Positions 1-64,000 of a DNA stretch of 64,000 nucleotides are shown piece by piece. Numbering within the stretch: position 1 is the first letter of the stretch; every line of letters begins with the position of its first letter. This DNA comes from Umezawaea endophytica. Lineage in GTDB: Bacteria > Actinomycetota > Actinomycetes > Mycobacteriales > Pseudonocardiaceae. Location: positions 1-64,000 of the forward strand of contig NZ_JANYMP010000003.1 of NCBI RefSeq assembly GCF_025061645.1, in the 5' to 3' direction. Under the pieces are notes generated by a model that made no database searches, had not been told where the DNA came from, and saw only the letters and a list, made by a program, of their open reading frames with translations. A program made the position numbers and the translations under genes.

Positions 1-309
1 CACCCCCGACGCGATCCGGAACGGGCCCGACCACGTCCACGGCGCGCGGTCCAGCCGCCAGAAGAAGTCCAGGTTCCCCGCGCCGTCGGTCGCGAGCACC
101 TCCAGGTTGCCCGGACCGCCGTAGTTCGACTGGATCAGGGTCGTGCCGGTGTACCGGCCCCGCCCGCCGAAGCAGGTGGGGCCGCTCCACGCCATGCCCC
201 CGTCGTTGTCCCGCCAGAGGTGGACGAGGCCGCCCCCGTGCGAGGACGGCACCACCGCCTCGAAGTTGCCCTTGACGCCGTGCCCGCCCTGGATGAGGAA
301 GCCGCCCAT
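1..309 (-). CDS. Lectin/beta-propeller-like repeat protein, C-terminus cut off
   Basis: The gene is open from an ATG at 309 to the window edge (103 codons), so its C-terminal part is missing. The visible protein has repeating aromatic and glycine-rich blades (NLEVLATDGAGNLDFFWR, then WTWSGPF), the pattern of actinobacterial proteins that resemble tectonin or fucose-lectin beta-propellers. No signal peptide is visible before the first repeat. This may be a C-terminal lectin-like module expressed alone, or the true start may differ. Function is not assignable. About 100 bases separate it from the downstream end of the P450 cluster, and it is transcribed in the same direction as that cluster. 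Confidence 0.6.
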   Translation of the reverse strand, partial: MGGFLIQGGHGVKGNFEAVVPSSHGGGLVHLWRDNDGGMAWSGPTCFGGRGRYTGTTLIQSNYGGPGNLEVLATDGAGNLDFFWRLDRAPWTWSGPFRIASGV

Positions 310-410
310 GGTTCACCGTTCCCGCTCGTCCGATGCCTCTGGAGTCGTTCCGGGGAGTACTCCGTTAGCCGGCGTTCGAGTGCCCGAACGGGTGAATCAG
401 CGGGGCGTGG

Positions 411-1616
411 TCACCAGGTCACGGGCAGGGAGTAGACGCCGTAGACGAACCCGTCGTGCTTGAACGGGATGTCCTCGAAGTCGGCGGCGAGCCGCAGCTC
501 CGGGATGCGGCGGTACAGCGTGCGGTAGACGATCTGGAGCTCCAGCCTGGCCAGCGGCTGGCCGAGGCACTGGTGCACGCCGAAGCCGAACGCGAGGTGG
601 TGGCGGGCTTCGCGGGTGACGTCGATCGTGTCGGGGTCGGTGAAGACCTCGGTGTCGCGGTTGGCGATGTCGTTCGGCAGGATCAGCCCCTCGCCCGCCT
701 TCACGAGCTGCCCGGCGACCTCCAGGTCCTCCAGCGCGACCCGGCGACGTCCCCCGTGGGTGATGTTGAGGTAGCGCAGCAGCTCGTCGGTCGCCGTGAC
801 GGCGACCGACGGGTCGTCGGTGTCGCGCAGCAGCGCCAACTGGTCCGGGTCGCGCAGCAGGGCGAGCGTGCTGAGCGCGATCATGTTGGCGGTGGTCTCG
901 TGGCCCGCGATGAGCAGCAGCACGGCCATCTCGGTGGCGCCACGGTGCGTCAGCTCCCCCGCCTTGACCTTCTCGCCGAGCCGCGACAGCAGGTCGTCGC
1001 CGGGGTTCTCGATCTTCCTGGCCACCAGGCGGCCCAGGTACTCCGCGAGCGCACCCGACGCGGCCGTGCGCTCCTCGACCGTGGAGTCGCGGTTGACCAT
1101 GGCCTTGCTGTTGCCCTGGAAGAAGTCGTGGTCCGCGTAGGGCACGTCGAGCAGGTCGCAGATCACCAGCGACGGCACCGGCAGCGCGAACGCCTCGACC
1201 AGGTCGACCGGCCTGGGACCGGCGAGCAGGGCGTCGACGGCGTCGTCCACGATCTTCTGCACGGCGGGCCGCATGGCCTCGACGCGCTTCACCATGAACG
1301 CGGAGCCGACCATGCGCCGCAGCCGCGAGTGCTCGGGGTCGTCCATCCCGATGAAGCTCAGCGACGCGTTGCCCGGCGCCTGGCGCGGGTACGTCGGGTG
1401 GGTCATGTCGGCGCTGACCCGCTTGTCGCCGAGCACGGCGCGCTGGTCGGCGTACCTGGTCACGAGCCACGGCGTGGTGCCGTCCCACAGCCGCACGCGC
1501 GTCAGCGGGCCCTCCTCCTGGAGCTTGCGCAGCTCCGGCGGCGGGTCGAACGGGCAGCCCTGCGCCCTGGCCATGGGGTAGTGCGGAACCTCGGAGGTGT
1601 CCGGCGTGGTGGTCAT
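411..1616 (-). CDS. Cytochrome P450 (first of two)
   Basis: This is a soluble bacterial class I cytochrome P450 of 401 residues, the usual length. The oxygen-binding I-helix motif AGHETT lies near residues 237-242 and the heme loop FGFGVHQCLG near 343-352, with Cys350 as axial ligand. The ATG at 1616 is chosen because it gives full family length, has GGAAGGA upstream, and overlaps the reductase stop as ATGA. It is the last gene of a translationally coupled ferredoxin-reductase-P450 set, which supplies its whole electron chain. The substrate cannot be read from the sequence. The divergent exporter and TetR control suggest hydroxylation of a xenobiotic or secondary metabolite. Confidence 0.95.
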   Translation of the reverse strand: MTTTPDTSEVPHYPMARAQGCPFDPPPELRKLQEEGPLTRVRLWDGTTPWLVTRYADQRAVLGDKRVSADMTHPTYPRQAPGNASLSFIGMDDPEHSRLRRMVGSAFMVKRVEAMRPAVQKIVDDAVDALLAGPRPVDLVEAFALPVPSLVICDLLDVPYADHDFFQGNSKAMVNRDSTVEERTAASGALAEYLGRLVARKIENPGDDLLSRLGEKVKAGELTHRGATEMAVLLLIAGHETTANMIALSTLALLRDPDQLALLRDTDDPSVAVTATDELLRYLNITHGGRRRVALEDLEVAGQLVKAGEGLILPNDIANRDTEVFTDPDTIDVTREARHHLAFGFGVHQCLGQPLARLELQIVYRTLYRRIPELRLAADFEDIPFKHDGFVYGVYSLPVTW

Positions 1617-2800
1617 CGTCGTCCTTCCGGGAGGGGCGCCTGCGGCGCGAGGTGGTGCAGGCGGAGCTGACGGGCCTGCTTGGGCATGTTCCAGCCCAGC
1701 ACCCCGATCGGGACGCCGTCGCGCTCGTGCAGCACGACGAACCGGCGGGCCGCCGGGTCGCCGTCCACGACGGTCGCCTCGGCGTCGGCGGCGGGAGTGC
1801 CGTGGACGTGGACCTTCGCGTCGAACTGGTCGGTCCAGAAGTACGGGACGGGTTCGTAGGACCGTTGCGCGCCAAGGATGTTGTCGGCCACGACGATCGC
1901 CTGCTCGGTGGCGTTGGTCCGGTTCTCCAGCCGGAGCGGGAAACCGAGCCGGTCGTGGTGCCAGCGGGCGACGTCGCCGACGGCGTAGACCCCGTCGGCC
2001 GCCCGGCAGCGCGCGTCGCACACCAGCCCGTTGTCGAGGGTCAAGCCGCTGCCGTCGAGCCACTCCGTGGCGGGGACGGCCCCGAGCGCGACCACGACGA
2101 CGTCCGCCGGGAGCACCTCGCCGGTGTCCAGCAGCACCCCGTCCACCCGGCCGTCGCCGGTCAGGCCGGTCACCGCCGAGCCGAGGCGCAGGCGCACCCC
2201 GCGCTCGGCGTGCAGGTCGGCCAACACCCCCGCGACGAACGGACCGAGCTGCGCCTCCAACGGGAAGCGCTGGGGGCCCGCGAGGGTGACGTCCACGCCC
2301 AGACCCCGTGCGGTGGCGGCGACCTCGGCACCGAGCACGCCGTCGCCGACCACGACGAGCCGCCGCGCCACGAGCAGGTCTTCCCGCAGTGCCAGCGAAT
2401 CGGCCAACGAGCGCAGCACGTGCACACCGGCCAGGTCCGCCTGACCGGGCAGCGTGCGCGGCCGGACCCCGGTCGCCACCACGACGGCGTCCGCGCCGAG
2501 TTCCAGCCCGGAGGCGGTGACCACCGTGCGGGTCGGGACGTCCAGCGCCACGGCGGGATCGCCGAGGACGAACCGCGCGTCGAGCACGTCCAGCACCTCG
2601 GCCGTGCGCAGGTGGGCCCGCTCGGGCGTCCACGTCCCGGCGAGCACCTGCTTGGACAGCGGCGGCCGGTCGTACGGCGGGTGCGGCTCGTCGCCCACCA
2701 ACGTCAGCGCCCCGCCATACCCCTTGCGGCGCAACGCTTCCGCGGTGGCGAGCCCGGCCGCGGACGCGCCGACGACCAGCACCCCGGAGGGTGTGCTCAC
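1613..2800 (-). CDS. NAD(P)H:ferredoxin reductase, FAD-dependent
   Basis: This is a 395-residue pyridine-nucleotide-disulfide-type oxidoreductase of the putidaredoxin/rhodocoxin reductase kind. The FAD-binding Rossmann motif is at the N-terminus (VLVVGASAAGLATAEAL, residues 7-23), a second NAD(P)-binding glycine motif (VVVGDGVLGAE) lies in the middle, and the FAD-contacting segment GVYAVGDVARW follows. It should pass electrons from NAD(P)H to the adjacent ferredoxin. A GTG start at 2800 is chosen because it overlaps the ferredoxin stop (GTGA) and places the dinucleotide fold at the N-terminus. The gene ends in an ATGA overlap with the P450 gene, so the three proteins are probably made together. 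Confidence 0.95.
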   Translation of the reverse strand: MSTPSGVLVVGASAAGLATAEALRRKGYGGALTLVGDEPHPPYDRPPLSKQVLAGTWTPERAHLRTAEVLDVLDARFVLGDPAVALDVPTRTVVTASGLELGADAVVVATGVRPRTLPGQADLAGVHVLRSLADSLALREDLLVARRLVVVGDGVLGAEVAATARGLGVDVTLAGPQRFPLEAQLGPFVAGVLADLHAERGVRLRLGSAVTGLTGDGRVDGVLLDTGEVLPADVVVVALGAVPATEWLDGSGLTLDNGLVCDARCRAADGVYAVGDVARWHHDRLGFPLRLENRTNATEQAIVVADNILGAQRSYEPVPYFWTDQFDAKVHVHGTPAADAEATVVDGDPAARRFVVLHERDGVPIGVLGWNMPKQARQLRLHHLAPQAPLPEGRR

Positions 2801-2997
2801 GCGGTCCCGTCCAGCGTGATCGCCGCCGCGGGGCACACGCCGGCGGCCTCGCGGACCGCGGCGTGCAGGTGGTCGGCGGGCCGGTCTTCCAGCAGCACCA
2901 CGACACCGTCCTCGTCGCGCTGGTCGAACACGTCGGGCGCGACCAGCACGCACGATCCCGCGCCGCAGCACCTGTCCTCGTCCACGAAGACCTTCAT
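2797..2997 (-). CDS. [3Fe-4S]-type ferredoxin
   Basis: This 66-residue ferredoxin has cysteines in the pattern C10-x2-A-x2-C16 and C55-P, the arrangement of small 3Fe-4S ferredoxins that serve actinobacterial P450s. The alanine in the place of the fourth cluster cysteine supports a 3Fe rather than a 4Fe cluster. The ATG at 2997 is preceded by a very strong GGAGGAGGAG ribosome site. It starts the coupled ferredoxin-reductase-P450 block and lies 62 bases after the TetR gene; that gap holds a perfect hairpin. Confidence 0.95.
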   Translation of the reverse strand: MKVFVDEDRCCGAGSCVLVAPDVFDQRDEDGVVVLLEDRPADHLHAAVREAAGVCPAAAITLDGTA

Positions 2998-3015
2998 CGG
3001 TTGTGCTCCTCCTCC

Positions 3016-3041
3016 GGCGGGCGCCCGTACCGGCGCCCGCC
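3016..3041 (-). promoter_or_regulatory. Intercistronic hairpin before the ferredoxin ribosome site
   Basis: A perfect 10-bp inverted repeat (GGCGGGCGCC / GGCGCCCGCC) with a 6-base loop sits between the TetR stop and the ferredoxin ribosome site. There is no T-tract. It could be a partial terminator or an RNA-processing/stabilising element that adjusts ferredoxin and P450 expression relative to the upstream P450 and regulator. The role is inferred; the repeat itself is seen. Confidence 0.6.
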
Positions 3042-3059
3042 TCCTGCGTGGTTCTCCGG

Positions 3060-3710
3060 TCACGCGCCGGTCGTGGTGACCGGCGCGAGCCACAGCCCGG
3101 TGATCGCGTCGACCAGGCCGGTGGCGGTGTCGTCCCAACTGCTCCTGGCGGTGGGGGTTCCCTCGGCCAGCGCGCGCTCGCGCTCGGCGCACGTGTGCGA
3201 CATCAGGGTGCGGGCCATCGCGCTGCGCTCCAGGTGGACCGCGAGCGGCAGGGCGGGCAGGCACCGGTTGAGCCCGTCCAGCACCCGCTGGACCGCCTCG
3301 GTGCCCAGCGCCTCGTCGACGATGATCCGCCGCAGCGCGGGGTCGGTCATCACCTGCGCGCCGAAGCGGGCGTACCAGGTGGGGACGCCCAGGTCGGCCA
3401 GGTGGTCGGTGAACGGGCGGATCAGGCACGCCACCCAGTCGCGCACGTCGGCGCTGCGGCCGATCTCGGCGAGCATCCACTCGCGCGACCGCTCCACCGG
3501 CTCGGCGTGCCTGCGCACGATCGCGCGCACCAGGTCGGCCTTGGTGCCGAAGTGGTAGCCGACGGCGAAGTTGTTGCCCTGCCCCGCCGCTTCCCCGACC
3601 TGGCGGTTCGACACGGCGAACACGCCGTGCTCGGCGAACAGCCGCTCCGCGGCGACCAGGATCAGCTCGCGCGTCTCCGCGGCCCGCTCAGTCCGACCGC
3701 CCGGCGTCAC
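3060..3710 (-). CDS. TetR-family regulator within the P450 operon
   Basis: This 216-residue TetR repressor has its helix-turn-helix near residues 15-60 (SNRQVGEAAGQGNNFAVGYH) followed by the TetR hallmark YHFGTK. The rest is a ligand-binding domain that ends like the second TetR of the locus (LVDAITGLWLAPVT). A GTG at 3710 overlaps the stop of the upstream P450 as GTGA, which fixes the start. Being cotranscribed with the P450s implies feedback control of the cluster. Its recognition region is nearly the same as that of the TetR encoded at 5048-5707, so both probably read the same operator. Confidence 0.93.
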   Translation of the reverse strand: MTPGGRTERAAETRELILVAAERLFAEHGVFAVSNRQVGEAAGQGNNFAVGYHFGTKADLVRAIVRRHAEPVERSREWMLAEIGRSADVRDWVACLIRPFTDHLADLGVPTWYARFGAQVMTDPALRRIIVDEALGTEAVQRVLDGLNRCLPALPLAVHLERSAMARTLMSHTCAERERALAEGTPTARSSWDDTATGLVDAITGLWLAPVTTTGA

Positions 3711-4921
3711 CAGCGCACCGGCACTTCGGTCAGCCCGCCGACGATGAGGCCGTCGACGCGCTCCAGCCCGTCGGCGGGCACGGCGAGTTCGAGGCCGGGC
3801 AGGCGGCGCAGCAGCACGTCGAGCACGGCCTGGAGTTCGGTGCGCGCCAACGACTGCCCGAGGCAGGAGTGCGAGCCGAAGCCGAACGCCAGGTGTGCGT
3901 TCGGGGTGCGGTCCAGCGCCATCTCGGCGGCGTCGTCGAACGCCCGCTCGTCGCGGTTGGCGGCGGCCAGGTTGCACACCACGGTGGTGCCGCGCGGCAC
4001 CACCACGTCGCCGATCTCGGCGTCCTCGGTGATGTAGCGCGGGATGCCGAAGCCGGGGTTCGCGTCCAGGCGCAGCACCTCCTCCACGGCCGGGCGCACC
4101 AGGGACCGGTCGGCGAGCAGCCGTTCCCAGCGGCTCCGGTCGGCCAGGAGCATCCCGACCATCTTGCCGATCATGTTCGCGGTCGTCTCGTGCCCCGCGA
4201 CCAGCAGGCCCTGTGCGGTCGACAGCAGCGCGTCGTCCGGCATGACCTGCCCGGCGCCCGCGGCGGCGGCGATCAGCTCGCTGACGAGGTCGTCGCCGGG
4301 GTTCTCCCGCGTCGCCGCGACGTGGGCCGACATGTACGCGCGGAAGTCCGCCTGGGCGGCGTTGATCTCCGCCTCGGTGTACCGGGTGAGGCTCAGCAGC
4401 GTGTTGGACCAGTAGGCGAACCGGTCGCGGTCGCTCTCGGGGACGCCGAGCATGTCGCAGATGACCCACACCGGGAGTGGGAAACCCAGTGCCGCCTTGA
4501 GGTCCGCGGGCGCGCCGCTCGCCACCATCCCGTCGATCAGCCGGTCGGCCATCGCCTCGATCCCCGGCCGCAGCGCGGTCATGCGCTTGGCGGTGAACCA
4601 CCGGCCGACCAGGCGCCGCCACTGCTGGTGCGTCTCCTCCGGCAGCGACTTCGCCAGCGTCCCGTTGAACACGCCGCCAGACTCCGTGTCCGAGACGCGC
4701 GCCGCGTCCTCCGCGTCGAGCCGCCTGCGGAACCGCGGGTCGGCCAGCACCTGCTTGACGTCGTCGTAGCGCGTGAGCAGCGACGCGCCGTCACCGCTGG
4801 GCAGCCGGACCGCCGCGACCGGGCACCCCTCGCGCAGCTCCGCCCACTCGCTCGGCGGGTCCAGCGCCGTCGGCGCCGCTATCGGGTAGTCGATGACCTG
4901 GTCCGCCTCGCCGGGTGCCAC
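3707..4921 (-). CDS. Cytochrome P450 (second of two)
   Basis: This 404-residue P450 has I-helix AGHETT and heme loop FGFGSHSCLG near residues 346-355 (Cys353). It starts at a GTG (4921) with GGAGGAGG about seven bases upstream. It is the first gene of the operon that continues through the TetR, ferredoxin, reductase and other P450 genes. It is a paralogue of the downstream P450 but not a recent copy, since the sequences differ throughout. It probably shares the same ferredoxin. The promoter carries a 24-bp palindrome that also occurs before the MFS exporter. Substrate unknown. Confidence 0.95.
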   Translation of the reverse strand: MAPGEADQVIDYPIAAPTALDPPSEWAELREGCPVAAVRLPSGDGASLLTRYDDVKQVLADPRFRRRLDAEDAARVSDTESGGVFNGTLAKSLPEETHQQWRRLVGRWFTAKRMTALRPGIEAMADRLIDGMVASGAPADLKAALGFPLPVWVICDMLGVPESDRDRFAYWSNTLLSLTRYTEAEINAAQADFRAYMSAHVAATRENPGDDLVSELIAAAAGAGQVMPDDALLSTAQGLLVAGHETTANMIGKMVGMLLADRSRWERLLADRSLVRPAVEEVLRLDANPGFGIPRYITEDAEIGDVVVPRGTTVVCNLAAANRDERAFDDAAEMALDRTPNAHLAFGFGSHSCLGQSLARTELQAVLDVLLRRLPGLELAVPADGLERVDGLIVGGLTEVPVRW

Positions 4922-4975
4922 GTCGGCCTCCTCCGTGTTGATCTCGGTCGAGGTCCAGCTAACCGGGTTCTCCGA

Positions 4976-4999
4976 TTTGAGTCAAGCGACTGACTTAAA
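4976..4999. promoter_or_regulatory. TetR-type operator, copy 1 (P450 operon)
   Basis: An interrupted palindrome with 9-bp arms TTTGAGTCA and TGACTTAAA around AGCGAC; the arms pair with one G-T exception. It lies 55 bases upstream of the second P450 gene. It matches 19 of 24 positions of the site before the MFS gene (5877-5900). Two sites of the same sequence near two paralogous TetR genes make it very likely the operator of one or both. Confidence 0.8.
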
Positions 5000-5047
5000 C
5001 GTCCGGTCTGGCTGGATCCGACCGGATCGAGCACGGGGAGAAGTGGA

Positions 5048-5707
5048 TCAGGCGCGCGGCGTGACCGGCGCGAGCCACAGCCCGGTGATCGCGTCGACGA
5101 GCCCGTCCGCGGCGTCGTGCCAGGTGGGACGCGGTGTACCGACCCCTTCCGCGAGGGCCCGCTCCCGCTCGGCGAAGCCGTGCACCATCAGGTGCCGGGT
5201 CATGTCGCCGCGCTCGGCCTGCACCTCGGGCGGCAGCTCCGGGCGGCAGCGGTCGAGCCCCTGGACGACCTGCCGCAGCGACGGCGTCGCGAGGGCCTCC
5301 TCGGACATGATCGCCCGGAACGCCGGATCGGTCATGACCTGCGCGCCGAACCTGGCGTACCAGGTGGGATCGCCGAGGGCGGCGAGGTGGGACGCGGTCG
5401 GGTGCACGAGGCAGGCCACCCAGTCCCGGACGTCGTCCGAGTCGCCGATGGCCGAGACCATCTCCAGGCGCAGGGATTCCACCCTGGACGCGTGCCTGCG
5501 GACGATGGCGCGCACCAGGTCGACCTTCGTGCCGAAGTGGTAGCCGACGGCGGCGTTGTTGCCCTGCCCGGCGGCGGCGCTGATCTGCCGGTTCGACACG
5601 GCGTACAGGCCCTGCTCGGCGAACAGCCGCTCAGCGGTGCGGAGGATCTGGTCGCGCGTGGCGCCGACCTGCTCCGCCCGCGGCGTTCTGCTGACGTCCG
5701 TCACCAC
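5048..5707 (-). CDS. TetR-family regulator, divergent from exporter
   Basis: This TetR repressor of about 219 residues has the HTH region VSNRQISAAAGQGNNAAVGY then HFGTK, and a C-terminal domain closely related to the TetR at 3060-3710. I place the start at GTG 5707 because a TACGGT -10 element lies 7 bases upstream and no Shine-Dalgarno is seen, which fits leaderless translation; GTG 5704 is the alternative. It is divergent from the MFS exporter and upstream of the P450 operon in the same direction. Regulation of the exporter and the P450s through the two matching operators is inferred. Confidence 0.9.
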   Translation of the reverse strand: MVTDVSRTPRAEQVGATRDQILRTAERLFAEQGLYAVSNRQISAAAGQGNNAAVGYHFGTKVDLVRAIVRRHASRVESLRLEMVSAIGDSDDVRDWVACLVHPTASHLAALGDPTWYARFGAQVMTDPAFRAIMSEEALATPSLRQVVQGLDRCRPELPPEVQAERGDMTRHLMVHGFAERERALAEGVGTPRPTWHDAADGLVDAITGLWLAPVTPRA

Positions 5708-5876
5708 GATCACCACCGTACAGGCACGTCGGACGCGGTCGACCGACAGTTCGGACAAGCGGGACCCGGAGGCCTTGGGTGCCCGCGGGGCAAGTTCCCG
5801 GTTCTGCGAGCTTCCCCGGTTCCTCTGACTTCCGTCGCAATCGGACAGATCGGGCACAGTGAAACCCAGGGGCTAT

Positions 5877-5900
5877 TCTAAGTCAAGTGACTGATTTAAT
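5877..5900. promoter_or_regulatory. TetR-type operator, copy 2 (MFS exporter)
   Basis: Matches 19 of 24 bases of the site at 4976-4999, with the shared core AGTCAAG-N-GACTGA-N-TTAA. It sits 38 bases upstream of the chosen MFS start, in the TetR-MFS intergenic region. A GTG codon at 5887 lies inside it, so that codon is unlikely to be the true MFS start. Confidence 0.8.
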
Positions 5901-5937
5901 TCGGGTCACGAACCCCACCCCCGGAGGCCGTTCCCCC

Positions 5938-7380
5938 ATGTCGAGCACACCCGTCGGCACACCCGACGTCGTCCCCCGCCCCAACACCGTCGTCGCGGTG
6001 CTGGCGTCCGCGGGCATCGTCGTGTCGCTGATGCAGACCGTCGTGATCCCCCTCGTCCCCCAGTTGCCCCGACTGCTCAACGCGGCCCCGGCCGACACGA
6101 CGTGGGCCATCACCGCCACGCTGCTCGCCGCCGCGGTCGCCACGCCCACCACGGGCAGGCTCGGGGACATGTACGGCAAGCGCCGGATGCTGCTGATCAG
6201 CCTCGGACTGCTGGTCGTGGGATCGGTCATCGGCGCGCTGAGCCACAGCCTCCCGCCGATGATCGTCGGGCGGGTCCTCCAGGGCCTGGCGTCCGGCGTC
6301 ATCCCGCTGGGCATCAGCATCATGCGCGACGAGCTGCCCGCCGAACGCCTCGGTTCGGCCACCGCGATGATGAGCGCCTCGCTCGGCGTCGGCGGCGCGC
6401 TCGGCCTGCCGCTGGCGGCCCTGCTCGCCGAGAACGCCGACTGGCACCTGCTGTTCTGGACCTCCGCCGCGCTCGGCGCGGTCGTCGCGGTCCTCGTCAC
6501 CACGCTCGTGCCCGAGTCGCGGGTCCGCACCGGCGGCCGGTTCGACGTCGTCGGCGCGCTCGGCCTGTCGGCCGCCCTGATCTGCCTGCTGCTGGCCATC
6601 TCCAAGGGCTCGGCGTGGGGCTGGGGCAGCGGCACCACCATGGGCCTGATCGCCGCCACCGTCGTCGTGCTGGCCGCGTGGGGCTGGTGGGAACTGCGCT
6701 CGCCCCGGCCGCTGGTCGACCTCCGGACCAGCGCGCGCCGCCCGGTCCTGCTGACCAACCTCGCCTCCGCCGTGTTCGGCTTCGCGATGTTCGCCATGTC
6801 CCTGGTCCTGCCGCAGCTCCTCCAGCTCCCGGCCTCCACCGGGTACGGCCTCGGCCAGTCGCTGTTCGTCGTCGGCCTCGTCATGGCGCCCTCCGGCCTG
6901 GTCATGATGGTGATGGCCCCGATCTCCGCCCGCGTCTCCCGCACGAGCGGCCCGAAGACCACGCTCGTGCTGGGCGCGCTGGTGGTCAGCGCGGGCTACG
7001 GCCTCGGGGTCGCGCTGATGGCCGAGAACTGGCAGCTCCTGCTCGTCTCCAGCGTCATCGGCGCGGGCATCGGCCTCGCCTACGGCGCCATGCCCGCGCT
7101 CGTCATGTCCGCCGTGCCGGTCTCCGAGACCGCCGCCGCCAACAGCCTCAACACCCTCATGCGCTCCATCGGCACCTCGGTGTCCAGCGCGGTCGCGGGC
7201 GTCGTGCTCGCCCAGTTGACCATCACCCTCGGCACCACCGCCCTCCCGTCGCAGACCGGCTTCCGCGTCGTGATGGCCATCGGCGCGGGCGCCGCCCTCA
7301 CCGCCGCCGCCATCGCCGCCCTGCTACCCGCCCTCCGCCCCGCCACCGAGCCCGCCACCCGCGAGCCCGCGACCGTCTGA
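5938..7380 (+). CDS. MFS drug exporter (DHA2 type)
   Basis: This 480-residue polytopic major-facilitator protein with about 14 predicted helices matches the proton-coupled multidrug exporters of the DHA2/QacA group. The loop between helices 2 and 3 carries the MFS motif (GRLGDMYGKRRM), and helix 5 has a glycine-rich antiporter-like stretch (SASLGVGGALGLPLAALL). The ATG at 5938 is preferred over an in-frame GTG at 5887, because it has GGAGG ten bases upstream and the GTG falls inside the operator. It is divergent from a TetR gene. Likely role: efflux of the substrate or product of the neighbouring P450s, induced by the same ligand. Confidence 0.92.
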   Translation: MSSTPVGTPDVVPRPNTVVAVLASAGIVVSLMQTVVIPLVPQLPRLLNAAPADTTWAITATLLAAAVATPTTGRLGDMYGKRRMLLISLGLLVVGSVIGALSHSLPPMIVGRVLQGLASGVIPLGISIMRDELPAERLGSATAMMSASLGVGGALGLPLAALLAENADWHLLFWTSAALGAVVAVLVTTLVPESRVRTGGRFDVVGALGLSAALICLLLAISKGSAWGWGSGTTMGLIAATVVVLAAWGWWELRSPRPLVDLRTSARRPVLLTNLASAVFGFAMFAMSLVLPQLLQLPASTGYGLGQSLFVVGLVMAPSGLVMMVMAPISARVSRTSGPKTTLVLGALVVSAGYGLGVALMAENWQLLLVSSVIGAGIGLAYGAMPALVMSAVPVSETAAANSLNTLMRSIGTSVSSAVAGVVLAQLTITLGTTALPSQTGFRVVMAIGAGAALTAAAIAALLPALRPATEPATREPATV

Positions 7381-7388
7381 GCACTCCC

Positions 7389-7422
7389 CCGGTCCACGTC
7401 CCACCGCCGTGCCGTGGACCGG
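7389..7422 (+). terminator. Hairpin after the MFS gene
   Basis: Perfect 10-bp stem CCGGTCCACG / CGTGGACCGG with a 14-base loop starting 8 bases after the MFS stop. No T-run, as is usual for actinobacteria. Confidence 0.6.
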
Positions 7423-7444
7423 TGACCAGCCCCGCTTGCCAAAG

Positions 7445-7483
7445 CGGAACAACGTTCCGTATCGTTACCGGAACAACGTTCCG
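7445..7483. promoter_or_regulatory. Tandem operators before the aldo/keto reductase
   Basis: Two identical 15-bp inverted repeats CGGAACAACGTTCCG at 7445-7459 and 7469-7483, with starts 24 bp apart. They flank a -10-like TATCGT. Arms are CGGAAC/GTTCCG around AAC. A dimeric repressor of TetR size would cover each. The regulator is not next door. Confidence 0.75.
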
Positions 7484-7528
7484 TTTGACCGTCGTGGTCG
7501 AGCGGGGGAATCACGGAGGAACACGGTC

Positions 7529-8554
7529 ATGCAGTACCGCACCTTGGGCCGCACCGGCGTGCAGGTCAGCACCCTCGCGCTCGGCGCGATGAACTTCGGC
7601 AAGATCGGGCGCACCACCCAGGACGAGGCCACGGCCATCGTCGACGCCGCGCTCGAAGGCGGCGTCAACCTGATCGACACCGCCGACTGGTACAGCCTCG
7701 GCGGGTCCGAGGAGATGGTCGGCAAGGCCATCGCGGGCCGCCGCGACGACATCGTGCTGGCGACGAAGGCGACCATGCCGATGGGCGACGAGCGCAACCA
7801 CCAGGGCGGTTCGCGGCGCTGGCTGGTCACCGCGCTGGACGACAGCCTGCGCAGGCTCGACGTCGACCACGTCGACCTCTTCCAGGTCCACCGCTGGGAC
7901 CCGACGACCAGCGACGAGGAGACCCTGTCGGCGCTGACCGACCTCCAGCGCGCAGGCAAGGTCCGCTACTTCGGGTCGTCGACCTTCCCCGCGTACCGCG
8001 TCGTGCAGGCGCAGTGGGCGGCGCGCGAGCACCACCTTGGCCGGTACACCACCGAGCAGCCCAGCTACTCGATCCTGCAACGCGGCGTCGAGACCGACGT
8101 CCTGCCCGTGACGGAGCAGTACGGCCTCGGCGTGCTGGCGTGGAGCCCGCTGGCCTCTGGCTGGCTGTCGGGCGCGGTGCGCGCGGGCCAGGAGATCAGC
8201 ACCAACCGCTCCGCCGTCCTGCCGCAGCGCTTCGACCTGTCGATCCCGTCCAACCAGGCGAGGCTCGACGCCGTGGAGAAGCTGGCCAAGATCGCCGAGC
8301 AGGCCGACCTGACGCTGATCCAGCTCGCGCTCGGCTTCGTGACGGCCCACCCCGCCGTGACGAGCGCGCTCCTCGGGCCGCGCACGCTCGACCACCTGCG
8401 CTCCCAGCTCGCCGCGGCGGACACCGTGCTCACCGCCGACGTGCTCGACGAGATCGACTCGGTCGTCGCCCCCGGCGTCGACCTCGCGGCGCACGAGAAG
8501 TTCGACACCCCGCCCGCGCTGCTCGACCCGGCGCTGCGCCGACGCCGCGCCTGA
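7529..8554 (+). CDS. Aldo/keto reductase
   Basis: This 341-residue NADPH-dependent oxidoreductase has the aldo/keto reductase TIM-barrel fold. Visible marks are the N-terminal strand QYRTLGRTGVQVSTLALG, the catalytic Asp/Tyr segment LIDTADWYSLGGSEE, the Lys-containing strand IVLATKATMPMGD, and the cofactor end TSALLGPRT. It belongs to the YajO/general-stress-like subgroup that reduces aldehydes and ketones; its substrate is unknown. The ATG at 7529 has GGAGGA nine bases upstream. It is preceded by a double operator and shares a stop-codon hairpin with the convergent LuxR gene. Confidence 0.95.
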   Translation: MQYRTLGRTGVQVSTLALGAMNFGKIGRTTQDEATAIVDAALEGGVNLIDTADWYSLGGSEEMVGKAIAGRRDDIVLATKATMPMGDERNHQGGSRRWLVTALDDSLRRLDVDHVDLFQVHRWDPTTSDEETLSALTDLQRAGKVRYFGSSTFPAYRVVQAQWAAREHHLGRYTTEQPSYSILQRGVETDVLPVTEQYGLGVLAWSPLASGWLSGAVRAGQEISTNRSAVLPQRFDLSIPSNQARLDAVEKLAKIAEQADLTLIQLALGFVTAHPAVTSALLGPRTLDHLRSQLAAADTVLTADVLDEIDSVVAPGVDLAAHEKFDTPPALLDPALRRRRA

Positions 8555-8567
8555 CGGCTCCCGTCAG
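8551..8567. terminator. Shared hairpin holding both stop codons
   Basis: The 7-bp stem CTGACGG/CCGTCAG with a 3-base loop spans the junction of two convergent genes. The TGA of the aldo/keto reductase is in the left arm (8552-8554) and the TGA of the LuxR gene, on the other strand, is in the right arm (8564-8566). Termination function is inferred. Confidence 0.5.
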
Positions 8568-10855
8568 CCCAGGAGTTCCCCCAGTGTCAGGAGGAGTTCC
8601 CGGCGGCTCTGGCAGCCGAGCTTCTGCCGCATCCTGGTGACGTGGTGCTCGACCGTCTTGCCGGAGATGAACAGCCGGTCGCCGATCTCCCGGTAGGTCA
8701 GGCCCTCCAGCACCAGCGCGGCCACCTCCTGCTCGCGGTCGCTGAGGACGCCCGTCTCGGACTCGTGCTCGGGTGACACCGGGCCGAGCCTGCGGGCCAG
8801 CTCCAGCAGCCGGGAGATGGTGGCGCGGTCGGTGGTGCGGATGGCGGCCTGCCCGGCCAGGCGGGCGGCGTCCCAGTGCAGGCCGTGGCCGTGCAGCGCG
8901 GTGGCCGTCCGGTCGACCGCGTCGGGGTCCACGGCGCCGGTGCTGACGGCCAGCCAGCACTCGGCGGCGTCGGCGAGCACCCGGCCGGACGGCGTCTGCG
9001 CGCGGTGCCTGGCCAGTGCCTCGACGTGGTGCCGAGCCGCCCTGGTGTCGCCGGTGATCAGGTCCGCGTGCACGGCCCACCAGCGGAGCATCACCGACCA
9101 GGCGGGCGGGTGGCCGGACCGTTCCAGCAGGTCCCACGCGAGGTCGAGGTGGCCCGCCACCTGGTGGGCGCGGCCGAGCCTGGCCGCGGCGGCGACGAGT
9201 TCCCCCAGCGGCAGCAGGGTGAACAGGTCGACCGGCTGCACCAGGAGCGCGTGGTAGGCGGTCTCCCACCCGTCCTCCAGCGCGCGCGGGTCGCTGCGGC
9301 GGCGGGCCAGGCCGAGGTCCACGGCGGACGCGAGCAGCGCGTCACGGGGTTCCAGGCCGCGCAGGGCCTTGACCGGCGCCAGCCTGCGGGCGGCGGTGGC
9401 CAGGTCGCCGCCCAGGACGGAGGTGTAGGCGAGCAGCACCTGGTGGCGGACGCCGAACACGCCGTCCACGGCCGCGCCGCCCAGCAGCGTGGTCGCCAGC
9501 GGGAGTTCGGCGAGGTGCAGGCACACGTGCGCGGCCAGCGCCGTCGGGCTGTCGGGCAGCAGGTGGGGCGCGCCGAGCGAGTCGGCGACCGACGCGGCCG
9601 AGACCAGTGTGGACAGCGCGGTGGTCGGCGCGCTGTCCACACTGGTCAGCAGGCCGCGGGCCATGCGCCGGGTGAGACCGGCGGCCAGGGTCGGGGAAGC
9701 CGGTGTGCCGTCGAGGAGTTCCGCCGCGCGGCGCCACTCGCCGGTGGCCACGTGGGCGATGGCCGCGAGGTCCACCGCGCGCGAGTCGGTGGCCGTGGAC
9801 AGCACCTCGGCGCCGCGGGCCAGTTCGCCGCGCTGGGCGAGCACCATCGCCGCGACCACGGTCCCGGCGTCGCGGACCCGCGCGTCCCCGGACCCCACGG
9901 CGAGGTCGGCGGTGCGCAGCGCGGCGTCCAGGTCACCGGACAACGCGTGCGCCTCGGCGACGAGCGGCGCCAACTCGACGGCCGATCCCCCGAGGTCGAC
10001 CGCGGCGGTGAGGAACCGGACGGCGAGCACGGGGTCGTCCCGCAGGGTCTCCTGGGCCGCCGCCACGAGCGCGCCCGCCTGGTCGGCCACCGCGCCGGGC
10101 AGGTCCAGCAGCGACGTGGCGAGCGCGCGGATCGACTGCTTGCGGTCCTGTTGCGACCGGAGCAGGGTGCGCGCCAGCTCGACACGTTCGTCCACCGGCG
10201 TGAGGACACGCACGGCGTGCGCCACGATCGGCGGGACGCCGCCGTCGGCGCCGATGACGCTGGCGGCGCGGGCCGCGTCGACCACGGCCTGCGCGGCGTC
10301 GGGCGTGGTGCGCAGCGCTTCGGCGAGCAGGTCCAGGTCCAGCGGCGCGCCGAGCGCCACGGCGAGCAGCAGGGTGCGGACGTCGGCGCCCAGTTCGTCG
10401 AGCGCCGGGGCGAGCGCGCCGACGGGGTCCTTCGAGAGCGCGGCCTCCAGGAACGCGGGCACTCCCCCGGTCCGCTGGTGCAGCGCGTGCGGCTGGCCAG
10501 CGGCGGGCTGCCGTCCGGTGCGTTCCCGCAGGAAGTCCCCGACCTGGTCACGCCCCCACGGGCCGAGCCGGACCCGGACGACCGAGGGCGCCAGCGCGGC
10601 CAGCAGCACCGGCAGGCGGGGGTTGCGGGTCGGCCGGTGGGCCACCGCGAGGTCGGCCCCGGCCGCCACGTCGGCGACGAGGGCGGCGACCGCGGCCTCC
10701 GACAGCGACTCGGCGTTGTCGACCACCCGCTTGTCCAGGGTGGACAGCAGCGCTGTCTTCCCCACCCCGGAGGGTCCGGCCACCACCACGTGCCTGGCCC
10801 TTGAGGCCCGGTCGAGTGCGTCGGCGACTGCGGGGGCGAGCACGAGAGCGGTCAT
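8564..10855 (-). CDS. Large LuxR-family ATPase regulator (possibly IniR-like)
   Basis: This 763-residue regulator has an N-terminal P-loop (GPSGVGKT, residues 27-34), a long helical middle that looks like TPR repeats, and a C-terminal LuxR helix-turn-helix (LSDREQEVAALVLEGLTYRE, then GKTVEHHVTRMRQKLG). This is LAL/MalT-like architecture, slightly short for the class. The ATG at 10855 is preceded by GAGGAGG. It is divergent from an IniB-like gene. From memory, mycobacterial iniBAC is activated by a regulator of this general type, so I infer it controls the IniB-like gene. The 237-base spacer carries several CCCC(T/G) blocks that could be its sites. Confidence 0.9.
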   Translation of the reverse strand: MTALVLAPAVADALDRASRARHVVVAGPSGVGKTALLSTLDKRVVDNAESLSEAAVAALVADVAAGADLAVAHRPTRNPRLPVLLAALAPSVVRVRLGPWGRDQVGDFLRERTGRQPAAGQPHALHQRTGGVPAFLEAALSKDPVGALAPALDELGADVRTLLLAVALGAPLDLDLLAEALRTTPDAAQAVVDAARAASVIGADGGVPPIVAHAVRVLTPVDERVELARTLLRSQQDRKQSIRALATSLLDLPGAVADQAGALVAAAQETLRDDPVLAVRFLTAAVDLGGSAVELAPLVAEAHALSGDLDAALRTADLAVGSGDARVRDAGTVVAAMVLAQRGELARGAEVLSTATDSRAVDLAAIAHVATGEWRRAAELLDGTPASPTLAAGLTRRMARGLLTSVDSAPTTALSTLVSAASVADSLGAPHLLPDSPTALAAHVCLHLAELPLATTLLGGAAVDGVFGVRHQVLLAYTSVLGGDLATAARRLAPVKALRGLEPRDALLASAVDLGLARRRSDPRALEDGWETAYHALLVQPVDLFTLLPLGELVAAAARLGRAHQVAGHLDLAWDLLERSGHPPAWSVMLRWWAVHADLITGDTRAARHHVEALARHRAQTPSGRVLADAAECWLAVSTGAVDPDAVDRTATALHGHGLHWDAARLAGQAAIRTTDRATISRLLELARRLGPVSPEHESETGVLSDREQEVAALVLEGLTYREIGDRLFISGKTVEHHVTRMRQKLGCQSRRELLLTLGELLG

Positions 10856-10936
10856 GCGGCAGGTTTCCTCCTCGGCGCGAGTGCTGCCGCAAGGTTCGTC
10901 CTGGGGGCACGGCGGGGTTCATCCCGAGGTCGGATT

Positions 10937-11002
10937 ACGGGGATAGCCCCGTCCCCTAGCCATTTCCCCCATCGTCCCCCTAACGGGGTACCTCGATCGA
11001 GA
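10937..11002. promoter_or_regulatory. C-block regulatory region between LuxR and IniB-like genes
   Basis: Contains an inverted repeat ACGGGG-ATAG-CCCCGT (10937-10952) followed by further CCCC blocks. Read on the minus strand these give two similar elements, TAGGGGACGG and TAGGGGGACG. A TAGCGT -10-like hexamer at 11043-11048 would start the IniB-like transcript near 11055. Binding of the divergent LuxR-type regulator here is inferred. Confidence 0.45.
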
Positions 11003-11092
11003 CTAGGAGTGTCACCCGATGTGCGGACGGTGACGACGGGCCTAGCGTTTGTCCTCGTAAGGCACCCCGATCCACCGTAGGAGCTCACACCG

Positions 11093-11743
11093 ATGGACAC
11101 GTTCGAGACGCTGCAGGACTTCGCCCTCAACCTGCTGAACGACCAGCAGGCCTTCTCGGCCTTCCAGCTCGACCCCGAGACCGCTCTCGGTGCCGCGGGC
11201 CTCGGCGACGTCTCCGCGCTGGACGTCCAGGAGATCCTGCCCCTCGTCCTGGACTACGCCCCCACGCAGGGCCTCGGCGACCTCGACAGCGCGTTCAGCT
11301 CGCTGCCCCTGCTGGACGACAGCCCCATCTCCGGTGTCGCGGGCCAGGTCCAGGACCTGACCGGCAACCTCTCGGCCGTGACCGACCTCGGCCAGGGCCT
11401 CGACGCCGACGTGCTCGGCGGCACCCTCGACGGCGTCGGCGACCTCGGCGTGCAGAACCAGGTGGGCCACCTCGTCGGCGACCTCACCTCCGGCGCGAGC
11501 GTCCTCGACACCACCAACCTCGACACGACCGTGAAGGACATCACCACCGGTGACCTGTCCGGCGTCACGGACAACGCAGTGCACCTCACCGACGTGGCCC
11601 AGGTGGGCGACCTCCTCGGCGAGGTCGGCAACGTCGGCGACATCACCTCCGGCGTGTCCGGCGTCGGCGACATCACCCAGGTCGTCGACCTCGACCACGT
11701 CGACGTCGGCGGCATCCTGAGCGGCAACGACTTCTCCTTCTGA
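11093..11743 (+). CDS. IniB N-terminal-domain protein
   Basis: This 216-residue acidic protein opens with the IniB N-terminal pattern (TLQDFALNLLNDQQAFSAFQ, then DPETALGAAGLGDVSALDV). It continues as a low-complexity Asp/Gly/Val/Leu repeat (VGDLxG, VGDITSGV units) without cysteines, transmembrane segments or a signal peptide. The mycobacterial relative IniB belongs to a cell-envelope-stress operon; the iniA/iniC dynamin-like partners are not adjacent here. The ATG at 11093 has GGAG ten bases upstream. It is divergent from the LuxR ATPase and followed by a strong hairpin, so it is probably a single-gene unit. Confidence 0.85.
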   Translation: MDTFETLQDFALNLLNDQQAFSAFQLDPETALGAAGLGDVSALDVQEILPLVLDYAPTQGLGDLDSAFSSLPLLDDSPISGVAGQVQDLTGNLSAVTDLGQGLDADVLGGTLDGVGDLGVQNQVGHLVGDLTSGASVLDTTNLDTTVKDITTGDLSGVTDNAVHLTDVAQVGDLLGEVGNVGDITSGVSGVGDITQVVDLDHVDVGGILSGNDFSF

Positions 11744-11768
11744 CCCGCCCCTCCTTCTGACCCGCCCC
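11735..11768 (+). repeat. Tandem 17-bp duplication across a stop codon
   Basis: TCCTTCTGACCCGCCCC occurs twice head to tail, at 11735-11751 and 11752-11768. The first copy contains the IniB-like TGA stop, so the stop codon and the last codons are duplicated downstream. Confidence 0.9.
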
Positions 11769-11770
11769 GC

Positions 11771-11810
11771 CGGAGCGCGGTCCACCTCCTCCCTGGTGGA
11801 CCGCGCTCCG
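11771..11810 (+). terminator. Strong terminator after the IniB-like gene
   Basis: Perfect 16-bp stem (CGGAGCGCGGTCCACC and its complement) with loop TCCTCCCT. It separates the IniB-like gene from the two-component operon. Confidence 0.8.
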
Positions 11811-11832
11811 CTTCGCGCGCTCACCGGTCCGT

Positions 11833-11838
11833 TACGGT
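11833..11838 (+). promoter_or_regulatory. -10 element for leaderless histidine kinase mRNA
   Basis: TACGGT ends 6 bases before the GTG start at 11845, and there is no Shine-Dalgarno sequence. It lies inside a 7-bp inverted repeat (GCTCACC at 11819-11825, GGTGAGC at 11836-11842) that could serve as an operator. Confidence 0.45.
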
Positions 11839-11844
11839 GAGCGG

Positions 11845-12996
11845 GTGAGGCGGCTGCGTGACACCTGGTCGTCGACGGCGCGCGAGACCAGGGCGACGTA
11901 CCTGGTGGCGGTCCTCTGCTTCCTCCTCGCGGTCGTGCCGACCGCCCTCTACCACCCCGGCGGCCTGTCCACGATCATCGTGGTCTGCGGCGTGGTGACG
12001 GTGGTGCCGGTGCTGCTCGCGGACCGGCGACTGGCGACCGCGTGGGCGCTGTCCGTGCCGCTGGTCCTCTTCCTGCCCCGCGCCTACCGGGGGTACACCG
12101 GTCCCGAAGCGGACTTCGGCTGGTCGTGGACGATCGGGTTCACCGCGGCGGTCGGGTTCCTGCTCTACCGGATCGCGCTGCGCAACCGCCTGCCGGTCGT
12201 GCTGCCCGCGTTGGCGATCACCTTCGTGTCGACGTGGCCGCACCTGGCGGACTGGGGTGACGCTGCGGTTCCCGGTTTCCTCGCCACGGGCGCGGTCGTG
12301 CTCGGCAACGCGGTGCGGCAGCAGCGGAGGGCGGACGCCCAGCGGCAGGTCGAGCAGACCCGCCTGGTCGCGTTCGAGGAGCGCACGCGCATCGCGCGGG
12401 AGCTGCACGACGTCGTCAGCCACCACATGTCCGCGCTGGTCCTGCGCACCGACGCCGTGTCGTACCGGTTGCCGGACCTGGCGCCGGAGGTCCGCGCCGA
12501 GCTGGACGTCATCCAGGGGATGGCCCGCGACGGGCTCACCGAGATGCGGCGGATGCTGGTGGTGCTGCGGGCCGACGACGGGGACGGGACCGCCCCTCAG
12601 CCGGGGCTGGCCGACGTCGAGGCCCTGGTGGCGCGCTTCCGCGGCACGGGCGCGGACATCACCCTCCGGGTCGACGTCGGGCCCGTGCCCGCGGGTGTGG
12701 GGCTCTCGGCGTACCGGATCGTCCAGGAGGCGCTGAGCAACAGCGCGAAGCACGCCCCCGGCGGCGCGGTCTCGGTCGACGTCACCGCTGACGACGGCGT
12801 GCTGCGGGTCGAGGTGCGCAACGCCGCGCCGACCCGGTCGGCGCTCGACGACGACCCCGCCCGCCCCCGGCACGGCCTGGCGGGCATGGCCGAGCGGGTG
12901 CGCGTGCTGGGCGGCGGGTTGACCGCGGAACCCGCGCCCGACGGTGGTTTCGCCGTGGTCGCGGACCTGCCGCTGCACGAGGGGGACACCGCGTGA
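11845..12996 (+). CDS. Sensor histidine kinase, NarL/DesK type
   Basis: This 383-residue kinase has four to five N-terminal membrane helices (about residues 19-155), a HisKA_3 dimerisation domain with phospho-acceptor His188 (RIARELHDVVSHH), and a HATPase domain with N-box (EALSNSAKHAPGG) and glycine-rich lid (HGLAGMAERV). With no extracellular sensor domain it probably senses membrane or cell-envelope state. The GTG at 11845 appears leaderless. Its stop overlaps the response regulator start (GTGA), so the pair is coupled. Targets are unknown. Confidence 0.93.
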   Translation: MRRLRDTWSSTARETRATYLVAVLCFLLAVVPTALYHPGGLSTIIVVCGVVTVVPVLLADRRLATAWALSVPLVLFLPRAYRGYTGPEADFGWSWTIGFTAAVGFLLYRIALRNRLPVVLPALAITFVSTWPHLADWGDAAVPGFLATGAVVLGNAVRQQRRADAQRQVEQTRLVAFEERTRIARELHDVVSHHMSALVLRTDAVSYRLPDLAPEVRAELDVIQGMARDGLTEMRRMLVVLRADDGDGTAPQPGLADVEALVARFRGTGADITLRVDVGPVPAGVGLSAYRIVQEALSNSAKHAPGGAVSVDVTADDGVLRVEVRNAAPTRSALDDDPARPRHGLAGMAERVRVLGGGLTAEPAPDGGFAVVADLPLHEGDTA

Positions 12997-13652
12997 CGAT
13001 CAGGGTGCTGGTGGTCGACGACCAGGCGATGATCCGGGAGAGCTTCCGCGTCGCGCTGGACAGCCAGTCCGATGTGGACGTCGTCGGCGAGGCGGGCACC
13101 GGGGCGGACGCGGTGGTGCTGGCCCGCGACCTCACCCCCGACGTGGTGCTGATGGACGTGCGGATGCCCGTGATGGACGGCCTGGAGGCCACCCGGCTCA
13201 TCGTCGGCTCCGGCGGCGAGCCGCCGAAGGTGCTGGTGCTGACGACGTTCGACCTGGACGAGCACGTGTACGGGGCGCTGCGGGCGGGCGCCAGCGGGTT
13301 CATGCTCAAGGACTCCCCGCTGGCCGACCTGGTCAACGCCGTGCGCGTGGTGGCCGCCGGGCACGCGCTGTTCGCCCCGACGATCACCCGGCGGCTGGTC
13401 GCGGCCTACGCCGACCGCGCGCCCGGCAAGCCGGACGGGACCGCGCTGCGGTACCTCACCCCGCGCGAGGTGGAGGTGCTGCGGCTGATCGCGCGAGGAC
13501 TGTCCAACTCGGAGATCGCGGGCGCGCTGACCATCGCCGAGCAGACCGCCAAGAGCCACGTGAGCCGGGTGCTGACCAAGCTCGGCCTCCGCGACCGCGC
13601 GCAGGCCGTCGTGCTGGCCTACGAGTGCGGCCTCGTGGTGCCCGCCGAGTAG
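12993..13652 (+). CDS. Response regulator, NarL/FixJ family
   Basis: This 219-residue regulator has a receiver domain with phospho-acceptor Asp55 (VVLMDVRMPVMDG), switch Thr and Lys (LTTFDLDE, FMLKDSP), and a C-terminal LuxR helix-turn-helix (LTPREVEVLRLIARGLSNSE). It is the cognate partner of the preceding kinase through a 4-base overlap. A hairpin with 11-bp arms (one mismatch) follows the stop, so the operon probably ends here and the mannosyltransferase downstream has its own promoter. Confidence 0.94.
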   Translation: MTIRVLVVDDQAMIRESFRVALDSQSDVDVVGEAGTGADAVVLARDLTPDVVLMDVRMPVMDGLEATRLIVGSGGEPPKVLVLTTFDLDEHVYGALRAGASGFMLKDSPLADLVNAVRVVAAGHALFAPTITRRLVAAYADRAPGKPDGTALRYLTPREVEVLRLIARGLSNSEIAGALTIAEQTAKSHVSRVLTKLGLRDRAQAVVLAYECGLVVPAE

Positions 13653-13658
13653 TACCGG

Positions 13659-13684
13659 GGTACGGGTCGGGCGCGACCGGTACC
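13659..13684 (+). terminator. Hairpin after response regulator
   Basis: Arms GGTACGGGTCG (13659-13669) and CGACCGGTACC (13674-13684) pair with one mismatch across a 4-base loop, just after the stop codon. Confidence 0.45.
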
Positions 13685-13752
13685 GGCGGGGCACGCCAGG
13701 ACACCACCACGGCGGGACGTGTCGCGACGCCACCGCTCCTAGCGTCGAGCGG

Positions 13753-14862
13753 GTGGTCACCTCAGCTCACGCAACCCGCGCCCTGATCCTCCTACCTGCG
13801 GTGATGGCCGTGGTGTGGTGGGTCCTGAGGTGGCCGCTCGGCGTCGACAGCGCGGTGTACCGGTCGGGCGCGCTGGCCCTGCTGCACGGCGACCCGCTGT
13901 ACGCGCCGCTGGCCGCGACCCCGGACTGGTCGCCCGACCTGCCCTTCACCTACCCGCCGATCGCCGCCGCGGTGTTCCTGCCGCTCGCCCTGCTGCCCGT
14001 GCAGCTCGCCTGGGGAGCACTCGCGGTCGCGACCGTGCTGGCGCTGCGGACCTCCGTGCGGATCGTCGGCGGCGCGTGGTGGGTGCTGCCGCTCCTGCTG
14101 TGCCTGGAACCGGTCTGGCGCACCGTCGGACTGGGACAGGTCAACGCGCTGCTGATGGCGCTGGTGCTCGTGGACGTGCTGGTGCTGCGGGGTTCCCGGT
14201 TCGCCGGCGTGCTGATCGGCGTCGCGGCGGCGGTGAAGCTGACGCCGCTGATCTTCGTGGCGCACCTGCTGGTGACCGGCCGACGCCGGGACGCGGTGCG
14301 CGCGCTGGCGACGTTCGCCGGTCTCGGCGTCACGGGGTTCGCACTGCTGCCCGGTGACACCGTGCGGTACTGGACGTCCACGGTGCTGGCGGCGAACAAG
14401 GCGGGCGGCAACGCGTGGTGGGGCAACCAGTCGCTGAGCGGCGTGGTCCACCGTGCCCTGGGCGGCTCCCCCGCGGTGCTGGTGCTGCTCGTCCTGGCGT
14501 GCCTGGGGATCACGGCGTACCTGGCCCGCGAACTGCACCGGCGCGGTGACCCGGTGGGCGCGGTGCTGGTGACGGCGTTCTGCGGGGTGCTGGTCAGCCC
14601 GATCTCCTGGACGCACCACTGGGTCTGGGTCGCGCCGCTGTGCGCGGTGCTGCTGGCCCGGCGGAAGTTCGTGACCACCACAGGACTCGTGGTCCTGTGC
14701 GCCGGGTGGGTGTTCGCGCTGGTGCCGCGCGGCGAGGGCCGGGAATCGCTGTGGACGCCGCTGGAGTCGTTGGCGGGCAACGCCTACGTGCTCGTCGCCC
14801 TGGCGGCCCTCACCGTGCTGGGCGTTCGGCTGGTCCGCGCGCGGCACCCCGCGCTCAGGTGA
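13753..14862 (+). CDS. GT87 polyprenol-dependent mannosyltransferase
   Basis: This 369-residue membrane protein with about 9-10 helices has the family marks of GT87 (DUF2029) alpha-mannosyltransferases: the first-loop acidic residue in GVDSAVYRSGALALLHGDPL, the PFTYPPIAA motif, and GLGQVNALLMALVL. Relatives such as mycobacterial PimE add mannose from polyprenyl-phosphate-mannose to envelope glycolipids. The GTG at 13753 follows a TAGCGT -10 by 7 bases with no ribosome site, so it is probably leaderless. It is convergent with a secreted mannosidase and shares a terminator with it; whether their substrates are linked is speculative. Confidence 0.85.
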   Translation: MVTSAHATRALILLPAVMAVVWWVLRWPLGVDSAVYRSGALALLHGDPLYAPLAATPDWSPDLPFTYPPIAAAVFLPLALLPVQLAWGALAVATVLALRTSVRIVGGAWWVLPLLLCLEPVWRTVGLGQVNALLMALVLVDVLVLRGSRFAGVLIGVAAAVKLTPLIFVAHLLVTGRRRDAVRALATFAGLGVTGFALLPGDTVRYWTSTVLAANKAGGNAWWGNQSLSGVVHRALGGSPAVLVLLVLACLGITAYLARELHRRGDPVGAVLVTAFCGVLVSPISWTHHWVWVAPLCAVLLARRKFVTTTGLVVLCAGWVFALVPRGEGRESLWTPLESLAGNAYVLVALAALTVLGVRLVRARHPALR

Positions 14863-14865
14863 GGG

Positions 14866-14895
14866 GGTGCCCCCGGCCGGGTGGCCGGGGGCACC
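14866..14895. terminator. Bidirectional terminator between GT87 and GH92
   Basis: Perfect 13-bp stem GGTGCCCCCGGCC / GGCCGGGGGCACC with a 4-base loop. It fills the 37-base gap between two convergent stop codons. Confidence 0.8.
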
Positions 14896-14899
14896 GCGA

Positions 14900-17596
14900 C
14901 TACGGGACCCTCCACTGCTGGGCAGTGCTGGTGTTGCAGTCGTAGATCTGGAGCTGCACCCCGTTGGCCGGGTTGCTGTTCGGGACGTCCAGGCACCGGC
15001 CCGACGGCGGGTTCACCAGTGACCCGTTGGCCTTCGGCCACCACTGCTGGGCGCCGGTGCCGTTGCAGTCCCACAACTGGACCTTGGCGTTGTTGGACCT
15101 GCTGCTGCCGCTCACGTCCAGGCACCGGCCCGCCGCGCGGACGCTGCCGTCCGTCGCCAGGGTCCACTGCTGGGCCGCGCTGGTGTTGCAGTCCCACAGC
15201 CGCACGACCGCCCCGTTGCCGGTGACGGCGGGATCGGCGTCGGCGCACTTCGACGACAGGCCGCTGATCGGACCGGTCCGCGCGGGGTTCGGACCCACGT
15301 CGTAGGACGGCGGGGCGTCGGCCGCCGCCGAGCCCCACGTGGACGCCGCCGTGCCGAGCGTGTAGTCGAGCGTGCCGCCACTGGCGACGAACGCCGACGT
15401 CAGCCACGGCTTGGTCGTCGCGGACCCGTTGACGCGCAACGACTGCACGTACTTCGCCGAGTCGGAGGCGCCTGCCGCGGTGATCGTGATGGTGCGGCCG
15501 TTGCCCCTGCTGATGGTGGTCTGCGGGAACTGCGGGCTGGCCAGCACGAGTTCGGCCCTGCCCGGTGCCTGCGGGTACATGCCGAGCGCGGCCCACACCG
15601 CCCACGACGACATCTCGCCGAGGTCGTCGTTGCCCACCAGGCCTTCCGGGACCGGCGTGAAGATCGACGTCAGGGCGCGGCGCACCACGTCCTGCGTCTT
15701 CGCCGGGGCGCCCGCGTAGGCGTAGGCCCACGGGGTGTTCAGCGTCGGCTCGTTGCCCAGGTAGGCGTAGGGCTTCTTGGGGCCCGCGTTCAGCTCGGTG
15801 AAGAACGTGTCCAGGCGCGGGACCACGGCGGCGTTGCCGCCCATCGCGTCGAACAGGCCGCGGTGGTTGTAGGGCACCATCCACGTGTACTGGGCCGCGT
15901 TGCCCTCGACGTACTCGTTCTCCTGGATCGGGTTGAACGCCGGCCAGCTCAGGTCGGTGTTGCGCGGCTTGAGGTACTTCTGCCCGGACTCGAACAGGTT
16001 GCGCCAGTTCTGCGCGCGGCGCAGGAAGTTCTCCGCCGAGGCCGTGTCGCCCAGCCGTGCGGCGAACTGGCTGATCGCGAAGTCCGCGCTGGTGTACTCC
16101 AGGGTCGTCGCCGCGGAGCCCCACACGTCCGAGAGCCCGGTGGGGACGTAGCCGTAGTTGTTGTACTGCAACCAACCCGGCCGCTGGCGGATGTCGTTGA
16201 CGCCCGCGGTCATGCGCTGAAGCGCCTGGGTGGTGTCGAACGACGTCCCGCCGAACGCGTGGACCGTGGAGACGATGATCGACATCGGGTCGCCGTTCAT
16301 CACGCCCGTGCCGCCGTTGGCGACGGTCCAGCGGTCGAAGTAGCCGCCTTGCGCCGCCTGGTTCACCGCCGACTGCGCTATGTCGGAGGCCTCCTTCGGC
16401 GCCAGCAGGGCGATGAGGGCTATCTGGGACCGGTAGACGTCCCAGCCGGAGAAGTTCGCGTACTGCACGGTGGTCGTGGTGTGCACCTGGTTGTCGAACC
16501 CGGTGTAGCGGCCGTCGACGTCGCTGAACACGTTGGGGTGCAACAGGGAGTGGTAGAGCGACGTGTAGAGCGTGCGGAGCTGCGTCGTGGTGCCGCCCGT
16601 GACATCGATCCGCCCGAGCCAGCCGTTCCACGCCGTCCGCGACGACGACCTGACCTCGTCGAAGGTCTTGGCGCCGGTCTCGGTGGCGAGGTTGGCCTTC
16701 GCGCCGTCGAGGCTGACGAACGAGATGCCGATGCGGGCCGTGACCGTGCTGGTGTCGAAGGACACGAACGCCGACGCGGCGAACGGCTCCACGTCCTGGG
16801 TCGTCACGGCGGGTGGCGCGGGCAGGTTCTGCGTCTGGGCGGTCTTGGGCTCGGCGGGCAGCCGCTGTTCGCTCTTGCCCTCGATCGTCCGCCGGGACTC
16901 GTCGACCTCGCCCTGCTCGTCGACGACACCGGCGGTGCTGAAGTTCCGGTCGAACGTCACGTGGAAGTGCAGCCGGTAGCGGTTGCCCGCCCCGCAGAAC
17001 CCGCCACTGTCGGTGTAGCCCGACAGGCTGTTGGTGCCGATCGTGATCGATCCGCTGGCCGAGTTGAACGCCCGCGCGGCGTCCACCGACAGCGACGCCC
17101 GCTGGCCCGCCGGGTAGGTGAACCGGGCGACGCCGGACCGCTGGTTCGCGGTCAGTTCGGTGCGCAGCCCGTTGTCGAAGGCCACCGAGTAGTAGCCCGG
17201 CTGGGCGATCTCGTTGGCGTGGTTGAAGGTGTAGTTGCCGACCGGGCTGGTGCCGAGCGTCGGCATGAACGGGATGTTCCCGAAGTCGCTGCACCCCGGC
17301 CCCGACAGGTGGGTCAGGCTGAAGCCGCGGATGCGGTTGTCGTCGTAGTGGTACCCGCCGTGCTGGTGGGTGACCGTGTCGGGGCTCCACTGGAGCATTC
17401 CGAACGGCGCGACGGCACCGGGGAACGTGTTCCCGGCCCCACCGCCGTGCCCGAAGTCGGGGCCGCCGGGCTTGGTGCCGACGAACGGGTTGACGTACTG
17501 CGCCGGATCGGACACCGCCTGTGCCGTTCCGGCCGTCACCGGGACCGCGAGGGCCGCGAACATCACGGCGAGCAGGGCCGCGGAACGAAGACGCAT
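14900..17596 (-). CDS. Secreted GH92 alpha-1,2-mannosidase with ricin-type lectin domain
   Basis: This 898-residue exported enzyme has a signal peptide at 1-29 (LAVMFAALAVPVTAGTAQA). The GH92 alpha-mannosidase module follows (YVNPFVGTKPGG, GAVAPFGMLQWSPDT, NFSGWDVYRSQIALIALL, TYTLGT-like end). A C-terminal R-type lectin beta-trefoil has three CLD/QxW repeats (AQQWTL, AQQWWP, AQQWRVP). It should trim mannose from glycoproteins or mannans outside the cell, with the lectin domain holding the polysaccharide. The ATG at 17596 is chosen over an upstream in-frame start because it begins the signal peptide and has AGGAGGAA upstream. A perfect LacI-type palindrome lies 27 bases upstream, suggesting sugar-dependent repression. 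Confidence 0.93.
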   Translation of the reverse strand: MRLRSAALLAVMFAALAVPVTAGTAQAVSDPAQYVNPFVGTKPGGPDFGHGGGAGNTFPGAVAPFGMLQWSPDTVTHQHGGYHYDDNRIRGFSLTHLSGPGCSDFGNIPFMPTLGTSPVGNYTFNHANEIAQPGYYSVAFDNGLRTELTANQRSGVARFTYPAGQRASLSVDAARAFNSASGSITIGTNSLSGYTDSGGFCGAGNRYRLHFHVTFDRNFSTAGVVDEQGEVDESRRTIEGKSEQRLPAEPKTAQTQNLPAPPAVTTQDVEPFAASAFVSFDTSTVTARIGISFVSLDGAKANLATETGAKTFDEVRSSSRTAWNGWLGRIDVTGGTTTQLRTLYTSLYHSLLHPNVFSDVDGRYTGFDNQVHTTTTVQYANFSGWDVYRSQIALIALLAPKEASDIAQSAVNQAAQGGYFDRWTVANGGTGVMNGDPMSIIVSTVHAFGGTSFDTTQALQRMTAGVNDIRQRPGWLQYNNYGYVPTGLSDVWGSAATTLEYTSADFAISQFAARLGDTASAENFLRRAQNWRNLFESGQKYLKPRNTDLSWPAFNPIQENEYVEGNAAQYTWMVPYNHRGLFDAMGGNAAVVPRLDTFFTELNAGPKKPYAYLGNEPTLNTPWAYAYAGAPAKTQDVVRRALTSIFTPVPEGLVGNDDLGEMSSWAVWAALGMYPQAPGRAELVLASPQFPQTTISRGNGRTITITAAGASDSAKYVQSLRVNGSATTKPWLTSAFVASGGTLDYTLGTAASTWGSAAADAPPSYDVGPNPARTGPISGLSSKCADADPAVTGNGAVVRLWDCNTSAAQQWTLATDGSVRAAGRCLDVSGSSRSNNAKVQLWDCNGTGAQQWWPKANGSLVNPPSGRCLDVPNSNPANGVQLQIYDCNTSTAQQWRVP

Positions 17597-17622
17597 GGTT
17601 CCTCCTAGCAGGGCTGAGGAAG

Positions 17623-17638
17623 GTGACAACGTTGTCAC
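17623..17638. promoter_or_regulatory. LacI-type operator of the GH92 gene
   Basis: The perfect 16-bp palindrome GTGACAACGTTGTCAC has the central CG symmetry typical of LacI/GalR-family sites. It is placed to block transcription of the mannosidase. No lacI-like gene is present in the window, so the repressor must act in trans. Confidence 0.75.
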
Positions 17639-17707
17639 GCGCCGATTTTCCCACCGAACAGACCGACCGGTAACCCCCTGCGCGGCGCAACCTCGGTTCA
17701 CCCGGTG

Positions 17708-17746
17708 TTGTCCATCGGACAAGGTCGGCCACCCCCTGGTTAAGGT
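17708..17746 (+). promoter_or_regulatory. Promoter of the PLP lyase with inverted repeat
   Basis: TAAGGT (17741-17746) ends 6 bases before the GTG start, fitting leaderless translation. Upstream lies the inverted repeat TTGTCC-ATC-GGACAA (17708-17722), a possible operator. Confidence 0.4.
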
Positions 17747-17752
17747 CGCGGC

Positions 17753-18706
17753 GTGCTCAGGACGCGTCTCGACCTCGACCGGATCCGCGCGGCTCGGCAG
17801 GTGATCGACCCGGTGTTCCTCGACAGCCCGCTGTACCCGTGCGAGGCGTTGGGGCAGAGGCTCGGGTGCGCGGTGAGCGTGAAGGTGGAGACGGCCAACC
17901 CGGTTCGCAGCTTCAAGGGGCGCGGGACGGAGTTGGTGGTGAGTCGGTTGGGGCGGGCGGCCGTGGTGTGCGCTAGTGCGGGCAACCTCGGGCAGGCGCT
18001 CGCGTGGTCGGGGCGGCGGCGGGGGCTGGAGGTGACGGTGGTGGCGTCGCGGGGCGCGCCCGCCGTGAAGCTCGAACGGATTCGCGCGCTGGGTGCGGAG
18101 TTGGAGCTGGTGGACGGTGACATCGAGGTCGCTCGCGAACGGGCGTCGGAGATCGCGCGGGGGCGTGGTGTTCGGCTGGTCGAGGACAGTCTGGACGTCG
18201 AGACCTGCGAGGGGGCCGCGACGATCGGGCTGGAACTGGTGGGCGGTGACTTCGACGTCGTGCTGATCGCGCTGGGCGGTGGGGCCATGGCGACCGGGGT
18301 GGGGTACGTGCTGAAGTCACTGTCACCGGGGGTCGAGGTGGTGTGCGTGCAGCCCGCGGGCGCGCCGGCGTTGACGCGGTCGTGGCACGAGCGGCGGGTC
18401 GTGACGACCGAGTCGATCGACACGATCGCCGACGGCGTCGCGGGCCGCTTCCCCATCGCGGAGGTCCTGGAGGACCTGCTCGTGGTGGCCGACGACGCCG
18501 TGCTCGTCCGCGAGTCGTCGATCGTCGAGGGCATGCGGTTGCTGTTGGAGCACACGGGTCTGGTGGTGGAGCCGTCGGCCGCGCTCGGCGTCGCGGCCGT
18601 CCTGGAGGACCCCGAGCGCTTCGCGGGCCGTCACGTCGTCACGGTGATCTGCGGTGGGAACGTGGACCTGGAGGCCTTCGAGCGGTGGACCACACCCCGC
18701 AGGTAG
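17753..18706 (+). CDS. PLP-dependent threonine/serine dehydratase-like enzyme
   Basis: This 317-residue fold-type II PLP enzyme has the Schiff-base lysine in RSFKGRG (about residue 55), an asparagine loop CASAGNLGQA that contacts the cofactor, and a phosphate-binding glycine loop ALGGGAMATG. It should eliminate water and ammonia from serine or threonine, but the variant SAGNLGQ loop leaves the substrate uncertain. It lacks the ACT domain of biosynthetic threonine deaminase. The start GTG 17753 follows a -10 with no ribosome site. Its last 68 bases overlap the end of the convergent HAD gene. Confidence 0.88.
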   Translation: MLRTRLDLDRIRAARQVIDPVFLDSPLYPCEALGQRLGCAVSVKVETANPVRSFKGRGTELVVSRLGRAAVVCASAGNLGQALAWSGRRRGLEVTVVASRGAPAVKLERIRALGAELELVDGDIEVARERASEIARGRGVRLVEDSLDVETCEGAATIGLELVGGDFDVVLIALGGGAMATGVGYVLKSLSPGVEVVCVQPAGAPALTRSWHERRVVTTESIDTIADGVAGRFPIAEVLEDLLVVADDAVLVRESSIVEGMRLLLEHTGLVVEPSAALGVAAVLEDPERFAGRHVVTVICGGNVDLEAFERWTTPRR

Positions 18707-19298
18707 GGAGAACGTTGGACCACGTGGTGGTGTCGTAGGAGACCGCGTCCACGCCCGCGGCGCGAGCGGCCTTGAGGTCGGCCGGTGAACTGGCGACGAC
18801 CACGCACGACGACGCCGGGAGGGCGCCTGCCCGGATCGCCGAGGTGATGAGGTCCGGGGCCGGTGGGAGGAGGTCGTGGTCCCGCTCGGCGCGGCCCGCC
18901 AAGCGGCTCACGTGGACGTCCAGGCCGTGCAGCACGAGGAACGCCCGGATGGCCGTCACGTCCAGCGCGCCGACCACGGTGATCCGGACCCCGGCGCCCG
19001 CCAGGGTGGCGAAGGCGTCGCGGACGCCCGGCACGACCGCCGCCTCCGCGAGGACCTCGTGGTCGATCCGGCGCCACTGCGCGTACACGGCCCGCTCGGT
19101 CGCGGGGCCGATCACCCCCGCGTGCGCCAGGACCACGAGCGGGTCCTCGGTGCTCGCCACCTTGCGCGGCAACCGGTCCTCGGCCAGCAGCAACCGCAGC
19201 CTGTCCGCCGTCGACCGCGTCGACGGCAGCTCGACGACCGGTCCGTCCAGCGCCACCAGCACGTGGTCGCGCTCCGCGAGTCGTTCCCCAGCACGCAC
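18639..19298 (-). CDS. HAD-like hydrolase
   Basis: This 219-residue protein has a HAD-type core: motif I is weak (HVLVALDGPV, one Asp), motif II is a late strand-Thr/Val segment (RITVVGAL), and motif IV-like residues are less clear (SCVVVASSPADLKAARAAG). The C-terminal GVDAVSYDTT is typical of HAD phosphatases that end near a 'vgv' strand. Motif I lacks the usual DxD, so activity is uncertain. GTG 19298 is chosen for the strong GAGGGGGGA upstream. Its 3' end overlaps the convergent PLP lyase by 68 bases, with no terminator between them. Confidence 0.75.
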   Translation of the reverse strand: MRAGERLAERDHVLVALDGPVVELPSTRSTADRLRLLLAEDRLPRKVASTEDPLVVLAHAGVIGPATERAVYAQWRRIDHEVLAEAAVVPGVRDAFATLAGAGVRITVVGALDVTAIRAFLVLHGLDVHVSRLAGRAERDHDLLPPAPDLITSAIRAGALPASSCVVVASSPADLKAARAAGVDAVSYDTTTWSNVLPTCGVWSTARRPPGPRSHRRSP

Positions 19299-19362
19299 GA
19301 CGTCCCCCCTCGACTCCCCGGTGTCCAGGATGCCGTGGATCGCGTGCCCTGTCAGCCGATGA

Positions 19363-21663
19363 TCAGATCCGCACGACCCGCCGCACGATCGCCGAGTCGA
19401 CCGCCCGGTAGCCCGACGGCACCTGGATGGTCCCCTCCGGGCGCGGGCCCACCAGGGCCTCGACCTCCGGCGGGAGGCCGAGGGAGAAGTCGGCCACGTC
19501 GACCGGGATCTCCGCACCCGCCGGGGCCTCGCAGGTGAGTTCGGCGCCGCCGTAGAACTCGAACACCAGGTTCGCGGGAACCGTGGCGGCGGCGGACTCG
19601 ACACGCTGGTCGGCCGCGGTGCAGGCGCGCACGACGTCGCGCGGCAGGGAGACCTGCACGCGCCAGCCCCGGCGTGCTGAGTCCACCCGGAGGCGGACGG
19701 TGCGGACGCCGTCGGCCGTGGTGTCGGCGAGGGTGGTGACCGACGGTTCCGCCAGGGGCAGCGGCGGGGCGGGGGCGCGCAGGACCGGGTCCCTCAGCAG
19801 CGGGAACTCGCGGGTCAGCGACAGGCGTTCCGGGTCGGTGCCCAGGACCCGGCCGGTCCAATCGTCGGGTTCGGGGTCGCCGGTCAGCCACGAGGACTGG
19901 CCCGTGGTCACGTCGCGGAGGTAGACCAGCCCGTCCGGGCGCGGCTCGTGCTCGTCGAACCCCGACACGAGCGCGCTGGTCGTGAACAGGGCCAGCGCGA
20001 CGACCGACGCCGCCGCCGCGAGCAGCCCCGGTCGGGGCAGGACGGCGAGCAGCGGCAGGACCACCACGCCCGCCAGCACCACGAGGGCCATCGCGACCCC
20101 CACCAGCTTGATCCCCAGCGCGACCGTCAGCGTCGACACGACCGGCGCGAACAGCGCCACCGTCACGGCGGGCGCCAGCGCCGCGAGCGGCAGACCGGCG
20201 GTGTCGCGGCGGACGGCCCACCAGAGCGCGGGCAGCCCGGCGAGCAGCGGCCACTGGAACAGGTAGGTGGCGCCCGGCACGAAGACCGCGACGGCGACCA
20301 GCAGGACCGCCACCAGCAGCAGGCCGCCCGCGATCAGCTCGGCGGGGTTCCGGCCGCGCAGCAGCTTGCTCACCAGCAGCAGGACCACGACGGCCACGGC
20401 GGTGAACGCCGCGATGAACCACCCGCGGTCGTACGGTTCGGACAACGGCAGCGCCGCCAGGCCGGGGCGCACCAGCGTGACCAGCCACCACAGGCCGAAG
20501 CACAGCGCGGCCGTGACGACCACCGCGCCGAACGCCGTCCCCGCGACGGCCGCGGCACCGCCGACCCGCAACCGTCCACGACGGACCCCCGCCACGACCA
20601 GCAGTCCCAGCGCCACCACCGCGACCGCGGCGAGCACGAGCGCCACCCACGCCGGGTAGTGCACGAGGACCCGGCCGAACACGTCGAAGTAGACGGCCGT
20701 CCGGCTGTCCAACGTCCGCAGGTCGCGTTCACCGAGCGCGGCGATCAACCCGGTCATGCTCTCGCCGTGGTGCTGCACGGTGTCGCGGTCGAGCGTGTCG
20801 ACGTCGTCGTTCGGCGAGTGGTAGTCGTGGACGCTCTCGATGAACGCCGCGTTGAGGCCCGTCGCGCCCGCGTCGCGGAACACGGTGAAGTCGGTGTAGT
20901 TCGGCATCCGCCGGTAGACCTCGTAGGCCAGGGAGTTCGCGATCGGCCTGCTGCTCGCCCCGGCGAACGCGTCGACCAGCCCCGCGTTCGCGGTGCTGGT
21001 CTCGAACATCACCACCGGCCCACGGCTGCCGCGGGCCTCCCAGTTGAGCACCGCGCCGAACTCGTCGACCCCGTGCTTCCGGACGAACGACCGCGCTCCG
21101 AGCGAGCCCAACTCCTCGCCGTCGGTGAAGAGGAACACCACGTCGTTGCGCACCCCGCCGGACGCCTTGAGCACCCGGATCGCCTCCAGCATCGACGCGA
21201 CCGCGGCGCCGTCGTCGGCGGCCCCCGGCCCGGTCGGCACCGAGTCGTAGTGCGACACCAGCAGCAGCGCCCGCCCGCCGCTGAGCCCAGGATCCGTTCC
21301 GGGCACCGTCGCGACCACGTTCCGCGCCACCGCCACCCGGACCGCCTTGCCGGGGTCCGCCAGCGCGACGTCCCCGACCTCCACCCGCACGTCCGCGCCC
21401 GCCGCCCGAGCCGCCGCCACGACGTGGTCGCGCACCCGGTCGTTGTCCGGCGTGCCCAGCGGGTGCGGCCGTCTGGCGATCTCCCGCAGGTCCCCGTCCA
21501 CCCGCGCCGCCGAGAACTCCGCGGGCGGGACGTCGGCCGGGGCCGCGGCCGGGGGCCGGAACGCCAGCAGCGACAACGCTCCGAGCGCCACCAGCGCGGC
21601 GAGCAGCACGACCGCCACGACTGGCGGTCGGGAACCCCGGTGAACAGCGGGTACGTCGGTCAT
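19363..21663 (-). CDS. Membrane-anchored M28 family zinc aminopeptidase
   Basis: This 766-residue protein has an N-terminal anchor helix (17-34) and a peptidase M28 domain with zinc ligands in SHYDSVP (His138, Asp140 nearby), GAADDGAA (Asp150) and TDGEELG (Glu183/184), plus a later SVHDYHSPNDD histidine. A long C-terminal region follows with eight or so membrane helices and a final soluble beta domain. The layout resembles fungal vacuolar membrane protease Pff1 and its bacterial relatives, which have a cell-surface exopeptidase domain. ATG 21663 begins directly before the anchor. Its neighbours suggest no pathway, and a role in peptide turnover at the membrane is inferred. Confidence 0.9.
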   Translation of the reverse strand: MTDVPAVHRGSRPPVVAVVLLAALVALGALSLLAFRPPAAAPADVPPAEFSAARVDGDLREIARRPHPLGTPDNDRVRDHVVAAARAAGADVRVEVGDVALADPGKAVRVAVARNVVATVPGTDPGLSGGRALLLVSHYDSVPTGPGAADDGAAVASMLEAIRVLKASGGVRNDVVFLFTDGEELGSLGARSFVRKHGVDEFGAVLNWEARGSRGPVVMFETSTANAGLVDAFAGASSRPIANSLAYEVYRRMPNYTDFTVFRDAGATGLNAAFIESVHDYHSPNDDVDTLDRDTVQHHGESMTGLIAALGERDLRTLDSRTAVYFDVFGRVLVHYPAWVALVLAAVAVVALGLLVVAGVRRGRLRVGGAAAVAGTAFGAVVVTAALCFGLWWLVTLVRPGLAALPLSEPYDRGWFIAAFTAVAVVVLLLVSKLLRGRNPAELIAGGLLLVAVLLVAVAVFVPGATYLFQWPLLAGLPALWWAVRRDTAGLPLAALAPAVTVALFAPVVSTLTVALGIKLVGVAMALVVLAGVVVLPLLAVLPRPGLLAAAASVVALALFTTSALVSGFDEHEPRPDGLVYLRDVTTGQSSWLTGDPEPDDWTGRVLGTDPERLSLTREFPLLRDPVLRAPAPPLPLAEPSVTTLADTTADGVRTVRLRVDSARRGWRVQVSLPRDVVRACTAADQRVESAAATVPANLVFEFYGGAELTCEAPAGAEIPVDVADFSLGLPPEVEALVGPRPEGTIQVPSGYRAVDSAIVRRVVRI

Positions 21664-21755
21664 CGGGAGAACCTACCCACGGGGAAGCCCGGCGGCGGCC
21701 CGTTCGCGGTCGGAACTTCGCGGTTCCGCTTCGCGGGCGCCGGGTCGGGGGCAGA

Positions 21756-21938
21756 ATGACGGGCGTGCGCCTCCCCGAACGGTTCCGCCCGCCCCGACGG
21801 CCGATCCGCACCGCGCTGCGCTTCCTGGTGCGAGCCGGGTGGACGTGGATCGCGGTGTCGCTGGACCTGAACACCCCCGAACCCCGTGAGAGCAGGCCCC
21901 GGCCCGCGAAGGAGATCACGCGGGACGCCCGCCGGTAG
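21756..21938 (+). CDS. Small basic hypothetical protein
   Basis: This 60-codon open frame begins at an ATG and is very rich in arginine and proline (RLPERFRPPRRPIRTALRFL). Nearly every third codon position is G or C, like the true genes around it, which supports coding. There is one short hydrophobic stretch (RFLVRAGWTWIAVSLDL) and no recognised domain. It is divergent from the M28 peptidase gene with a 92-base spacer. No convincing ribosome site is visible. Function unknown. Confidence 0.5.
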   Translation: MTGVRLPERFRPPRRPIRTALRFLVRAGWTWIAVSLDLNTPEPRESRPRPAKEITRDARR

Positions 21939-22021
21939 GCAGGCGAACCAGCGGGGACCGCCGTCCCTCCACTGTGGACAACCGGTGGCACGGGCCGTCG
22001 GCGGTCGTGTTGGATGGGGGC

Positions 22022-23065
22022 GTGACGACCTTCGCGATCGTGGGTTCCGGGTGGCGCGCCGAGTACTTCTGGCGCCTCGCCGCAGCGCTGGACGGCCTGG
22101 AGTGCGTCGGCGTGGTGTCGCGCAGAGCCCAGGACCTGCCCGTCCCGGTCTTCCTGTCGCTGGACGAGTGCCTGGCGGCGAAGCCGGACTTCGTGGTCAC
22201 GGCCACGCCGTGGGGCGTGACGCCGTCGCTGGTGGCGGACCTGGTGGACCGGGGTGTGCCCGTGCTCGCCGAGACGCCGCCCGCGCCCGACCTCGACGGC
22301 CTGCGCGCGCTGTGGGCGGAGGTCGGCGGCAGCGGGCTGGTGCAGGTCGCCGAGCAGTACACCCGCGTGCCCGCGCACGCCGCGCGCCTCGCGCTGGTCC
22401 GCTCCGGCGCGATCGGCGACCCGACCAGGGTGGACGTCTCCTCGACCCACCAGTACCACGCGGTCTCGCTCATCCGGACGCTGCTGGGCACGGGTCGCGG
22501 CCCGGCCGAGGTGCGGGCGGTGCGGACGACCGCGCCGCTGGCCGACCCCATCACCCGCGCGGGGTGGGCGGACCCGGTCGAGGTCAAGCAGGCGACCACG
22601 ACGATCGCCACCATCGCGTTCGACGGCGGCGGCTTCGGGCTCTACGACTTCACCGACAACCAGTGGCACAACCAGCTCCTGATGCGCCGCCTGCTGGTCC
22701 GCGGCACGCTCGGTGAGCTGCGGGACCACGAGGTGGTCCGGCTGGTCGCCGACCGCACGATCGTCCGCACGGAGGTCGTGCGCCGCCAGACCGGGTACGA
22801 CCTGGACCTCGACGGCTTCGACACCGACCACATCACGTTCGGCTCCGACGTCCTCTACCGCAACCCCTACCAGGGGCTGCGGTGGAACGACGAGGAGATC
22901 GCCATCGCCACCCTGCTCCAGGACACGGCGGCCTGGGTGTCCGACGGCGGCCCCGAGCCGTACCCGCTCGCCGACGGCCTGCACGACCACCGCGTCGCGC
23001 TGGCCGTCGAGGAGGCCGCGAACACCGGGACGGCCGTGCGCGTGGACGTCGAACCGTGGCGCTGA
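22022..23065 (+). CDS. Gfo/Idh/MocA-family oxidoreductase
   Basis: This 347-residue NAD(P)-dependent dehydrogenase has an N-terminal Rossmann fold (TTFAIVGSGWRAEYFWRLAA) and the family strand-turn DFVVTATPWGVTPSLVADLV. A C-terminal alpha/beta domain carries the catalytic-like EQYTRVP segment in place of the common EKP. The substrates of this family are sugars or cyclitols. GTG 22022 is chosen because it starts the Rossmann strand and has GGATGGGGG upstream. It lies upstream of a glucanase gene but is separated from it by a hairpin and a separate promoter region. Confidence 0.9.
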   Translation: MTTFAIVGSGWRAEYFWRLAAALDGLECVGVVSRRAQDLPVPVFLSLDECLAAKPDFVVTATPWGVTPSLVADLVDRGVPVLAETPPAPDLDGLRALWAEVGGSGLVQVAEQYTRVPAHAARLALVRSGAIGDPTRVDVSSTHQYHAVSLIRTLLGTGRGPAEVRAVRTTAPLADPITRAGWADPVEVKQATTTIATIAFDGGGFGLYDFTDNQWHNQLLMRRLLVRGTLGELRDHEVVRLVADRTIVRTEVVRRQTGYDLDLDGFDTDHITFGSDVLYRNPYQGLRWNDEEIAIATLLQDTAAWVSDGGPEPYPLADGLHDHRVALAVEEAANTGTAVRVDVEPWR

Positions 23066-23093
23066 ACCGCTCTGGCCTGCTAGTTCGCCGTCC

Positions 23094-23115
23094 GACGACC
23101 TGAAAACCGGTCGTC
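23094..23115 (+). terminator. Hairpin after Gfo/Idh gene
   Basis: Stem GACGACC/GGTCGTC with an 8-base A-rich loop, 28 bases after the stop codon. Confidence 0.45.
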
Positions 23116-23162
23116 AGGGCGTAGCGCGGGATCGATTCAAGGGGTAGAAATATCCGACTCCA

Positions 23163-23176
23163 TGGGAGCGCTCTCT
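23163..23176. promoter_or_regulatory. CebR-like box 1 upstream of GH55 glucanase
   Basis: TGGGAGCGCTCTCT differs at two positions from TGGGAGCGCTCCCA, the Streptomyces CebR operator as I recall it. It lies 134 bases upstream of the glucanase start. A LacI-family glucan/cellobiose repressor is inferred. Confidence 0.55.
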
Positions 23177-23254
23177 CGGCCCTACCGCCGCAGCGCGCTC
23201 CCCGAACCCGTTGAACAGGCAGGTCGATGATGATCGTGCGCCGCATAGCGTCCG

Positions 23255-23268
23255 CCGGAGCGCTCCCC
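23255..23268. promoter_or_regulatory. CebR-like box 2 upstream of GH55 glucanase
   Basis: CCGGAGCGCTCCCC has the same AGCGCT centre and matches 11 of 14 bases of the CebR consensus. It lies 42 bases before the start codon, 92 bp from box 1. Confidence 0.5.
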
Positions 23269-23309
23269 AGCCACTCAACCGACGCCGTCCGACTGAGAGG
23301 ACGATCCGC

Positions 23310-25172
23310 ATGATCCTCGCGGGCTCCACGAAGCGGCGACTCGGCCGCGTCCTCACCCTCGGCCTGGTGGTGACGCTCACCGCCGCGACCACCGCGACGG
23401 CCGCTCCCAGCACCCAGTCGCACGGCGGCGGCACTCCCAACCTCGGGACGAACGTCACCGTGTTCGACCCGAGCACCCCGGTCGCGCAGATCCAGGCGAC
23501 CCTCGACGCGACCTACGCCAAGCAGGTCGACAACGAGATGGGCACCGAGCGGTACGCCTACCTCTTCAAGCCGGGCACGTACGGCACGGCCACGCAGCCC
23601 CTCCAGATCAAGGTGGGCTACTACACCGAGATCACCGGGCTGGGCGCGGCGCCGACCGACGTCGTCATCAACGGCAAGGTCGAGGTCTACAACCGCTGCC
23701 TCGCCGACGGCGGCACGAGCAACTGCCTCGCGCTGGTGAACTTCTGGCGGACGATCTCCAACCTGACGGTCAACGTGAACGCGACCGGCCAGGACGGCTG
23801 CCGCTCGACGGCGAACTTCTGGGCCGTGTCCCAGGCCGTCTCGATGCGCCGCGTCAACTTCACCAACGGTGGACTGTCCCTGATGGACTACTGCACCGCC
23901 GGTCCGCAGTACGCGAGCGGCGGGTTCATCGCCGACTCGAAGCTGCCCGCGACCACCAACGGTTCGCAGCAGCAGTGGCTGACCCGCAACAGCGAGGTCG
24001 CGAGCTGGTCCAACGGCGTGTGGAACCAGGTGTTCTCCGGTGTCGTCGGCGCTCCCGACGACTCCGCGTTCCCGGACCCGCCGTACACGACGGTCGCCAA
24101 GACCCCGGTGAGCCGCGAGAAGCCGTACCTGTTCGTGGACGCCAAGGGCAAGTACAACGTCCGCGTGCCCGCCGCGAAGCAGAACACCTCGGGCACCACC
24201 TGGACCGCGGGCACCACGGCGGGCCGGACCATCCCGTTGAGCGACTTCTACGTCGCGAAGCCGACGGACTCGGTGCGGGACATCAACTTCCAGCTCCTGA
24301 TCGGCAAGAACCTGCTCCTCACGCCCGGTGTCTACGACATCGCGCGGAGCATCGAGGTCCGGCTGCCCAACACCGTCGTCCTCGGTCTCGGGCACGCCAC
24401 GCTGACCGCCGTCAACGGCGCGATCCCGCTGGACGTCGCGGACGTGCCCGGTGTCGTCGTCGCGGGCGTCACGGTCGACGCGGGTCTCAAGGAGTCGCCG
24501 GTCCTGCTGCGCGTCGGCAAGAAGAACGGCTGGGACTGGAGCACGCCGTCCAACCCGACCACGCTGTCCGACGTGTACTTCCGCGTCGGCGGCCCGCACG
24601 TGGGCAAGGTCGACACCGCCCTGGAGGTCAACAGCAACGACGTGCTGATCGACCACACCTGGGTGTGGCGCGCGGACCACGGCGTCGAGGGTTTCACCGA
24701 CACGCAGCGCTGGAACACCAACACCGGCCGCCAGGGCGCCGTCATCAACGGTGACCGCGTGACCGCGACGGGCCTGTTCGTCGAGCACTTCCAGAAGTAC
24801 AACACCACCTGGAACGGCGACAAGGGCACGACCATCCTGTACCAGAACGAGCTGCCGTACGACCCGCCCACGCAGGCGGACTGGATGAACGGCGGCGTCG
24901 AGGGGTACGCGGGCTACAAGGTCGGCGCGAAGGTGAAGACGCACTCGCTCTTCGGCGCGGGCGTCTACGTGTTCAACCAGAACAACCCGACCATCCACAC
25001 GGAGAACGGGTTCGAGGTGCCGAACACCCCCGGTGTGAAGCTGCACCACATCATGACGGTGAACCTCAGCGCGGGCATCGTCGACCACGTCGTCAACGGC
25101 GTGGGCGGCCCGGCCGACACCACCAACACCGGTGTCCCGGTGTACGTGAAGGACTACCCGGCGGTTCCCTAG
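23310..25172 (+). CDS. Secreted GH55 exo-beta-1,3-glucanase-like beta-helix enzyme
   Basis: This 620-residue exported protein has a signal peptide (about 1-32, ending TATAAPS). The rest is a two-domain right-handed beta-helix. It agrees, as I remember them, with Streptomyces GH55 laminarinases at many points: FDPSTP at the mature N-terminus, YLFKPGTY, FWRTISNLTV, SKLPATTNGSQQQWLTRNS, VWNQVFSGV, HTWVWRADHG, and the C-terminal FQNE-like YQNELPYD strand that in the family carries a catalytic glutamate. Such proteins are often mislabelled as adenylyl cyclase. It should release glucose or short oligosaccharides from fungal or plant beta-1,3-glucan. ATG 23310 has GAGAGGA upstream. Two CebR-like boxes precede it. 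Confidence 0.85.
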   Translation: MILAGSTKRRLGRVLTLGLVVTLTAATTATAAPSTQSHGGGTPNLGTNVTVFDPSTPVAQIQATLDATYAKQVDNEMGTERYAYLFKPGTYGTATQPLQIKVGYYTEITGLGAAPTDVVINGKVEVYNRCLADGGTSNCLALVNFWRTISNLTVNVNATGQDGCRSTANFWAVSQAVSMRRVNFTNGGLSLMDYCTAGPQYASGGFIADSKLPATTNGSQQQWLTRNSEVASWSNGVWNQVFSGVVGAPDDSAFPDPPYTTVAKTPVSREKPYLFVDAKGKYNVRVPAAKQNTSGTTWTAGTTAGRTIPLSDFYVAKPTDSVRDINFQLLIGKNLLLTPGVYDIARSIEVRLPNTVVLGLGHATLTAVNGAIPLDVADVPGVVVAGVTVDAGLKESPVLLRVGKKNGWDWSTPSNPTTLSDVYFRVGGPHVGKVDTALEVNSNDVLIDHTWVWRADHGVEGFTDTQRWNTNTGRQGAVINGDRVTATGLFVEHFQKYNTTWNGDKGTTILYQNELPYDPPTQADWMNGGVEGYAGYKVGAKVKTHSLFGAGVYVFNQNNPTIHTENGFEVPNTPGVKLHHIMTVNLSAGIVDHVVNGVGGPADTTNTGVPVYVKDYPAVP

Positions 25173-25183
25173 CGGGGTGAGCA

Positions 25184-25220
25184 CGAACGGGCCGGGAGCT
25201 ACGCGCTCCCGGCCCGTTCG
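25184..25220. terminator. Bidirectional terminator between GH55 and XRE genes
   Basis: Perfect 16-bp stem (CGAACGGGCCGGGAGC and complement) with loop TACGC. The stop codon of the convergent XRE gene (25199-25201) straddles the loop, so the hairpin encodes that protein's last residues. Confidence 0.8.
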
Positions 25221-25945
25221 GCTGTGTAGACGGTGAGCCGCAGCTCGGGGTCCTCGTTGACCCGGAACGTGGCGTAGTCGTGGACCACCCCGTTCAGGAC
25301 CTTGCGGCCCGCTCCCCCGCCGACCACGTCGTGCCCGTCCCACCAGACCTCGAACTCGGGGCATCCGCGGCGGAGCCGGTCGGCGAGGTCGACGAACGCG
25401 CGGTCGGGCGCCCACAGGTCGTACGCCACCCGGAACTGCGCCACGGCGTGCGCCGCCTGCCCCTCCCAGGCCGCACCGAACAACGTCCGCCCGGCGGGGT
25501 CGAGCAGCAGGTGCTCCAGGACGTTGCCGGACATGTCGCCGAACAGCTCCACGGCCGCGGTGTTGCACACCAGCAGGTCCCACCGGCGGCCCGTCACGTA
25601 GGCGGGTTCGGTCATCGCCTCCACGACCCGGCGCGTGGCGTCCGGCACGACCTCGCGTTCGAACGGCGCGCGCGACCCGTTGCGGGCCAACGCCTCCAGG
25701 TGCGCCCGCTCGGTGTCGTCCAGCAGCAGCGCCCGCGCCAGCGCCTCGATCGTCGCGGGTGACGGCCGCACCGCCCGCCCCTGTTCCAGGCGGACGTACC
25801 AGTCGACGCCGATCTCGGCGAGTTCCGCCACCTCCTCGCGGCGCAGGCCCGGCGTGCGGCGTCGGCGCCCGTCCGGCAGGCCGACCTCCTTCGGCGTCAG
25901 CCGCGACCGCCGCGACCGCAGGAACTCCCCGAGCGCCTCCGACAC
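25199..25945 (-). CDS. XRE-family regulator with MmyB-like ligand domain
   Basis: This 248-residue regulator has an N-terminal helix-turn-helix (TPGLRREEVAELAEIGVDWY, then VRLEQGRAVRPS) and a C-terminal MmyB-type PAS-like domain (VVEAMTEPAYVTGRRWDLLV, then CNTAAVELFGDM). Members usually control a divergent dehydrogenase or reductase in response to a small ligand. The GTG at 25945 has GAGGAGG six bases upstream. It is divergent from the MDR oxidoreductase at 26060 with a 114-base spacer, so control of that gene is the natural inference. Confidence 0.92.
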   Translation of the reverse strand: MSEALGEFLRSRRSRLTPKEVGLPDGRRRRTPGLRREEVAELAEIGVDWYVRLEQGRAVRPSPATIEALARALLLDDTERAHLEALARNGSRAPFEREVVPDATRRVVEAMTEPAYVTGRRWDLLVCNTAAVELFGDMSGNVLEHLLLDPAGRTLFGAAWEGQAAHAVAQFRVAYDLWAPDRAFVDLADRLRRGCPEFEVWWDGHDVVGGGAGRKVLNGVVHDYATFRVNEDPELRLTVYTAERAGSA

Positions 25946-26059
25946 GATCCGCCTCCTCGTGGGTGGTACTCGTCAGTCCTAGGACGATGCTAGGCCTGGA
26001 TGCGCGCCCGCGACCGGTCCACGATCGGGCAACACACCCCCGAACCGAACGGAACGCCC

Positions 26060-27139
26060 ATGAAAGCCGCTGTGCTCAAGGAGTTCGGCCTGCCGCTGTC
26101 GGTGGAGACCGTGCCGGACCCGGTGCTCGGCACCGGGGAGGTGCTCGTCGACGTCGTGGCCACGGGCGTGCTGCCCTACACGGCCGAGGTGCTCAGCGGC
26201 GAGCGCCGGTACCTGCTCACGCTCCCGGTCACGCCCGGCGCGGGCGCCGTCGGCCGGGTCCTCGCCGTCGGCCCGGACTCGACGCACCTCGCGCCGGGCG
26301 ACTGGGTGCTGTGCGACCCCACCATCCGCTCCCGCGACGGCGGGGTGACGCCCGACATCACCTTGCAGGGCGCGAGCGCCCGCGGCGACGGCGGCCTGCG
26401 GTTGCAGGAGCACTTCGGCCAGGGCTCGTACGCCGAACGCCTGCTCGTGCCCACGGAGAACGTTCACCCGCTCGGCCCGGTCGACGAGGAGGACGTGGCC
26501 AGGTGGACCGCGCTCAACCTGTGCCTGGTGCCGTACGGCGGGCTGCTCGCGGGTGACCTGCGGGCGGGCGAGACGGTGCTGGTCAGCGGCGCGACCGGCA
26601 ACTTCGGCAGCGCGGCCGTCGCCGTGGCGCTGGCGATGGGCGCGGGGCGGGTCGTCGCGCCGGGCCGGAACGAGGCCGTGCTCGCCGACCTGGTCCGCCG
26701 CTTCGGCCCCCGCGTGCGCCCGGTCCGGCTGTCCGGCGACGAGGCCGACGACCGCGAGCGGATGAAGGCGGAGGCGGGCCCGATCGACCTCGTCCTCGAC
26801 CTCCTCCCGCCGTCGGCGAGCACGACACCGGTCCGGGCGGCGGCCATGACCGTCCGGGAGGGCGGCCGGGTCGTGCTGATGGGCGGGGTGGGCATGCTCG
26901 GCGGCGCCGACCTCGCCCTCCCCTACCCGTGGCTCATGCGCAACAACGTCACCGTGCGCGGCCAGTGGATGTACCCGCCCGAGGCGAACAGCGGGCTCAT
27001 CGCACTGGCCAGGGCGGGCCTGCTGGACCTGCGGGAGTTCGAGGTCGAGGAGTTCGACCTCGACGACGCCAACGCCGCCGTCGCCCACGCCGCCGACACC
27101 GGCGGCCGGTTCCGCCTGACGGTGATCCGCGCGGGCTAG
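26060..27139 (+). CDS. MDR-family NADPH oxidoreductase, zinc-free type
   Basis: This 359-residue medium-chain dehydrogenase/reductase has an N-terminal GroES-like domain and a nucleotide fold with GATGNFGSAAVAVALAMGAG. The position of the catalytic zinc cysteine in alcohol dehydrogenases is occupied by VVATGVLPYTAEV, which has no Cys. It is therefore more likely a quinone- or enone-reductase-like member than a zinc alcohol dehydrogenase. ATG 26060 has GGAAC-type spacing only and starts the typical MKAAVLKEFG strand. It is probably the target of the divergent XRE regulator. A 16-bp GC palindrome follows the stop. Confidence 0.88.
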   Translation: MKAAVLKEFGLPLSVETVPDPVLGTGEVLVDVVATGVLPYTAEVLSGERRYLLTLPVTPGAGAVGRVLAVGPDSTHLAPGDWVLCDPTIRSRDGGVTPDITLQGASARGDGGLRLQEHFGQGSYAERLLVPTENVHPLGPVDEEDVARWTALNLCLVPYGGLLAGDLRAGETVLVSGATGNFGSAAVAVALAMGAGRVVAPGRNEAVLADLVRRFGPRVRPVRLSGDEADDRERMKAEAGPIDLVLDLLPPSASTTPVRAAAMTVREGGRVVLMGGVGMLGGADLALPYPWLMRNNVTVRGQWMYPPEANSGLIALARAGLLDLREFEVEEFDLDDANAAVAHAADTGGRFRLTVIRAG

Positions 27140-27155
27140 CGCGCGACGTCGCGCG
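27140..27155 (+). terminator. GC palindrome after MDR gene
   Basis: Perfect palindrome CGCGCGACGTCGCGCG directly after the stop codon, in the gap between two convergent genes; possible terminator. Confidence 0.4.
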
Positions 27156-27203
27156 GGCGGGTGGGAGCCGGTCCGCAGCGGAGAACGGCCGCGGCCCTCC
27201 TGC

Positions 27204-28097
27204 CTACCGGCCGCCGTCGACCTGCCCCACGAAGTCCAGGACGGCGGCGGAGAGGGTCTCGGGAGCTTCTTGCGCCACCAGGTGGCCGACGCCCTCGAAG
27301 CGCACGGAGGTGACGTCCCCGGCGGTCACCTGGCGGAAGGTCCGCTCGGTGGCGGGAGCGCTGAAGGCGTCGACCGTGAGGACCGGGACGGTCAACGGCC
27401 GCGATTCGGCGAGGGCCTTGATCTGCCCGGCGTCGGTGAAGATCGACCGGTAGAGGCCTTCCGTGCCCCGCCAGCCGTCCGGGCGCGCGAAGGTGCGGGC
27501 GAACTCGTCGACGTGCTCGTCGCCGATCACGCCCTTCGCCCCCGTCATCACGGGGAAGGCCCACTCCGCGATGAAGTCGCGCTCGTGACCCGCCAGCACC
27601 ATCCCCGGAATGCCCGGCGCGGCGAGGAACCCGACGTGCCACGAGCCGCCGCGGTTGACGTCCGCGAGGTCCTCGAGCCCGAAGCCCGCCAAGGTCGACT
27701 CGACGGCGGTGAAGCTGCGGACGTCACCGGGGTGCGTGGAGGCGAAGCGGAAACCGAGACCACCGCTGATGTCCTGGCACAGGACGTGGACCGGACCGAC
27801 GCCGAGGTGCTCCACCAGGTGGTGCACGTCCTCGGCGGACGTCGCTTCGTCGTGGTCGCCGTCCGCGGTGTTCGAGTCGCCGAACCCCCGCAGGTCGACG
27901 GCGAAGACCCGGTGCGACGCCGCCAGCAGGGGGATGACCTCGCGGAAGGCCCACCACGTCTCCGGCCACCCGTGGATGAGCAGGACCGGTGTGCCCTCGG
28001 TGCCCGCGGAGACGTAGTGGAGCCGCGTTCCGTTGACGTCGGCCAGGTGGTGGGTGACACCGGGAACCGTCGCGCCGACGGGCTCGATGACGGGCAT
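27204..28097 (-). CDS. Alpha/beta hydrolase, epoxide-hydrolase-like
   Basis: This 297-residue alpha/beta hydrolase has the oxyanion motif HGWPETWW (typical HGxP) and a nucleophile elbow CQDISGG with aspartate at the nucleophile place, as in soluble epoxide hydrolases and haloalkane dehalogenases. The C-terminal catalytic histidine is in GVGHLVAQEAPE. ATG 28097 is chosen for GAGGAG upstream. It is divergent from a MarR gene, with two mirrored operators between them, so it is probably a substrate-inducible detoxification enzyme. The exact substrate is unknown. Confidence 0.88.
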   Translation of the reverse strand: MPVIEPVGATVPGVTHHLADVNGTRLHYVSAGTEGTPVLLIHGWPETWWAFREVIPLLAASHRVFAVDLRGFGDSNTADGDHDEATSAEDVHHLVEHLGVGPVHVLCQDISGGLGFRFASTHPGDVRSFTAVESTLAGFGLEDLADVNRGGSWHVGFLAAPGIPGMVLAGHERDFIAEWAFPVMTGAKGVIGDEHVDEFARTFARPDGWRGTEGLYRSIFTDAGQIKALAESRPLTVPVLTVDAFSAPATERTFRQVTAGDVTSVRFEGVGHLVAQEAPETLSAAVLDFVGQVDGGR

Positions 28098-28114
28098 GGG
28101 GCGCTCCTCAATTC

Positions 28115-28155
28115 GACAACCTTGGTTGTCAAAACCGTAGACAACCAAGGTTGTC
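28115..28155. promoter_or_regulatory. Paired MarR operators
   Basis: GACAACCTTGGTTGTC (28115-28130) and GACAACCAAGGTTGTC (28140-28155) are exact reverse complements of each other, 25 bp apart. Each has 7-bp arms. They lie between the divergent hydrolase and MarR genes and can repress both. A further TTGTC half-site follows at 28157. Confidence 0.85.
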
Positions 28156-28183
28156 GTTGTCAAGGTGTCCTAAGCTGAGCCCC

Positions 28184-28645
28184 ATGTCGCGCCCCGGCTC
28201 CGACCTCGCCATGCTCCTGCTCGGCGGGTTCCGCGCCCTGGCCGACAGGGCCACCGCGGAACTCATCGCGCGCGGGTACGACGAGGTGCGGCCCGTTCAC
28301 GACTTCGCGCTGCAGGCGATCCTGTCCGGCGCGGACAACGCCTCCGAGCTCGGACGGCGGATGTCCGTCACCAAGCAGGCCGCCGCGAAGACCATCACCG
28401 CCCTGGAGGAACGCGGCTACGTGGCACGCGAACCCGATCCCGCGGACAAGCGCCGCCTGCGCCTCTTCGTCACACCGCACGGGCTGGCGATGCTCCGCGA
28501 GGGCACGGCGATCTTCGACGACCTGCGCCGGGAGTGGGAGGAGCGGGTGGGCGCGGTTCCCCTCTCGCAGGTCGAGAGCACGCTCCGGCAACTGGTCGAC
28601 GGGAGCGCCGACTACCGCCACCACGGGTCCGGGTGGATGGCGTAG
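28184..28645 (+). CDS. MarR-family regulator
   Basis: This 153-residue winged-helix repressor has its recognition region in ASELGRRMSVTKQAAAKTIT, then ALEERGYV, and the wing EPDPADKRRLRLFVTP with the conserved D-x-R-R pattern. ATG 28184 lies 7 bases after a TAAGCT -10 and has no ribosome site, so it appears leaderless; the upstream in-frame start at 28151 falls inside the operator and is rejected. It is inferred to repress itself and the divergent hydrolase through the paired 16-bp sites. The IS element lies about 100 bases downstream. Confidence 0.92.
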   Translation: MSRPGSDLAMLLLGGFRALADRATAELIARGYDEVRPVHDFALQAILSGADNASELGRRMSVTKQAAAKTITALEERGYVAREPDPADKRRLRLFVTPHGLAMLREGTAIFDDLRREWEERVGAVPLSQVESTLRQLVDGSADYRHHGSGWMA

Positions 28646-28741
28646 CGGCCCTCGCCCCCCGGTCGACCGCTGTGCCCTGCCGACGGTCACCACGATCGGT
28701 CCGAGACCTCGCCCGGAGTCACGAACCCCCGCGGTCTCCCC

Positions 28742-28747
28742 GCTAGT
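28742..28747. repeat. Target-site duplication, left copy (GCTAGT)
   Basis: GCTAGT directly borders the left end of the IS element and recurs at 29854-29859. It fits the NCTAGN target known for IS481. On the minus strand it provides the TAG stop of the transposase gene. Confidence 0.9.
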
Positions 28748-29735
28748 TGTACTGACCTGTGAGGTTGGGGACGCGGCTGGCGGGTGGGCGGCCTCCCAGT
28801 GCGGTGTGTCCGCGGTGGTGATTGTAGAAGTGCAGCCATCCTGGGAACGCGTCGCGGCGTTCGGTTTCGGAGGCATAGGGGCGGGCGTAGGCCCATTCCT
28901 CGAGCAGGGTGCGGTTGAAGCGTTCGACCTTGCCGTTGGTCTGCGGCCGGTAGGGGCGGGTGCGTTTGTGGTCGATCCCGCCCTTGGCAAGTGTGTCGCG
29001 CCAGAGACGGGAGCGGTAGCAGGAGCCGTTGTCGGTGAGCACCCTCCGGACCGTGATGCCGTTGGCGGTGAAGAAGGTCTGCGCCCTGTGCCAGAAGTCG
29101 CGGGCCGATTCCTTGGTCTCGTCGGTCAGGATCTCGGTGTAGGCCAGGCGGGAGTGGTCGTCGACCGCGTTGTGCAGGAATCCGTAGCCCAGCAACGGGT
29201 TGCCGTGGGCGTTGCGTTTCCCGGTGGGGGTGCGTTGGCTGTTGTGTCCGCCGACCTGGCGGCCGTGGACGCGGTGGCCGCCGCCGTCGGGGATGTTGCC
29301 CAGCTTCTTGATGTCGACGTGGATCAGGTCGCCGGGCGCGGGGTGTTCGTAGCGGCGGATCGGCTGGCCGGTGGCCCGGTCCACGTGGGCCAGGCGAGCC
29401 ATCCGGTAGCGGGTCAGCACCCGGTGCACCGTCGAAGGGTGCTGTCCGAGCAGGTAGCCGATGCGCGCGGGTCCCCAGCGGCGTTGGAGCCGGACTTTGA
29501 TGATCCGGTGTTCGGTGCGTGTGGGTGTGCGGTGGGGGCTGGGGTGGGGGCGTGAGCTGTGGTCGGTCATGCCCGCGGGGTCGTGGTGGCGGTAGCGGTG
29601 GGCCCAGCGGTGGGCGGTGGTGACCGAGACCTGGAAGCGTTCCGCGGCTCGTCGTAGTGGCCAGTGCTCGTCCACGACGCAGCGGGCCAGGCGGAGTCTG
29701 CCGAGCTCGGTGAGGGGTGCGTTAGCGTGGGGCAT
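28743..29735 (-). CDS. IS481-family transposase
   Basis: This 330-residue DDE transposase appears intact. It has an N-terminal helix-turn-helix pair (RRAAERFQVSVTTAHRWAHR; GPARIGYLLGQHPSTVHRVL). The integrase core has the first Asp in DLIHVDIKKLG, the second in VDDHSRLAYTE or VLTDNGSCYRS, and the Glu in RPQTNGKVERFNRTL. ATG 29735 is chosen as the first after the terminal repeat that gives family length. The stop codon TAG comes entirely from the duplicated target site, so the reading frame is closed by the host DNA. Confidence 0.95.
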   Translation of the reverse strand: MPHANAPLTELGRLRLARCVVDEHWPLRRAAERFQVSVTTAHRWAHRYRHHDPAGMTDHSSRPHPSPHRTPTRTEHRIIKVRLQRRWGPARIGYLLGQHPSTVHRVLTRYRMARLAHVDRATGQPIRRYEHPAPGDLIHVDIKKLGNIPDGGGHRVHGRQVGGHNSQRTPTGKRNAHGNPLLGYGFLHNAVDDHSRLAYTEILTDETKESARDFWHRAQTFFTANGITVRRVLTDNGSCYRSRLWRDTLAKGGIDHKRTRPYRPQTNGKVERFNRTLLEEWAYARPYASETERRDAFPGWLHFYNHHRGHTALGGRPPASRVPNLTGQYN

Positions 29736-29853
29736 GAGGGCCTCCGTTGGCTGGGTGTAGACGTCGCAATCCACACCGAACCCGGAGGCCCTCACCTATT
29801 CCAAGATCATTCGATCCCGTGTCGCCGCGTTCCTAACCTCTGTGGTCAGTACA
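28748..29853. mobile_element. IS481-family insertion sequence, intact
   Basis: This 1106-bp element is bounded by imperfect inverted repeats that both begin TGTACTGACC and agree at about 25 of the first 30 bases (left 28748-28777, right 29824-29853). It is flanked by the 6-bp direct repeat GCTAGT and encodes one complete transposase, so it is likely young and active. It inserted at the stop codon of the SulP-carbonic anhydrase gene and regenerated that stop. Confidence 0.93.
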
Positions 29854-29859
29854 GCTAGT
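29854..29859. repeat. Target-site duplication, right copy (GCTAGT)
   Basis: Second copy of GCTAGT, bordering the right end of the IS element. On the minus strand it contains the TAG stop (29855-29857) of the SulP-carbonic anhydrase gene. Confidence 0.9.
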
Positions 29860-32095
29860 GCAGCACGTCGACGCCCTCCGGCAGCGCCGAGAAGGCCGTG
29901 CGGTCGTCGGTCAGCAGGGACAGCCGGGCGCCGCCGATGTCGAAGAACAGGCCGAGCACCTTCAGCCGCCCCTCGGCCACGGCGTCCCGCACGACCGGCA
30001 TCCGTTCCAGCGACGCCACCTGGACGGCGACGTTCACCATGGACAGCCGGTCCGCCACGGTCCCGGCGCGCGGGTCGGCGGGGTGGCCCGCGCGCAGCGC
30101 GGTGAGGCTGCCGACGCCCGAGCGGAGCCAGCGGCCAACCGGGTCGTCGGAGCCCGCCGCGCCGTCGAGCAGCGCCTGCATGCCGCCGCACCCCGAGTGG
30201 CCGCACACGACCAGCGCGGGGACGCGGAGGACCTGCACCGCGTAGTGCACCGAGGCGCCGACGCCGTCGTCGTCGAGGGGCGCGAGGTTGCCGACGTTGC
30301 GGACGGTGAACAGGTCGCCGGGGCCGCTGCTGGTGATCACGTTCGGCACGATGCGGGAGTCCGCGCAGGTCAGGAACATCGCCTGCGGCTCCTGGCCGTC
30401 GGAGAGGCCCTCGAACACCGGGCGCAGCAGCGGCGCCGAGCGGCGGTGGTACTCCTGGACTCCGGAGACCAGCGGACGGGCGGCCTCGTCGTGCTCGCTG
30501 TGGCGCTGGGCGGGGACGGTGGACTGCCAGGACGACCACGGGGCGAACCAGCGCGGCAGCACGGCCGCCGGGCCGCCGCGGGTCATGCCGCCCCGGATGC
30601 CCGACACCTCGTCCACGTGCACGACACCGCCGGTCTTCTCGTGCTGGTCGCGCCACATGGTCAGGTGCTCGTAGGTGGCGTGGTCGAGGAAGTCGACGGC
30701 GAGTTCGACGTCCACCGGCGCGCCGTCGGGCACGTGGGACAACACCCGCGACAGCCTCGGGATGGACAGGAAGCTCAGCGTGCCCTCGACGACGACCCGC
30801 CAGTGGTCGTGGCCGCCGGGCGCGGGGGTCCGCGAGACGCGCAGCTTCGCCCACACGACCCGGCGCAGCATCAGCGCCACCGACAGCGCGAACCCGATCA
30901 GCACGCCCATCAGCAGGTCGAGGAACACGACGCACCCGACGGTCGTCACGTACACGAGCAGCTCGGACTGGCGCTGGGCCGTGCGCACGTCGGCGACCTT
31001 CAGCAGCTTGATGCCGACGTAGACGAGCAGACCCGCCAGCGCGGCCATCGGCACCTGCTCCACCAGGCCGACCAGCGCCAGCGAGAACAGCAGCACCCAC
31101 ACGCCGTGCAGCACGGCCGACGCGCGGGTGCGCGCCCCCGCGGCCACGTTGGTGGAGCTGCGGACGATGACCCCGGTGACCGGCAGGCCGCCGAGCAGGC
31201 CGGACACGGTGTTCGCGGCGCCCTGGCCGACCAGTTCGCGGTCGAGGTCCGCCGCCTTGCCCCGGTCCTTGAGCTTGTCCACCGCGACCGCCGACAGCAG
31301 GCTCTCGACGCTCGCGATCACGGTCATGGTGAACACCGCCAGCGCGAGCGCGCCCCACTGCCCGCCGGGCAGCTCGGGCAGCCGCACCGAGTCGAGCAGC
31401 GAACCGGGCAGGTCGACCCTCGCCACGTCCCAGGACAGCGCCCACGCGAGCAGCGTCGCGGCGACGATCCCGACGAGCGAGGCCGGCACCGCGCGCACCG
31501 ACGGGGGCGTCAGCGGCCACAGCAGCAGCACGGCCAGCACCACGAGACCGACCACGGCCTCCCCGGTGCGCACGCCGAGGAGCTGCGCCGGGAGCTGGAC
31601 GAGGTTGTCCCACGCCCCCGTGCCCGGCGCGCCGCCGAGCAGGACGTGGAGCTGGGCGAGCGCGATCGTCACGCCGATGCCCGCGAGCATCCCGTGCACC
31701 ACGGCGGGTGAGATGGCGAGCGCGACGCGCGCGACCCGGCTCAGCCCGAGCACGACCTGGAGCAGGCCCGCGGCGACGGTGATGGCGCAGGTGACGGCCC
31801 AGCCGAACTGCTGGACGAAGCCCGCGACCACCAGGGTCAGCCCGGCGGCGGGCCCGCTGACCTGGAGCGGTGCGCCGCCGAGGAACCCGGCGACGACACC
31901 GCCCACGACGGCGGCGATGAGCCCGGCCGTGACCGGGGCGTCGGACGCGACGGCGATGCCGAGTGACAGCGGCATCGCCACCAGGAACACGACCAGCGAC
32001 GCGGACAGGTCGTACCGGGCATCCTCCCTGGCCCACCGGCGCACGGCGGCGCGGCGGGAACGTCGGTCGGTCGAGGGCGCGTCGCGTGGTTCCAC
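29855..32095 (-). CDS. SulP anion transporter fused to beta-carbonic anhydrase
   Basis: This 746-residue fusion has a SulP/SLC26 transporter with about 11-12 helices (start YDLSASLVVFLVAMPLSLGI; signature QVSGPAAGLTLVVAGF). A STAS-like linker (VVVEGTLSFLSIPRLSRVL) follows, then a C-terminal beta-carbonic anhydrase with zinc ligands in FLTCADSRIVP and VVCGHSGCGGM. It probably imports bicarbonate (or sulfate) and interconverts it with CO2 at the membrane. GTG 32095 is chosen for GGAGGA five bases upstream. The stop codon lies in the target-site duplication of the IS element, yet the protein end is preserved. Confidence 0.92.
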   Translation of the reverse strand: MEPRDAPSTDRRSRRAAVRRWAREDARYDLSASLVVFLVAMPLSLGIAVASDAPVTAGLIAAVVGGVVAGFLGGAPLQVSGPAAGLTLVVAGFVQQFGWAVTCAITVAAGLLQVVLGLSRVARVALAISPAVVHGMLAGIGVTIALAQLHVLLGGAPGTGAWDNLVQLPAQLLGVRTGEAVVGLVVLAVLLLWPLTPPSVRAVPASLVGIVAATLLAWALSWDVARVDLPGSLLDSVRLPELPGGQWGALALAVFTMTVIASVESLLSAVAVDKLKDRGKAADLDRELVGQGAANTVSGLLGGLPVTGVIVRSSTNVAAGARTRASAVLHGVWVLLFSLALVGLVEQVPMAALAGLLVYVGIKLLKVADVRTAQRQSELLVYVTTVGCVVFLDLLMGVLIGFALSVALMLRRVVWAKLRVSRTPAPGGHDHWRVVVEGTLSFLSIPRLSRVLSHVPDGAPVDVELAVDFLDHATYEHLTMWRDQHEKTGGVVHVDEVSGIRGGMTRGGPAAVLPRWFAPWSSWQSTVPAQRHSEHDEAARPLVSGVQEYHRRSAPLLRPVFEGLSDGQEPQAMFLTCADSRIVPNVITSSGPGDLFTVRNVGNLAPLDDDGVGASVHYAVQVLRVPALVVCGHSGCGGMQALLDGAAGSDDPVGRWLRSGVGSLTALRAGHPADPRAGTVADRLSMVNVAVQVASLERMPVVRDAVAEGRLKVLGLFFDIGGARLSLLTDDRTAFSALPEGVDVLH

Positions 32096-32231
32096 GTGGG
32101 TCCTCCGGGAGAGCGGTGGCGGTCCTGGTCCGGCACACCACTGGGCCGTTGGGCGGTACCTTTTCCGCCCACGTGCCTCCAAACGGCGCAAATGTCCGAT
32201 TGGTTCCCACCCTACGTGTTCGTGCGATTGC

Positions 32232-33101
32232 TCACAGTTCGTGGTCGACGCGCTGGAGCACGAAGTCGTACCTCGCCTTCAGGAACGGGACCGCGGACTC
32301 GCCGCCGTCCGGGGTCGGTCCGGCCTCCGCCGAGGTGAACGGAACGACGAGTTCGGGCTTCGTGCCGAACACGACGTCGCTGTCCAGGTACTCCGCGCCC
32401 TCCTGGAACAGGTGCGTGATCAGCCGCCGGTGGCCGGGGACGTCGATCAGGAAGTGGATGTGCGCGGGCCGGAAGTAGGAGATGTCGGTCCGGCCGATCA
32501 GGTCGCCAACAGGGCCGTCCATGGGGATCGCGTACCCCAGCGGCGCGATCGTGCGGACGAGGTACGAGCCGTCCTCGCGCGTCGTGTACTTGCCGCGCAG
32601 CCGGGCCTCGTCCACGTCGAGCTGGGACTCGTACGCGCCGTCGGCGTCGGCCTGCCAGACGTCGAGGACCGCGCCCGCGACCGGCTTGCCGTCCAGGTCG
32701 CGGACGAAGCCGTGGACGTAGAGCGGCGCGCCCTCGACGCCGTCGGACATGTCCGCGCCGAACGCGAGGTGCGGCGAGTCGTCGATGTGGAACGGCCCGA
32801 GCACGGTGGCCGGGGTGGCCGCGGGGTCGAACTGGTGGTTCATCTGCACGACGAGCATCGACAGGCCGAGCACGTCGGACGCGAGGATGAACTCCTCGCG
32901 CTTCTCGTCGCTGATGTCGCCGGTCCGCTGGAGCCACCGCACGGCGGCGGCCCACTCGTCCTCGCTGAGCCGGACCTCGCGGGCGAACTCGTGCAGGTGC
33001 CGCACGAGCGAGGTCATGACCTCGGCCAGCCGCGGGTCGTGGGCGGTCGCCCACCGCTGCTGCGCGAGTGCGGTGATGTCGTGCTCGGTCACCGGGGGCA
33101 T
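32232..33101 (-). CDS. Intradiol ring-cleavage dioxygenase (hydroxyquinol/catechol 1,2-dioxygenase)
   Basis: This 289-residue non-heme Fe(III) dioxygenase has the N-terminal helical dimerisation domain (about 1-100) and the catalytic beta domain starting VLGPFHIDDSP. Iron ligands are visible: tyrosines in GSYLVRTIAPLGYAIP and histidines in RPAHIHFLID. Length and the DVWQADADGAYESQ loop favour hydroxyquinol 1,2-dioxygenase, which gives maleylacetate, but catechol is possible. ATG 33101 has AGGGAGA upstream. It is the last gene of the CoA-transferase / lyase / dioxygenase set, under inferred IclR control. Confidence 0.9.
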   Translation of the reverse strand: MPPVTEHDITALAQQRWATAHDPRLAEVMTSLVRHLHEFAREVRLSEDEWAAAVRWLQRTGDISDEKREEFILASDVLGLSMLVVQMNHQFDPAATPATVLGPFHIDDSPHLAFGADMSDGVEGAPLYVHGFVRDLDGKPVAGAVLDVWQADADGAYESQLDVDEARLRGKYTTREDGSYLVRTIAPLGYAIPMDGPVGDLIGRTDISYFRPAHIHFLIDVPGHRRLITHLFQEGAEYLDSDVVFGTKPELVVPFTSAEAGPTPDGGESAVPFLKARYDFVLQRVDHEL

Positions 33102-33140
33102 CGTCGTCTCCCTGTGCTTCTCGGGGTGGTGGTCTGCGGC

Positions 33141-33170
33141 GGTCACGGCTGGGGCGGTCACGGCTGGGGC
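33141..33170 (-). repeat. Tandem 15-bp duplication at the lyase stop codon
   Basis: GGTCACGGCTGGGGC is repeated head to tail at 33141-33155 and 33156-33170. The lyase stop (33158-33160) is in the second copy, so codons PQP-stop are present twice. Confidence 0.9.
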
Positions 33171-33952
33171 GGCACCGGGCGGCTCGCCCGGTCGACCGAC
33201 AGGAAGATGTCGTTGGCGACGGGGTCGCGCAGCTCCTCGGCGAGCTGGCCGATCAGCCCCGCGGTGCGGGCCAGCAGGGCGAAGCCGCGCAGCAGCTCCA
33301 GCGGCAGCCCGAGGTCGGCCAGCGCGGCGCCGCACACCCCCGCGCCGTTGAGGGGCAGCGTCTTGCCGAGCACCCGCGAGTGCGTGCGGCCGATGGCGTC
33401 GAACAGCCTCAGGTGCGGCCCGAACAGGCTCTCCTCGCGGGCGATGGCCATCAACCTCGGGGTGCGCGGGTCGCCGTTCTTGTGCACGTGGTGGCCGAGG
33501 CCGGGGATGAACTCCCCCCGTTCCCGCCGGGCGCGCACGGTGGCCAGTGCCACCTCGTCCCACCCCGCGTCGTCGTCGGGGACCTCGTCCAGCGTGGACA
33601 GGACGTCGTGCAGGAACCGGCCGCAGTCCTCGGTGACGCCGAGGAAGCGCGAGCCGCCGCCGAGCAGGCCCGCGGCCAGCGCGCCCTGGATGGAGTCCGG
33701 CGCGGACAGGTAGGTCAGGCGGGTGACGATGGCGGTCGGCGTGAAGCCGTGGTCGGCCAGCGCGGCGAGCACGGCCTCGAACACCCGCACCTCGCCCCAG
33801 CTCGGCCGCCGCTGCGTCGCCAGCCAGAACGCCAGCTCGCCGAAGCCGACGGTGCCCATGACGTCCTGGGCGAGGTCCTGCCCCAGCAGCGTGATGGTGG
33901 TCGGGTCGGACGCGCCGAGCGCCGTCCCGTACGTGCGCGGCTCGTCAGCCAT
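33158..33952 (-). CDS. Citrate-synthase-family lyase (citryl-CoA lyase-like)
   Basis: This 264-residue small citrate-synthase-fold protein contains the active-site region FIPGLGHHVHKNGDPRTPRL and the closing segment VCGAALADLGLPLELLRGFA. Short members of this family in actinobacterial catabolic loci are annotated citryl-CoA lyase; cleavage or condensation of an acyl-CoA is expected. ATG 33952 overlaps the end of the CoA-transferase gene by 8 bases, so the two are coupled. With the CoA-transferase it probably handles the acid released downstream of ring cleavage. Confidence 0.85.
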   Translation of the reverse strand: MADEPRTYGTALGASDPTTITLLGQDLAQDVMGTVGFGELAFWLATQRRPSWGEVRVFEAVLAALADHGFTPTAIVTRLTYLSAPDSIQGALAAGLLGGGSRFLGVTEDCGRFLHDVLSTLDEVPDDDAGWDEVALATVRARRERGEFIPGLGHHVHKNGDPRTPRLMAIAREESLFGPHLRLFDAIGRTHSRVLGKTLPLNGAGVCGAALADLGLPLELLRGFALLARTAGLIGQLAEELRDPVANDIFLSVDRASRPVPPQP

Positions 33953-35111
33953 GGTCGTCCTCCGAGAGCCACTTCCGCAGTTCGACGCCGTGCTCGTCCA
34001 GCCCCGGCGGGGGCAGGTCGTAGACGGCCGGGGTCGCGGAGAACCGGATCGGGTGCCGCGTCGTGGGCACGGACCGCTCGCCCGCGCCGACGTGGACCAC
34101 GGGGTCGAGGCCGAAGCGCTCGGCCATCGCGAACCCGCCGTCGATCGTGCCGATGGGCGCGCACGGGACCCCGACGTCCACCAGCGCGTCGAACCACTCG
34201 ACGGCACCGCGCTCGGCGAGGCGTTCGACCAGGATCGGCCGCAGCTCCTCCCGGTTGGCCGTGCGGTCGGCGTTGCGGGCGAAGCGCGGGTCGTCGGCCG
34301 TCCCTGGCGTGCCGAGCACGGTGCACAGCCTGCGGAACTGGCCGTCGTTGGCGGCGGCCACGATCAGGTCGTCGTCCGCCGTGGGCAGCGGCTCGTACGG
34401 GAAGACGCTCGGGTGCGCGTTGCCCATGCGCAACGGCACGACCCCGCCCGCCACGTACGCGGAGCTGTGGTTCACCAGCCCGGTCAGCGCCGACGACAGC
34501 AGGTTGACCTCGACGTGCTGGCCCTCTCCGGTGGCGTCGCGGTGGCGCAGCGCGGCCAGGATGCCGATCACCGCGTGGTTCCCGGCCATCACGTCGAACA
34601 CCGAGATCCCCGCGCGCATCGGCGGGCCGTCCGGTTCGCCGGTGAGGCTCATCAGGCCGGACATCGCCTGGACCATCAGGTCGTAGCCCGGCACCTTGGC
34701 GCCCGCGCCGGAGCCGAACCCGCTGATCGAGGCGTACACGACGCCGGGGTTGGCCGCGCTCACGTCGGCGTAGCCGAGCCCGAACCGCGCCATGCCCCCG
34801 GCCTTGAAGTTCTCGATCACCACGTCGGCGCGGCCCGCGAGCTCGCGCGCGAGCACGACGTCGGCCTCGTCGCCCAGGTCGAGCGCCACCGAGCGCTTCC
34901 CGCGGTTGACGCCCAGGTAGTAGGTCGAGATGTCGTCGCGCACCGGCGGTGTCCAGGTCCTGGTCTCGTCGCCCTGCGGGGCCTCGACCTTCACCACCGT
35001 CGCGCCGAGGTCCGCCAGCAGCATCGTGGCGTACGGGCCTGCCAGCACTCGGGAGAAGTCGGCGACGAGCACACCCGACAGCGGTCCGGCCGCGGTCTTC
35101 GATTCAGCCAT
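33945..35111 (-). CDS. CaiB/BaiF family III CoA-transferase
   Basis: This 388-residue family III CoA-transferase has the N-terminal signature VLVADFSRVLAGPYATMLLA with DLGATVVKVE, and the catalytic aspartate region YLGVNRGKRSVALDLG. The central part (VPGYDLMVQAMSGLMSLTG) is typical of formyl-/succinyl-CoA type enzymes. ATG 35111 is preferred (GAGGGTGGAG upstream) over GTG 35117. It is the first gene after an 18-bp palindrome that matches the site before the divergent amidohydrolase, so IclR control is inferred. Confidence 0.9.
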   Translation of the reverse strand: MAESKTAAGPLSGVLVADFSRVLAGPYATMLLADLGATVVKVEAPQGDETRTWTPPVRDDISTYYLGVNRGKRSVALDLGDEADVVLARELAGRADVVIENFKAGGMARFGLGYADVSAANPGVVYASISGFGSGAGAKVPGYDLMVQAMSGLMSLTGEPDGPPMRAGISVFDVMAGNHAVIGILAALRHRDATGEGQHVEVNLLSSALTGLVNHSSAYVAGGVVPLRMGNAHPSVFPYEPLPTADDDLIVAAANDGQFRRLCTVLGTPGTADDPRFARNADRTANREELRPILVERLAERGAVEWFDALVDVGVPCAPIGTIDGGFAMAERFGLDPVVHVGAGERSVPTTRHPIRFSATPAVYDLPPPGLDEHGVELRKWLSEDDHG

Positions 35112-35132
35112 CTCCACCCTCGCTGTCCGTCT

Positions 35133-35150
35133 GACGGACAGGTGTCCGTC
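35133..35150. promoter_or_regulatory. IclR-type operator 1 (CoA-transferase operon)
   Basis: Perfect palindrome GACGGACAGGTGTCCGTC, with the same CGGACA-NN-TGTCCG core as the site at 36123. A further TGTCCG half lies immediately downstream (35124-35129). Confidence 0.8.
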
Positions 35151-35204
35151 TTTTCGCCAGCATTCGCGCGGGGAGCGGCCAAGTCAAGTGCCGGGACGAT
35201 CGGG

Positions 35205-36008
35205 TCAGGCGGGGCGGACCTCGACCTGCGGGCGGGACTCCACCAGCGACCAGTCGGCCGAGACGTCACCGGCCGCGCGCAGCAGGAGCGGCAGGTATTC
35301 GCCGGTCAGGACGTCGACCGAGGTCTCGGCGGCGTGCACGGTCACGTTCATCGCCGCGCGCACCGCGCCGGTCCCGTCGCGCACCGGCACCGCGACCGAC
35401 CGGACGCCGGGGGCCAGCTCCTCATCCGCCAAGGCCCAGCCCCTCGCCCGGACCACGGCCAGCTCGGCTTCGAGCCCGGCGACGTCGAGCGGCGCGTCGG
35501 GCAGGCCCGACCTGCTGGTCTCGGCCAGCACGGCCTCCCGCGCGGACCGGTCGAGCGCGGCCAGCAGCACCTTGCCCTGCGACGTGCGGGCCGCCGGGAA
35601 CCGGGTGCCGACCTCGACCCGCAGCGCGATGATCTTGGGAACGGCCACGCGGGCGATGTAGACGATGTCGGAGCCGTCGAGCTGCGACATCGACGACGAC
35701 TCGCCGGTCCGCCTGACCAGCCCTTCGAGGTGGGGACGGGCCACGTCCCACATCCCGAGCGCGCCGACGTAGGCCATCCCGAGCCGCAGCACCCTGGGCG
35801 TCAGCGTGTAGACGGCGCCGTCCGCGCGCACGTAGCCGAGTTCCTGGAGCGTCAGCAGCAGCCTGCGCACGGTCGGCCGGGCCAGCCCGACGGCGGTCGC
35901 GACCTCGCTCAGGCTCATCCGCGGGTGGTGCTCGTCGAAGCAGCACAGCACGTCGAGCCCGCGGGCCAGCGCCTCGACGAAGTCGGGTCCCGTGCCACGT
36001 CCGGCCAC
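35205..36008 (-). CDS. IclR-family regulator
   Basis: This 267-residue IclR protein has an N-terminal winged helix (MSLSEVATAVGLARPTVRRL, then LLTLQELGYV) and a C-terminal effector domain (SSSMSQLDGSDIVYIARV; FPAARTSQGKVLLAAL), the PcaR/PobR-like type that senses aromatic acids. GTG 36008 has GAGGAGG five bases upstream. It sits between the amidohydrolase/reductase operon and the CoA-transferase operon, with its putative operator copies at both promoters, which makes it the local regulator. Confidence 0.93.
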   Translation of the reverse strand: MAGRGTGPDFVEALARGLDVLCCFDEHHPRMSLSEVATAVGLARPTVRRLLLTLQELGYVRADGAVYTLTPRVLRLGMAYVGALGMWDVARPHLEGLVRRTGESSSMSQLDGSDIVYIARVAVPKIIALRVEVGTRFPAARTSQGKVLLAALDRSAREAVLAETSRSGLPDAPLDVAGLEAELAVVRARGWALADEELAPGVRSVAVPVRDGTGAVRAAMNVTVHAAETSVDVLTGEYLPLLLRAAGDVSADWSLVESRPQVEVRPA

Positions 36009-36122
36009 CCGAACCTCCTCGCCGTCCCGTTGGTGCCCGTGCGGCGTGATGGTCGCACAGCGACTCCACAGTAACCCTTGACAGGCCACGGGACACGCAC
36101 GAAAGTAACCCAACGACCGCAC

Positions 36123-36140
36123 AGCGGACATCTGTCCGCT
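36123..36140. promoter_or_regulatory. IclR-type operator 2 (amidohydrolase operon)
   Basis: AGCGGACATCTGTCCGCT has 8-bp arms around TC. It shares CGGACA-NN-TGTCCG with 35133-35150 and lies 46 bases upstream of the amidohydrolase start. Confidence 0.8.
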
Positions 36141-36185
36141 AGTCGATCAGCAGGTCAGTCGAGGCGCTACAGCAAGGTGACCGAC

Positions 36186-37658
36186 ATGAATCCTGACGAG
36201 GTCAGGGCGGCCAACGGCGGCCGTCCGATCGTCTTCCGCAACGCCACCGTCCTGACGATGGACGGCCAGGGCGTCCTCACCGACACCGACGTCCTGGTCG
36301 TCGGCGAGGACATCGCCGAGGTGGGGCGCTCGATCGCCGCCCCGGACGGCGCGCTGGAGGTCGACGCGTCCGGGGGCGTCGTGATGCCCGGCATGGTCGA
36401 CACGCACCGCCACATGTGGCAGACCGCGCTGCGCGGCCTCGGCGCCGACTGGACGCTGTCGCAGTACTTCGTCTTCTACTACCTGACCTGGGGCAAGGTG
36501 TTCCGGCCCGAGGACATCCGGGCGGGCAACCTGCTCGCCGCGGCGGAGGCTCTCGACGCCGGGGTCACCACGACCGTCGACTGGTCGCACGGCCTCCAGA
36601 CGATCGAGCACGGCGAGGCGGCGCTCGACTCGCTGCGCTCCTCCCCCGGCCGGTTCGTGCTCGCCTACGGCAACCTGCTCGGCGCGCCGTGGGAGTGGAC
36701 GAACAGCCCTGAGTTCCGCTCGTTCGTCGCCCGCGAGTTCTCCGGCCGCGACGACATGCTCGGCCTCCAGCTCGCCTTCGACGTCACCGGCGACCCGGCG
36801 TTCCCGGAGAAGGCCGCCTTCGAAGCCGCCCGCGAACTCGGCCTGCCGGTCACGACCCACGCGGGCGTGTGGGGCGCGACCACCGACGAGAGCATCAGGC
36901 TGATGTGGGACGGCGGGTTCATGAACCCCGACGTCACCTACGTGCACGCCGCGTCCCTCAGCGAGGACTCCTACCACCGGATCGCCGCGAGCGGCGGCTC
37001 CGTGTCCGTGGCCGCCGAGAGCGAGATGAACGCCGGTCAGGGCCACCCGCCGACGTGGCGGCTGCGCAAGCACTCCATCCCCGTGTCGCTGTCGATGGAC
37101 ACCAGCGTGTGGAACAGCGGCGACCTGTTCTCCGCCATGCGCGCGACCATGTCCGCCGACCGCACCCACGAGCACATCGCGGCGCACGACAGCGGCGACA
37201 CCGTGGTGCACAACAGGTTGCGCGCCGAGGAGGTCGCGCACTGGGCGACCGTCGGCGGCGCGAAGGCGCTGGGGCTGGACGACCGGATCGGCACCGTCAC
37301 CGCGGGCAAGAAGGCCGACCTGGTGCTGCTGAAGAACGACCGGTCGCCCGCGATGTACCCGATCCTGCACCCGTACGGCACGGTCGTGTTCCAGGCGGGT
37401 CGCGGCGACGTGCACACCGTGCTGGTCAACGGGCGGGTCGTGAAGCACGAGCACGAGTTGGTCGGCGTCGACCTGCGCGGCGCCAAGGACGCGGTGGCGA
37501 ACACCGTCGACCACGCCCGCGGCGCGATGGGCGAGGAGGCGTGGCTGGAGAGCATGACGCCGCAGCTCCCGACCGACGAGCGGATCCCCAACCCGTACAC
37601 CTACACCGAGTACACCGGCGCCGAGTCCGGCCACCGTCCCCAGCAGGAGCTGGAGTGA
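36186..37658 (+). CDS. Amidohydrolase (chlorohydrolase/TrzA-SsnA type deaminase family)
   Basis: This 490-residue metal-dependent hydrolase has a first metal motif VDTHRHMWQ (His74, His76), a second histidine in VTTHAGVWGAT, and a catalytic aspartate in SMDTSVWNSGD. N- and C-terminal beta-sandwich parts (FRNATVLTMDG; KKADLVLLKNDRSPAM) frame the TIM barrel. Family members deaminate or dechlorinate nitrogen heterocycles. ATG 36186 has AAGGTG six bases upstream. It is coupled to the FMN reductase by GTGA and divergent from the IclR gene. A role in opening or preparing the aromatic substrate of the locus is inferred. Confidence 0.9.
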   Translation: MNPDEVRAANGGRPIVFRNATVLTMDGQGVLTDTDVLVVGEDIAEVGRSIAAPDGALEVDASGGVVMPGMVDTHRHMWQTALRGLGADWTLSQYFVFYYLTWGKVFRPEDIRAGNLLAAAEALDAGVTTTVDWSHGLQTIEHGEAALDSLRSSPGRFVLAYGNLLGAPWEWTNSPEFRSFVAREFSGRDDMLGLQLAFDVTGDPAFPEKAAFEAARELGLPVTTHAGVWGATTDESIRLMWDGGFMNPDVTYVHAASLSEDSYHRIAASGGSVSVAAESEMNAGQGHPPTWRLRKHSIPVSLSMDTSVWNSGDLFSAMRATMSADRTHEHIAAHDSGDTVVHNRLRAEEVAHWATVGGAKALGLDDRIGTVTAGKKADLVLLKNDRSPAMYPILHPYGTVVFQAGRGDVHTVLVNGRVVKHEHELVGVDLRGAKDAVANTVDHARGAMGEEAWLESMTPQLPTDERIPNPYTYTEYTGAESGHRPQQELE

Positions 37659-38221
37659 CGACGATCCTGGCGATCTCGGGGAGCTTGCGCGCCGCGTCGC
37701 TCAACACCGCGCTGCTGCGCGCGGCGCGCGAGCACTCCCCCGAGGGTGTCGAGGTGGTGCTGTACACCGGCCTCGCGGACGTCCCGCACTACAACGGCGA
37801 CCTGGACGACGACCACCACCTGCCCGCCGCCGTGGCCGACCTGCGGGCGCGCATCGGCGAGGCCGACGGCCTGCTGGTCGCGAGCCCCGAGTACAACCAC
37901 TCCGTGCCCGGCGTGCTCAAGAACGCCATCGACTGGGCGTCCCGACCGAAGGGCGCGTCGGCGTTGCAGGACAAGGACATCGCCGTCATCGGCGCGTCCA
38001 CCGGCAACTTCGGCACGGCCCGCGCGCAGATCGCGCTGCGCCAGGTCTTCGCGGCCACCCACAGCCGCGTGCTGCTCAGCCCCGAGGTGCTGGTGTTCAC
38101 CGCGCACCAGCGGTTCGACGGGGCGGGCGACCTGCACGACACCACCACGGCCGACCTGCTCCGCGAAACCCTGGCCGCGCTGCGCGACCAGATCGCCGAC
38201 AGGCGCGCCCCGGCCCGCTGA
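37655..38221 (+). CDS. NADPH-dependent FMN reductase
   Basis: This 188-residue flavodoxin-fold protein has the FMN phosphate loop ILAISGSLRAASLNTALLRA, the LLVASPEYNHSVPGVLKNAI loop and the IGASTGNFGTARAQ segment, as in chromate/azo/quinone reductases of the ChrR/YieF type. It may reduce a quinone intermediate or supply reduced flavin. GTG 37655 overlaps the amidohydrolase stop. A 13-bp inverted repeat lies downstream. Confidence 0.92.
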   Translation: MTTILAISGSLRAASLNTALLRAAREHSPEGVEVVLYTGLADVPHYNGDLDDDHHLPAAVADLRARIGEADGLLVASPEYNHSVPGVLKNAIDWASRPKGASALQDKDIAVIGASTGNFGTARAQIALRQVFAATHSRVLLSPEVLVFTAHQRFDGAGDLHDTTTADLLRETLAALRDQIADRRAPAR

Positions 38222-38249
38222 CGGGGCCGTCCTCAATGGACTGACAGGG

Positions 38250-38300
38250 TCCACGAGTGCGCTCGGGTAAACCGTCGAATTACCAACGCGCACTCGTGGA
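38250..38300 (+). terminator. Long-loop inverted repeat after FMN reductase
   Basis: TCCACGAGTGCGC (38250-38262) and its exact complement (38288-38300) are separated by 25 bases. It may be a terminator for the upstream operon or a regulatory site for the ABC operon, whose promoter-like TTGCGC/TATACT hexamers follow directly. Confidence 0.5.
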
Positions 38301-38305
38301 ACCCG

Positions 38306-38332
38306 TTGCGCGCCAACGACCCTGCCTATACT
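38306..38332 (+). promoter_or_regulatory. Promoter-like hexamers before the ABC operon
   Basis: TTGCGC (38306-38311) and TATACT (38327-38332), spaced 15 bases. The spacing is shorter than ideal, but TATACT is a good -10. About 96 bases of leader precede the ATPase gene. Confidence 0.4.
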
Positions 38333-38428
38333 GCGAACGCGGTACAGCCGGTTGATGCCGCCGTACGACGCCTTTCCGGCTCGACCCGACGACTCTTGCG
38401 GGACAACGACGATCCCCCAGGAGAAGTG

Positions 38429-39346
38429 ATGATCGAGGTCGAGAACCTCACCAAGCGGTACGGGCCCAAGACGGCGGTCGACGGGCTCAGCTTCACCGTC
38501 CGGCCGGGTGTCGTGACCGGGTTCCTCGGTCCGAACGGCGCGGGCAAGTCGACGACGTTGCGGCTGCTCGTCGGTCTGGACGCGCCGACGTCGGGCGGCA
38601 CGAAGGTCAACGGCAAGCCCTACCGGCGGCACCGGGCCCCGCTGCGGGAGATCGGGGTCCTGCTCGAAGCGCGGGCCGTGCACCCCGGCCGGTCGGCGCG
38701 CGACCACCTGCTGGCCGTCGGCGCCACGCACGGGATCGGCGCGAAGCGCGTCGACGAGGTGCTGGACGTGGTGGGCCTGACCGAGGTCGCGAGGCGCCGG
38801 GTCGGGAAGTTCTCGCTCGGCATGGGCCAGCGGCTGGGCATCGGCGTGGCGCTGCTGGGCGATCCGCGCGCGGTGGTGCTGGACGAGCCCGTCAACGGTC
38901 TCGACCCGGACGGCATCAAGTGGATCCGGCACCTGCTCAGGGACCTGGCCGCCGAGGGGCGGACGGTGTTCGTGTCCTCGCACCTGATGAGCGAGATGGC
39001 GCTGACCGCCGACCACCTCGTCGTGGTCGGCCGCGGCAAGCTCGTCGCGGACGTACCGGTCGCCGACCTGATCGCCTCGACCCGGCGCGGTGTGCGCGTC
39101 CGGACGCCGCGGACCTCCGACCTGGTCGCCGTGCTCCAGGGCGACGGGGTGGAGATCACCTCGCTCGGCGGCGGCGTCGTCGACGTGATCGGCCTGTCCA
39201 CCGAGGACATCGGCACGCGGGCGCTCGTGGCCGGGATCCCGCTGTTCGAGCTGACCCCCCAGCGGGCGTCGCTGGAGGAGGCCTACACGGAGCTGACCCG
39301 TGACGCCGTCGAGTACCGGGGCACGAGCGAGCGGGTGGCGGCCTGA
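38429..39346 (+). CDS. ABC transporter ATP-binding protein
   Basis: This 305-residue ABC ATPase has Walker A GPNGAGKST, signature FSLGMGQRLGIGVALLGDP (variant of LSGGQ, as in BcrA-like exporters), Walker B AVVLDEPVNGLDPDG and H-loop VFVSSHL. This subgroup exports peptides, antibiotics or lipids with a single permease. ATG 38429 has GGAG upstream. The permease gene starts inside its stop (TGATG). A two-component pair follows in the same operon, the layout of Bce/Nat-like stress exporters. Confidence 0.94.
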   Translation: MIEVENLTKRYGPKTAVDGLSFTVRPGVVTGFLGPNGAGKSTTLRLLVGLDAPTSGGTKVNGKPYRRHRAPLREIGVLLEARAVHPGRSARDHLLAVGATHGIGAKRVDEVLDVVGLTEVARRRVGKFSLGMGQRLGIGVALLGDPRAVVLDEPVNGLDPDGIKWIRHLLRDLAAEGRTVFVSSHLMSEMALTADHLVVVGRGKLVADVPVADLIASTRRGVRVRTPRTSDLVAVLQGDGVEITSLGGGVVDVIGLSTEDIGTRALVAGIPLFELTPQRASLEEAYTELTRDAVEYRGTSERVAA

Positions 39347-40158
39347 TGAGCGCGACGACGATCGACCGGCCGGTGGCCGAGAAGACCCCCCTCACGTTCG
39401 GCGGCGTGGTGCGCGGCGAGTGGGTGAAGCTGCGGTCGGTGCGCTCCAGCGGCCTGACCGTGCTCGGAGCCGCGCTGATGATGCTCGTGACCGGACTGGT
39501 CTTCGCGTCGACGGTCGGCAGCGACTCCGACGGCGCGGACGGCGTGACGGACCCGACCGGCATCACGTTGAGCGGTGTCATGTTCGCCCAGCTCGTCACC
39601 GGGGTGCTCGGGGTGCTGGTGGTGTCGAACGAGTACGCCACCGGCATGATCAGGTCGACGCTGACCGCCGTGCCGTCCCGGCTCCCGGTGCTGCTCGGCA
39701 AGGTCGCCGTGGTCGTCGGGACCCTGTTCCCGACGATGCTCGCGGTCTCGTTCACCGTCTTCCTCGCCGGGCAGGCCGTCATGGGCGGCGCGAAGCTGCC
39801 CACGGCCGCCGTCGGTGATCCGGGCGTCCTGGCCGCGCTCGTCGGGTCCGCCGCCACGATGACCGGCGTCGCCGTCATCGGGGTCGCCCTCGGCGCGCTC
39901 CTGCGCAGCACCGCGGGCGCGATCTCCACGCTGGTGGTCCTGGTGTTCCTGCTGCCGGGGCTCGGCGGCCTGCTGCTGCCCGCCTCCTGGCGGGACGACG
40001 CGCTGAAGTACCTGCCCTCCAGCGCGAGCGAGGCGTTCACGTCCGTCGTGCCCGCGCCCGGTCTGCTCGGTCCCTCGGCGGGCGCGGCGGTGTTCGCCGC
40101 GTGGGTGGTCGTACCGCTGCTGCTCGCCGCGGTGCTGCTGCGCCGCCGGGACGCCTGA
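39346..40158 (+). CDS. ABC transporter permease
   Basis: This 270-residue protein has six membrane helices and a short cytosolic N-terminus (GEWVKLRSVRSSGLTVLGAA), typical of ABC-2 type permeases in actinobacterial antibiotic/lantibiotic exporters. It pairs with the preceding ATPase (1-base overlap). The substrate is unknown. Confidence 0.92.
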   Translation: MSATTIDRPVAEKTPLTFGGVVRGEWVKLRSVRSSGLTVLGAALMMLVTGLVFASTVGSDSDGADGVTDPTGITLSGVMFAQLVTGVLGVLVVSNEYATGMIRSTLTAVPSRLPVLLGKVAVVVGTLFPTMLAVSFTVFLAGQAVMGGAKLPTAAVGDPGVLAALVGSAATMTGVAVIGVALGALLRSTAGAISTLVVLVFLLPGLGGLLLPASWRDDALKYLPSSASEAFTSVVPAPGLLGPSAGAAVFAAWVVVPLLLAAVLLRRRDA

Positions 40159-40163
40159 CCGGC

Positions 40164-41294
40164 ATGCGCGCCCTCGCCCGGAAGTACCCGGCGGTCGTGG
40201 ACGCCCTCGCCGCGGCGGCGCTCTTCGCGGTGAGCGCCGCCGACGGTCCCGCCACGCCGCTGGACGTCCGCACCCCGGCGGTGCTCTGCCTGCTCGTGGT
40301 GGCGGTCGGGGTGCTGGCCGTGCGGCGGAGGTGGCCGCTGTGGACGTTGGCGGTCACCACGCTCGGCGTCCTGGCGGCGATGGCGCTCGGCAGCGACCTC
40401 GAACCGTTCCTCGTGCCCGCGGCCATCGCGACCTACACCCTCGCGGTCCGCACCGAACGGTGGCGGACCGTCCCCGCGGGCCTGCTCCTGGTCCTCGCGG
40501 TCGCGGTGCTGGCAGGCCCGTCGGGCCTGACGTGGGAGAACGTCGGCCGCTTCGCCCTGATCGGCATGGCGGCGGCGGTCGGCGAGGCGGTCCGCGGCAG
40601 GCGCGCCGCCCTCGCGGCCGTCGAGGAACGCGCGGAACGGGCGGAGCGGACCCGCGAGGAGGAGGCCCGCCGCCGGGTCGCCGAGGAACGGCTGCACATC
40701 GCCCGCGAGCTGCACGACGTGGTCGCGCACCACATCTCGGTGATCAACGTCCAGGCCGGTGTCGCCGAACTCCTCATCACCACCCGGCCCGACGCCGCGG
40801 CGGAGGCGCTGCGGCACGTCCGCCGGTCCAGCCGGGCCGTCCTGCACGAGCTGCGCGGCCTGCTCGGCGTGCTGCGCAGGCCGGAGGAGCCGGTCGTGGC
40901 CACCGAACCCGCACCCGGCACGGCCCAGCTCGGCGGGCTCGTGGAGTCGTTCCGCGCCTCCGGCCTGGAGCTGCGGTGGACGTCCACCGGCGAGGTCCGC
41001 CCGCTGCCGCCGACCGTCGACCTCGTCGCCTACCGGGTCGTGCAGGAGGCGCTGACCAACGCGCACCGGCACGGCACCGGCACGGCGAGCCTGTCCGTCG
41101 TCCGCACGCCGACCGAGCTGGTGCTGGAGGTCGTGAACGCCGTCGGCGCGACCGCCGAGCCGGGCGGCACCGGGCTCGGGCTCGTCGGCATGCGGGAACG
41201 GGCGGGCGCGGTCGGCGGCGCGCTCCGGGCGGGCGTCGAGGCCGACGCCCGGTTCCACGTCCACGTCACCCTGCCACTGGGGAAGGAACCATGA
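40164..41294 (+). CDS. Sensor histidine kinase, NarL/DesK type
   Basis: This 376-residue kinase has about four membrane helices in residues 8-140, a short coiled coil (EERAERAERTREEEARRRVA), HisKA_3 with His184 (HIARELHDVVAHH) and HATPase (N-box EALTNAHRHG; GLGLVGMRERAG). It starts 5 bases after the permease stop and overlaps the response regulator as ATGA, so it probably adjusts its own ABC exporter. Confidence 0.94.
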   Translation: MRALARKYPAVVDALAAAALFAVSAADGPATPLDVRTPAVLCLLVVAVGVLAVRRRWPLWTLAVTTLGVLAAMALGSDLEPFLVPAAIATYTLAVRTERWRTVPAGLLLVLAVAVLAGPSGLTWENVGRFALIGMAAAVGEAVRGRRAALAAVEERAERAERTREEEARRRVAEERLHIARELHDVVAHHISVINVQAGVAELLITTRPDAAAEALRHVRRSSRAVLHELRGLLGVLRRPEEPVVATEPAPGTAQLGGLVESFRASGLELRWTSTGEVRPLPPTVDLVAYRVVQEALTNAHRHGTGTASLSVVRTPTELVLEVVNAVGATAEPGGTGLGLVGMRERAGAVGGALRAGVEADARFHVHVTLPLGKEP

Positions 41295-41950
41295 CCATCC
41301 GCGTCCTGCTCGCCGACGACCAGCCGCTCATCCGAGCCGGGTTCCACGTCCTCATCGACGCCGCGCCCGACCTGGAGGTGGTCGGCGAGGCCGCGAACGG
41401 CCACGAGGCGCTCACCCTGCTCCGCACGACCCGCGCCGACGTGGTGGTGATGGACATCCGGATGCCCGAGCTGGACGGCCTGGAGACCACCAGGCGGATC
41501 ACCGCGGACGAGCACCTCGCGGGGGTGAAGGTGTTGGTGGTGACCACGTTCGAGATCGACGAGTACGTGGCGGAGGCCGTTCGGGCGGGCGCCAGCGGGT
41601 TCCTCGGCAAGGGCGTCGACCCGGCCGAGCTCCAAGCTGCGATCCGCACCGTCGCGCTCGGCGAGGCGCTGCTGTCCCCGAAGGCGACCAGAGCGCTGAT
41701 CGGCCGGTTCCTGGCGCAGGGCACGACCGGTCCCGTCGCACCGGAACGCCTTGACCTGCTGACGCAGCGGGAACGCGAGGTCGTGGCGCTCGCGGCGGGC
41801 GGCCTGTCCAACGACGACATCGCCGCGCAGCTCTTCGTCTCCCCCTTCACCGTCAAGACGCACGTCAACCGTGCCATGACCAAGCTCCACGCCCGCGACC
41901 GCGCCCAGTTGGTCGTCGTGGCCTACCAGACCGGCCTCGCCCGGTCCTGA
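41291..41950 (+). CDS. Response regulator, NarL/FixJ family
   Basis: This 219-residue regulator has phospho-acceptor Asp55 (VVVMDIRMPELDG), receiver switch residues in VTTFEIDE and FLGKGVD, and LuxR HTH (LTQREREVVALAAGGLSNDD). GGAAGGAACC precedes ATG 41291, and the ATGA overlap couples it to the kinase. It is the probable activator of the ABC operon. Confidence 0.95.
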   Translation: MTIRVLLADDQPLIRAGFHVLIDAAPDLEVVGEAANGHEALTLLRTTRADVVVMDIRMPELDGLETTRRITADEHLAGVKVLVVTTFEIDEYVAEAVRAGASGFLGKGVDPAELQAAIRTVALGEALLSPKATRALIGRFLAQGTTGPVAPERLDLLTQREREVVALAAGGLSNDDIAAQLFVSPFTVKTHVNRAMTKLHARDRAQLVVVAYQTGLARS

Positions 41951-41966
41951 ACCCGAACGGACACCC

Positions 41967-42488
41967 ATGAGCACCCTCACCGCACCCCGGCCCACCGCCC
42001 CGAACCGGGTCCGCTGGCCGATCCCCACCCGGCTGCGCAAGACGATCCTGGTCGCCCACGTCGTGTCGGCGGGCTCCTGGATCGGTGTCGACGTCATCTC
42101 CACCGTGCTCGTGCTGGCGGGCTGGGCGCGGGCGGGCGACAGTCGCACCGCCGTGTACGAGTCGCTGGCCCGGTTCTTCGTCATGCCGCTGCTGTACTCC
42201 GGCTTGGCCGCCGGGCTCGTGTGCCTGGTCACCGGCCTGCTGCTGGGGGTGGCGACCAAGTGGGGCCTGGTCCGCTACCGGTGGGTCGCGGTGAAGCTGG
42301 TCCTCAACGTCGTCGCGTGCGCGATGCTCGTGGCGTTCCTCGGCCCGATCAGCGAACTCGGCACCGGCGAGCAGCCGTTGGAGGACATCTGGTTCGTGTC
42401 GTTCCTCGCCACCACGGCCATGGTCCTGCTGACCTTCGCGATGGTGCTGTCGGTGTTCAAGCCCTGGGGTCGCGTCCGCAAGGCCTGA
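41967..42488 (+). CDS. DUF2269-like four-helix membrane protein
   Basis: This 173-residue integral membrane protein has four helices. The first begins KTILVAHVVSAGSWIGVDVI, a DUF2269-type pattern with a buried histidine. It starts 17 bases after the response regulator and ends the operon. It may assist or be regulated by the two-component exporter. No catalytic residues are evident and function is unknown. Confidence 0.8.
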   Translation: MSTLTAPRPTAPNRVRWPIPTRLRKTILVAHVVSAGSWIGVDVISTVLVLAGWARAGDSRTAVYESLARFFVMPLLYSGLAAGLVCLVTGLLLGVATKWGLVRYRWVAVKLVLNVVACAMLVAFLGPISELGTGEQPLEDIWFVSFLATTAMVLLTFAMVLSVFKPWGRVRKA

Positions 42489-42507
42489 CCCCTCACCGCG
42501 GAGGGGT
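42488..42507. terminator. Small convergent hairpin
   Basis: ACCCCTC/GAGGGGT stem of 7 bp with a 6-base loop. It covers the stop codons of the DUF2269-like gene and the convergent hypothetical gene. Confidence 0.45.
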
Positions 42508-43017
42508 GCGCGCCACCTCAACGCCGTGGTGGGACAGGTGCGCCGTGAGGAGTTGGGCCAGTACGCCCGCCACGTCGTCGGTGCCCAGCAGGCGGTCGGC
42601 CTTCCCCGCGGGGAAGGCGAAGTGCCCCGGCAGGACGACGGCCCTGGTGAAGAAGTCGCACAGGACGTCGGAAAACTCCTGGTCCGGGTGGTCGGGAACG
42701 GTCTTGCCCAGTGCCGCGAGGCCTGCTTCCACGATGGTGTTGAGGTACCGCCGACGCGCGTCGCGCTGGTGCCGGACCTCGCTGGTGGCGTTCTCCTCGC
42801 TCACCTCCACCACGCGGAACCGGCCGGGATCGCTGCCGGGCCCGCCGAGCGGCCACAGCCCCGGTTCGCGGACCCTGACCAGTGCCTCCTCCACCGAACC
42901 CGCGTGGACGTGGTGGACCCGCCTGATCCCCCCGTCGACGCTCTCCAGCTCGACCCGGTAGCGCGGCGGGTCACCCGCCTCCGGAAACCCGTTCCGCTCC
43001 GCTGGGGACTCGTTCAC
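42493..43017 (-). CDS. Hypothetical soluble protein, 174 residues
   Basis: I do not recognise this protein. It starts at GTG 43017 with GAGGAG upstream. It has a short beta-like N-terminal region (RYRVELESVDGGIRRVHHVH, then AGSVEEALVRVREPGL) that suggests a small alpha/beta ligand or nucleic-acid binding fold. A helical C-terminal half follows (SDVLCDFFTRAVVLPGHFAF). No signal peptide or membrane helix is present. It is convergent with the ABC/two-component operon and lies downstream of, and in the same direction as, the TetR gene at 43059, separated by 41 bases, so it may be cotranscribed with it. Confidence 0.7.
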   Translation of the reverse strand: MNESPAERNGFPEAGDPPRYRVELESVDGGIRRVHHVHAGSVEEALVRVREPGLWPLGGPGSDPGRFRVVEVSEENATSEVRHQRDARRRYLNTIVEAGLAALGKTVPDHPDQEFSDVLCDFFTRAVVLPGHFAFPAGKADRLLGTDDVAGVLAQLLTAHLSHHGVEVARTPPR

Positions 43018-43058
43018 GCTCGCTCCTCGGGTGGTTCCACGAGAGCAGCTTCGGCGCC

Positions 43059-43706
43059 TCAGCGCGGGCCGGCATCGGCCTTGTGGACGATGTCGGCCCG
43101 CCAGGTGGCCGGTGTCGGGCGGGCGGACAGCAGCGGGACCAGTACCTCGTCGACGACCGCCACCACCTCGTCGACGCCGACGGAGTCCGTGCTCCAGGCG
43201 TCCACCAGGAGCATGCGGGGTCCGACCTCGGCGCTCCGCTCGCTGACCCGCGCCGGGTCGGCCTCACCGCGGTCGACCGCCTCCCCCATCACCGCGAGCA
43301 GCACCTCCCGCGCCGGGAGGACCACCGATGCCCACACCCGGTCGAACAGCTCCGGGTGCTGGTGGCGGTAGGCGATCAGCGGTCGCAGTGCTCGCCCGCG
43401 CGGCTCGTCAAGCACGTGGGCGAAGTGGGTGAGCAACGTGATCAGGTCGGCGCGCAGCGAGCCCGTCCCCGGCGGGACCGGGGGCTGGCCGAAGCCGGTG
43501 GCGGGGTCGGTGAGCGCGGCCAGCACCAGTTCGTCCGGGCTGGACCAGCGCCGGTAGAGCGCCGCCTTCCCGGTGCCCGCCGCCGTCGCGATCTTGTCGA
43601 AGGACAGCTCGGCGAAGCTCGTGCGGGCCAACTCCTCCAGCGTGGCGAGGTAGATGGCCTCGGTCAGCGCGCTGCCTCGGCGCCGGGTCGCGGGGTGCGG
43701 GGTCAC
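43059..43706 (-). CDS. TetR-family regulator
   Basis: This 215-residue TetR has its HTH in RTSFAELSFDKIATAAGTGK followed by AALYRRWSSPDELV, and a C-terminal TetR_C-like ligand domain (FAHVLDEPRGRALRPLIAYR). GTG 43706 is chosen as the start that leaves a normal short N-terminal arm. It is divergent from the amidohydrolase at 43773, with a 24-bp palindrome in the 66-base spacer, so it very likely represses both. Confidence 0.93.
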   Translation of the reverse strand: MTPHPATRRRGSALTEAIYLATLEELARTSFAELSFDKIATAAGTGKAALYRRWSSPDELVLAALTDPATGFGQPPVPPGTGSLRADLITLLTHFAHVLDEPRGRALRPLIAYRHQHPELFDRVWASVVLPAREVLLAVMGEAVDRGEADPARVSERSAEVGPRMLLVDAWSTDSVGVDEVVAVVDEVLVPLLSARPTPATWRADIVHKADAGPR

Positions 43707-43730
43707 GCCCCCATCATCACCTCCCCGGCT

Positions 43731-43754
43731 ATAGTGAACAAATCTGTTCACTAT
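43731..43754. promoter_or_regulatory. TetR operator with perfect 10-bp arms
   Basis: Arms ATAGTGAACA and TGTTCACTAT around AATC. It is centred between the divergent TetR and amidohydrolase genes. The AT-rich TATAGT on the minus strand could also be a -10. Confidence 0.88.
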
Positions 43755-43772
43755 CAGTCCGGGAGGGCCACG

Positions 43773-45164
43773 ATGTACCGCATCGCCAACGTCACCGTCG
43801 TCGATCCCCGCGACGGCTCGGTCACCGCCCACCAGGACCTCCGGATCGACGGCGGGCGGATCGCCTGGATCGGCGCCACGACCGGGCCGGACCGCGACCC
43901 GACGACCGTCGACGGCCGGGACCGCTTCGTCGTGCCCGGATTCGTGGACATGCACGCCCACCCGCTCAACCTCGACGACCCCGCCCCCGAACTGGGGCTC
44001 ATGCTCGCCTTCGGCATCACCGGGTACCGGCAGATGAGCGGCACACCCGCGCTGCTGCGCCGACTCCGGGACCGCCAGCCCGTCGACGACGCGACACCCC
44101 GACTGCTCGCCACGCCCGGTTCGGTCCTCACGCCGATCAACGCGGGCAAGCCCGCCGCGGCGGTCGCGGAGGTGCGCCGCCAGGTCCGCGACGGCGCCGA
44201 CTTCATCAAGGCCGCCCTGATCACCCCCGACGTCTACTTCGCCGTCCAGGCCGAGGCCGACCGCCTGGGCGTCCCGGTCGCCGGCCACCTGCCCGCGGGC
44301 GTCGACGTGCGCGCCGCGTCCGACGCGGGCTTCCGGTCGATCGAGCACGTCGGTCCGGGGCTCGGCGTGCTGGCGGGCTGCTCGTGCCACGAGGAGCACC
44401 TGCGCACCACGACCTCGGGCAGCCCGATCAAGGCGCCGCCGTTCAGGATCCCGTTCGCGGACAGGCTGGCGGAGCGGGTGCTCCGGAAGATCGTGGTGAA
44501 CCCGGCCCAGCTCACCGGCCCCGCCACCCTGCGCTCCACCCGTGACGCGATCGACAGCTTCGACGAGGGCAAGGCCCGCGACCTCGCCCGGCGGTTCGCC
44601 GAGAACGACACCTGGAACTGCCCGACGCTGATCCGCGTCAAGGCCCAGCAGTTCTGCGACGAGCCGGCGTTCGCGGCCGACCCCGACCTGCGCTACGCCA
44701 CCGCGGGCGAGCGCAAGGCGTGGAACTCGGCCGCCGCCGCGTTCCACCGGAAGTTCGACGACGCCCAGCACGCCGTCTTCGCCGAGCAGTTCGCCCTGCA
44801 ACTGCGCGTGGTGAAGATCCTCGACGAGGAGGGCGCGCCGCTGCTGGCGGGCACCGACGCCGTCGGCGCGGCCTGGGTCGTCGCGGGCGCCTCGCTGCAC
44901 GACGAGTTCGACCTGCTCGCCGAGGCCGGGCTCGATCCGGTGCGGGTCCTGCGGACCGCCACCACCGACCCGACCCGCTTCCTCCACCGGGAGCGGGACG
45001 CGGGCACCGTCGAGGCGGGCAAGGAGGCCGACCTCGTCCTGCTCGACGGCGACCCCACCACGGCGGTCGCCAACCTGCGCACGGTCAGCGCGGTCGTCCG
45101 CGGTGGCCGGTACCACGACACCGCGGCGCTGACGGCGTTGAAGGAACGCGCGACCGGGCGGTGA
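43773..45164 (+). CDS. Amidohydrolase (imidazolonepropionase/prolidase-like)
   Basis: This 463-residue amidohydrolase has metal motif VDMHAHPLN (His61, His63) and a carboxylatable lysine in GADFIKAALITP. Two later histidines are in VAGHLPAG and SIEHVGPG, and the catalytic aspartate is in LAGTDAVGA. The beta-sandwich ends in GKEADLVLLDGDPTTAV. This is the prolidase/imidazolonepropionase-like branch, which hydrolyses amide or lactone bonds. ATG 43773 has GGGAGGG upstream. It is controlled by the divergent TetR, so it is inducible by its substrate or a relative. Substrate unknown. Confidence 0.9.
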   Translation: MYRIANVTVVDPRDGSVTAHQDLRIDGGRIAWIGATTGPDRDPTTVDGRDRFVVPGFVDMHAHPLNLDDPAPELGLMLAFGITGYRQMSGTPALLRRLRDRQPVDDATPRLLATPGSVLTPINAGKPAAAVAEVRRQVRDGADFIKAALITPDVYFAVQAEADRLGVPVAGHLPAGVDVRAASDAGFRSIEHVGPGLGVLAGCSCHEEHLRTTTSGSPIKAPPFRIPFADRLAERVLRKIVVNPAQLTGPATLRSTRDAIDSFDEGKARDLARRFAENDTWNCPTLIRVKAQQFCDEPAFAADPDLRYATAGERKAWNSAAAAFHRKFDDAQHAVFAEQFALQLRVVKILDEEGAPLLAGTDAVGAAWVVAGASLHDEFDLLAEAGLDPVRVLRTATTDPTRFLHRERDAGTVEAGKEADLVLLDGDPTTAVANLRTVSAVVRGGRYHDTAALTALKERATGR

Positions 45165-45179
45165 GGTCCACAGTGGACC
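45165..45179 (+). terminator. Short inverted repeat after amidohydrolase
   Basis: GGTCCAC-A-GTGGACC begins right at the end of the stop codon. It may be a terminator or an operator for the clpP pair 73 bases downstream. Confidence 0.4.
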
Positions 45180-45180
45180 G

Positions 45181-45195
45181 TCCGCCCTGAGCTGA
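45181..45195. promoter_or_regulatory. Possible ClgR/PopR-type box upstream of clpP pair
   Basis: TCCGC-CCTGA-GCTGA lies 56 bases before the first clpP gene and matches the box before the PopR-like gene (46840-46856) at 9 of 12 arm positions. It is weak alone; shared control is inferred. Confidence 0.35.
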
Positions 45196-45251
45196 TCTGC
45201 TCACAGCGGAGAAACCGGTGGGCGGCACCGGCGGCACGGCATCGTCGGGGC

Positions 45252-45872
45252 ATGACGAACTCCGAGAAGCAGCCGCTGTTCGACCACCGACTCCGGGAAC
45301 GGTTCCTCAGCCAGCGCGTGCTGGTCCTCGACGGCGTTCTCGACGACGACAACGGGACGGTGCTCGCCACCCAGCTCCTGTCGCTGGCGAGCGACGACCC
45401 CGTGAAGGACGTCGCGCTGTGGATCCACTCCCCCGGCGGCTCGGTCCCCGCCATGCTGGCCATCCGCGACGTGATGCGGCTCGTTCCGTGCGACGTGTCC
45501 ACCCTCGCGCTGGGGTTGGCGTGCAGCGCCGGGCAGTTCCTGCTGTCCGCGGGCACACCGGGCAAGCGCTACGCCCTCCCGCACGCCCGCATCCTGATGC
45601 ACCAGGGCTCGGCGGGGATCGGCGGCTCGGCGGTCGAGGTGGAGGTGCAGGCGGACGACCTGCGGCACACCAGGGACACGGTGCTCGGACTCATCGCGGA
45701 GGACACCGGCCAACCGATCGACCGGATCTTCACCGACTCCCTGCACGACCGCTGGTTCACCACCGCGCAGGCCCGCGAGTACGGCTTCATCGACCACGTG
45801 GTCACCGGCCTCGACCAGGTCGTGCCCGTGCGCGCCCACGCGCTGGGCCTCGGGACGGGGGTCCGCGCGTGA
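45252..45872 (+). CDS. ClpP-type serine protease subunit, catalytic triad intact
   Basis: This 206-residue ClpP homologue has the oxyanion segment HSPGGSVPAML, nucleophile Ser92 (GLACSAGQFLL), His117 (ILMHQGS) and Asp166 (SLHDRWF), so the triad is complete. The serine loop LACSAGQ differs from the usual QAASMGA. It is most like the accessory ClpP3 of Streptomyces that pairs with ClpP4. ATG 45252 has only a weak ribosome site. GTGA overlap couples it to the second subunit. It probably assembles with that subunit into a ClpP barrel fed by a Clp ATPase encoded elsewhere. Confidence 0.9.
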   Translation: MTNSEKQPLFDHRLRERFLSQRVLVLDGVLDDDNGTVLATQLLSLASDDPVKDVALWIHSPGGSVPAMLAIRDVMRLVPCDVSTLALGLACSAGQFLLSAGTPGKRYALPHARILMHQGSAGIGGSAVEVEVQADDLRHTRDTVLGLIAEDTGQPIDRIFTDSLHDRWFTTAQAREYGFIDHVVTGLDQVVPVRAHALGLGTGVRA

Positions 45873-46459
45873 GCACCTACACCATCCCCAGCGTCATCAC
45901 CCGCAACCCCGCGGGCGAGCGGATCATGGACGTCTACTCGCACCTGCTGTCGGAGCGGGTCGTCTACCTCGGCACCGCGGTCGACTCCGGCGTGGCGAAC
46001 GCGCTGATCGCCCAATTGCTGTACCTGGAGGCGGACAGCCCCGAGCGGGAGATCAACCTGTACATCAACTGCGAGGGCGGCGACCCGTCCGCGATGCTCG
46101 CGCTGTACGACACCATCCGGTACATCAAGGCGCCGGTGGCGACGACGTGCGTCGGCCAGGCCGTCGCCGCGGGCGCGGTCCTGCTGGCCGCGGGCGCGAC
46201 CGGGCGCCGCTCCGTGCTGCCGCACACCAGGGTCGTGCTGCACCAGCCCGCGGCCCAGGGTCGCGGCACCATCCCGGACCTCATCCTCCAGGCGGACGAG
46301 GTCATCCGGGTGCGCACCCAGTTGGAGGAGATCCTCTCGAAGCACACCGGCCGCGACCTCGCGGACCTCCGGCACGACACCGACCGCGACCGCGTGTTCG
46401 ACGCGAGGAGCGCCGTCGCCTACGGGCTGGCGGACCACGTCCTGGACCACCGCCCCTGA
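45869..46459 (+). CDS. ClpP-like subunit lacking the catalytic serine
   Basis: This 196-residue ClpP homologue keeps the fold and His125 (VVLHQPAA) and Asp174 (TDRDRVF). The nucleophile loop is GQAVAAGAVLLAAG instead of GQAASMGAFLL, so the serine position is Ala100. The oxyanion loop is INCEGGD instead of NSPGG. It should be catalytically dead, a structural or regulatory ring like the ClpR subunits of cyanobacteria and plants. GTG 45869 overlaps the active subunit's stop. It is convergent with the PopR-like gene, 9 bases away. Confidence 0.88.
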   Translation: MSTYTIPSVITRNPAGERIMDVYSHLLSERVVYLGTAVDSGVANALIAQLLYLEADSPEREINLYINCEGGDPSAMLALYDTIRYIKAPVATTCVGQAVAAGAVLLAAGATGRRSVLPHTRVVLHQPAAQGRGTIPDLILQADEVIRVRTQLEEILSKHTGRDLADLRHDTDRDRVFDARSAVAYGLADHVLDHRP

Positions 46460-46468
46460 GGCAGCGGC

Positions 46469-46798
46469 TCAGGCCGCCATGAGCACGGGTCCCGAGGGCC
46501 TCCGGGCGGCGAGGCCCGCGCCGTGGCGCCGGACGTCACCGGCGATGCCGACGAGCAGGTCGGCCAGGTCGACGCCCAGCGCACCGGTCACCGCGGCGAT
46601 CATCTCGCTGGACGGCTCCTTGCGCCCGCGCTCGATCTCCGACAGGTACTGCGGCGAGATGCCCGCGCGCTCGGCGACGTCGACGAGACGGCCGCCCTGT
46701 TCCTCCCTCTCCGCGCGCAGGCTGCGGCCCAGCACCTCGCGCCACAGCGGTTCCGGCTCGGGCGAGCGCTTCTGGTGGAAGGGGAGGATGTCCGCCAT
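46469..46798 (-). CDS. PopR/ClgR-like XRE regulator
   Basis: This 109-residue XRE protein has helix-turn-helix VDVAERAGISPQYLSEIERG, then RKEPSSEMIAAVTGAL, the arrangement of ClgR and PopR. PopR of Streptomyces activates the clpP3-clpP4 operon and is itself destroyed by ClpP1P2, for which its two C-terminal alanines are needed. Here the protein also ends ...PVLMAA. ATG 46798 has AGGA upstream. Its placement at the end of the clpP pair supports the assignment. It is divergent from the large protein at 46945. Confidence 0.88.
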   Translation of the reverse strand: MADILPFHQKRSPEPEPLWREVLGRSLRAEREEQGGRLVDVAERAGISPQYLSEIERGRKEPSSEMIAAVTGALGVDLADLLVGIAGDVRRHGAGLAARRPSGPVLMAA

Positions 46799-46839
46799 GC
46801 CGTCATCCTGACACCCGGCCCGTACCGCCGGGCAAGCGT

Positions 46840-46856
46840 TTCCGCTCCTGGCGGAA
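46840..46856. promoter_or_regulatory. ClgR/PopR-type inverted repeat
   Basis: TTCCGC-TCCTG-GCGGAA, a CGC-N5-GCG type palindrome 42 bases upstream of the PopR-like start. Autoregulation is inferred. Confidence 0.55.
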
Positions 46857-46944
46857 CCCCGTCGGCCGGGGTCGTCAGCACACCCCCGGCCGACGGGGAG
46901 CCGGTACGCTCCGACTCCGGCCAGTGCGGCGGACAGGACACCGG

Positions 46945-48897
46945 ATGATTCGGCGGGCAAGCGTCTTCCCCGAGGTGACCCGGCAGCGCGGGCCGGGTGT
47001 CCCGGCGCTGCCGAAGTGGTTGGCACCGCCGCCTCCCCCGGCGGTCGACGCCGCCGTCGACGTGCTGTGCGCCCGTCGTCGCGACCGGTCCCGGACGGCG
47101 GTCCTGGTCCCCGACGGCGAGGGCTCGGACGTGCTGGGCCTGTCCGTGGCCGCGCGGTTGGTGTGCGCCCACCCGAGGGTGCGGTGGCGGTTCCGCGACC
47201 GCACCTGGTGGCTGCGGATCGGTGACCGCGCGTCGGGCGAGGCCGCCACCCTGGCGGTCCTGCGACGCCGGGACGACGCGCTCGCGGGCGGTCCGCTCGG
47301 GTTCCCCGAGGGATGGTCCTCGGAGCGCGGCCGGTACCTCCTCCGGGCGTACCGGCGGCTGCTGCTGGTCGTCGACGAGGTGCCGCCCGACGCGGTCGAG
47401 CCCCACCGGCTGGTGAGCACCGAGCGCGGGCACGCCGGGCTCCTCGTGTCCGGTCCCGTACCTCCTGGTGCGACTCCGATAGCCGTGCCGTCGGCAGTTC
47501 TGGGCGAGTGGTGCCGACGCCGACTGCGGGACCTCCCGCTCCCGGACGGGGACCGCGACAGGCTCAACGCCCTCGCCGTGGTCGACGGGGGTACCGAGGT
47601 GCCCATCGGACTCGTGGAAGCGTTGTGGGGAACCGGCCCGGAGGAGACGCGGTCGCTCCTCGACCGGCTGGCTCGTCCCGGCCTGCTGCGCGTCACCAGC
47701 GGCTCGACCGTGTCCGTCGACCCGCTGGTGACGGCGATGGGTCGGGAATCGCTGGGCGTGGAAGGGTTTCGCGACGCCACCGCCGGTCTGCTGGACCGGA
47801 TCGCGGCCGCTGTTCCCGCCGCGGCACCGCTGCCGGGCTCGTCCTGCGACCAGGCCTGGTGGACCGCCACCACCGACGACGGCTGCCTGCGCGACCTGCT
47901 CGTCCGCGCGCTGCTGCGCGCCGGACGCCGTGAGCGGGCAGCAGCGCTGACCGGGGACCTGCGGTGGATCGCCCACCGGGTCCGCCACGACGGCCCCGCG
48001 GCGGCGCTCGACGACCTGGCCGCGCTCACCGACGACGAGTCCGGGACCCGCACGAGGAGCTTCACCTCCGTGGCCCGCCTGCTCGACCCGCTCGACCCGG
48101 TGACCGCGGTGGACGACGTCCTGATCGACGAACTGCGCCACCACCCGGCGTGGAGCGCCCAGGCGGAGGCGCTCCAGGAAGCCACCGCGCGCCCGGTGCT
48201 GCGCGGCCACCGGCCACGGCTGTCCGAGGTGCGACGGCCCCACGTCGGTAGTGCCGTGCTCGCGCCCGACCGCCGTCACCTCGCGACCGCCGTCGGCACC
48301 ACGGTGACGTGCACCGACCTGGACGGCGGAACGGCGACGACCTTGTCCCTGAGCCGCGACGAGTCGGTCCGGCAGTTGTGCTTCGGCCCCGCGGGCGACT
48401 GGGTCGCGGTCCTCTCCCACAACTCCCGCAACGGGTTCGGCGTCGAGGACCCGCCGTACACGACGTACCTGAGGGTGTGGGAGCCCGCCACCGGCACGAC
48501 CCGCTTCAGGCTGTCGGAAGGCAGGCACTTCCGGCACTTCGGCTCCTTCACCATCAGCCCGGACGGCGAATCCCTGTGCCTGAGCGCCAATGACGGGGAC
48601 CACCTCCTCACCACCTCCACCGGCGGACCCCACCCCGGACCCCACGTGCCCCCGGACCCCGTCCCCGATCCCCTGGTCAGCCCCGGCGGGACCTGGCGGG
48701 CCTCGATCGAGGCCGACGTGGTCCGGCTCCACGACCTCCGGCACGACCGCCCCGGCCCGCTGACCCGCACCACCGGCAGCCGGAGCGACCACGTCGGCGG
48801 CGTCCTGTGGATCACCGACCACGAGTTCCTCGTCCACGGCTCGAACGGTTGGGGGCGCTACCGCGTCGTCGTCGACCACGACCGGGATTTCCGTTAA
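46945..48897 (+). CDS. Large unassigned protein with WD40-like C-terminal half
   Basis: I do not firmly recognise this 650-residue protein. The N-terminal half has segments resembling a degenerate STAND/NB-ARC fold: LLLVVDEVPPD looks like a Walker B strand, and a winged-helix-like region (LALVVDGG-type, VEALWGTGPEETRSLLDRLA) follows. No clear Walker A is visible, so nucleotide binding is doubtful. The C-terminal half has blade-like repeats (VGSAVLAPDRRHLATAVGTT; SFTISPDGESLCLSANDGDH) typical of WD40/beta-propellers. ATG 46945 follows AGGA and is preferred to GTG 46924. It is divergent from popR; any link to ClpP is untested. Confidence 0.75.
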   Translation: MIRRASVFPEVTRQRGPGVPALPKWLAPPPPPAVDAAVDVLCARRRDRSRTAVLVPDGEGSDVLGLSVAARLVCAHPRVRWRFRDRTWWLRIGDRASGEAATLAVLRRRDDALAGGPLGFPEGWSSERGRYLLRAYRRLLLVVDEVPPDAVEPHRLVSTERGHAGLLVSGPVPPGATPIAVPSAVLGEWCRRRLRDLPLPDGDRDRLNALAVVDGGTEVPIGLVEALWGTGPEETRSLLDRLARPGLLRVTSGSTVSVDPLVTAMGRESLGVEGFRDATAGLLDRIAAAVPAAAPLPGSSCDQAWWTATTDDGCLRDLLVRALLRAGRRERAAALTGDLRWIAHRVRHDGPAAALDDLAALTDDESGTRTRSFTSVARLLDPLDPVTAVDDVLIDELRHHPAWSAQAEALQEATARPVLRGHRPRLSEVRRPHVGSAVLAPDRRHLATAVGTTVTCTDLDGGTATTLSLSRDESVRQLCFGPAGDWVAVLSHNSRNGFGVEDPPYTTYLRVWEPATGTTRFRLSEGRHFRHFGSFTISPDGESLCLSANDGDHLLTTSTGGPHPGPHVPPDPVPDPLVSPGGTWRASIEADVVRLHDLRHDRPGPLTRTTGSRSDHVGGVLWITDHEFLVHGSNGWGRYRVVVDHDRDFR

Positions 48898-48973
48898 CTG
48901 ACAACGGGTCCGCGCGACCTCGCCGAACGGTCGCCGGTGGCTAGCGTTGGCGGATCCACACCACGGAGGTGTC

Positions 48974-51082
48974 ATGGACCGCACACCCGTCCGTCGTGGG
49001 CGCCGGCGCCCTGTCCTGATGATCACCGCGCTGCTCTCGGTCGTCGCGCTCGCCGCGGGCAACCCCAGCGTGACCGCCGCTCCCCTCGACGATCCCCTGC
49101 ACCACTGGCGGTACGACCACTGGCCGCAGCAGCAGCCGTGGCAGCAGTCCCGCGATTCCGCCCGAGTGGCGGCCCAGGCCGGGTTCCCCGGCCCCGTCGA
49201 CCCGCAGAACTGGGTCAACCCCGACCACATGACGTGGGAACGGGACTACCGGAAGATCCCCGGCACGTCCTGGGCCGACCCGTCGCTCAAGGGATCGGTG
49301 CGCAACTTCAAGGGCGCGCTGGTCCTGCTCGACTACCCGAACCAGCCGTTCGTCGTGACGCAGCCGCGGAACTCGACGGTGTTCGGCAACCCCAGCGCGG
49401 AGGCCAGCGGCGTTCCCCGCGACCAGGTCGCCCAGTTCTACCAGGACTTCCTCAACAAGCCGAACGCGCTCAACCGCGGCCACACCGTCAACGAGTACTG
49501 GATGGAGGACTCCGGTGGGCGCTACGGCGTCGACCTGAAGGGGTTCGGCCCGTACACGATGCCGGGCAAGGACCACGAGTACGCCATGGAGTTCCAGGGG
49601 GGCACCGCCTGCCCCGCGGGTGACACGTGCAACCGCAACATCCGCACCGACGGCAACGCCGCCTGGCTCGCCGACGTCGGCCAGGAAGTGCCCAAGGGGT
49701 ACGACTTCGTGTACTTCCTGTCCGCGGGCCAGGACGAGTCCGGTACCTGGCAGGAGTTCGGGACGATGAAGTTCCCGACCAAGGAGGACGTGACCGACGA
49801 GTTCGGGCCGCCCGACCCCGCCCTGCCGAACTGGTCGCGCACCCGCTACGTCGAGTGGACGTCGTGGGCCGCGGGCTCCAGCATCTGGCCCAACGCGGGC
49901 GGCGGCTCGTCCACGCAGGCCGAGAGCTCCGGCCAGGGCGTGTACGCGCACGAGCTGAGCCACCTGCTCGGCATCGGCGACAACTACAACAACCCGTACG
50001 GCAGCCCACCCCGCCGCGACTACAACGGCATCTGGGACATGCTGTCGCGCGGCTCGTTCAACGGTCCCGGCGGCCCGCACTCCCGCTGGGTCATCCCGGC
50101 GACCGCGGGCGCGTCGATGGGCGCGCAGCACATGCTCCGCAACAAGATCAAGCTCGGCATCGTCGACGAGCGCAACGTGCTGCGCCTGTCCAGGGAGGCG
50201 CTGGCGAGTTCCGGGGTGGTCGTCGCGAAGGTGACCGCCCGCACCGTCCAGTCGGGGCCGAACGGGCTGGCGGGGGTCAACATCGCGCTCGGCACGGGTG
50301 ACCTGTCGCCCGCCTGCGACGTCCGGACCGACCCGTTCTGCGACGGCGGCGGGTACCAGAACTACACGGTCGAGGTCGTGGACCGGATGGGGGTGGACTC
50401 GTTCACGCCGGACGCGGGCGTGCTGCTGGCCAAGACCAAGAACGAGGACCAGGCGCCGTTCGCCTGGGTGGTGGACGCCAACCCGCAGGACATCGGCATG
50501 ACCGACCACGTCCTACCGGACGGGACGCGGGTGCCCATCACGATCGGCGACTACCGGCAGTTGTCGGACGCCCTGTTCCACGCGGGCACGAACTCGGGCA
50601 GCGAGTACGAGTACGTCGACCAGGCCAACCGGCTGCACTTCCTCGTGCTGGACGTCAAGCGCGACGGCCAGGGCGTCCTGTCGTACACGGTGGCCATCCG
50701 GTCGCTGGACGGCGCGGGCCCGCAGCAGCGGGGGGTGCGGGTGTCGCCGACCACCGGCCGCACCGGCTCGGACGGCGTGGCGACGTGCCGGTTCCCGCTG
50801 GTCAACACCGGCCGCACCGCCCCACCGGCCGGGCAGCACCCCGAGCCCGTCACCCAATACCTCGACAGCGACGTCTACCGGGTGTCGGCGAAGGCCGAGG
50901 GCGGCTGGTCCGTCTCGGTGCCCAACACCCTCGCGACGGCGAAGTTCGGCGGCCGGGTCGAGGTGCCGGTGCACGCGAAGCGGGACGGCGGCCCGCAGGT
51001 GTCGAAGGTGACCCTCACGGCCAGGTCGGAGAGCGACCCGACGAAGACCTCGACCGCCTCCTGCACCGTGTCCGCCAGGTAA
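48974..51082 (+). CDS. Secreted M6-family metalloprotease
   Basis: This 702-residue exported protease has a Sec signal peptide (1-36, with RRGRRR before the hydrophobic core). The M6 (immune inhibitor A-like) peptidase domain has zinc motif HELSHLLGIGD (His326, Glu327, His330 and the third ligand region). A C-terminal beta-rich domain follows. ATG 48974 has GGAGGT directly upstream, and a TAGCGT -10-like hexamer lies at 48942-48947. A 21-bp hairpin terminates it. It probably digests environmental protein. Confidence 0.92.
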   Translation: MDRTPVRRGRRRPVLMITALLSVVALAAGNPSVTAAPLDDPLHHWRYDHWPQQQPWQQSRDSARVAAQAGFPGPVDPQNWVNPDHMTWERDYRKIPGTSWADPSLKGSVRNFKGALVLLDYPNQPFVVTQPRNSTVFGNPSAEASGVPRDQVAQFYQDFLNKPNALNRGHTVNEYWMEDSGGRYGVDLKGFGPYTMPGKDHEYAMEFQGGTACPAGDTCNRNIRTDGNAAWLADVGQEVPKGYDFVYFLSAGQDESGTWQEFGTMKFPTKEDVTDEFGPPDPALPNWSRTRYVEWTSWAAGSSIWPNAGGGSSTQAESSGQGVYAHELSHLLGIGDNYNNPYGSPPRRDYNGIWDMLSRGSFNGPGGPHSRWVIPATAGASMGAQHMLRNKIKLGIVDERNVLRLSREALASSGVVVAKVTARTVQSGPNGLAGVNIALGTGDLSPACDVRTDPFCDGGGYQNYTVEVVDRMGVDSFTPDAGVLLAKTKNEDQAPFAWVVDANPQDIGMTDHVLPDGTRVPITIGDYRQLSDALFHAGTNSGSEYEYVDQANRLHFLVLDVKRDGQGVLSYTVAIRSLDGAGPQQRGVRVSPTTGRTGSDGVATCRFPLVNTGRTAPPAGQHPEPVTQYLDSDVYRVSAKAEGGWSVSVPNTLATAKFGGRVEVPVHAKRDGGPQVSKVTLTARSESDPTKTSTASCTVSAR

Positions 51083-51090
51083 CCGCCCGC

Positions 51091-51137
51091 ACGACGAACG
51101 CCGGCGCGACCCGAGTGGTCGCGCCGGCGTTCGTCGT
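51091..51137 (+). terminator. Strong terminator after M6 protease
   Basis: Perfect 21-bp stem (51091-51111 and 51117-51137) with loop CGAGT, beginning 8 bases after the stop codon. It is the longest stem in the window. Confidence 0.85.
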
Positions 51138-51279
51138 CGGAGCACGTGCTCGAACGGCCTCGGCGCACCGCGGCAAACTTTTGCTATAGCATGTCGCCCG
51201 CCGGTGGCATCAGTCCAGGACCTCTCCCCGCCGGTCCACGGAGGATCGCGATGGCCCGTCGACCGACCACCCCGGCGAC

Positions 51280-52482
51280 GTGAGCGAGCACGGGTCGCGG
51301 GACCCACGGGGCGCGCTGGCGCGCAACTCCTGGCTCGCCGCGCTCATCTGCGTGGTCGTCGACACCGGCGGCTTCGTGTTCAGCGGGTCGAACCCGGCGC
51401 TGTCCGGACGCGCGTGGGCGGTGCTCGTCGTGTTCGTGGCGGCCGACGCCTGCCTCGCGGCCCCGGCCCGCTTCACCGGCGGGATCGCGCTGGCGCACGC
51501 GGTGGCGCTGGTCGTCACCCCGGTGCTGCTCGGCGACGAGGGGACCCGCGACCTGTCCAACACCGGCGCGCTGGTCGCTGGCTACCTCGCGGGGGCGTGG
51601 CTGCGGCCGGTGCCCGCGGTGGTGTCGCTGGTCACGCTGTCCGCCGCGACCACGGCCAACGAACTCCTGGCCTGGGACGGCGCGCACGGCCGCGCCGCCC
51701 TGCTGTTCTCCGTGCTGGCCAACGGCGCCCTGCCCTGGGTGGTTGGGCGGCACACCACCACCCGCCGCGGCCACCTCGCCGCGCTGGAGCAGCGCGCCGA
51801 ACGCCGCGAGCACGAGGAGCGGATGGCCGTCGCGGAGGCCGTGGCCGAGGAGCGCAGCGCCATCGCCCGCGACCTGCACGACGTCATCTCCCACCACGTC
51901 AGCGCCATCTCCGTGCACGCCGCCGCGGCGCGCATCGCCATGCCGGGCGGGCAGAGCGGCGGAGCCGGGGCGATGAGCCGCGCCCTGCACGCCGTCGAGA
52001 CAGCCAGCCGGGCCGCGATGCTCGACCTGCGGCGGCTGCTCGACCTGCTGCACGGCCGCGGCGACGCCGACGCGGAACGCCAACCCGGCCTGCACAACCT
52101 GGAGGAGCTGCTCACCGGCGTGCGGCGCGCGGGCCTCGCCGTGTCGTTCACCTCGACCGGCGCCGGGATCGTCGACCTGCCGGACTCGCTCGACCTGGCC
52201 ATGTACCGGATCGCGCAGGAGTCGCTGACGAACGCGCTGCGCCACGGCGGCCCCGGCGAGGTGCGGATCGACCTCGACCACGGCGCGGACGGGATCGTCC
52301 TGACCATCACCAACCCGCTGCCCGTCACCCGGTCCTGGCCGAAGCCCTCTTCGCCCGGCCGCGGCCTGGACGGCGTGCGCCGGCGCGTCGCCCTGTTCGA
52401 GGGCGACGTGGAACTCGGCCCCACCGCGGACAGCAGGCACTGGCGCGTCCGCGCCCGCTTCCCCGAGGAGACCCTGTGCTGA
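51280..52482 (+). CDS. Sensor histidine kinase, NarL/DesK type
   Basis: This 400-residue kinase has about five to six membrane helices (residues 17-155), then HisKA_3 with His200 (AIARDLHDVISHH) and HATPase (N-box ESLTNALRHG; GRGLDGVRRRVA). The start is GTG 51280, without a clear ribosome site. Its stop overlaps the response regulator gene. It lies directly upstream of the four-gene envelope operon, so sensing of metal or redox state for that operon is a reasonable but untested idea. Confidence 0.93.
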   Translation: MSEHGSRDPRGALARNSWLAALICVVVDTGGFVFSGSNPALSGRAWAVLVVFVAADACLAAPARFTGGIALAHAVALVVTPVLLGDEGTRDLSNTGALVAGYLAGAWLRPVPAVVSLVTLSAATTANELLAWDGAHGRAALLFSVLANGALPWVVGRHTTTRRGHLAALEQRAERREHEERMAVAEAVAEERSAIARDLHDVISHHVSAISVHAAAARIAMPGGQSGGAGAMSRALHAVETASRAAMLDLRRLLDLLHGRGDADAERQPGLHNLEELLTGVRRAGLAVSFTSTGAGIVDLPDSLDLAMYRIAQESLTNALRHGGPGEVRIDLDHGADGIVLTITNPLPVTRSWPKPSSPGRGLDGVRRRVALFEGDVELGPTADSRHWRVRARFPEETLC

Positions 52483-53144
52483 CCGTGCTGCTCGCCGACG
52501 ACCACGCCCTGTTCCGCTCGGGCGTGCGCGCCGTGCTCGACGCCCAGCCCGACCTGACGTGCGTCGGCGAGGTCGCCGACGGTCGCGCCGCCGTCGACGA
52601 GGTGGCCAGGCTGCGGCCCGACGTGGTGGTCCTCGACGTGCGGATGCCCGAGACCGACGGGCTGACCGCGGCCGAGGCGATCATGACCACGCCGGGCAAC
52701 ACGACGGCCGTGCTCGTGCTGACCACCTACGACAGCGACGAGAGCCTGCACCGGGCGCTGCGCGCGGGCGTCAACGGCTTCATCCTCAAGAGCATCCCGC
52801 CCGAGGAGATGATGTCCGCGATCCGCGTCGCCGCGCGCGGCGACACCGCCATCGACCCGTCGGTGGCCCGCCGCCTCTCCGCCCTCATCGCGACCACCGT
52901 CCGCGCGCCCGAACCGCCGCGGGAGCTGGACAAGCTCACCTCGCGCGAGCACGAGGTGCTGCTGCTGCTCGCCGCGGCCCGCACCAACGCGGAGATCGCC
53001 GCGCACCTCCAGCTCGGCGAGGAGACCGTCCGCACCCACGTTTCGCGCGTGCTGGGCAAGCTGCGCCTGCGCGACCGCGCCCACGCGGCGGTGTTCGCGC
53101 ACACGCGGGGCATCGTGCGCGCCGCCGAGCGCCGCGGGCGCTGA
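52476..53144 (+). CDS. Response regulator, NarL/FixJ family
   Basis: This 222-residue regulator has phospho-acceptor Asp54 (VVVLDVRMPETDG), switch region LTTYDSDE, FILKSIP and LuxR HTH (LTSREHEVLLLLAAARTNAE). GTG 52476 is chosen for GAGGAG six bases upstream; it overlaps the kinase stop by 7 bases. It ends 91 bases before the envelope operon, which reads in the same direction. Confidence 0.94.
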   Translation: MLTVLLADDHALFRSGVRAVLDAQPDLTCVGEVADGRAAVDEVARLRPDVVVLDVRMPETDGLTAAEAIMTTPGNTTAVLVLTTYDSDESLHRALRAGVNGFILKSIPPEEMMSAIRVAARGDTAIDPSVARRLSALIATTVRAPEPPRELDKLTSREHEVLLLLAAARTNAEIAAHLQLGEETVRTHVSRVLGKLRLRDRAHAAVFAHTRGIVRAAERRGR

Positions 53145-53235
53145 CCCCCCAGGGGAGCGATCACCCGCCAGGGGGACCCCGGACACCCGCTCATGTGACG
53201 ACGCGAAAGGTGCGTGGGCGGCAACATTCCCGGCG

Positions 53236-54705
53236 ATGAGAAAACACCGACACACCTCGCTCCCCCGCGTCGTCGCGGTGCTCTGCGCGGTCGTCGCCCT
53301 GCATTCCCAGGCATCTCCCGCGTGGGCCGACGGCGGCCCGGCGGGCGCGGACCTGCACGTCGCGCAGACCCTCGGCACGCGGGACCTCACCGTCGTGGTG
53401 CGCAAGGTCGAGATCACCCCCAGCCCGTTGCGGATCAACGTCATCACCCACGCGGGCACCCCGGCGGGCGACATCAGGCTCACCGCGATCCCCACCGGGG
53501 TGCGCTCCGGCGACGACGCCGCGGGAACCCCCGACGAGACCGTCCTGACGCTCGGCTCGACCCCCGGCTCCTACGACGCGGACCTCACCGTCGACGTCGT
53601 CGGGCCGTGGGAACTGGTCCTGGACGACGGCGAGCACACCGGGCGCGTCCCGTTCATCGTGTCCGCCCCCGTGGCTCTGCCCGTGCAAACCCTGTCCCAG
53701 AACGGCTTCCTCGCCGCCGGGGTCTTCCTGCTCCTCGCCATCGCGGCGGCCGTGCTGTCCCGCCGCGCGTGGCTGCCGGTCGTCCCCGCGGCGGGCGTGG
53801 TCGCGGGCATCGCGGTCGGTGTCGTCGGCGCGCTGCTCACGGGGGTGGTGCCCCCACCGCCGCGGCCCGGCGTGGAGGTGGACGCGACGGTCGACAACGT
53901 CCGAGACCCCTACGCGGGCGGGGCGCTGGTGTCGCAGGACCACTCCCGCCCGCCGGTGAACCTCGCGCTCCGGGCAACGCCGATCCCGACCGGGGCCGAC
54001 CTGGCCCTCGCCGTCACCGACGGCTCCTCCGGGGCACCGGCGGACGACCTGCTCGTGCACGATAGCGCCCTGGTGCACCTGGTCGTCGTCACGCCCTCCG
54101 GCGGCCTGCGCCACCTGCACCCGGTCCGCACCGGTCCCGGCGCCTACCGGGTGCTGGTCGACTCCACCGAGCAGGGCCACCACGCGGTGTCGGCCGAGGT
54201 CTCCCGACGCGGCGGCGGTGTGCAGCTCGTCCGCTCAGCCACCGGGTTCGACCTCGGCACCGGCACCACCGCCCCGGCCGTCGTGCCCGGCGACGGGCAG
54301 CGGCGGATCGGCGACACCGACGTCGTCGTCCGCACGGAGGGCCTCGGCACCGGCTCGGGCACCACCGTGCGCGTGCGGTTCGGCACCGAGAACGACCTCC
54401 AGCCGTGGCTGGGGATGCTCGGGCACATGATCGTGGTCGGCCCGCTGCCCGAGGGGCGGGAGATCGGCCGCGCGGCGCAGGAAGCCCCGGTGTGGGGCCA
54501 CGTGCACCACATGATCCCGGTGTCGCCGGGAGCCACCGGCGGCCAACCGGACGAGACGGTCGCCGCCTACGGCCCCGACACCACCTTCACCCACCACTTC
54601 GGACTGCCGGGCCGCTACCTCGTGTGGGTCCAGGCCGAGCGCGACTACTCGGTGCTGACCGTCCCGGTGGAGCTGACCGTCACCGACACCGAGGAGGACC
54701 GATGA
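53236..54705 (+). CDS. Exported two-beta-domain, two-helix protein (PmoB-like layout, YtkA-like domains)
   Basis: This 489-residue protein has a signal peptide (1-31) and an N-terminal extracytoplasmic beta domain (about 35-145). Two membrane helices follow (157-175, 180-205). The large C-terminal beta region (210-489) has two histidine-rich halves (DSALVHLVV, GLRHLHPV, EQGHH; then GMLGHMIVV, PVWGHVHHM, FTHHFGLPG). The C-terminal halves resemble YtkA/FixH-like copper-linked beta domains. The overall order beta, two helices, beta is that of PmoB of copper membrane monooxygenases. Homology to PmoB is inferred from layout only. ATGA couples it to the next gene. Confidence 0.85.
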   Translation: MRKHRHTSLPRVVAVLCAVVALHSQASPAWADGGPAGADLHVAQTLGTRDLTVVVRKVEITPSPLRINVITHAGTPAGDIRLTAIPTGVRSGDDAAGTPDETVLTLGSTPGSYDADLTVDVVGPWELVLDDGEHTGRVPFIVSAPVALPVQTLSQNGFLAAGVFLLLAIAAAVLSRRAWLPVVPAAGVVAGIAVGVVGALLTGVVPPPPRPGVEVDATVDNVRDPYAGGALVSQDHSRPPVNLALRATPIPTGADLALAVTDGSSGAPADDLLVHDSALVHLVVVTPSGGLRHLHPVRTGPGAYRVLVDSTEQGHHAVSAEVSRRGGGVQLVRSATGFDLGTGTTAPAVVPGDGQRRIGDTDVVVRTEGLGTGSGTTVRVRFGTENDLQPWLGMLGHMIVVGPLPEGREIGRAAQEAPVWGHVHHMIPVSPGATGGQPDETVAAYGPDTTFTHHFGLPGRYLVWVQAERDYSVLTVPVELTVTDTEEDR

Positions 54706-55151
54706 GATCACCGTTCATCGCGGGCGCCTGGTACGACCGACGACTGGTCCTCGCGCTCGTCGGCGTGGTCTGCGTGGCCGTCGCGGGCGCGCTGGCCCTC
54801 GTCCTGATCAAACCCGCCGTCGGCACCACGGGTGCGTTGCGCGCCAACGGGACGCACCACGCGGTGAGCCTGACCGTGGCCACCGCGCGGGTCGGCACCA
54901 CCGCGATCGACATGACCTTCACCGGCACCGACGGCCTTCCGTCCACACCGGACGAAGTCGAGGTCGACGTGGTGATGGCTCGAATGGGTCACGTCCTGTC
55001 CACTGTGGATCTGGTTCCCACCGGTCCGCCCGGCAGCTACCGCGCCGCCGCGGTGGAGCTGCCGATGAGCGGCCAGTACGAGATCACCGTGCGCACCAGC
55101 GATCCGGGCGGCGACGACCGGATCGTGTTCCCCCTGCTGGTCAGCGGATGA
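54702..55151 (+). CDS. Membrane-anchored YtkA/FixH-like protein
   Basis: This 149-residue protein has one N-terminal membrane helix (14-37) and an outer beta domain (SLTVATARVGTTAIDMTFTG; VVMARMGHVLSTVDLVPTG; GPPGSYRAAAVELPMSGQYE). It resembles the YtkA-like beta domain, with Met/His residues (MARMGH) that could bind copper. ATG 54702 overlaps the previous stop. It is followed by the polytopic protein of the operon. Confidence 0.8.
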   Translation: MRSPFIAGAWYDRRLVLALVGVVCVAVAGALALVLIKPAVGTTGALRANGTHHAVSLTVATARVGTTAIDMTFTGTDGLPSTPDEVEVDVVMARMGHVLSTVDLVPTGPPGSYRAAAVELPMSGQYEITVRTSDPGGDDRIVFPLLVSG

Positions 55152-55189
55152 CCCGCACCACCCCCACCCAACCAGGAGAACGAGGAGAC

Positions 55190-56338
55190 ATGGATCAGCT
55201 CTCACGAGCGCGGACCACGACCGCGGAGGACGCCCCCGCTCGGGGCGGCCCGTCCGGCGGCGTCGGCGTCGTCGCCATCCTGACCGGCACCATGCTGTCG
55301 CTGTTCGGGATGAGCTGGGACATCCAGTGGCACGAGGACGTCGGCCCGGACACGTTCTTCACCCTGCCCCACCTGTTCATCTACGCGGGCAGCGCCGTCG
55401 CGGGCATCGCCAGCCTGGTGATGGTCCTGCGCGTCACGGCCGCGACCAAGGCGGGCCGCCCCGTCGACCCCGCGGCGGGCGGGACCGCCGTCGGCGTCTT
55501 CGGCAAGACCTTCGCCGCCCCCGTCGGCTACCTGGTGACCGGCACCGCCGCCGCGGTGTTCCTGTTCTCCGGGCTGTGGGACCAGGTGTGGCACTCGACC
55601 TACGGGTTCGACGCCACCATCGCCTCCCCGCCGCACGTCGCGCTGCTGGTGTCCGTCGCCTTCACCATGATGGGCGTGGTCGTCACCTGCGCCGCCGCCG
55701 CTCGGACCACCTGGGGCAGGCGCGGCTTCCAGCTCTCCCTGGCGATGCTCGCGTTCTACGTGGTCGTCCCGCTGAAGTCCCTCGACGTGTTCGAGGGCGG
55801 GCCGGTCAACGCCGTCCAGGTAGGTGTCGCGTTCACCACCGCGACCGCGCTGGTCACCTCCGCGTACTTCCTCCGCGACGTCCGCGAGTTCGTCGTCGTC
55901 GGACTCGTCTGCGTGGCGCTCCAGGCGACGCTGTGGCTGTTCTCCCCGTGGGCGTCCGAGGTCTACGCCGACTCGGTCGGGCTGCCGCTGCGCGACATCG
56001 TCTCGCCGTCGCCGGACGTGCCCTCCGCCTTGCCGCTGACCCTGCTGCCGATCGTGGTCGGCCTGGCCGTCCTGGTCGCCGCGAGCCGCTCCCGCGGCTG
56101 GTCGCCGACCGGCGTCGCCCCTCTCGGCGGCGCGGGCGTGGGCCTGGTCGTCGCGCTGACGATGCCGTTCCAGCTCGCCGCCGTGGGGCAGGAACCGCCG
56201 CAGGCGCTGGGAACGACCCTCCTCACCGCCGTCGCGGGCGTGGCGATCGGCGCGCTCGGCGGGTTCGTCGGCGTGCGCTTCGCGACCATGCTCCGCACCC
56301 TCGAATCGTCCGCTCCCCTGACCGCAGGAGGCCGTTGA
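55190..56338 (+). CDS. Polytopic membrane protein with two PmoC/AmoC-like metal motifs
   Basis: This 382-residue protein has about nine to ten membrane helices. Two related segments stand out: SWDIQWHEDVGPDTFFTLPH (residues 42-61) and LWDQVWHSTYGFDATIASPP, then His149. The first has Asp44-x3-His48-x12-His61, the second Asp131-x3-His135-x13-His149. From memory, PmoC and AmoC carry their copper site on D-x3-H-x12-H within a DxxWH...DTxFTxxH context, which the first segment matches closely. ATG 55190 (GAGGAG directly before) is preferred to ATG 55148. A divergent copper membrane enzyme subunit is proposed. Confidence 0.85.
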   Translation: MDQLSRARTTTAEDAPARGGPSGGVGVVAILTGTMLSLFGMSWDIQWHEDVGPDTFFTLPHLFIYAGSAVAGIASLVMVLRVTAATKAGRPVDPAAGGTAVGVFGKTFAAPVGYLVTGTAAAVFLFSGLWDQVWHSTYGFDATIASPPHVALLVSVAFTMMGVVVTCAAAARTTWGRRGFQLSLAMLAFYVVVPLKSLDVFEGGPVNAVQVGVAFTTATALVTSAYFLRDVREFVVVGLVCVALQATLWLFSPWASEVYADSVGLPLRDIVSPSPDVPSALPLTLLPIVVGLAVLVAASRSRGWSPTGVAPLGGAGVGLVVALTMPFQLAAVGQEPPQALGTTLLTAVAGVAIGALGGFVGVRFATMLRTLESSAPLTAGGR

Positions 56339-56340
56339 CC

Positions 56341-56895
56341 ATGCGCACCCCGTGGCTGCGCACCGCAGCACTCGGCACCACCGCGGCGCTGGCACTGGCG
56401 CTGGGCACCGCCGCGCCCGCGTCCGCCTTCGAGCCGGTGGAGATCGTGCACACCGAACGGGTCCAGGTGGGCCCGTACCCGATGACCGTGGGCTTCAGCG
56501 AGTGGCCGATGCGGGCCATGCACTCCCTCGACGTCACCTTCATGCCCGAGGGCGGGACGGCGGGCCGCAGCGGTCAGGTCGAACTGCTCCTCGACTCCGC
56601 GGAGTCGGAGGTCGAACCGCTCGTCCGGCACCCGCGCAAGCAGGAGGTGTGGGGCCTGGACGTCTACGCGCTCGACGACCCCGGCGCGTGGACGTTCAAG
56701 TTCACCCTGGACGGTCCGGAGGGGCGCGGTGAAGGCGCGATCCAGGCGGTGAACGTGCTGGAGCAGCCGGGGCCCCCGCTGGCGCTGAGCTGGTCGCTGA
56801 GCGTCGTCCCCGTGGCGATGGGGGTGCTGTTCCTCGTCGTGGCCTGGCGCCGGATGCGGCCCGGCGACCAGGTCGGGACGGTCCTCGCCACCTGA
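56341..56895 (+). CDS. Exported single-helix protein of the copper-like operon
   Basis: This 184-residue protein has a signal peptide (1-29, ending ASAFEP), an extracytoplasmic beta domain (EIVHTERVQVGPYPMTVGFS; DVYALDDPGAWTFKFTL) and a C-terminal membrane helix (about 150-171) with a short basic tail. Signal, beta domain and C-terminal helix is also the layout of PmoD-type accessory proteins. It starts 2 bases after the previous stop. A perfect 13-bp hairpin follows, closing the operon. Function is unknown. Confidence 0.82.
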   Translation: MRTPWLRTAALGTTAALALALGTAAPASAFEPVEIVHTERVQVGPYPMTVGFSEWPMRAMHSLDVTFMPEGGTAGRSGQVELLLDSAESEVEPLVRHPRKQEVWGLDVYALDDPGAWTFKFTLDGPEGRGEGAIQAVNVLEQPGPPLALSWSLSVVPVAMGVLFLVVAWRRMRPGDQVGTVLAT

Positions 56896-56910
56896 CGCAC
56901 CACCACCTGA

Positions 56911-56941
56911 GCACCCCCGGCGACGTCCTCGCCGGGGGTGC
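56911..56941 (+). terminator. Terminator of the copper-like operon
   Basis: Perfect 13-bp stem GCACCCCCGGCGA / TCGCCGGGGGTGC with loop CGTCC, 15 bases after the last stop. Confidence 0.8.
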
Positions 56942-56973
56942 CGCCGTTCCGGGAGTCCCGCGCTGGTCACCGC

Positions 56974-57023
56974 CCGGTACTCGGTGATACGTTGTACCGG
57001 TACTCGGTAGCACCGAGTACCGG
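56974..57023. promoter_or_regulatory. PadR operator: direct and inverted copies
   Basis: CCGGTACTCGGT occurs at 56974-56985 and again at 56997-57008, and its inverted form ACCGAGTACCGG at 57012-57023, giving a 12-bp-arm palindrome (spacer AGC) plus an extra half. It lies 20 bases upstream of padR. Confidence 0.85.
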
Positions 57024-57043
57024 GCGATCGGCGAGGGCACACG

Positions 57044-57370
57044 ATGGACGATCTGACGGAGATGCTGAAGGGCACGCTCGAAGGCTGCGTGCTGGAGATC
57101 ATCGGCGGCGAGGAGACCTACGGCTACGCCATCACGCGCCGGCTGAACGAACTCGGCTTCACCGACGTCGTCGAGGGCACGGTCTACACGATCCTGCTCC
57201 GACTGGAGCGCAACGGGTTCGTGCGGGTGGCGAAACGACCGTCCGAGATGGGCCCGCCGCGGAAGTTCTACGCGCTCAACGAGGCGGGGCGCGCGGAACT
57301 CGCGACGTTCTGGGCGAAGTGGGAGTACATGACATCGCGGATCGACAAGCTCAAGGAGGGCGGGAGATGA
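57044..57370 (+). CDS. PadR-family regulator
   Basis: This 108-residue PadR winged-helix regulator has CVLEIIGGEETYGYAITRRL, then GTVYTILLRLERNGFV and the wing (RKFYALNEAG). ATG 57044 starts it. ATGA couples it to the first DUF1048 gene, the common padR-DUF1048 pairing, and the operon includes a hydrolase. Three copies of its likely half-site lie just upstream. Confidence 0.95.
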   Translation: MDDLTEMLKGTLEGCVLEIIGGEETYGYAITRRLNELGFTDVVEGTVYTILLRLERNGFVRVAKRPSEMGPPRKFYALNEAGRAELATFWAKWEYMTSRIDKLKEGGR

Positions 57371-57723
57371 ACCTCTGGGACACCATCACCGGCAACGACC
57401 TCACCAGGGAGTGGAAGGCGTTCGAGGCCAGGGCCGAGGCGTTGCCCGAAGAGCACCGGGCGGCGTGGAACGAGATGTTCGGCCACCTCTTCCCCTACGG
57501 GGACTTCACCGGCCGCAACCTGATGCCGATCCTCGACCAGGCACTGGGACTGCTCGAACTGGCGGCGGCCGACGGGCAGGGCGTCCACGAGGTGCTGGGC
57601 GACGACATCGGGGGTTTCTGCGCGGCGCTGGCGGGCGAGGAGGGGGCACGGAGCCATCGCGACCGGTGGCGCGAGCAGGTGAACAGGAACGTCGCGAGGA
57701 AGCTCGGCAGGCTGGGAGGCTGA
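57367..57723 (+). CDS. DUF1048 protein (first)
   Basis: This 118-residue helical protein of the DUF1048 type has N-terminal EWKAFEARAEALPEEHRAAW and the conserved GVHEVLGDDIGGFCAALA segment. These small proteins accompany PadR regulators. Their function is unknown, though a membrane-stress or chaperone role has been suggested. It overlaps padR by ATGA and lies one base before the second DUF1048 gene. Confidence 0.9.
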   Translation: MNLWDTITGNDLTREWKAFEARAEALPEEHRAAWNEMFGHLFPYGDFTGRNLMPILDQALGLLELAAADGQGVHEVLGDDIGGFCAALAGEEGARSHRDRWREQVNRNVARKLGRLGG

Positions 57724-57724
57724 C

Positions 57725-58054
57725 GTGGGCATTCAGGACATGATCGAGGGCAAGAAGCAGTGGCGGGCGCACGTGGCGCGGGTCAAGGCGCTCCCGCCGG
57801 ACTACCGGATCGTCTACCAGGAGATGCAGAAGTACTTCTTCAAGGTCGGCCCCATCGACCTGACCGACGGGACCCTGCTCTCGGGGCTCGTCGACTTCTT
57901 CGAGGAGGGCGCCGCGGCGGGAAAGGGCGTCCTGCAACTCATCGGCGACGACGTCGCTGCCTTCTGCGACGACCTCATCAAGGACTCGCGCACCTACGCG
58001 GAGCTGTACCTGGAGTCCGTCAGCCGGGAGGCCGGCGCGGGAGGGAGGTCGTGA
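57725..58054 (+). CDS. DUF1048 protein (second)
   Basis: This 109-residue DUF1048 paralogue begins GTG 57725 and shares the GVLQLIGDDVAAFCDDLIKD motif with the preceding protein. Its N-terminus (IQDMIEGKKQWRAHVARVKA) is the more canonical form. The two probably form a complex. It overlaps the hydrolase gene as GTGA. Confidence 0.92.
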   Translation: MGIQDMIEGKKQWRAHVARVKALPPDYRIVYQEMQKYFFKVGPIDLTDGTLLSGLVDFFEEGAAAGKGVLQLIGDDVAAFCDDLIKDSRTYAELYLESVSREAGAGGRS

Positions 58055-58854
58055 CCACCGCGCGACCGGCCTGGACCGGGCTGGTGCCGGTCGACGACAC
58101 CGCGCTCCACGTGCGCGACACCGGTGGCCGCGGTCGTCCCGTGGTCTACCTCAACGGCGCCTACGCCGACCAGTCGCACTGGCGGCGCGTCATCGCCGAC
58201 CTCGGCGACGACTACCGGCACATCACCTACGACGAGCGCGCCCGCGGCAGGTCGCGGCGCTCGGCGGACTACTCGTTCGAAGGAGCGATCCGAGACCTGG
58301 ACGCCGTCCTCGAGGCGCGGGGTGTCGACCGTCCGCTGCTGGTGGGCTGGTCGTACGGCGGCATCCTGGCCTGGCACTGGGCCGACCGGAATCCGGACCG
58401 CGTCGCGGGGGCGGTGGTCGTGGACGCCTTCCCGGTCGGCCTGACCGGCGAGGAGGGCCGCGACCGGATCCGGAAGCTGTTCCGCCGCATGCGGTTGTTC
58501 CTCCCGATCGCCGCCAGGCTGGGCCTGGCCGCGCGGATGACCGCCGACCAGCACGCCGACGTCAACATCGAGCTGAACGAGATCGGCGCCGCCAGCACAC
58601 CAGTGCTCGAACGACTGACCTGCCCCGTGCGGTTCGTCCTGGCCACGGGTGACAGCCTCGGCAGCCGGGGCGGGGAGATGGAGCGGGGGCGGACCGTGCT
58701 CGACCCGCTGCTCGCCACCAACCCGAACCTCGCGGTGGGCGCGAAGGTCCCGAGCAACCACAGCAAGATCTTGCGGCACGACTCCCCCACCGTCGCACGG
58801 GTCGTGCGCGAACTGGCGGCCTCACCCGGTCAGGCGGCCCGCGAGGCCGGGTGA
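58051..58854 (+). CDS. Alpha/beta hydrolase
   Basis: This 267-residue alpha/beta hydrolase has the nucleophile elbow LLVGWSYGGILAW with serine, oxyanion region VVYLNGAYADQSHW, YDERARGRS, and C-terminal histidine in VPSNHSKI. GTG 58051 has GGGAGG upstream. It is the last gene of the PadR/DUF1048 operon, so it is presumably induced with it. Substrate unknown. Confidence 0.9.
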   Translation: MTTARPAWTGLVPVDDTALHVRDTGGRGRPVVYLNGAYADQSHWRRVIADLGDDYRHITYDERARGRSRRSADYSFEGAIRDLDAVLEARGVDRPLLVGWSYGGILAWHWADRNPDRVAGAVVVDAFPVGLTGEEGRDRIRKLFRRMRLFLPIAARLGLAARMTADQHADVNIELNEIGAASTPVLERLTCPVRFVLATGDSLGSRGGEMERGRTVLDPLLATNPNLAVGAKVPSNHSKILRHDSPTVARVVRELAASPGQAAREAG

Positions 58855-58863
58855 CGGGCACCG

Positions 58864-58900
58864 CCTGCCGGGTCGCTCCGCGAATCCACGACCCGGCAGG
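58864..58900. terminator. Bidirectional terminator, hydrolase and M15 genes
   Basis: Perfect 12-bp stem CCTGCCGGGTCG / CGACCCGGCAGG with a 13-base loop, between two convergent genes. Confidence 0.75.
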
Positions 58901-58916
58901 GGTTACGGCGCTGTCC

Positions 58917-59663
58917 TCAGATGCCGCAGTTGGGCGCGGACCAGAGCCTGCCGGACCGCAGGGCCACGTGGACGTGGTCGTTGTGGTCGGGGTAGCCGGG
59001 GCCGAGGATCTCGGTGAAGCCGTGGTTGCGGGCCTGCTGGGCGAGGGCGCAGAAGCCCTGGACGCCCGCGCCGAGGTCGGCCGCGTCGCCGTACATGTGG
59101 CGGCTGGTGGCCGAGCCGCCTACCGCGCTGTTGCACGAGACGCTGCGGAAACCGCCGTTCACCGTGAGCGGGCGGTCGCCCAGCGCGTGGCGCAGCGCTT
59201 CCAGCTTCCACATGGTGACGAGGGCGTTGGCCTTGGCCTGCGTGGCCGACACCTTGCCGCCGGACCAGTCGCTGTTGCAGCGGTTCAGCTCGCCGTAGGT
59301 GAAGTGCACGGGGGTGCAGTCGTCGTCCTGGAGCGCGTAGATCTTGCTGAACGTGGCGGGGCCCGCGACACCGTCGGCCGCGAGGCCGTAGGCCTGCTGG
59401 AAGCGGACGACGGCGGACTTGGTGGCCGCGCCGAACTGGCCGTCGAGGCCGATCACCGCGCCGGAACCGGGGTAGCCGGAGACCCGGATCTGGAGCTGGC
59501 GCACGTCCTCGCCGCTCGCGCCCTGGGACAGCGAACGGCTCCAGGTGTAGCACCCGTCCATGGCGTGGACGTCGTTCGCCGTCACGGGTCCGGGATCGGC
59601 TGTCGCCGTCCCGGTGAAGGCGAGGAAGCTCGCGACCAGCACGAGCAGGATCCTGCGGATCAT
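58917..59663 (-). CDS. Secreted peptidoglycan-binding M15 D-Ala-D-Ala peptidase
   Basis: This 248-residue exported protein has a signal peptide (1-22), a PG_binding_1 domain (SGEDVRQLQIRVSGYPGSGA; DGQFGAATKSAVVRFQQAYG) and an M15 zinc peptidase domain with SRHMYGDAADLG and HNDHVHVAL ligands. It should cut D,D bonds in peptidoglycan. ATG 59663 has AAAGGTG upstream. The related M15-like protein at 59874 is the preceding gene on the same strand, separated from it by a hairpin. Confidence 0.93.
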   Translation of the reverse strand: MIRRILLVLVASFLAFTGTATADPGPVTANDVHAMDGCYTWSRSLSQGASGEDVRQLQIRVSGYPGSGAVIGLDGQFGAATKSAVVRFQQAYGLAADGVAGPATFSKIYALQDDDCTPVHFTYGELNRCNSDWSGGKVSATQAKANALVTMWKLEALRHALGDRPLTVNGGFRSVSCNSAVGGSATSRHMYGDAADLGAGVQGFCALAQQARNHGFTEILGPGYPDHNDHVHVALRSGRLWSAPNCGI

Positions 59664-59754
59664 GGGAACACCTTTCGGGGCAGGGGGAAAAGGTGACTTG
59701 CCGGAGGGTGTCGGAGGATCGCGGCCCGGTCAACGGATCACCGCGACAACACTT

Positions 59755-59788
59755 CGGGCGAAGCCCACCGAGCGGTGGGCTTCGCCCG
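59755..59788 (-). terminator. Terminator after the Tat-exported M15-like gene
   Basis: Perfect 16-bp stem CGGGCGAAGCCCACCG / CGGTGGGCTTCGCCCG with a very tight loop, downstream of the gene at 59874-60698. Confidence 0.8.
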
Positions 59789-59873
59789 ATCACGTTCGGA
59801 CGGAGCGGACGCCGCGCGCCGGGTCCACTCGGGACACCGGACCCGCCTCGTCCACCGTGGACCCGGCGCCGGG

Positions 59874-60698
59874 TCAGATGTTCTGGTTCGCGAAGCCCTT
59901 GGTCGCGATCTTCGACAGCATCCCCTGCCACACGGACGAACTGGTGTGCGGGTCACCCGTCACGGCCAGCGCGGACTTGAGGCCGTTGAACGCGTTCTGC
60001 GTGTTCGGGCCCCAGATGCCGTCGATCGCCAGTCCGGCGGCGCGGAAGTTGTTGCAGGTGGCCTGGACGAACTTGGTGTCCGACTCGGAGTCCTTGAGCA
60101 CGCGGACCGGCATGCCCCCGAAGTCGGAGTGGATGTGGTCGGCGTGGTCGGCGTTGTACCAACCGTCCAGCACGTACCGGAACCGGCGGCGGCACACGGC
60201 TTCCGTCGCGAGGTAGCGCTTGCGGGTCGCGGCGGTGCTCGACGCGTGGGCCTGGTCGAGCGGCGAGATGGTGTTGCCACCGGACCAGCGCACGTGGTCG
60301 AGGTCCATCGCGGTGCCCGCGCCGTGCTGGCCCGCCTTGTCGACGTAGAAGCCCGCCGACACGATGTAGCTGATCGAGCCGTAGGCCGACGACAGCGACC
60401 GCAGGTCGCGGATCCAGGCGACGAGCGCGGTGTAGAACGCGTCGGTGGCCTGCCAGTTGCGGGCGGTGGTGTTGCCGCGGTTGGACCGCCAGTAGTACAC
60501 GGGCGTTCCGTCGATGTTCTGGAACGTCATCATCGCCAGCGCGCCGACCCCCGGCGCGAACTCGGACTCGCGGTGCTGATCGTTGATCTTGGGATCGGCC
60601 GCAGCCAGCCCCGGCGCGAGGGCCGACAGACCCGCGAGACCCGCGACGGCCGCCGCGCCCGTGACGAAGCCGCGCCTGGAAAGGTTGTTCTCGAACAC
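59874..60698 (-). CDS. Tat-exported M15-like peptidase with peptidoglycan-binding end
   Basis: This 274-residue protein starts at GTG 60698 (GAGGAG upstream) with a twin-arginine signal (LSRRGFVTGAAAVAGLAGLS). An M15/extensin-like catalytic domain follows (QHGAGTAMDLDHVRWSGG and DHADHIHSDFGG as probable zinc ligands), then a peptidoglycan-binding-like C-terminus (LAIDGIWGPNTQNAFNGLKS). It is expected to act on cell-wall peptides. Tat export is unusual next to the Sec-exported M15 enzyme. Confidence 0.88.
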   Translation of the reverse strand: MFENNLSRRGFVTGAAAVAGLAGLSALAPGLAAADPKINDQHRESEFAPGVGALAMMTFQNIDGTPVYYWRSNRGNTTARNWQATDAFYTALVAWIRDLRSLSSAYGSISYIVSAGFYVDKAGQHGAGTAMDLDHVRWSGGNTISPLDQAHASSTAATRKRYLATEAVCRRRFRYVLDGWYNADHADHIHSDFGGMPVRVLKDSESDTKFVQATCNNFRAAGLAIDGIWGPNTQNAFNGLKSALAVTGDPHTSSSVWQGMLSKIATKGFANQNI

Positions 60699-60869
60699 CC
60701 CGGTGACTCCTCTGTGTTCTGGCCGGCGGGGACAGGAGGAAGACCTGCCTCGCCAACCGGCGCGACGGAGTCTAGGGATCGCGCCCAGAACGGGGAACCG
60801 CACTTGACCTGCGGCTTTCCCATTCCTTTACCGGCCGTGCCGCACCGGGGCAGCCCACGCGGAACGACG

Positions 60870-61352
60870 TCAGGCGTCCTTCTCCAGCGGTGTCCGGGTG
60901 TGGTCGTAGAGGGCGTCGGCGACCTTCTGGCACAGCTCGGCGAAGATGCTCTGCTCGCCGGGGGTGAGGACGGTCCTGGCCACGGCCGCGGCGGCGCGGC
61001 GGCTGTCCGCGGCGCGGCTCAGGAACTCGCGGCCCTCGTCGGTCAGGGTGGTCGTCAGCTCGCGGCGGTCGGTGCCGTCCGCGATCTGGGCGACCAGCTC
61101 CCGGTCCTTGAGGAACCGCAACGCCTTCGACATGCTCTGCCGGGAGACGCCGAGCGAGTCGCTGAGCTGGGACGGCGTCATCCGGCCGCGCAGGCGCAGG
61201 TTCTCCAGGACGTCGTACTGCTGCCACGTGACGTGTTCGGGGTTGGTCCTGGTCCGTCTCGCCACGACGACGCACTGGAGGTGGGTCAACGCGTCTTCGA
61301 GCGGGTTCGAGTCCACCGCGCCTGCCGGGTTCGAGTCACCCACGGTCGTCAT
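60870..61352 (-). CDS. MarR-family regulator
   Basis: This 160-residue winged-helix regulator has MTPSQLSDSLGVSRQSMSKA, then LRFLKDRELVA and the D-R-R-E wing. Its N-terminus contains a short DSNP duplication. ATG 61352 has GAGGGTG upstream. It is the gene after the flavin monooxygenase in the same direction, separated by 110 bases that contain a 24-base near-palindrome. It may respond to the monooxygenase substrate. Confidence 0.92.
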   Translation of the reverse strand: MTTVGDSNPAGAVDSNPLEDALTHLQCVVVARRTRTNPEHVTWQQYDVLENLRLRGRMTPSQLSDSLGVSRQSMSKALRFLKDRELVAQIADGTDRRELTTTLTDEGREFLSRAADSRRAAAAVARTVLTPGEQSIFAELCQKVADALYDHTRTPLEKDA

Positions 61353-61404
61353 GACACCCTCGCATCGCTCCCGCGAGCGGCCGAGAACCAATGGCCGCCC
61401 ACGA

Positions 61405-61428
61405 CATGGTTTCCGCCTGGAAATCATG
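61405..61428. promoter_or_regulatory. Likely MarR operator
   Basis: CATGGTTTCC and GGAAATCATG flank GCCT, pairing at 9 of 10 positions, 53 bases upstream of the MarR start. Autoregulation is inferred. Confidence 0.65.
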
Positions 61429-61462
61429 TTAGCACGGGCTCCGACCAGTGCGGGAGCACTGA

Positions 61463-62614
61463 TCAGCCGGTGCCGCTCAGCGCCTCGGAGAACCAGGTCC
61501 GCACCCTCTCGACGTGGCCGTGGTCGACCAGCGGCAGGTCCAGCCTGCCGATCCGACCACTCCGCGTCACCAGGTGGGCGGCGAAGTCGGCCGCCGGGAG
61601 GCCGACGTGCTCGTCGACGCGCTCGAACCAGTCCCGGCTCACCTCGGCGACGTGCTGCGTCTTCGCCACGACGGGCATCCGCTCGGCCTCGTAGGCCGCC
61701 AGGCCCTCCGGCACCCCGTGGTCGGACAGCGCCATCGCCAGCGCGACCGCGTCCTCCATGGCGAGCTTCGTGCCGGACCCGACGGAGAAGTGCGTGGTGT
61801 GGGCGGCGTCGCCGAGCAGCACGACGTTCCCGTCGACCCAGCGGCGGTTGCGCACCACGGTGAACCGGCCCCACCGGGAACCGGCGCACACCAGCCGGTG
61901 CCCGTCGAGCTGGTCCGCGAACAGGTCGGCGACGGCCGCCGCGGTCGCCTCGGGCGCGCGGTCGGGCACGTCCAGGCCGCTCGCGGCCAGCACGCGGTCG
62001 GTCGTCTCCACGATGAACGTGCTCCACCCCGGCGCGTACGGGTACGAGTGCGCCTGCATGGTCCCGTGCGGCGTCTCGACCACGGTGAACGTGAGGGCGT
62101 CGAAGACCCGGTCCGTCCCCATCCAGAGGTAGCGCGAGGCACTGGGCCGGAGGTCGGGGCCGAACGCGTCGGCCCGCGCGGCCCGTGTCGCCGAACCGAC
62201 GCCGTCCGCGGCCACCACGACGTCGAAGTCCTCCGACAGCAGGGGGACCGGTGGCGCCTCCGTTCCGAAGTGGACGGTCACGCCGACCTCCGCGCAGCGC
62301 TCGCGGAGCAGGTGGAGCAGCGCGCGCCGTTCGACGGCCGAGAAGCGGTACCCGCCGCGGGACAGCGTCTCACCCCGGTAGCGCACGTCGACCGCGTCCC
62401 AGTGGACGAACCGGTCGCCGAGCACGTCGAACAGCCGGGGGTCCGCCGCTTGGACCCCGCCGAGCGCGCCGTCGGAGAACACCACGCCGAACCCGACCTC
62501 GTCCTCGACCCCACCCTTCTCCCAGAGCACGACCTCGTGCCGGGGGGCGATCCGCTTGACCAGCGCCGCGAAGTAGAGCCCTCCGGGACCTCCACCGACC
62601 ACCGCGATCCGCAT
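61463..62614 (-). CDS. FAD-dependent monooxygenase (salicylyl/anthraniloyl-CoA hydroxylase-like)
   Basis: This 383-residue flavoprotein has the dinucleotide motif RIAVVGGGPGGLYFAALVKR, the DG motif (VVVAADGVGSATR) and the GD motif (VVLLGDAAHTTHFSVGSG). Its N-terminal VVFSDGALGGVQAADP context is, from memory, that of salicylyl-CoA 5-hydroxylase and anthraniloyl-CoA monooxygenase N-domains. It hydroxylates an aromatic ring with NAD(P)H and oxygen. ATG 62614 has GGAGGAGG upstream. It is divergent from the anthranilate-synthase-like gene. Confidence 0.9.
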   Translation of the reverse strand: MRIAVVGGGPGGLYFAALVKRIAPRHEVVLWEKGGVEDEVGFGVVFSDGALGGVQAADPRLFDVLGDRFVHWDAVDVRYRGETLSRGGYRFSAVERRALLHLLRERCAEVGVTVHFGTEAPPVPLLSEDFDVVVAADGVGSATRAARADAFGPDLRPSASRYLWMGTDRVFDALTFTVVETPHGTMQAHSYPYAPGWSTFIVETTDRVLAASGLDVPDRAPEATAAAVADLFADQLDGHRLVCAGSRWGRFTVVRNRRWVDGNVVLLGDAAHTTHFSVGSGTKLAMEDAVALAMALSDHGVPEGLAAYEAERMPVVAKTQHVAEVSRDWFERVDEHVGLPAADFAAHLVTRSGRIGRLDLPLVDHGHVERVRTWFSEALSGTG

Positions 62615-62808
62615 GCGACCTCCTCCTCGAAGCGAACGGGATGATCGATTGCCCAGCGGAAACCGCCCAGATCCACCACCCCGACGAACACTGGGGCTTC
62701 CCCTTGCCGCGCGCGCTCAATCATCCGTCGAGCCCTGCGACCACCACACGAAGTCGATACCCTTGGTTTCCGAACGGCAATGACCGGGCGGAAGACGGGA
62801 CCGGATCG

Positions 62809-64000
62809 ATGGCGACACCCCGAACCGATCACGAGGTGAGCGCGCTGCTCGCGAGGCTGACCACGGCGAACGGTCCCGCCTTCGCCCTGCTGGACCGGGG
62901 CGGGGACGGGGTGGACGTGCTCGTCGGGTCGACGGTCACCGTGCGGTCGACCGCCGACATCCCGGTGGGGCCGGGCGGTTCGCTGGCGGTGCTGCCCTTC
63001 CGGCAACTCGCCGAACGCGGACTCCCCTGCCGCGACGACGGCACGCCGTTGCGGGTGCTCGTGGCCGAGGAGCGCCACTCCGTGCCGAAGGACGCGCTGG
63101 AACGGCTGCTGCCCGGCGAACCCGCGGTGGTCGACGCGGGTTTCGACGAGGACGACGCCGCGTACGCGGACCTGGTGGAGCGGGTGGCGGCCGAGGAACT
63201 CGGGCACGGCGGCGTGACGCACTGCCTGCTGCGCCGGGGTTTCACCGCACGACTCGTCATCCCCGGCCCGACCGCCGCCTTGGCGCTGCTGGGGAACCTG
63301 CTGCGCGGCGAACGCGGCGCGCACTGGACCTTCGCCGTGCACGAGGGCGGCCCGACCGGTCGCGCCCTGGTCGGCGCGCCACCGCAGGGCCAGGTCAGCC
63401 TGCGGAACGGCGCCGCGACGACGCACCCGACGTGCGGTACGTACCGCTACCCCACGACCGGCCCCACCGTGGCGGGCGTCGTCGACTTCCTCCGGGACGC
63501 CAAGGAGTCCGACGAGCTGGCGGCGACCGTCGACGCGGAACTGGCGGCGCTGTGCGCGCTGGACCCGGACGAGGTCCGGGTGGACGGCCCGCGCCTGCTC
63601 ACCATGAGCAGGCTGGCGCACACCGGCTGCACGCTGCACGCCTTCGGCACGTTCGACGCGAGGCAGGTCCTGGCGGGCACGATGTTCGCGCCGACCGCGA
63701 TCGGCACCCCCGTGGCAGGCGCGCTGCGCGTGATCACCGACCGCGAACCCGAGGGCCGCGGCTACTACGGCGGCGCGGCGGCCCTGTTCGAACCGGACGG
63801 CACCCTCGACGCCGCCACCCTGATCAGAACAGCGGACCTCGACAACACCGGCCTGCTCCGAATCTCCGTGGGCGCCACGGTGAGCACCGACTCCTCCCCC
63901 ACCGCCGAGTCAGCAGAAACCCGCGCCAAGCTAGAGGCCCTACTCACCGCACTCGGCCACAACCCCACGAAAACCCAGCCCACTACAGCGCCGAAAACCC
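62809..64000 (+). CDS. Chorismate-binding anthranilate synthase/PhzE-like enzyme, 3' end missing
   Basis: The visible 397 codons form the chorismate-binding domain of the anthranilate synthase component I / PhzE family, with markers GTMFAPTAIGTPVAGALRVI and PEGRGYYGGAAALFEP, and it is open at the window edge. The end EAETRAK-like LEALLTALGHNP is where PhzE-type proteins pass into a fused glutamine amidotransferase, so that domain is expected beyond 64000. It converts chorismate to anthranilate or 2-amino-2-deoxyisochorismate. ATG 62809 has only a weak ribosome site. Late codons (CTA, GCA, AAA) are less GC-rich than elsewhere. Confidence 0.88.
   Translation, partial: MATPRTDHEVSALLARLTTANGPAFALLDRGGDGVDVLVGSTVTVRSTADIPVGPGGSLAVLPFRQLAERGLPCRDDGTPLRVLVAEERHSVPKDALERLLPGEPAVVDAGFDEDDAAYADLVERVAAEELGHGGVTHCLLRRGFTARLVIPGPTAALALLGNLLRGERGAHWTFAVHEGGPTGRALVGAPPQGQVSLRNGAATTHPTCGTYRYPTTGPTVAGVVDFLRDAKESDELAATVDAELAALCALDPDEVRVDGPRLLTMSRLAHTGCTLHAFGTFDARQVLAGTMFAPTAIGTPVAGALRVITDREPEGRGYYGGAAALFEPDGTLDAATLIRTADLDNTGLLRISVGATVSTDSSPTAESAETRAKLEALLTALGHNPTKTQPTTAPKT

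Follow-up and report, generated by a model that had tools for sequence, protein, structure and literature searches.

Genes at the Locus

The window, i.e., the whole 64,000-nucleotide stretch of Umezawaea endophytica DNA analysed here, encodes near its downstream end a 382-aa membrane protein flanked by genes for predicted secreted proteins and preceded by a two-component pair (Table 1). The 382-aa open frame was read from the ATG at 55190, which has AGGAG-like stretches just 5' of it; an alternative in-frame ATG at 55148 is possible.

Table 1. Features of the operon and of the 382-aa protein, in window coordinates.
Feature	Position	Strand	Remark
Sensor histidine kinase (HisKA_3)	51280..52482	+	
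Response regulator of the pair	52479..53144	+	by sequence look; start codon approximate
Partner protein, 489 aa	53236..54705	+	by eye, a signal peptide, then a beta domain and two helices, then His/Met-rich beta domains
YtkA-like protein	54708..55151	+	Pfam PF13115 over cut-off
PmoC/AmoC-like membrane protein, 382 aa	55190..56338	+	open frame translation; ten long helices in model
Metal motif 1, CuC-like	55319..55372	+	D44-x3-H48-x5-D54-x6-H61
Metal motif 2, CuD-like	55580..55636	+	D131-x3-H135-x5-D141-x7-H149; Asp where PmoC has Asn
Secreted, probably anchored protein	56341..56895	+	H39 and H99 conserved (numbering starts at codon 56335)

Twenty type-A neighbourhoods other than that of the window were surveyed for this arrangement (tblastn, E <1e-5). 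All 20 contain the downstream secreted protein, 19 the 489-aa partner and 15 the YtkA gene, always in one order on a single strand. Relatives of the kinase were present in 15 neighbourhoods and those of the regulator in 16, one regulator (locus L102) lying about 7 kb away. The genes further downstream in the window were rarely or never found: one neighbourhood of the 20 has the hydrolase gene, and none has the PadR gene or the small gene at 57725.

The YtkA-like protein scored 27.4 bits against the Pfam cut-off of 25.9 and its residues M90, M93, H95 and M120 are kept in 15 or 16 of 16 sequences. Its profile matches a solved structure named 'Copper resistance protein' (E 6.4e-6). In the 489-aa partner H281, H293, H295, M394, H397, H422 and H424 are invariant (20/20) and, at E ≤1, nine of the 20 members of its family match Pfam YtkA and eight match PKD. 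The protein at 56341–56895 appears PKD/Ig-like by a weak profile match. An identification of the 489-aa partner as PmoB (PF04744) was rejected, the match being confined to the signal peptide region; when compared with three PmoB-type sequences without signal peptides, the partner family reached an hhalign probability of 0.5%, and 4 of 60 shuffles scored as high.

Two flanking genes were scanned (L091:5376-6593 and window ~48947-51082) and are not copper genes. The latter, located just upstream of the two-component pair, gave an M6-type peptidase match (E 1.6e-8). The neighbouring look-alike secreted proteins at 58917-59663 and 59874-60803 (-) are presumably D-Ala-D-Ala carboxypeptidase-like, with a peptidoglycan-binding part.

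Two Conserved Asp/His/His Hairpins

A preliminary description of this DNA had proposed a duplicated D-x3-H-x12-H metal motif in the 382-aa protein. Translation bore out the ligand spacings: D44, H48 and H61 are 4 and 13 residues apart, and D131, H135 and H149 are 4 and 14 apart. The first copy thus fits the proposed formula exactly, whereas the second reads D-x3-H-x13-H. The segment DIQWHEDVGPDTFFTLPH, numbered 42–61 in that description, corresponds to residues 44–61. W47 stands at position +3 and D54 at +10 of motif 1.

An AlphaFold2 model built from 27 sequences had a mean pLDDT of 89.9. D44 and H48 are placed near the end of helix 22–50 and H61 at the start of helix 59–87; likewise, D131 and H135 are near the end of helix 112–138 and H149 at the start of helix 147–169, so that each triad spans a helix-loop-helix hairpin. 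As the four helices cross the membrane, both triads would lie on one membrane face in this model. Neither metal loop contains Lys or Arg, these residues being found mostly on the opposite side, and the distribution of loop charges suggests that the face carrying the triads is the outer one. Six further helices follow this four-helix core.

The conservation of these residues was followed in an alignment of the window protein with 44 other loci, made up without use of the motif pattern and fewer than all search matches. The six ligands, D54 and D141 are identical in 45/45 sequences, among 16 such columns in all, and W47 is kept in 43/45. Four loci which failed the motif pattern kept all six ligands; W47 or D54 varies in them, with Glu replacing D54 in one. 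Some other members have H-x13-H or H-x14-H in motif 1. The conservation of the six residues across homologues, named in the preliminary description as a check, was therefore found, apart from one distant paralogue (L126) without the motif-1 ligands. Judged from the aligned sequences, the six-residue pattern is beyond chance.

Two smaller alignments served as search profiles. Alignment A1 (27 sequences) consisted of the window protein and 26 of the 44 other loci and was made without motif-based selection. For A3, 77 loci with the motif pattern were reduced to 74 cores by removing a spurious frame (L060) and duplicates; 55 of the 74 cores and the window made up its 56 sequences, 19 cores being omitted to limit redundancy and not by score. 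The cores of A3 and A4 were cut by the motif pattern, and part of the invariance inside these alignments follows from that; independent of it are the counts from the 45-sequence alignment and the four pattern failures. Because alignment position determined where the open frames were cut, some rows start upstream of the true start.

When the two halves of the core were compared as profiles, half 1 matched half 2 with E 2.1e-11 and a probability of 97.3%, against 0.22% for the reversed half 2. At the level of sequence the two hairpins of the family are an internal repeat.

Relationship to the PmoC/AmoC Subunit

It is disputed where particulate methane monooxygenase (pMMO) has its active site, and two copper sites of PmoC are candidates, namely CuC (D156/H160/H173) and CuD (N227/H231/H245), which are about 6 Å apart and are not filled together (PMC12576850). 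Their ligand spacings are those of motifs 1 and 2 of the window protein. The patterns D-x2-W-H-x5-D-x6-H and [DN]-x3-H-x5-[DE]-x5-P-x-H each occur once in all seven PmoC/AmoC/HmoC sequences compared and at most 5e-5 times each in shuffled sequences. W(+3) and D(+10) are common to the family and PmoC besides the ligands. The first residues of the two motifs are 71–74 positions apart in the seven PmoC-type sequences, 87 in the window protein and 70–96 in 73/74 family cores. The first CuD-position residue is Asp in 45/45 sequences of the family alignment versus Asn in 7/7 PmoC-type sequences. The duplication put forward in the preliminary description is no difference from PmoC, since PmoC also has a second site with spacings of 4 and 14, and the copy-2 pattern is present, at the corresponding place, in 7/7 of its kind. 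A comparison of the CuC and CuD parts of the PmoC profile with each other gave no significant repeat, so that the duplication is visible in the window-protein family only.

No match for the 382-aa protein was found in Pfam and NCBIfam, with AmoC (PF04896) absent even at E 1. The Pfam AmoC model matched two of the 56 core sequences (best E 0.0037) and was found in 3/198 genomes of the phylum, the genome of the window not being among them. A search of PDB sequences with the single 382-aa sequence found nothing. The A1 profile, run against 177,635 distinct PDB sequences, gave three matches at E ≤10, all of them AmoC (0.053, 0.17 and 0.25), and they align on D..WH.....DT.FT..H. With A3 (hmmsearch) seven matches were obtained, six being AmoC/PmoC with the best E of 0.0009; the seventh was Modulator of smoothened (E 0.47), which is without the motif. 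In three AMO-bearing genomes A3 also matched the true amoC genes (E 0.014, 0.134 and 0.134).

The profile–profile comparison (hhalign) of A3 with the seven PmoC/AmoC/HmoC sequences aligned both hairpins in register, at a probability of 91.3% and E 9.4e-7. Using A1, the probability was only 24% (E 8e-4) with the register unchanged. A local rerun with other match-column settings resulted in 83%, E 9e-6 and a score of 41.7, whereas the highest-scoring of 200 column shuffles reached 20.7 (0/200 as high) and the reversed profile 13.1. Taken singly, the first hairpin, which carries the signal, reached E 7.8e-6. The second, taken singly, aligned preferentially with the CuC region of PmoC and was rejected as a proof of the CuD match, as 79/200 shuffles score as high; despite this chance-level score, its best alignment to the CuD part is exactly in register. 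The correspondence of the second hairpin with CuD would thus follow from register and order.

A model of the core (pLDDT 91.4) was compared with 350,542 PDB chains using Foldseek, and PmoC/AmoC took ranks 1–7 of 164 matches, with probabilities up to 0.95, TM-scores of 0.39–0.56 and a best E of 0.34. Foldseek takes both residues and shape into account, and alignment by geometry (VIA) placed designed or generic four-helix bundles and cytochrome oxidase (COX) subunit III first, PmoC not being among the 50 listed matches. For these reasons the fold evidence is no more than suggestive of a shared fold of the metal-site helices with PmoC/AmoC.

Taking profiles and models together, the family is very probably a remote homologue of the PmoC/AmoC core. 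The earlier proposal of a divergent relative of the CuMMO C subunit is supported by AmoC/PmoC heading both the PDB profile and Foldseek lists and by no shuffle reaching the observed score; the profile similarity set beforehand as a check was likewise detected. The family resembles PmoC/AmoC (PF04896) in having the CuC pattern followed by the CuD pattern in unchanged order. It differs in the Asp at the CuD position, in the six helices added behind the core, in its operon and in the A/B subunits not being found: the genome of the window gave no match at E 1 to PF02461 (A subunit) or to PF04744 (B subunit), the positive control covering PF04744 only, which matched in 3/3 AMO genomes. The missing Pfam AmoC match, the Asp in place of the CuD Asn and the failure to find an A or B subunit in the genome indicate that the 382-aa protein is not subunit C proper.

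Distribution and Forms of the Family

Relatives were detected by protein search in 62/200 genomes of the same taxonomic family and by profile search in 47/396 genomes across the phylum, the genome of the window being counted in both. This genome gave three protein-search matches and, by profile, a fourth, distant copy (L120:5454-6788, reverse-strand frame) in which the six ligands are kept and motif 1 has H-x11-H. Further remote members were present in the three AMO-bearing genomes, and six of them were read (L121–L126). In L121–L124 the six ligands are kept with Glu for the middle Asp, within D-x3-H ... E-T-F-F-x-P-W-H; L125 keeps the ligands without the middle acid. The distant paralogue L126:1731-4217 (reverse-strand frame) lost all three motif-1 ligands and kept motif 2, so that metal binding at both sites cannot hold for every copy. 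Among viral contigs, neither a relative of the family nor one of AmoC could be confirmed.

Besides the window-type form (type A), two others were distinguished. Type-B frames are mostly of about 590–720 residues and consist of the core and a C-terminal extension comprising, by eye, a beta domain and a last helix; the one member scanned had no Pfam match over the cut-off. Directly beside one fused type-B relative, L108:5619-5972 encodes a small secreted protein with a weak Cupredoxin_1 match (E 0.0011, below cut-off).

Type C (about 480 residues) is encoded on plasmids of Mycolicibacterium, Streptomyces and Leifsonia and annotated as 'hypothetical protein'. Seven plasmid records were retrieved with the window protein as the query and six with a plasmid relative, all actinobacterial; six of the seven were examined, the H4 protein being identical to H5. 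The type-C genes are neighboured by genes for P-type ATPases, HMA-domain proteins, a multicopper oxidase, cupredoxins and metal-sensitive or CopY-family regulators, with metal-linked genes within 8–10 kb in five of the six loci fetched. The weakest of the five was L083, with a YHS domain and a CopY-type regulator only. In the sixth, Rubrobacter L084, a short unannotated frame covers the core with both motifs and no metal-resistance genes are annotated nearby. Plasmid metal-resistance islands of actinobacteria house type-C relatives among metal genes, whereas the only metal neighbour recognised in the window operon, where some flanking genes were scanned, is the YtkA gene.

The distance between the motifs is 70–71 residues in 5/5 type-C members, compared with 71–74 in PmoC. 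When the PmoC profile was run against 82 sequences, two of the five type-C members scored best (E 0.011 and 0.025, PDB-scaled); at E ≤100 it matched 27/82 sequences and 0/82 reversed ones. In the C-terminal part of all five (L079–L083), after a helix, A-x-A precedes HDPGQG, which could be an internal signal-peptidase site freeing an N-terminal His.

Proposed Function and Alternatives

We consider it rather likely that the 382-aa protein is a remote homologue of the PmoC/AmoC copper core serving copper handling and not hydrocarbon or ammonia oxidation. This reading is drawn from the YtkA partner, the metal genes beside the plasmid relatives, the invariant ligands, the CuC and CuD spacings, the AmoC/PmoC matches and the failure to find A or B subunits in the genome. 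Counting against it are the chance-level score of the second hairpin alone, the VIA ranking, the loss of motif 1 in L126 and the two scanned flanking genes, which are not copper genes. The two hairpins, each with an Asp/His/His triad at one, probably outer, membrane face, would by analogy with PmoC form two neighbouring copper sites with copper moving between them. The secreted partners, i.e., the YtkA-type Met/His protein, the His/Met-rich two-helix protein and the anchored beta-domain protein, may give copper to the membrane site or take it from there, a role suggested by family names and conserved His/Met residues, and the two-component system of the operon may set its expression.

A known system offers a partial parallel. 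In B. subtilis, YtkA domains have roles in the use of copper and in assembling cytochrome oxidase, and in YcnJ a YtkA domain is fused with a CopD domain (PMC13344008). As in the YtkA/CtaK and YcnJ copper importer system, a YtkA protein with conserved Met/His adjoins a polytopic membrane protein with metal-type ligands at the window locus. The membrane part in the window, however, is PmoC-like and not CopD, and has no Pfam match at all; the likeness lies in the partner and the presumed job.

The protein might instead be a new kind of catalytic copper monooxygenase, in which the PmoC-like core oxidises a small substrate, the secreted partners replace PmoB and the six extra helices replace PmoA. 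CuC and, recently, CuD were proposed as pMMO active sites (PMC12576850), and the family retains the ligands of both, the CuD Asn being replaced by Asp; by eye, the 489-aa partner also resembles PmoB in its layout of a signal peptide and a beta domain followed by two helices and another beta domain. However, the likeness of this partner to PmoB at the sequence level is limited to the surroundings of the signal peptide, the Asp at the CuD Asn position is universal in the 45 aligned sequences and metal-resistance genes surround the plasmid relatives. Oxidation becomes less likely as neither an A nor a B subunit was found in the genome, the control covering B only, and such an enzyme is regarded as unlikely. 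A copper-sensing or copper-reducing membrane protein feeding its own two-component system, instead of one for transfer or storage, would agree with the frequency of kinase and regulator relatives in type-A neighbourhoods and with two plasmid loci having an annotated response regulator, one of them also a sensor kinase. These plasmid regulators were not detected as relatives of that of the window (E 1e-3), three fused type-B loci tested were without the pair and so were four or five type-A loci, which makes this reading quite improbable.

The motif could also have arisen by convergence in an unrelated four-helix membrane protein whose Asp/His/His residues bind another metal, such as zinc or iron. 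The VIA ranking is not PmoC-specific, the Foldseek E-values are 0.34 or weaker, the second hairpin alone is within chance, and zinc was present at CuC in the first PmoC crystal structures (PMC12576850). Against this stand W(+3) and D(+10), shared besides the ligands, the preserved order and register of the second hairpin, the PDB match at E 0.0009, the shuffle control and the YtkA partner. As both hairpins match in order, convergence would not readily explain the pattern, and we judge it very unlikely. A homologue of the PmoC/AmoC core engaged in copper handling remains the preferred reading.

Origin and Significance

In the titles and abstract openings listed for literature on PmoC homologues, CuMMO evolution, copper resistance, plasmid islands and YtkA, the family was not recognised. 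It is a new and widespread family outside Pfam and NCBIfam, related to the known PmoC/AmoC kind. Specialists may be surprised that the ligand patterns of both candidate sites occur in a copper-linked setting from which the enzyme itself is missing, and that they form a visible internal repeat.

As a tentative proposal, CuC and CuD may be diverged copies of one Asp/His/His hairpin and subunit C may derive from a copper-handling membrane protein, with the plasmid form as the nearest relative among those examined. The last point follows from its 70–71-residue spacing, its two best scores with the PmoC profile and the A-x-A/His feature in 5/5 members, through which an N-terminal histidine might become exposed, as it is in PmoB. 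The family gives a testable origin for subunit C of the enzyme, and the methane-oxidising module may have originated in copper handling or been co-opted for it.

Particulate methane monooxygenase is hard to express. A large family with the ligand pattern of both sites and without A/B subunits would offer a route to studying such sites alone. A possible function is likewise suggested for numerous actinobacterial membrane proteins that lack annotation, some of them encoded on metal-resistance plasmids.
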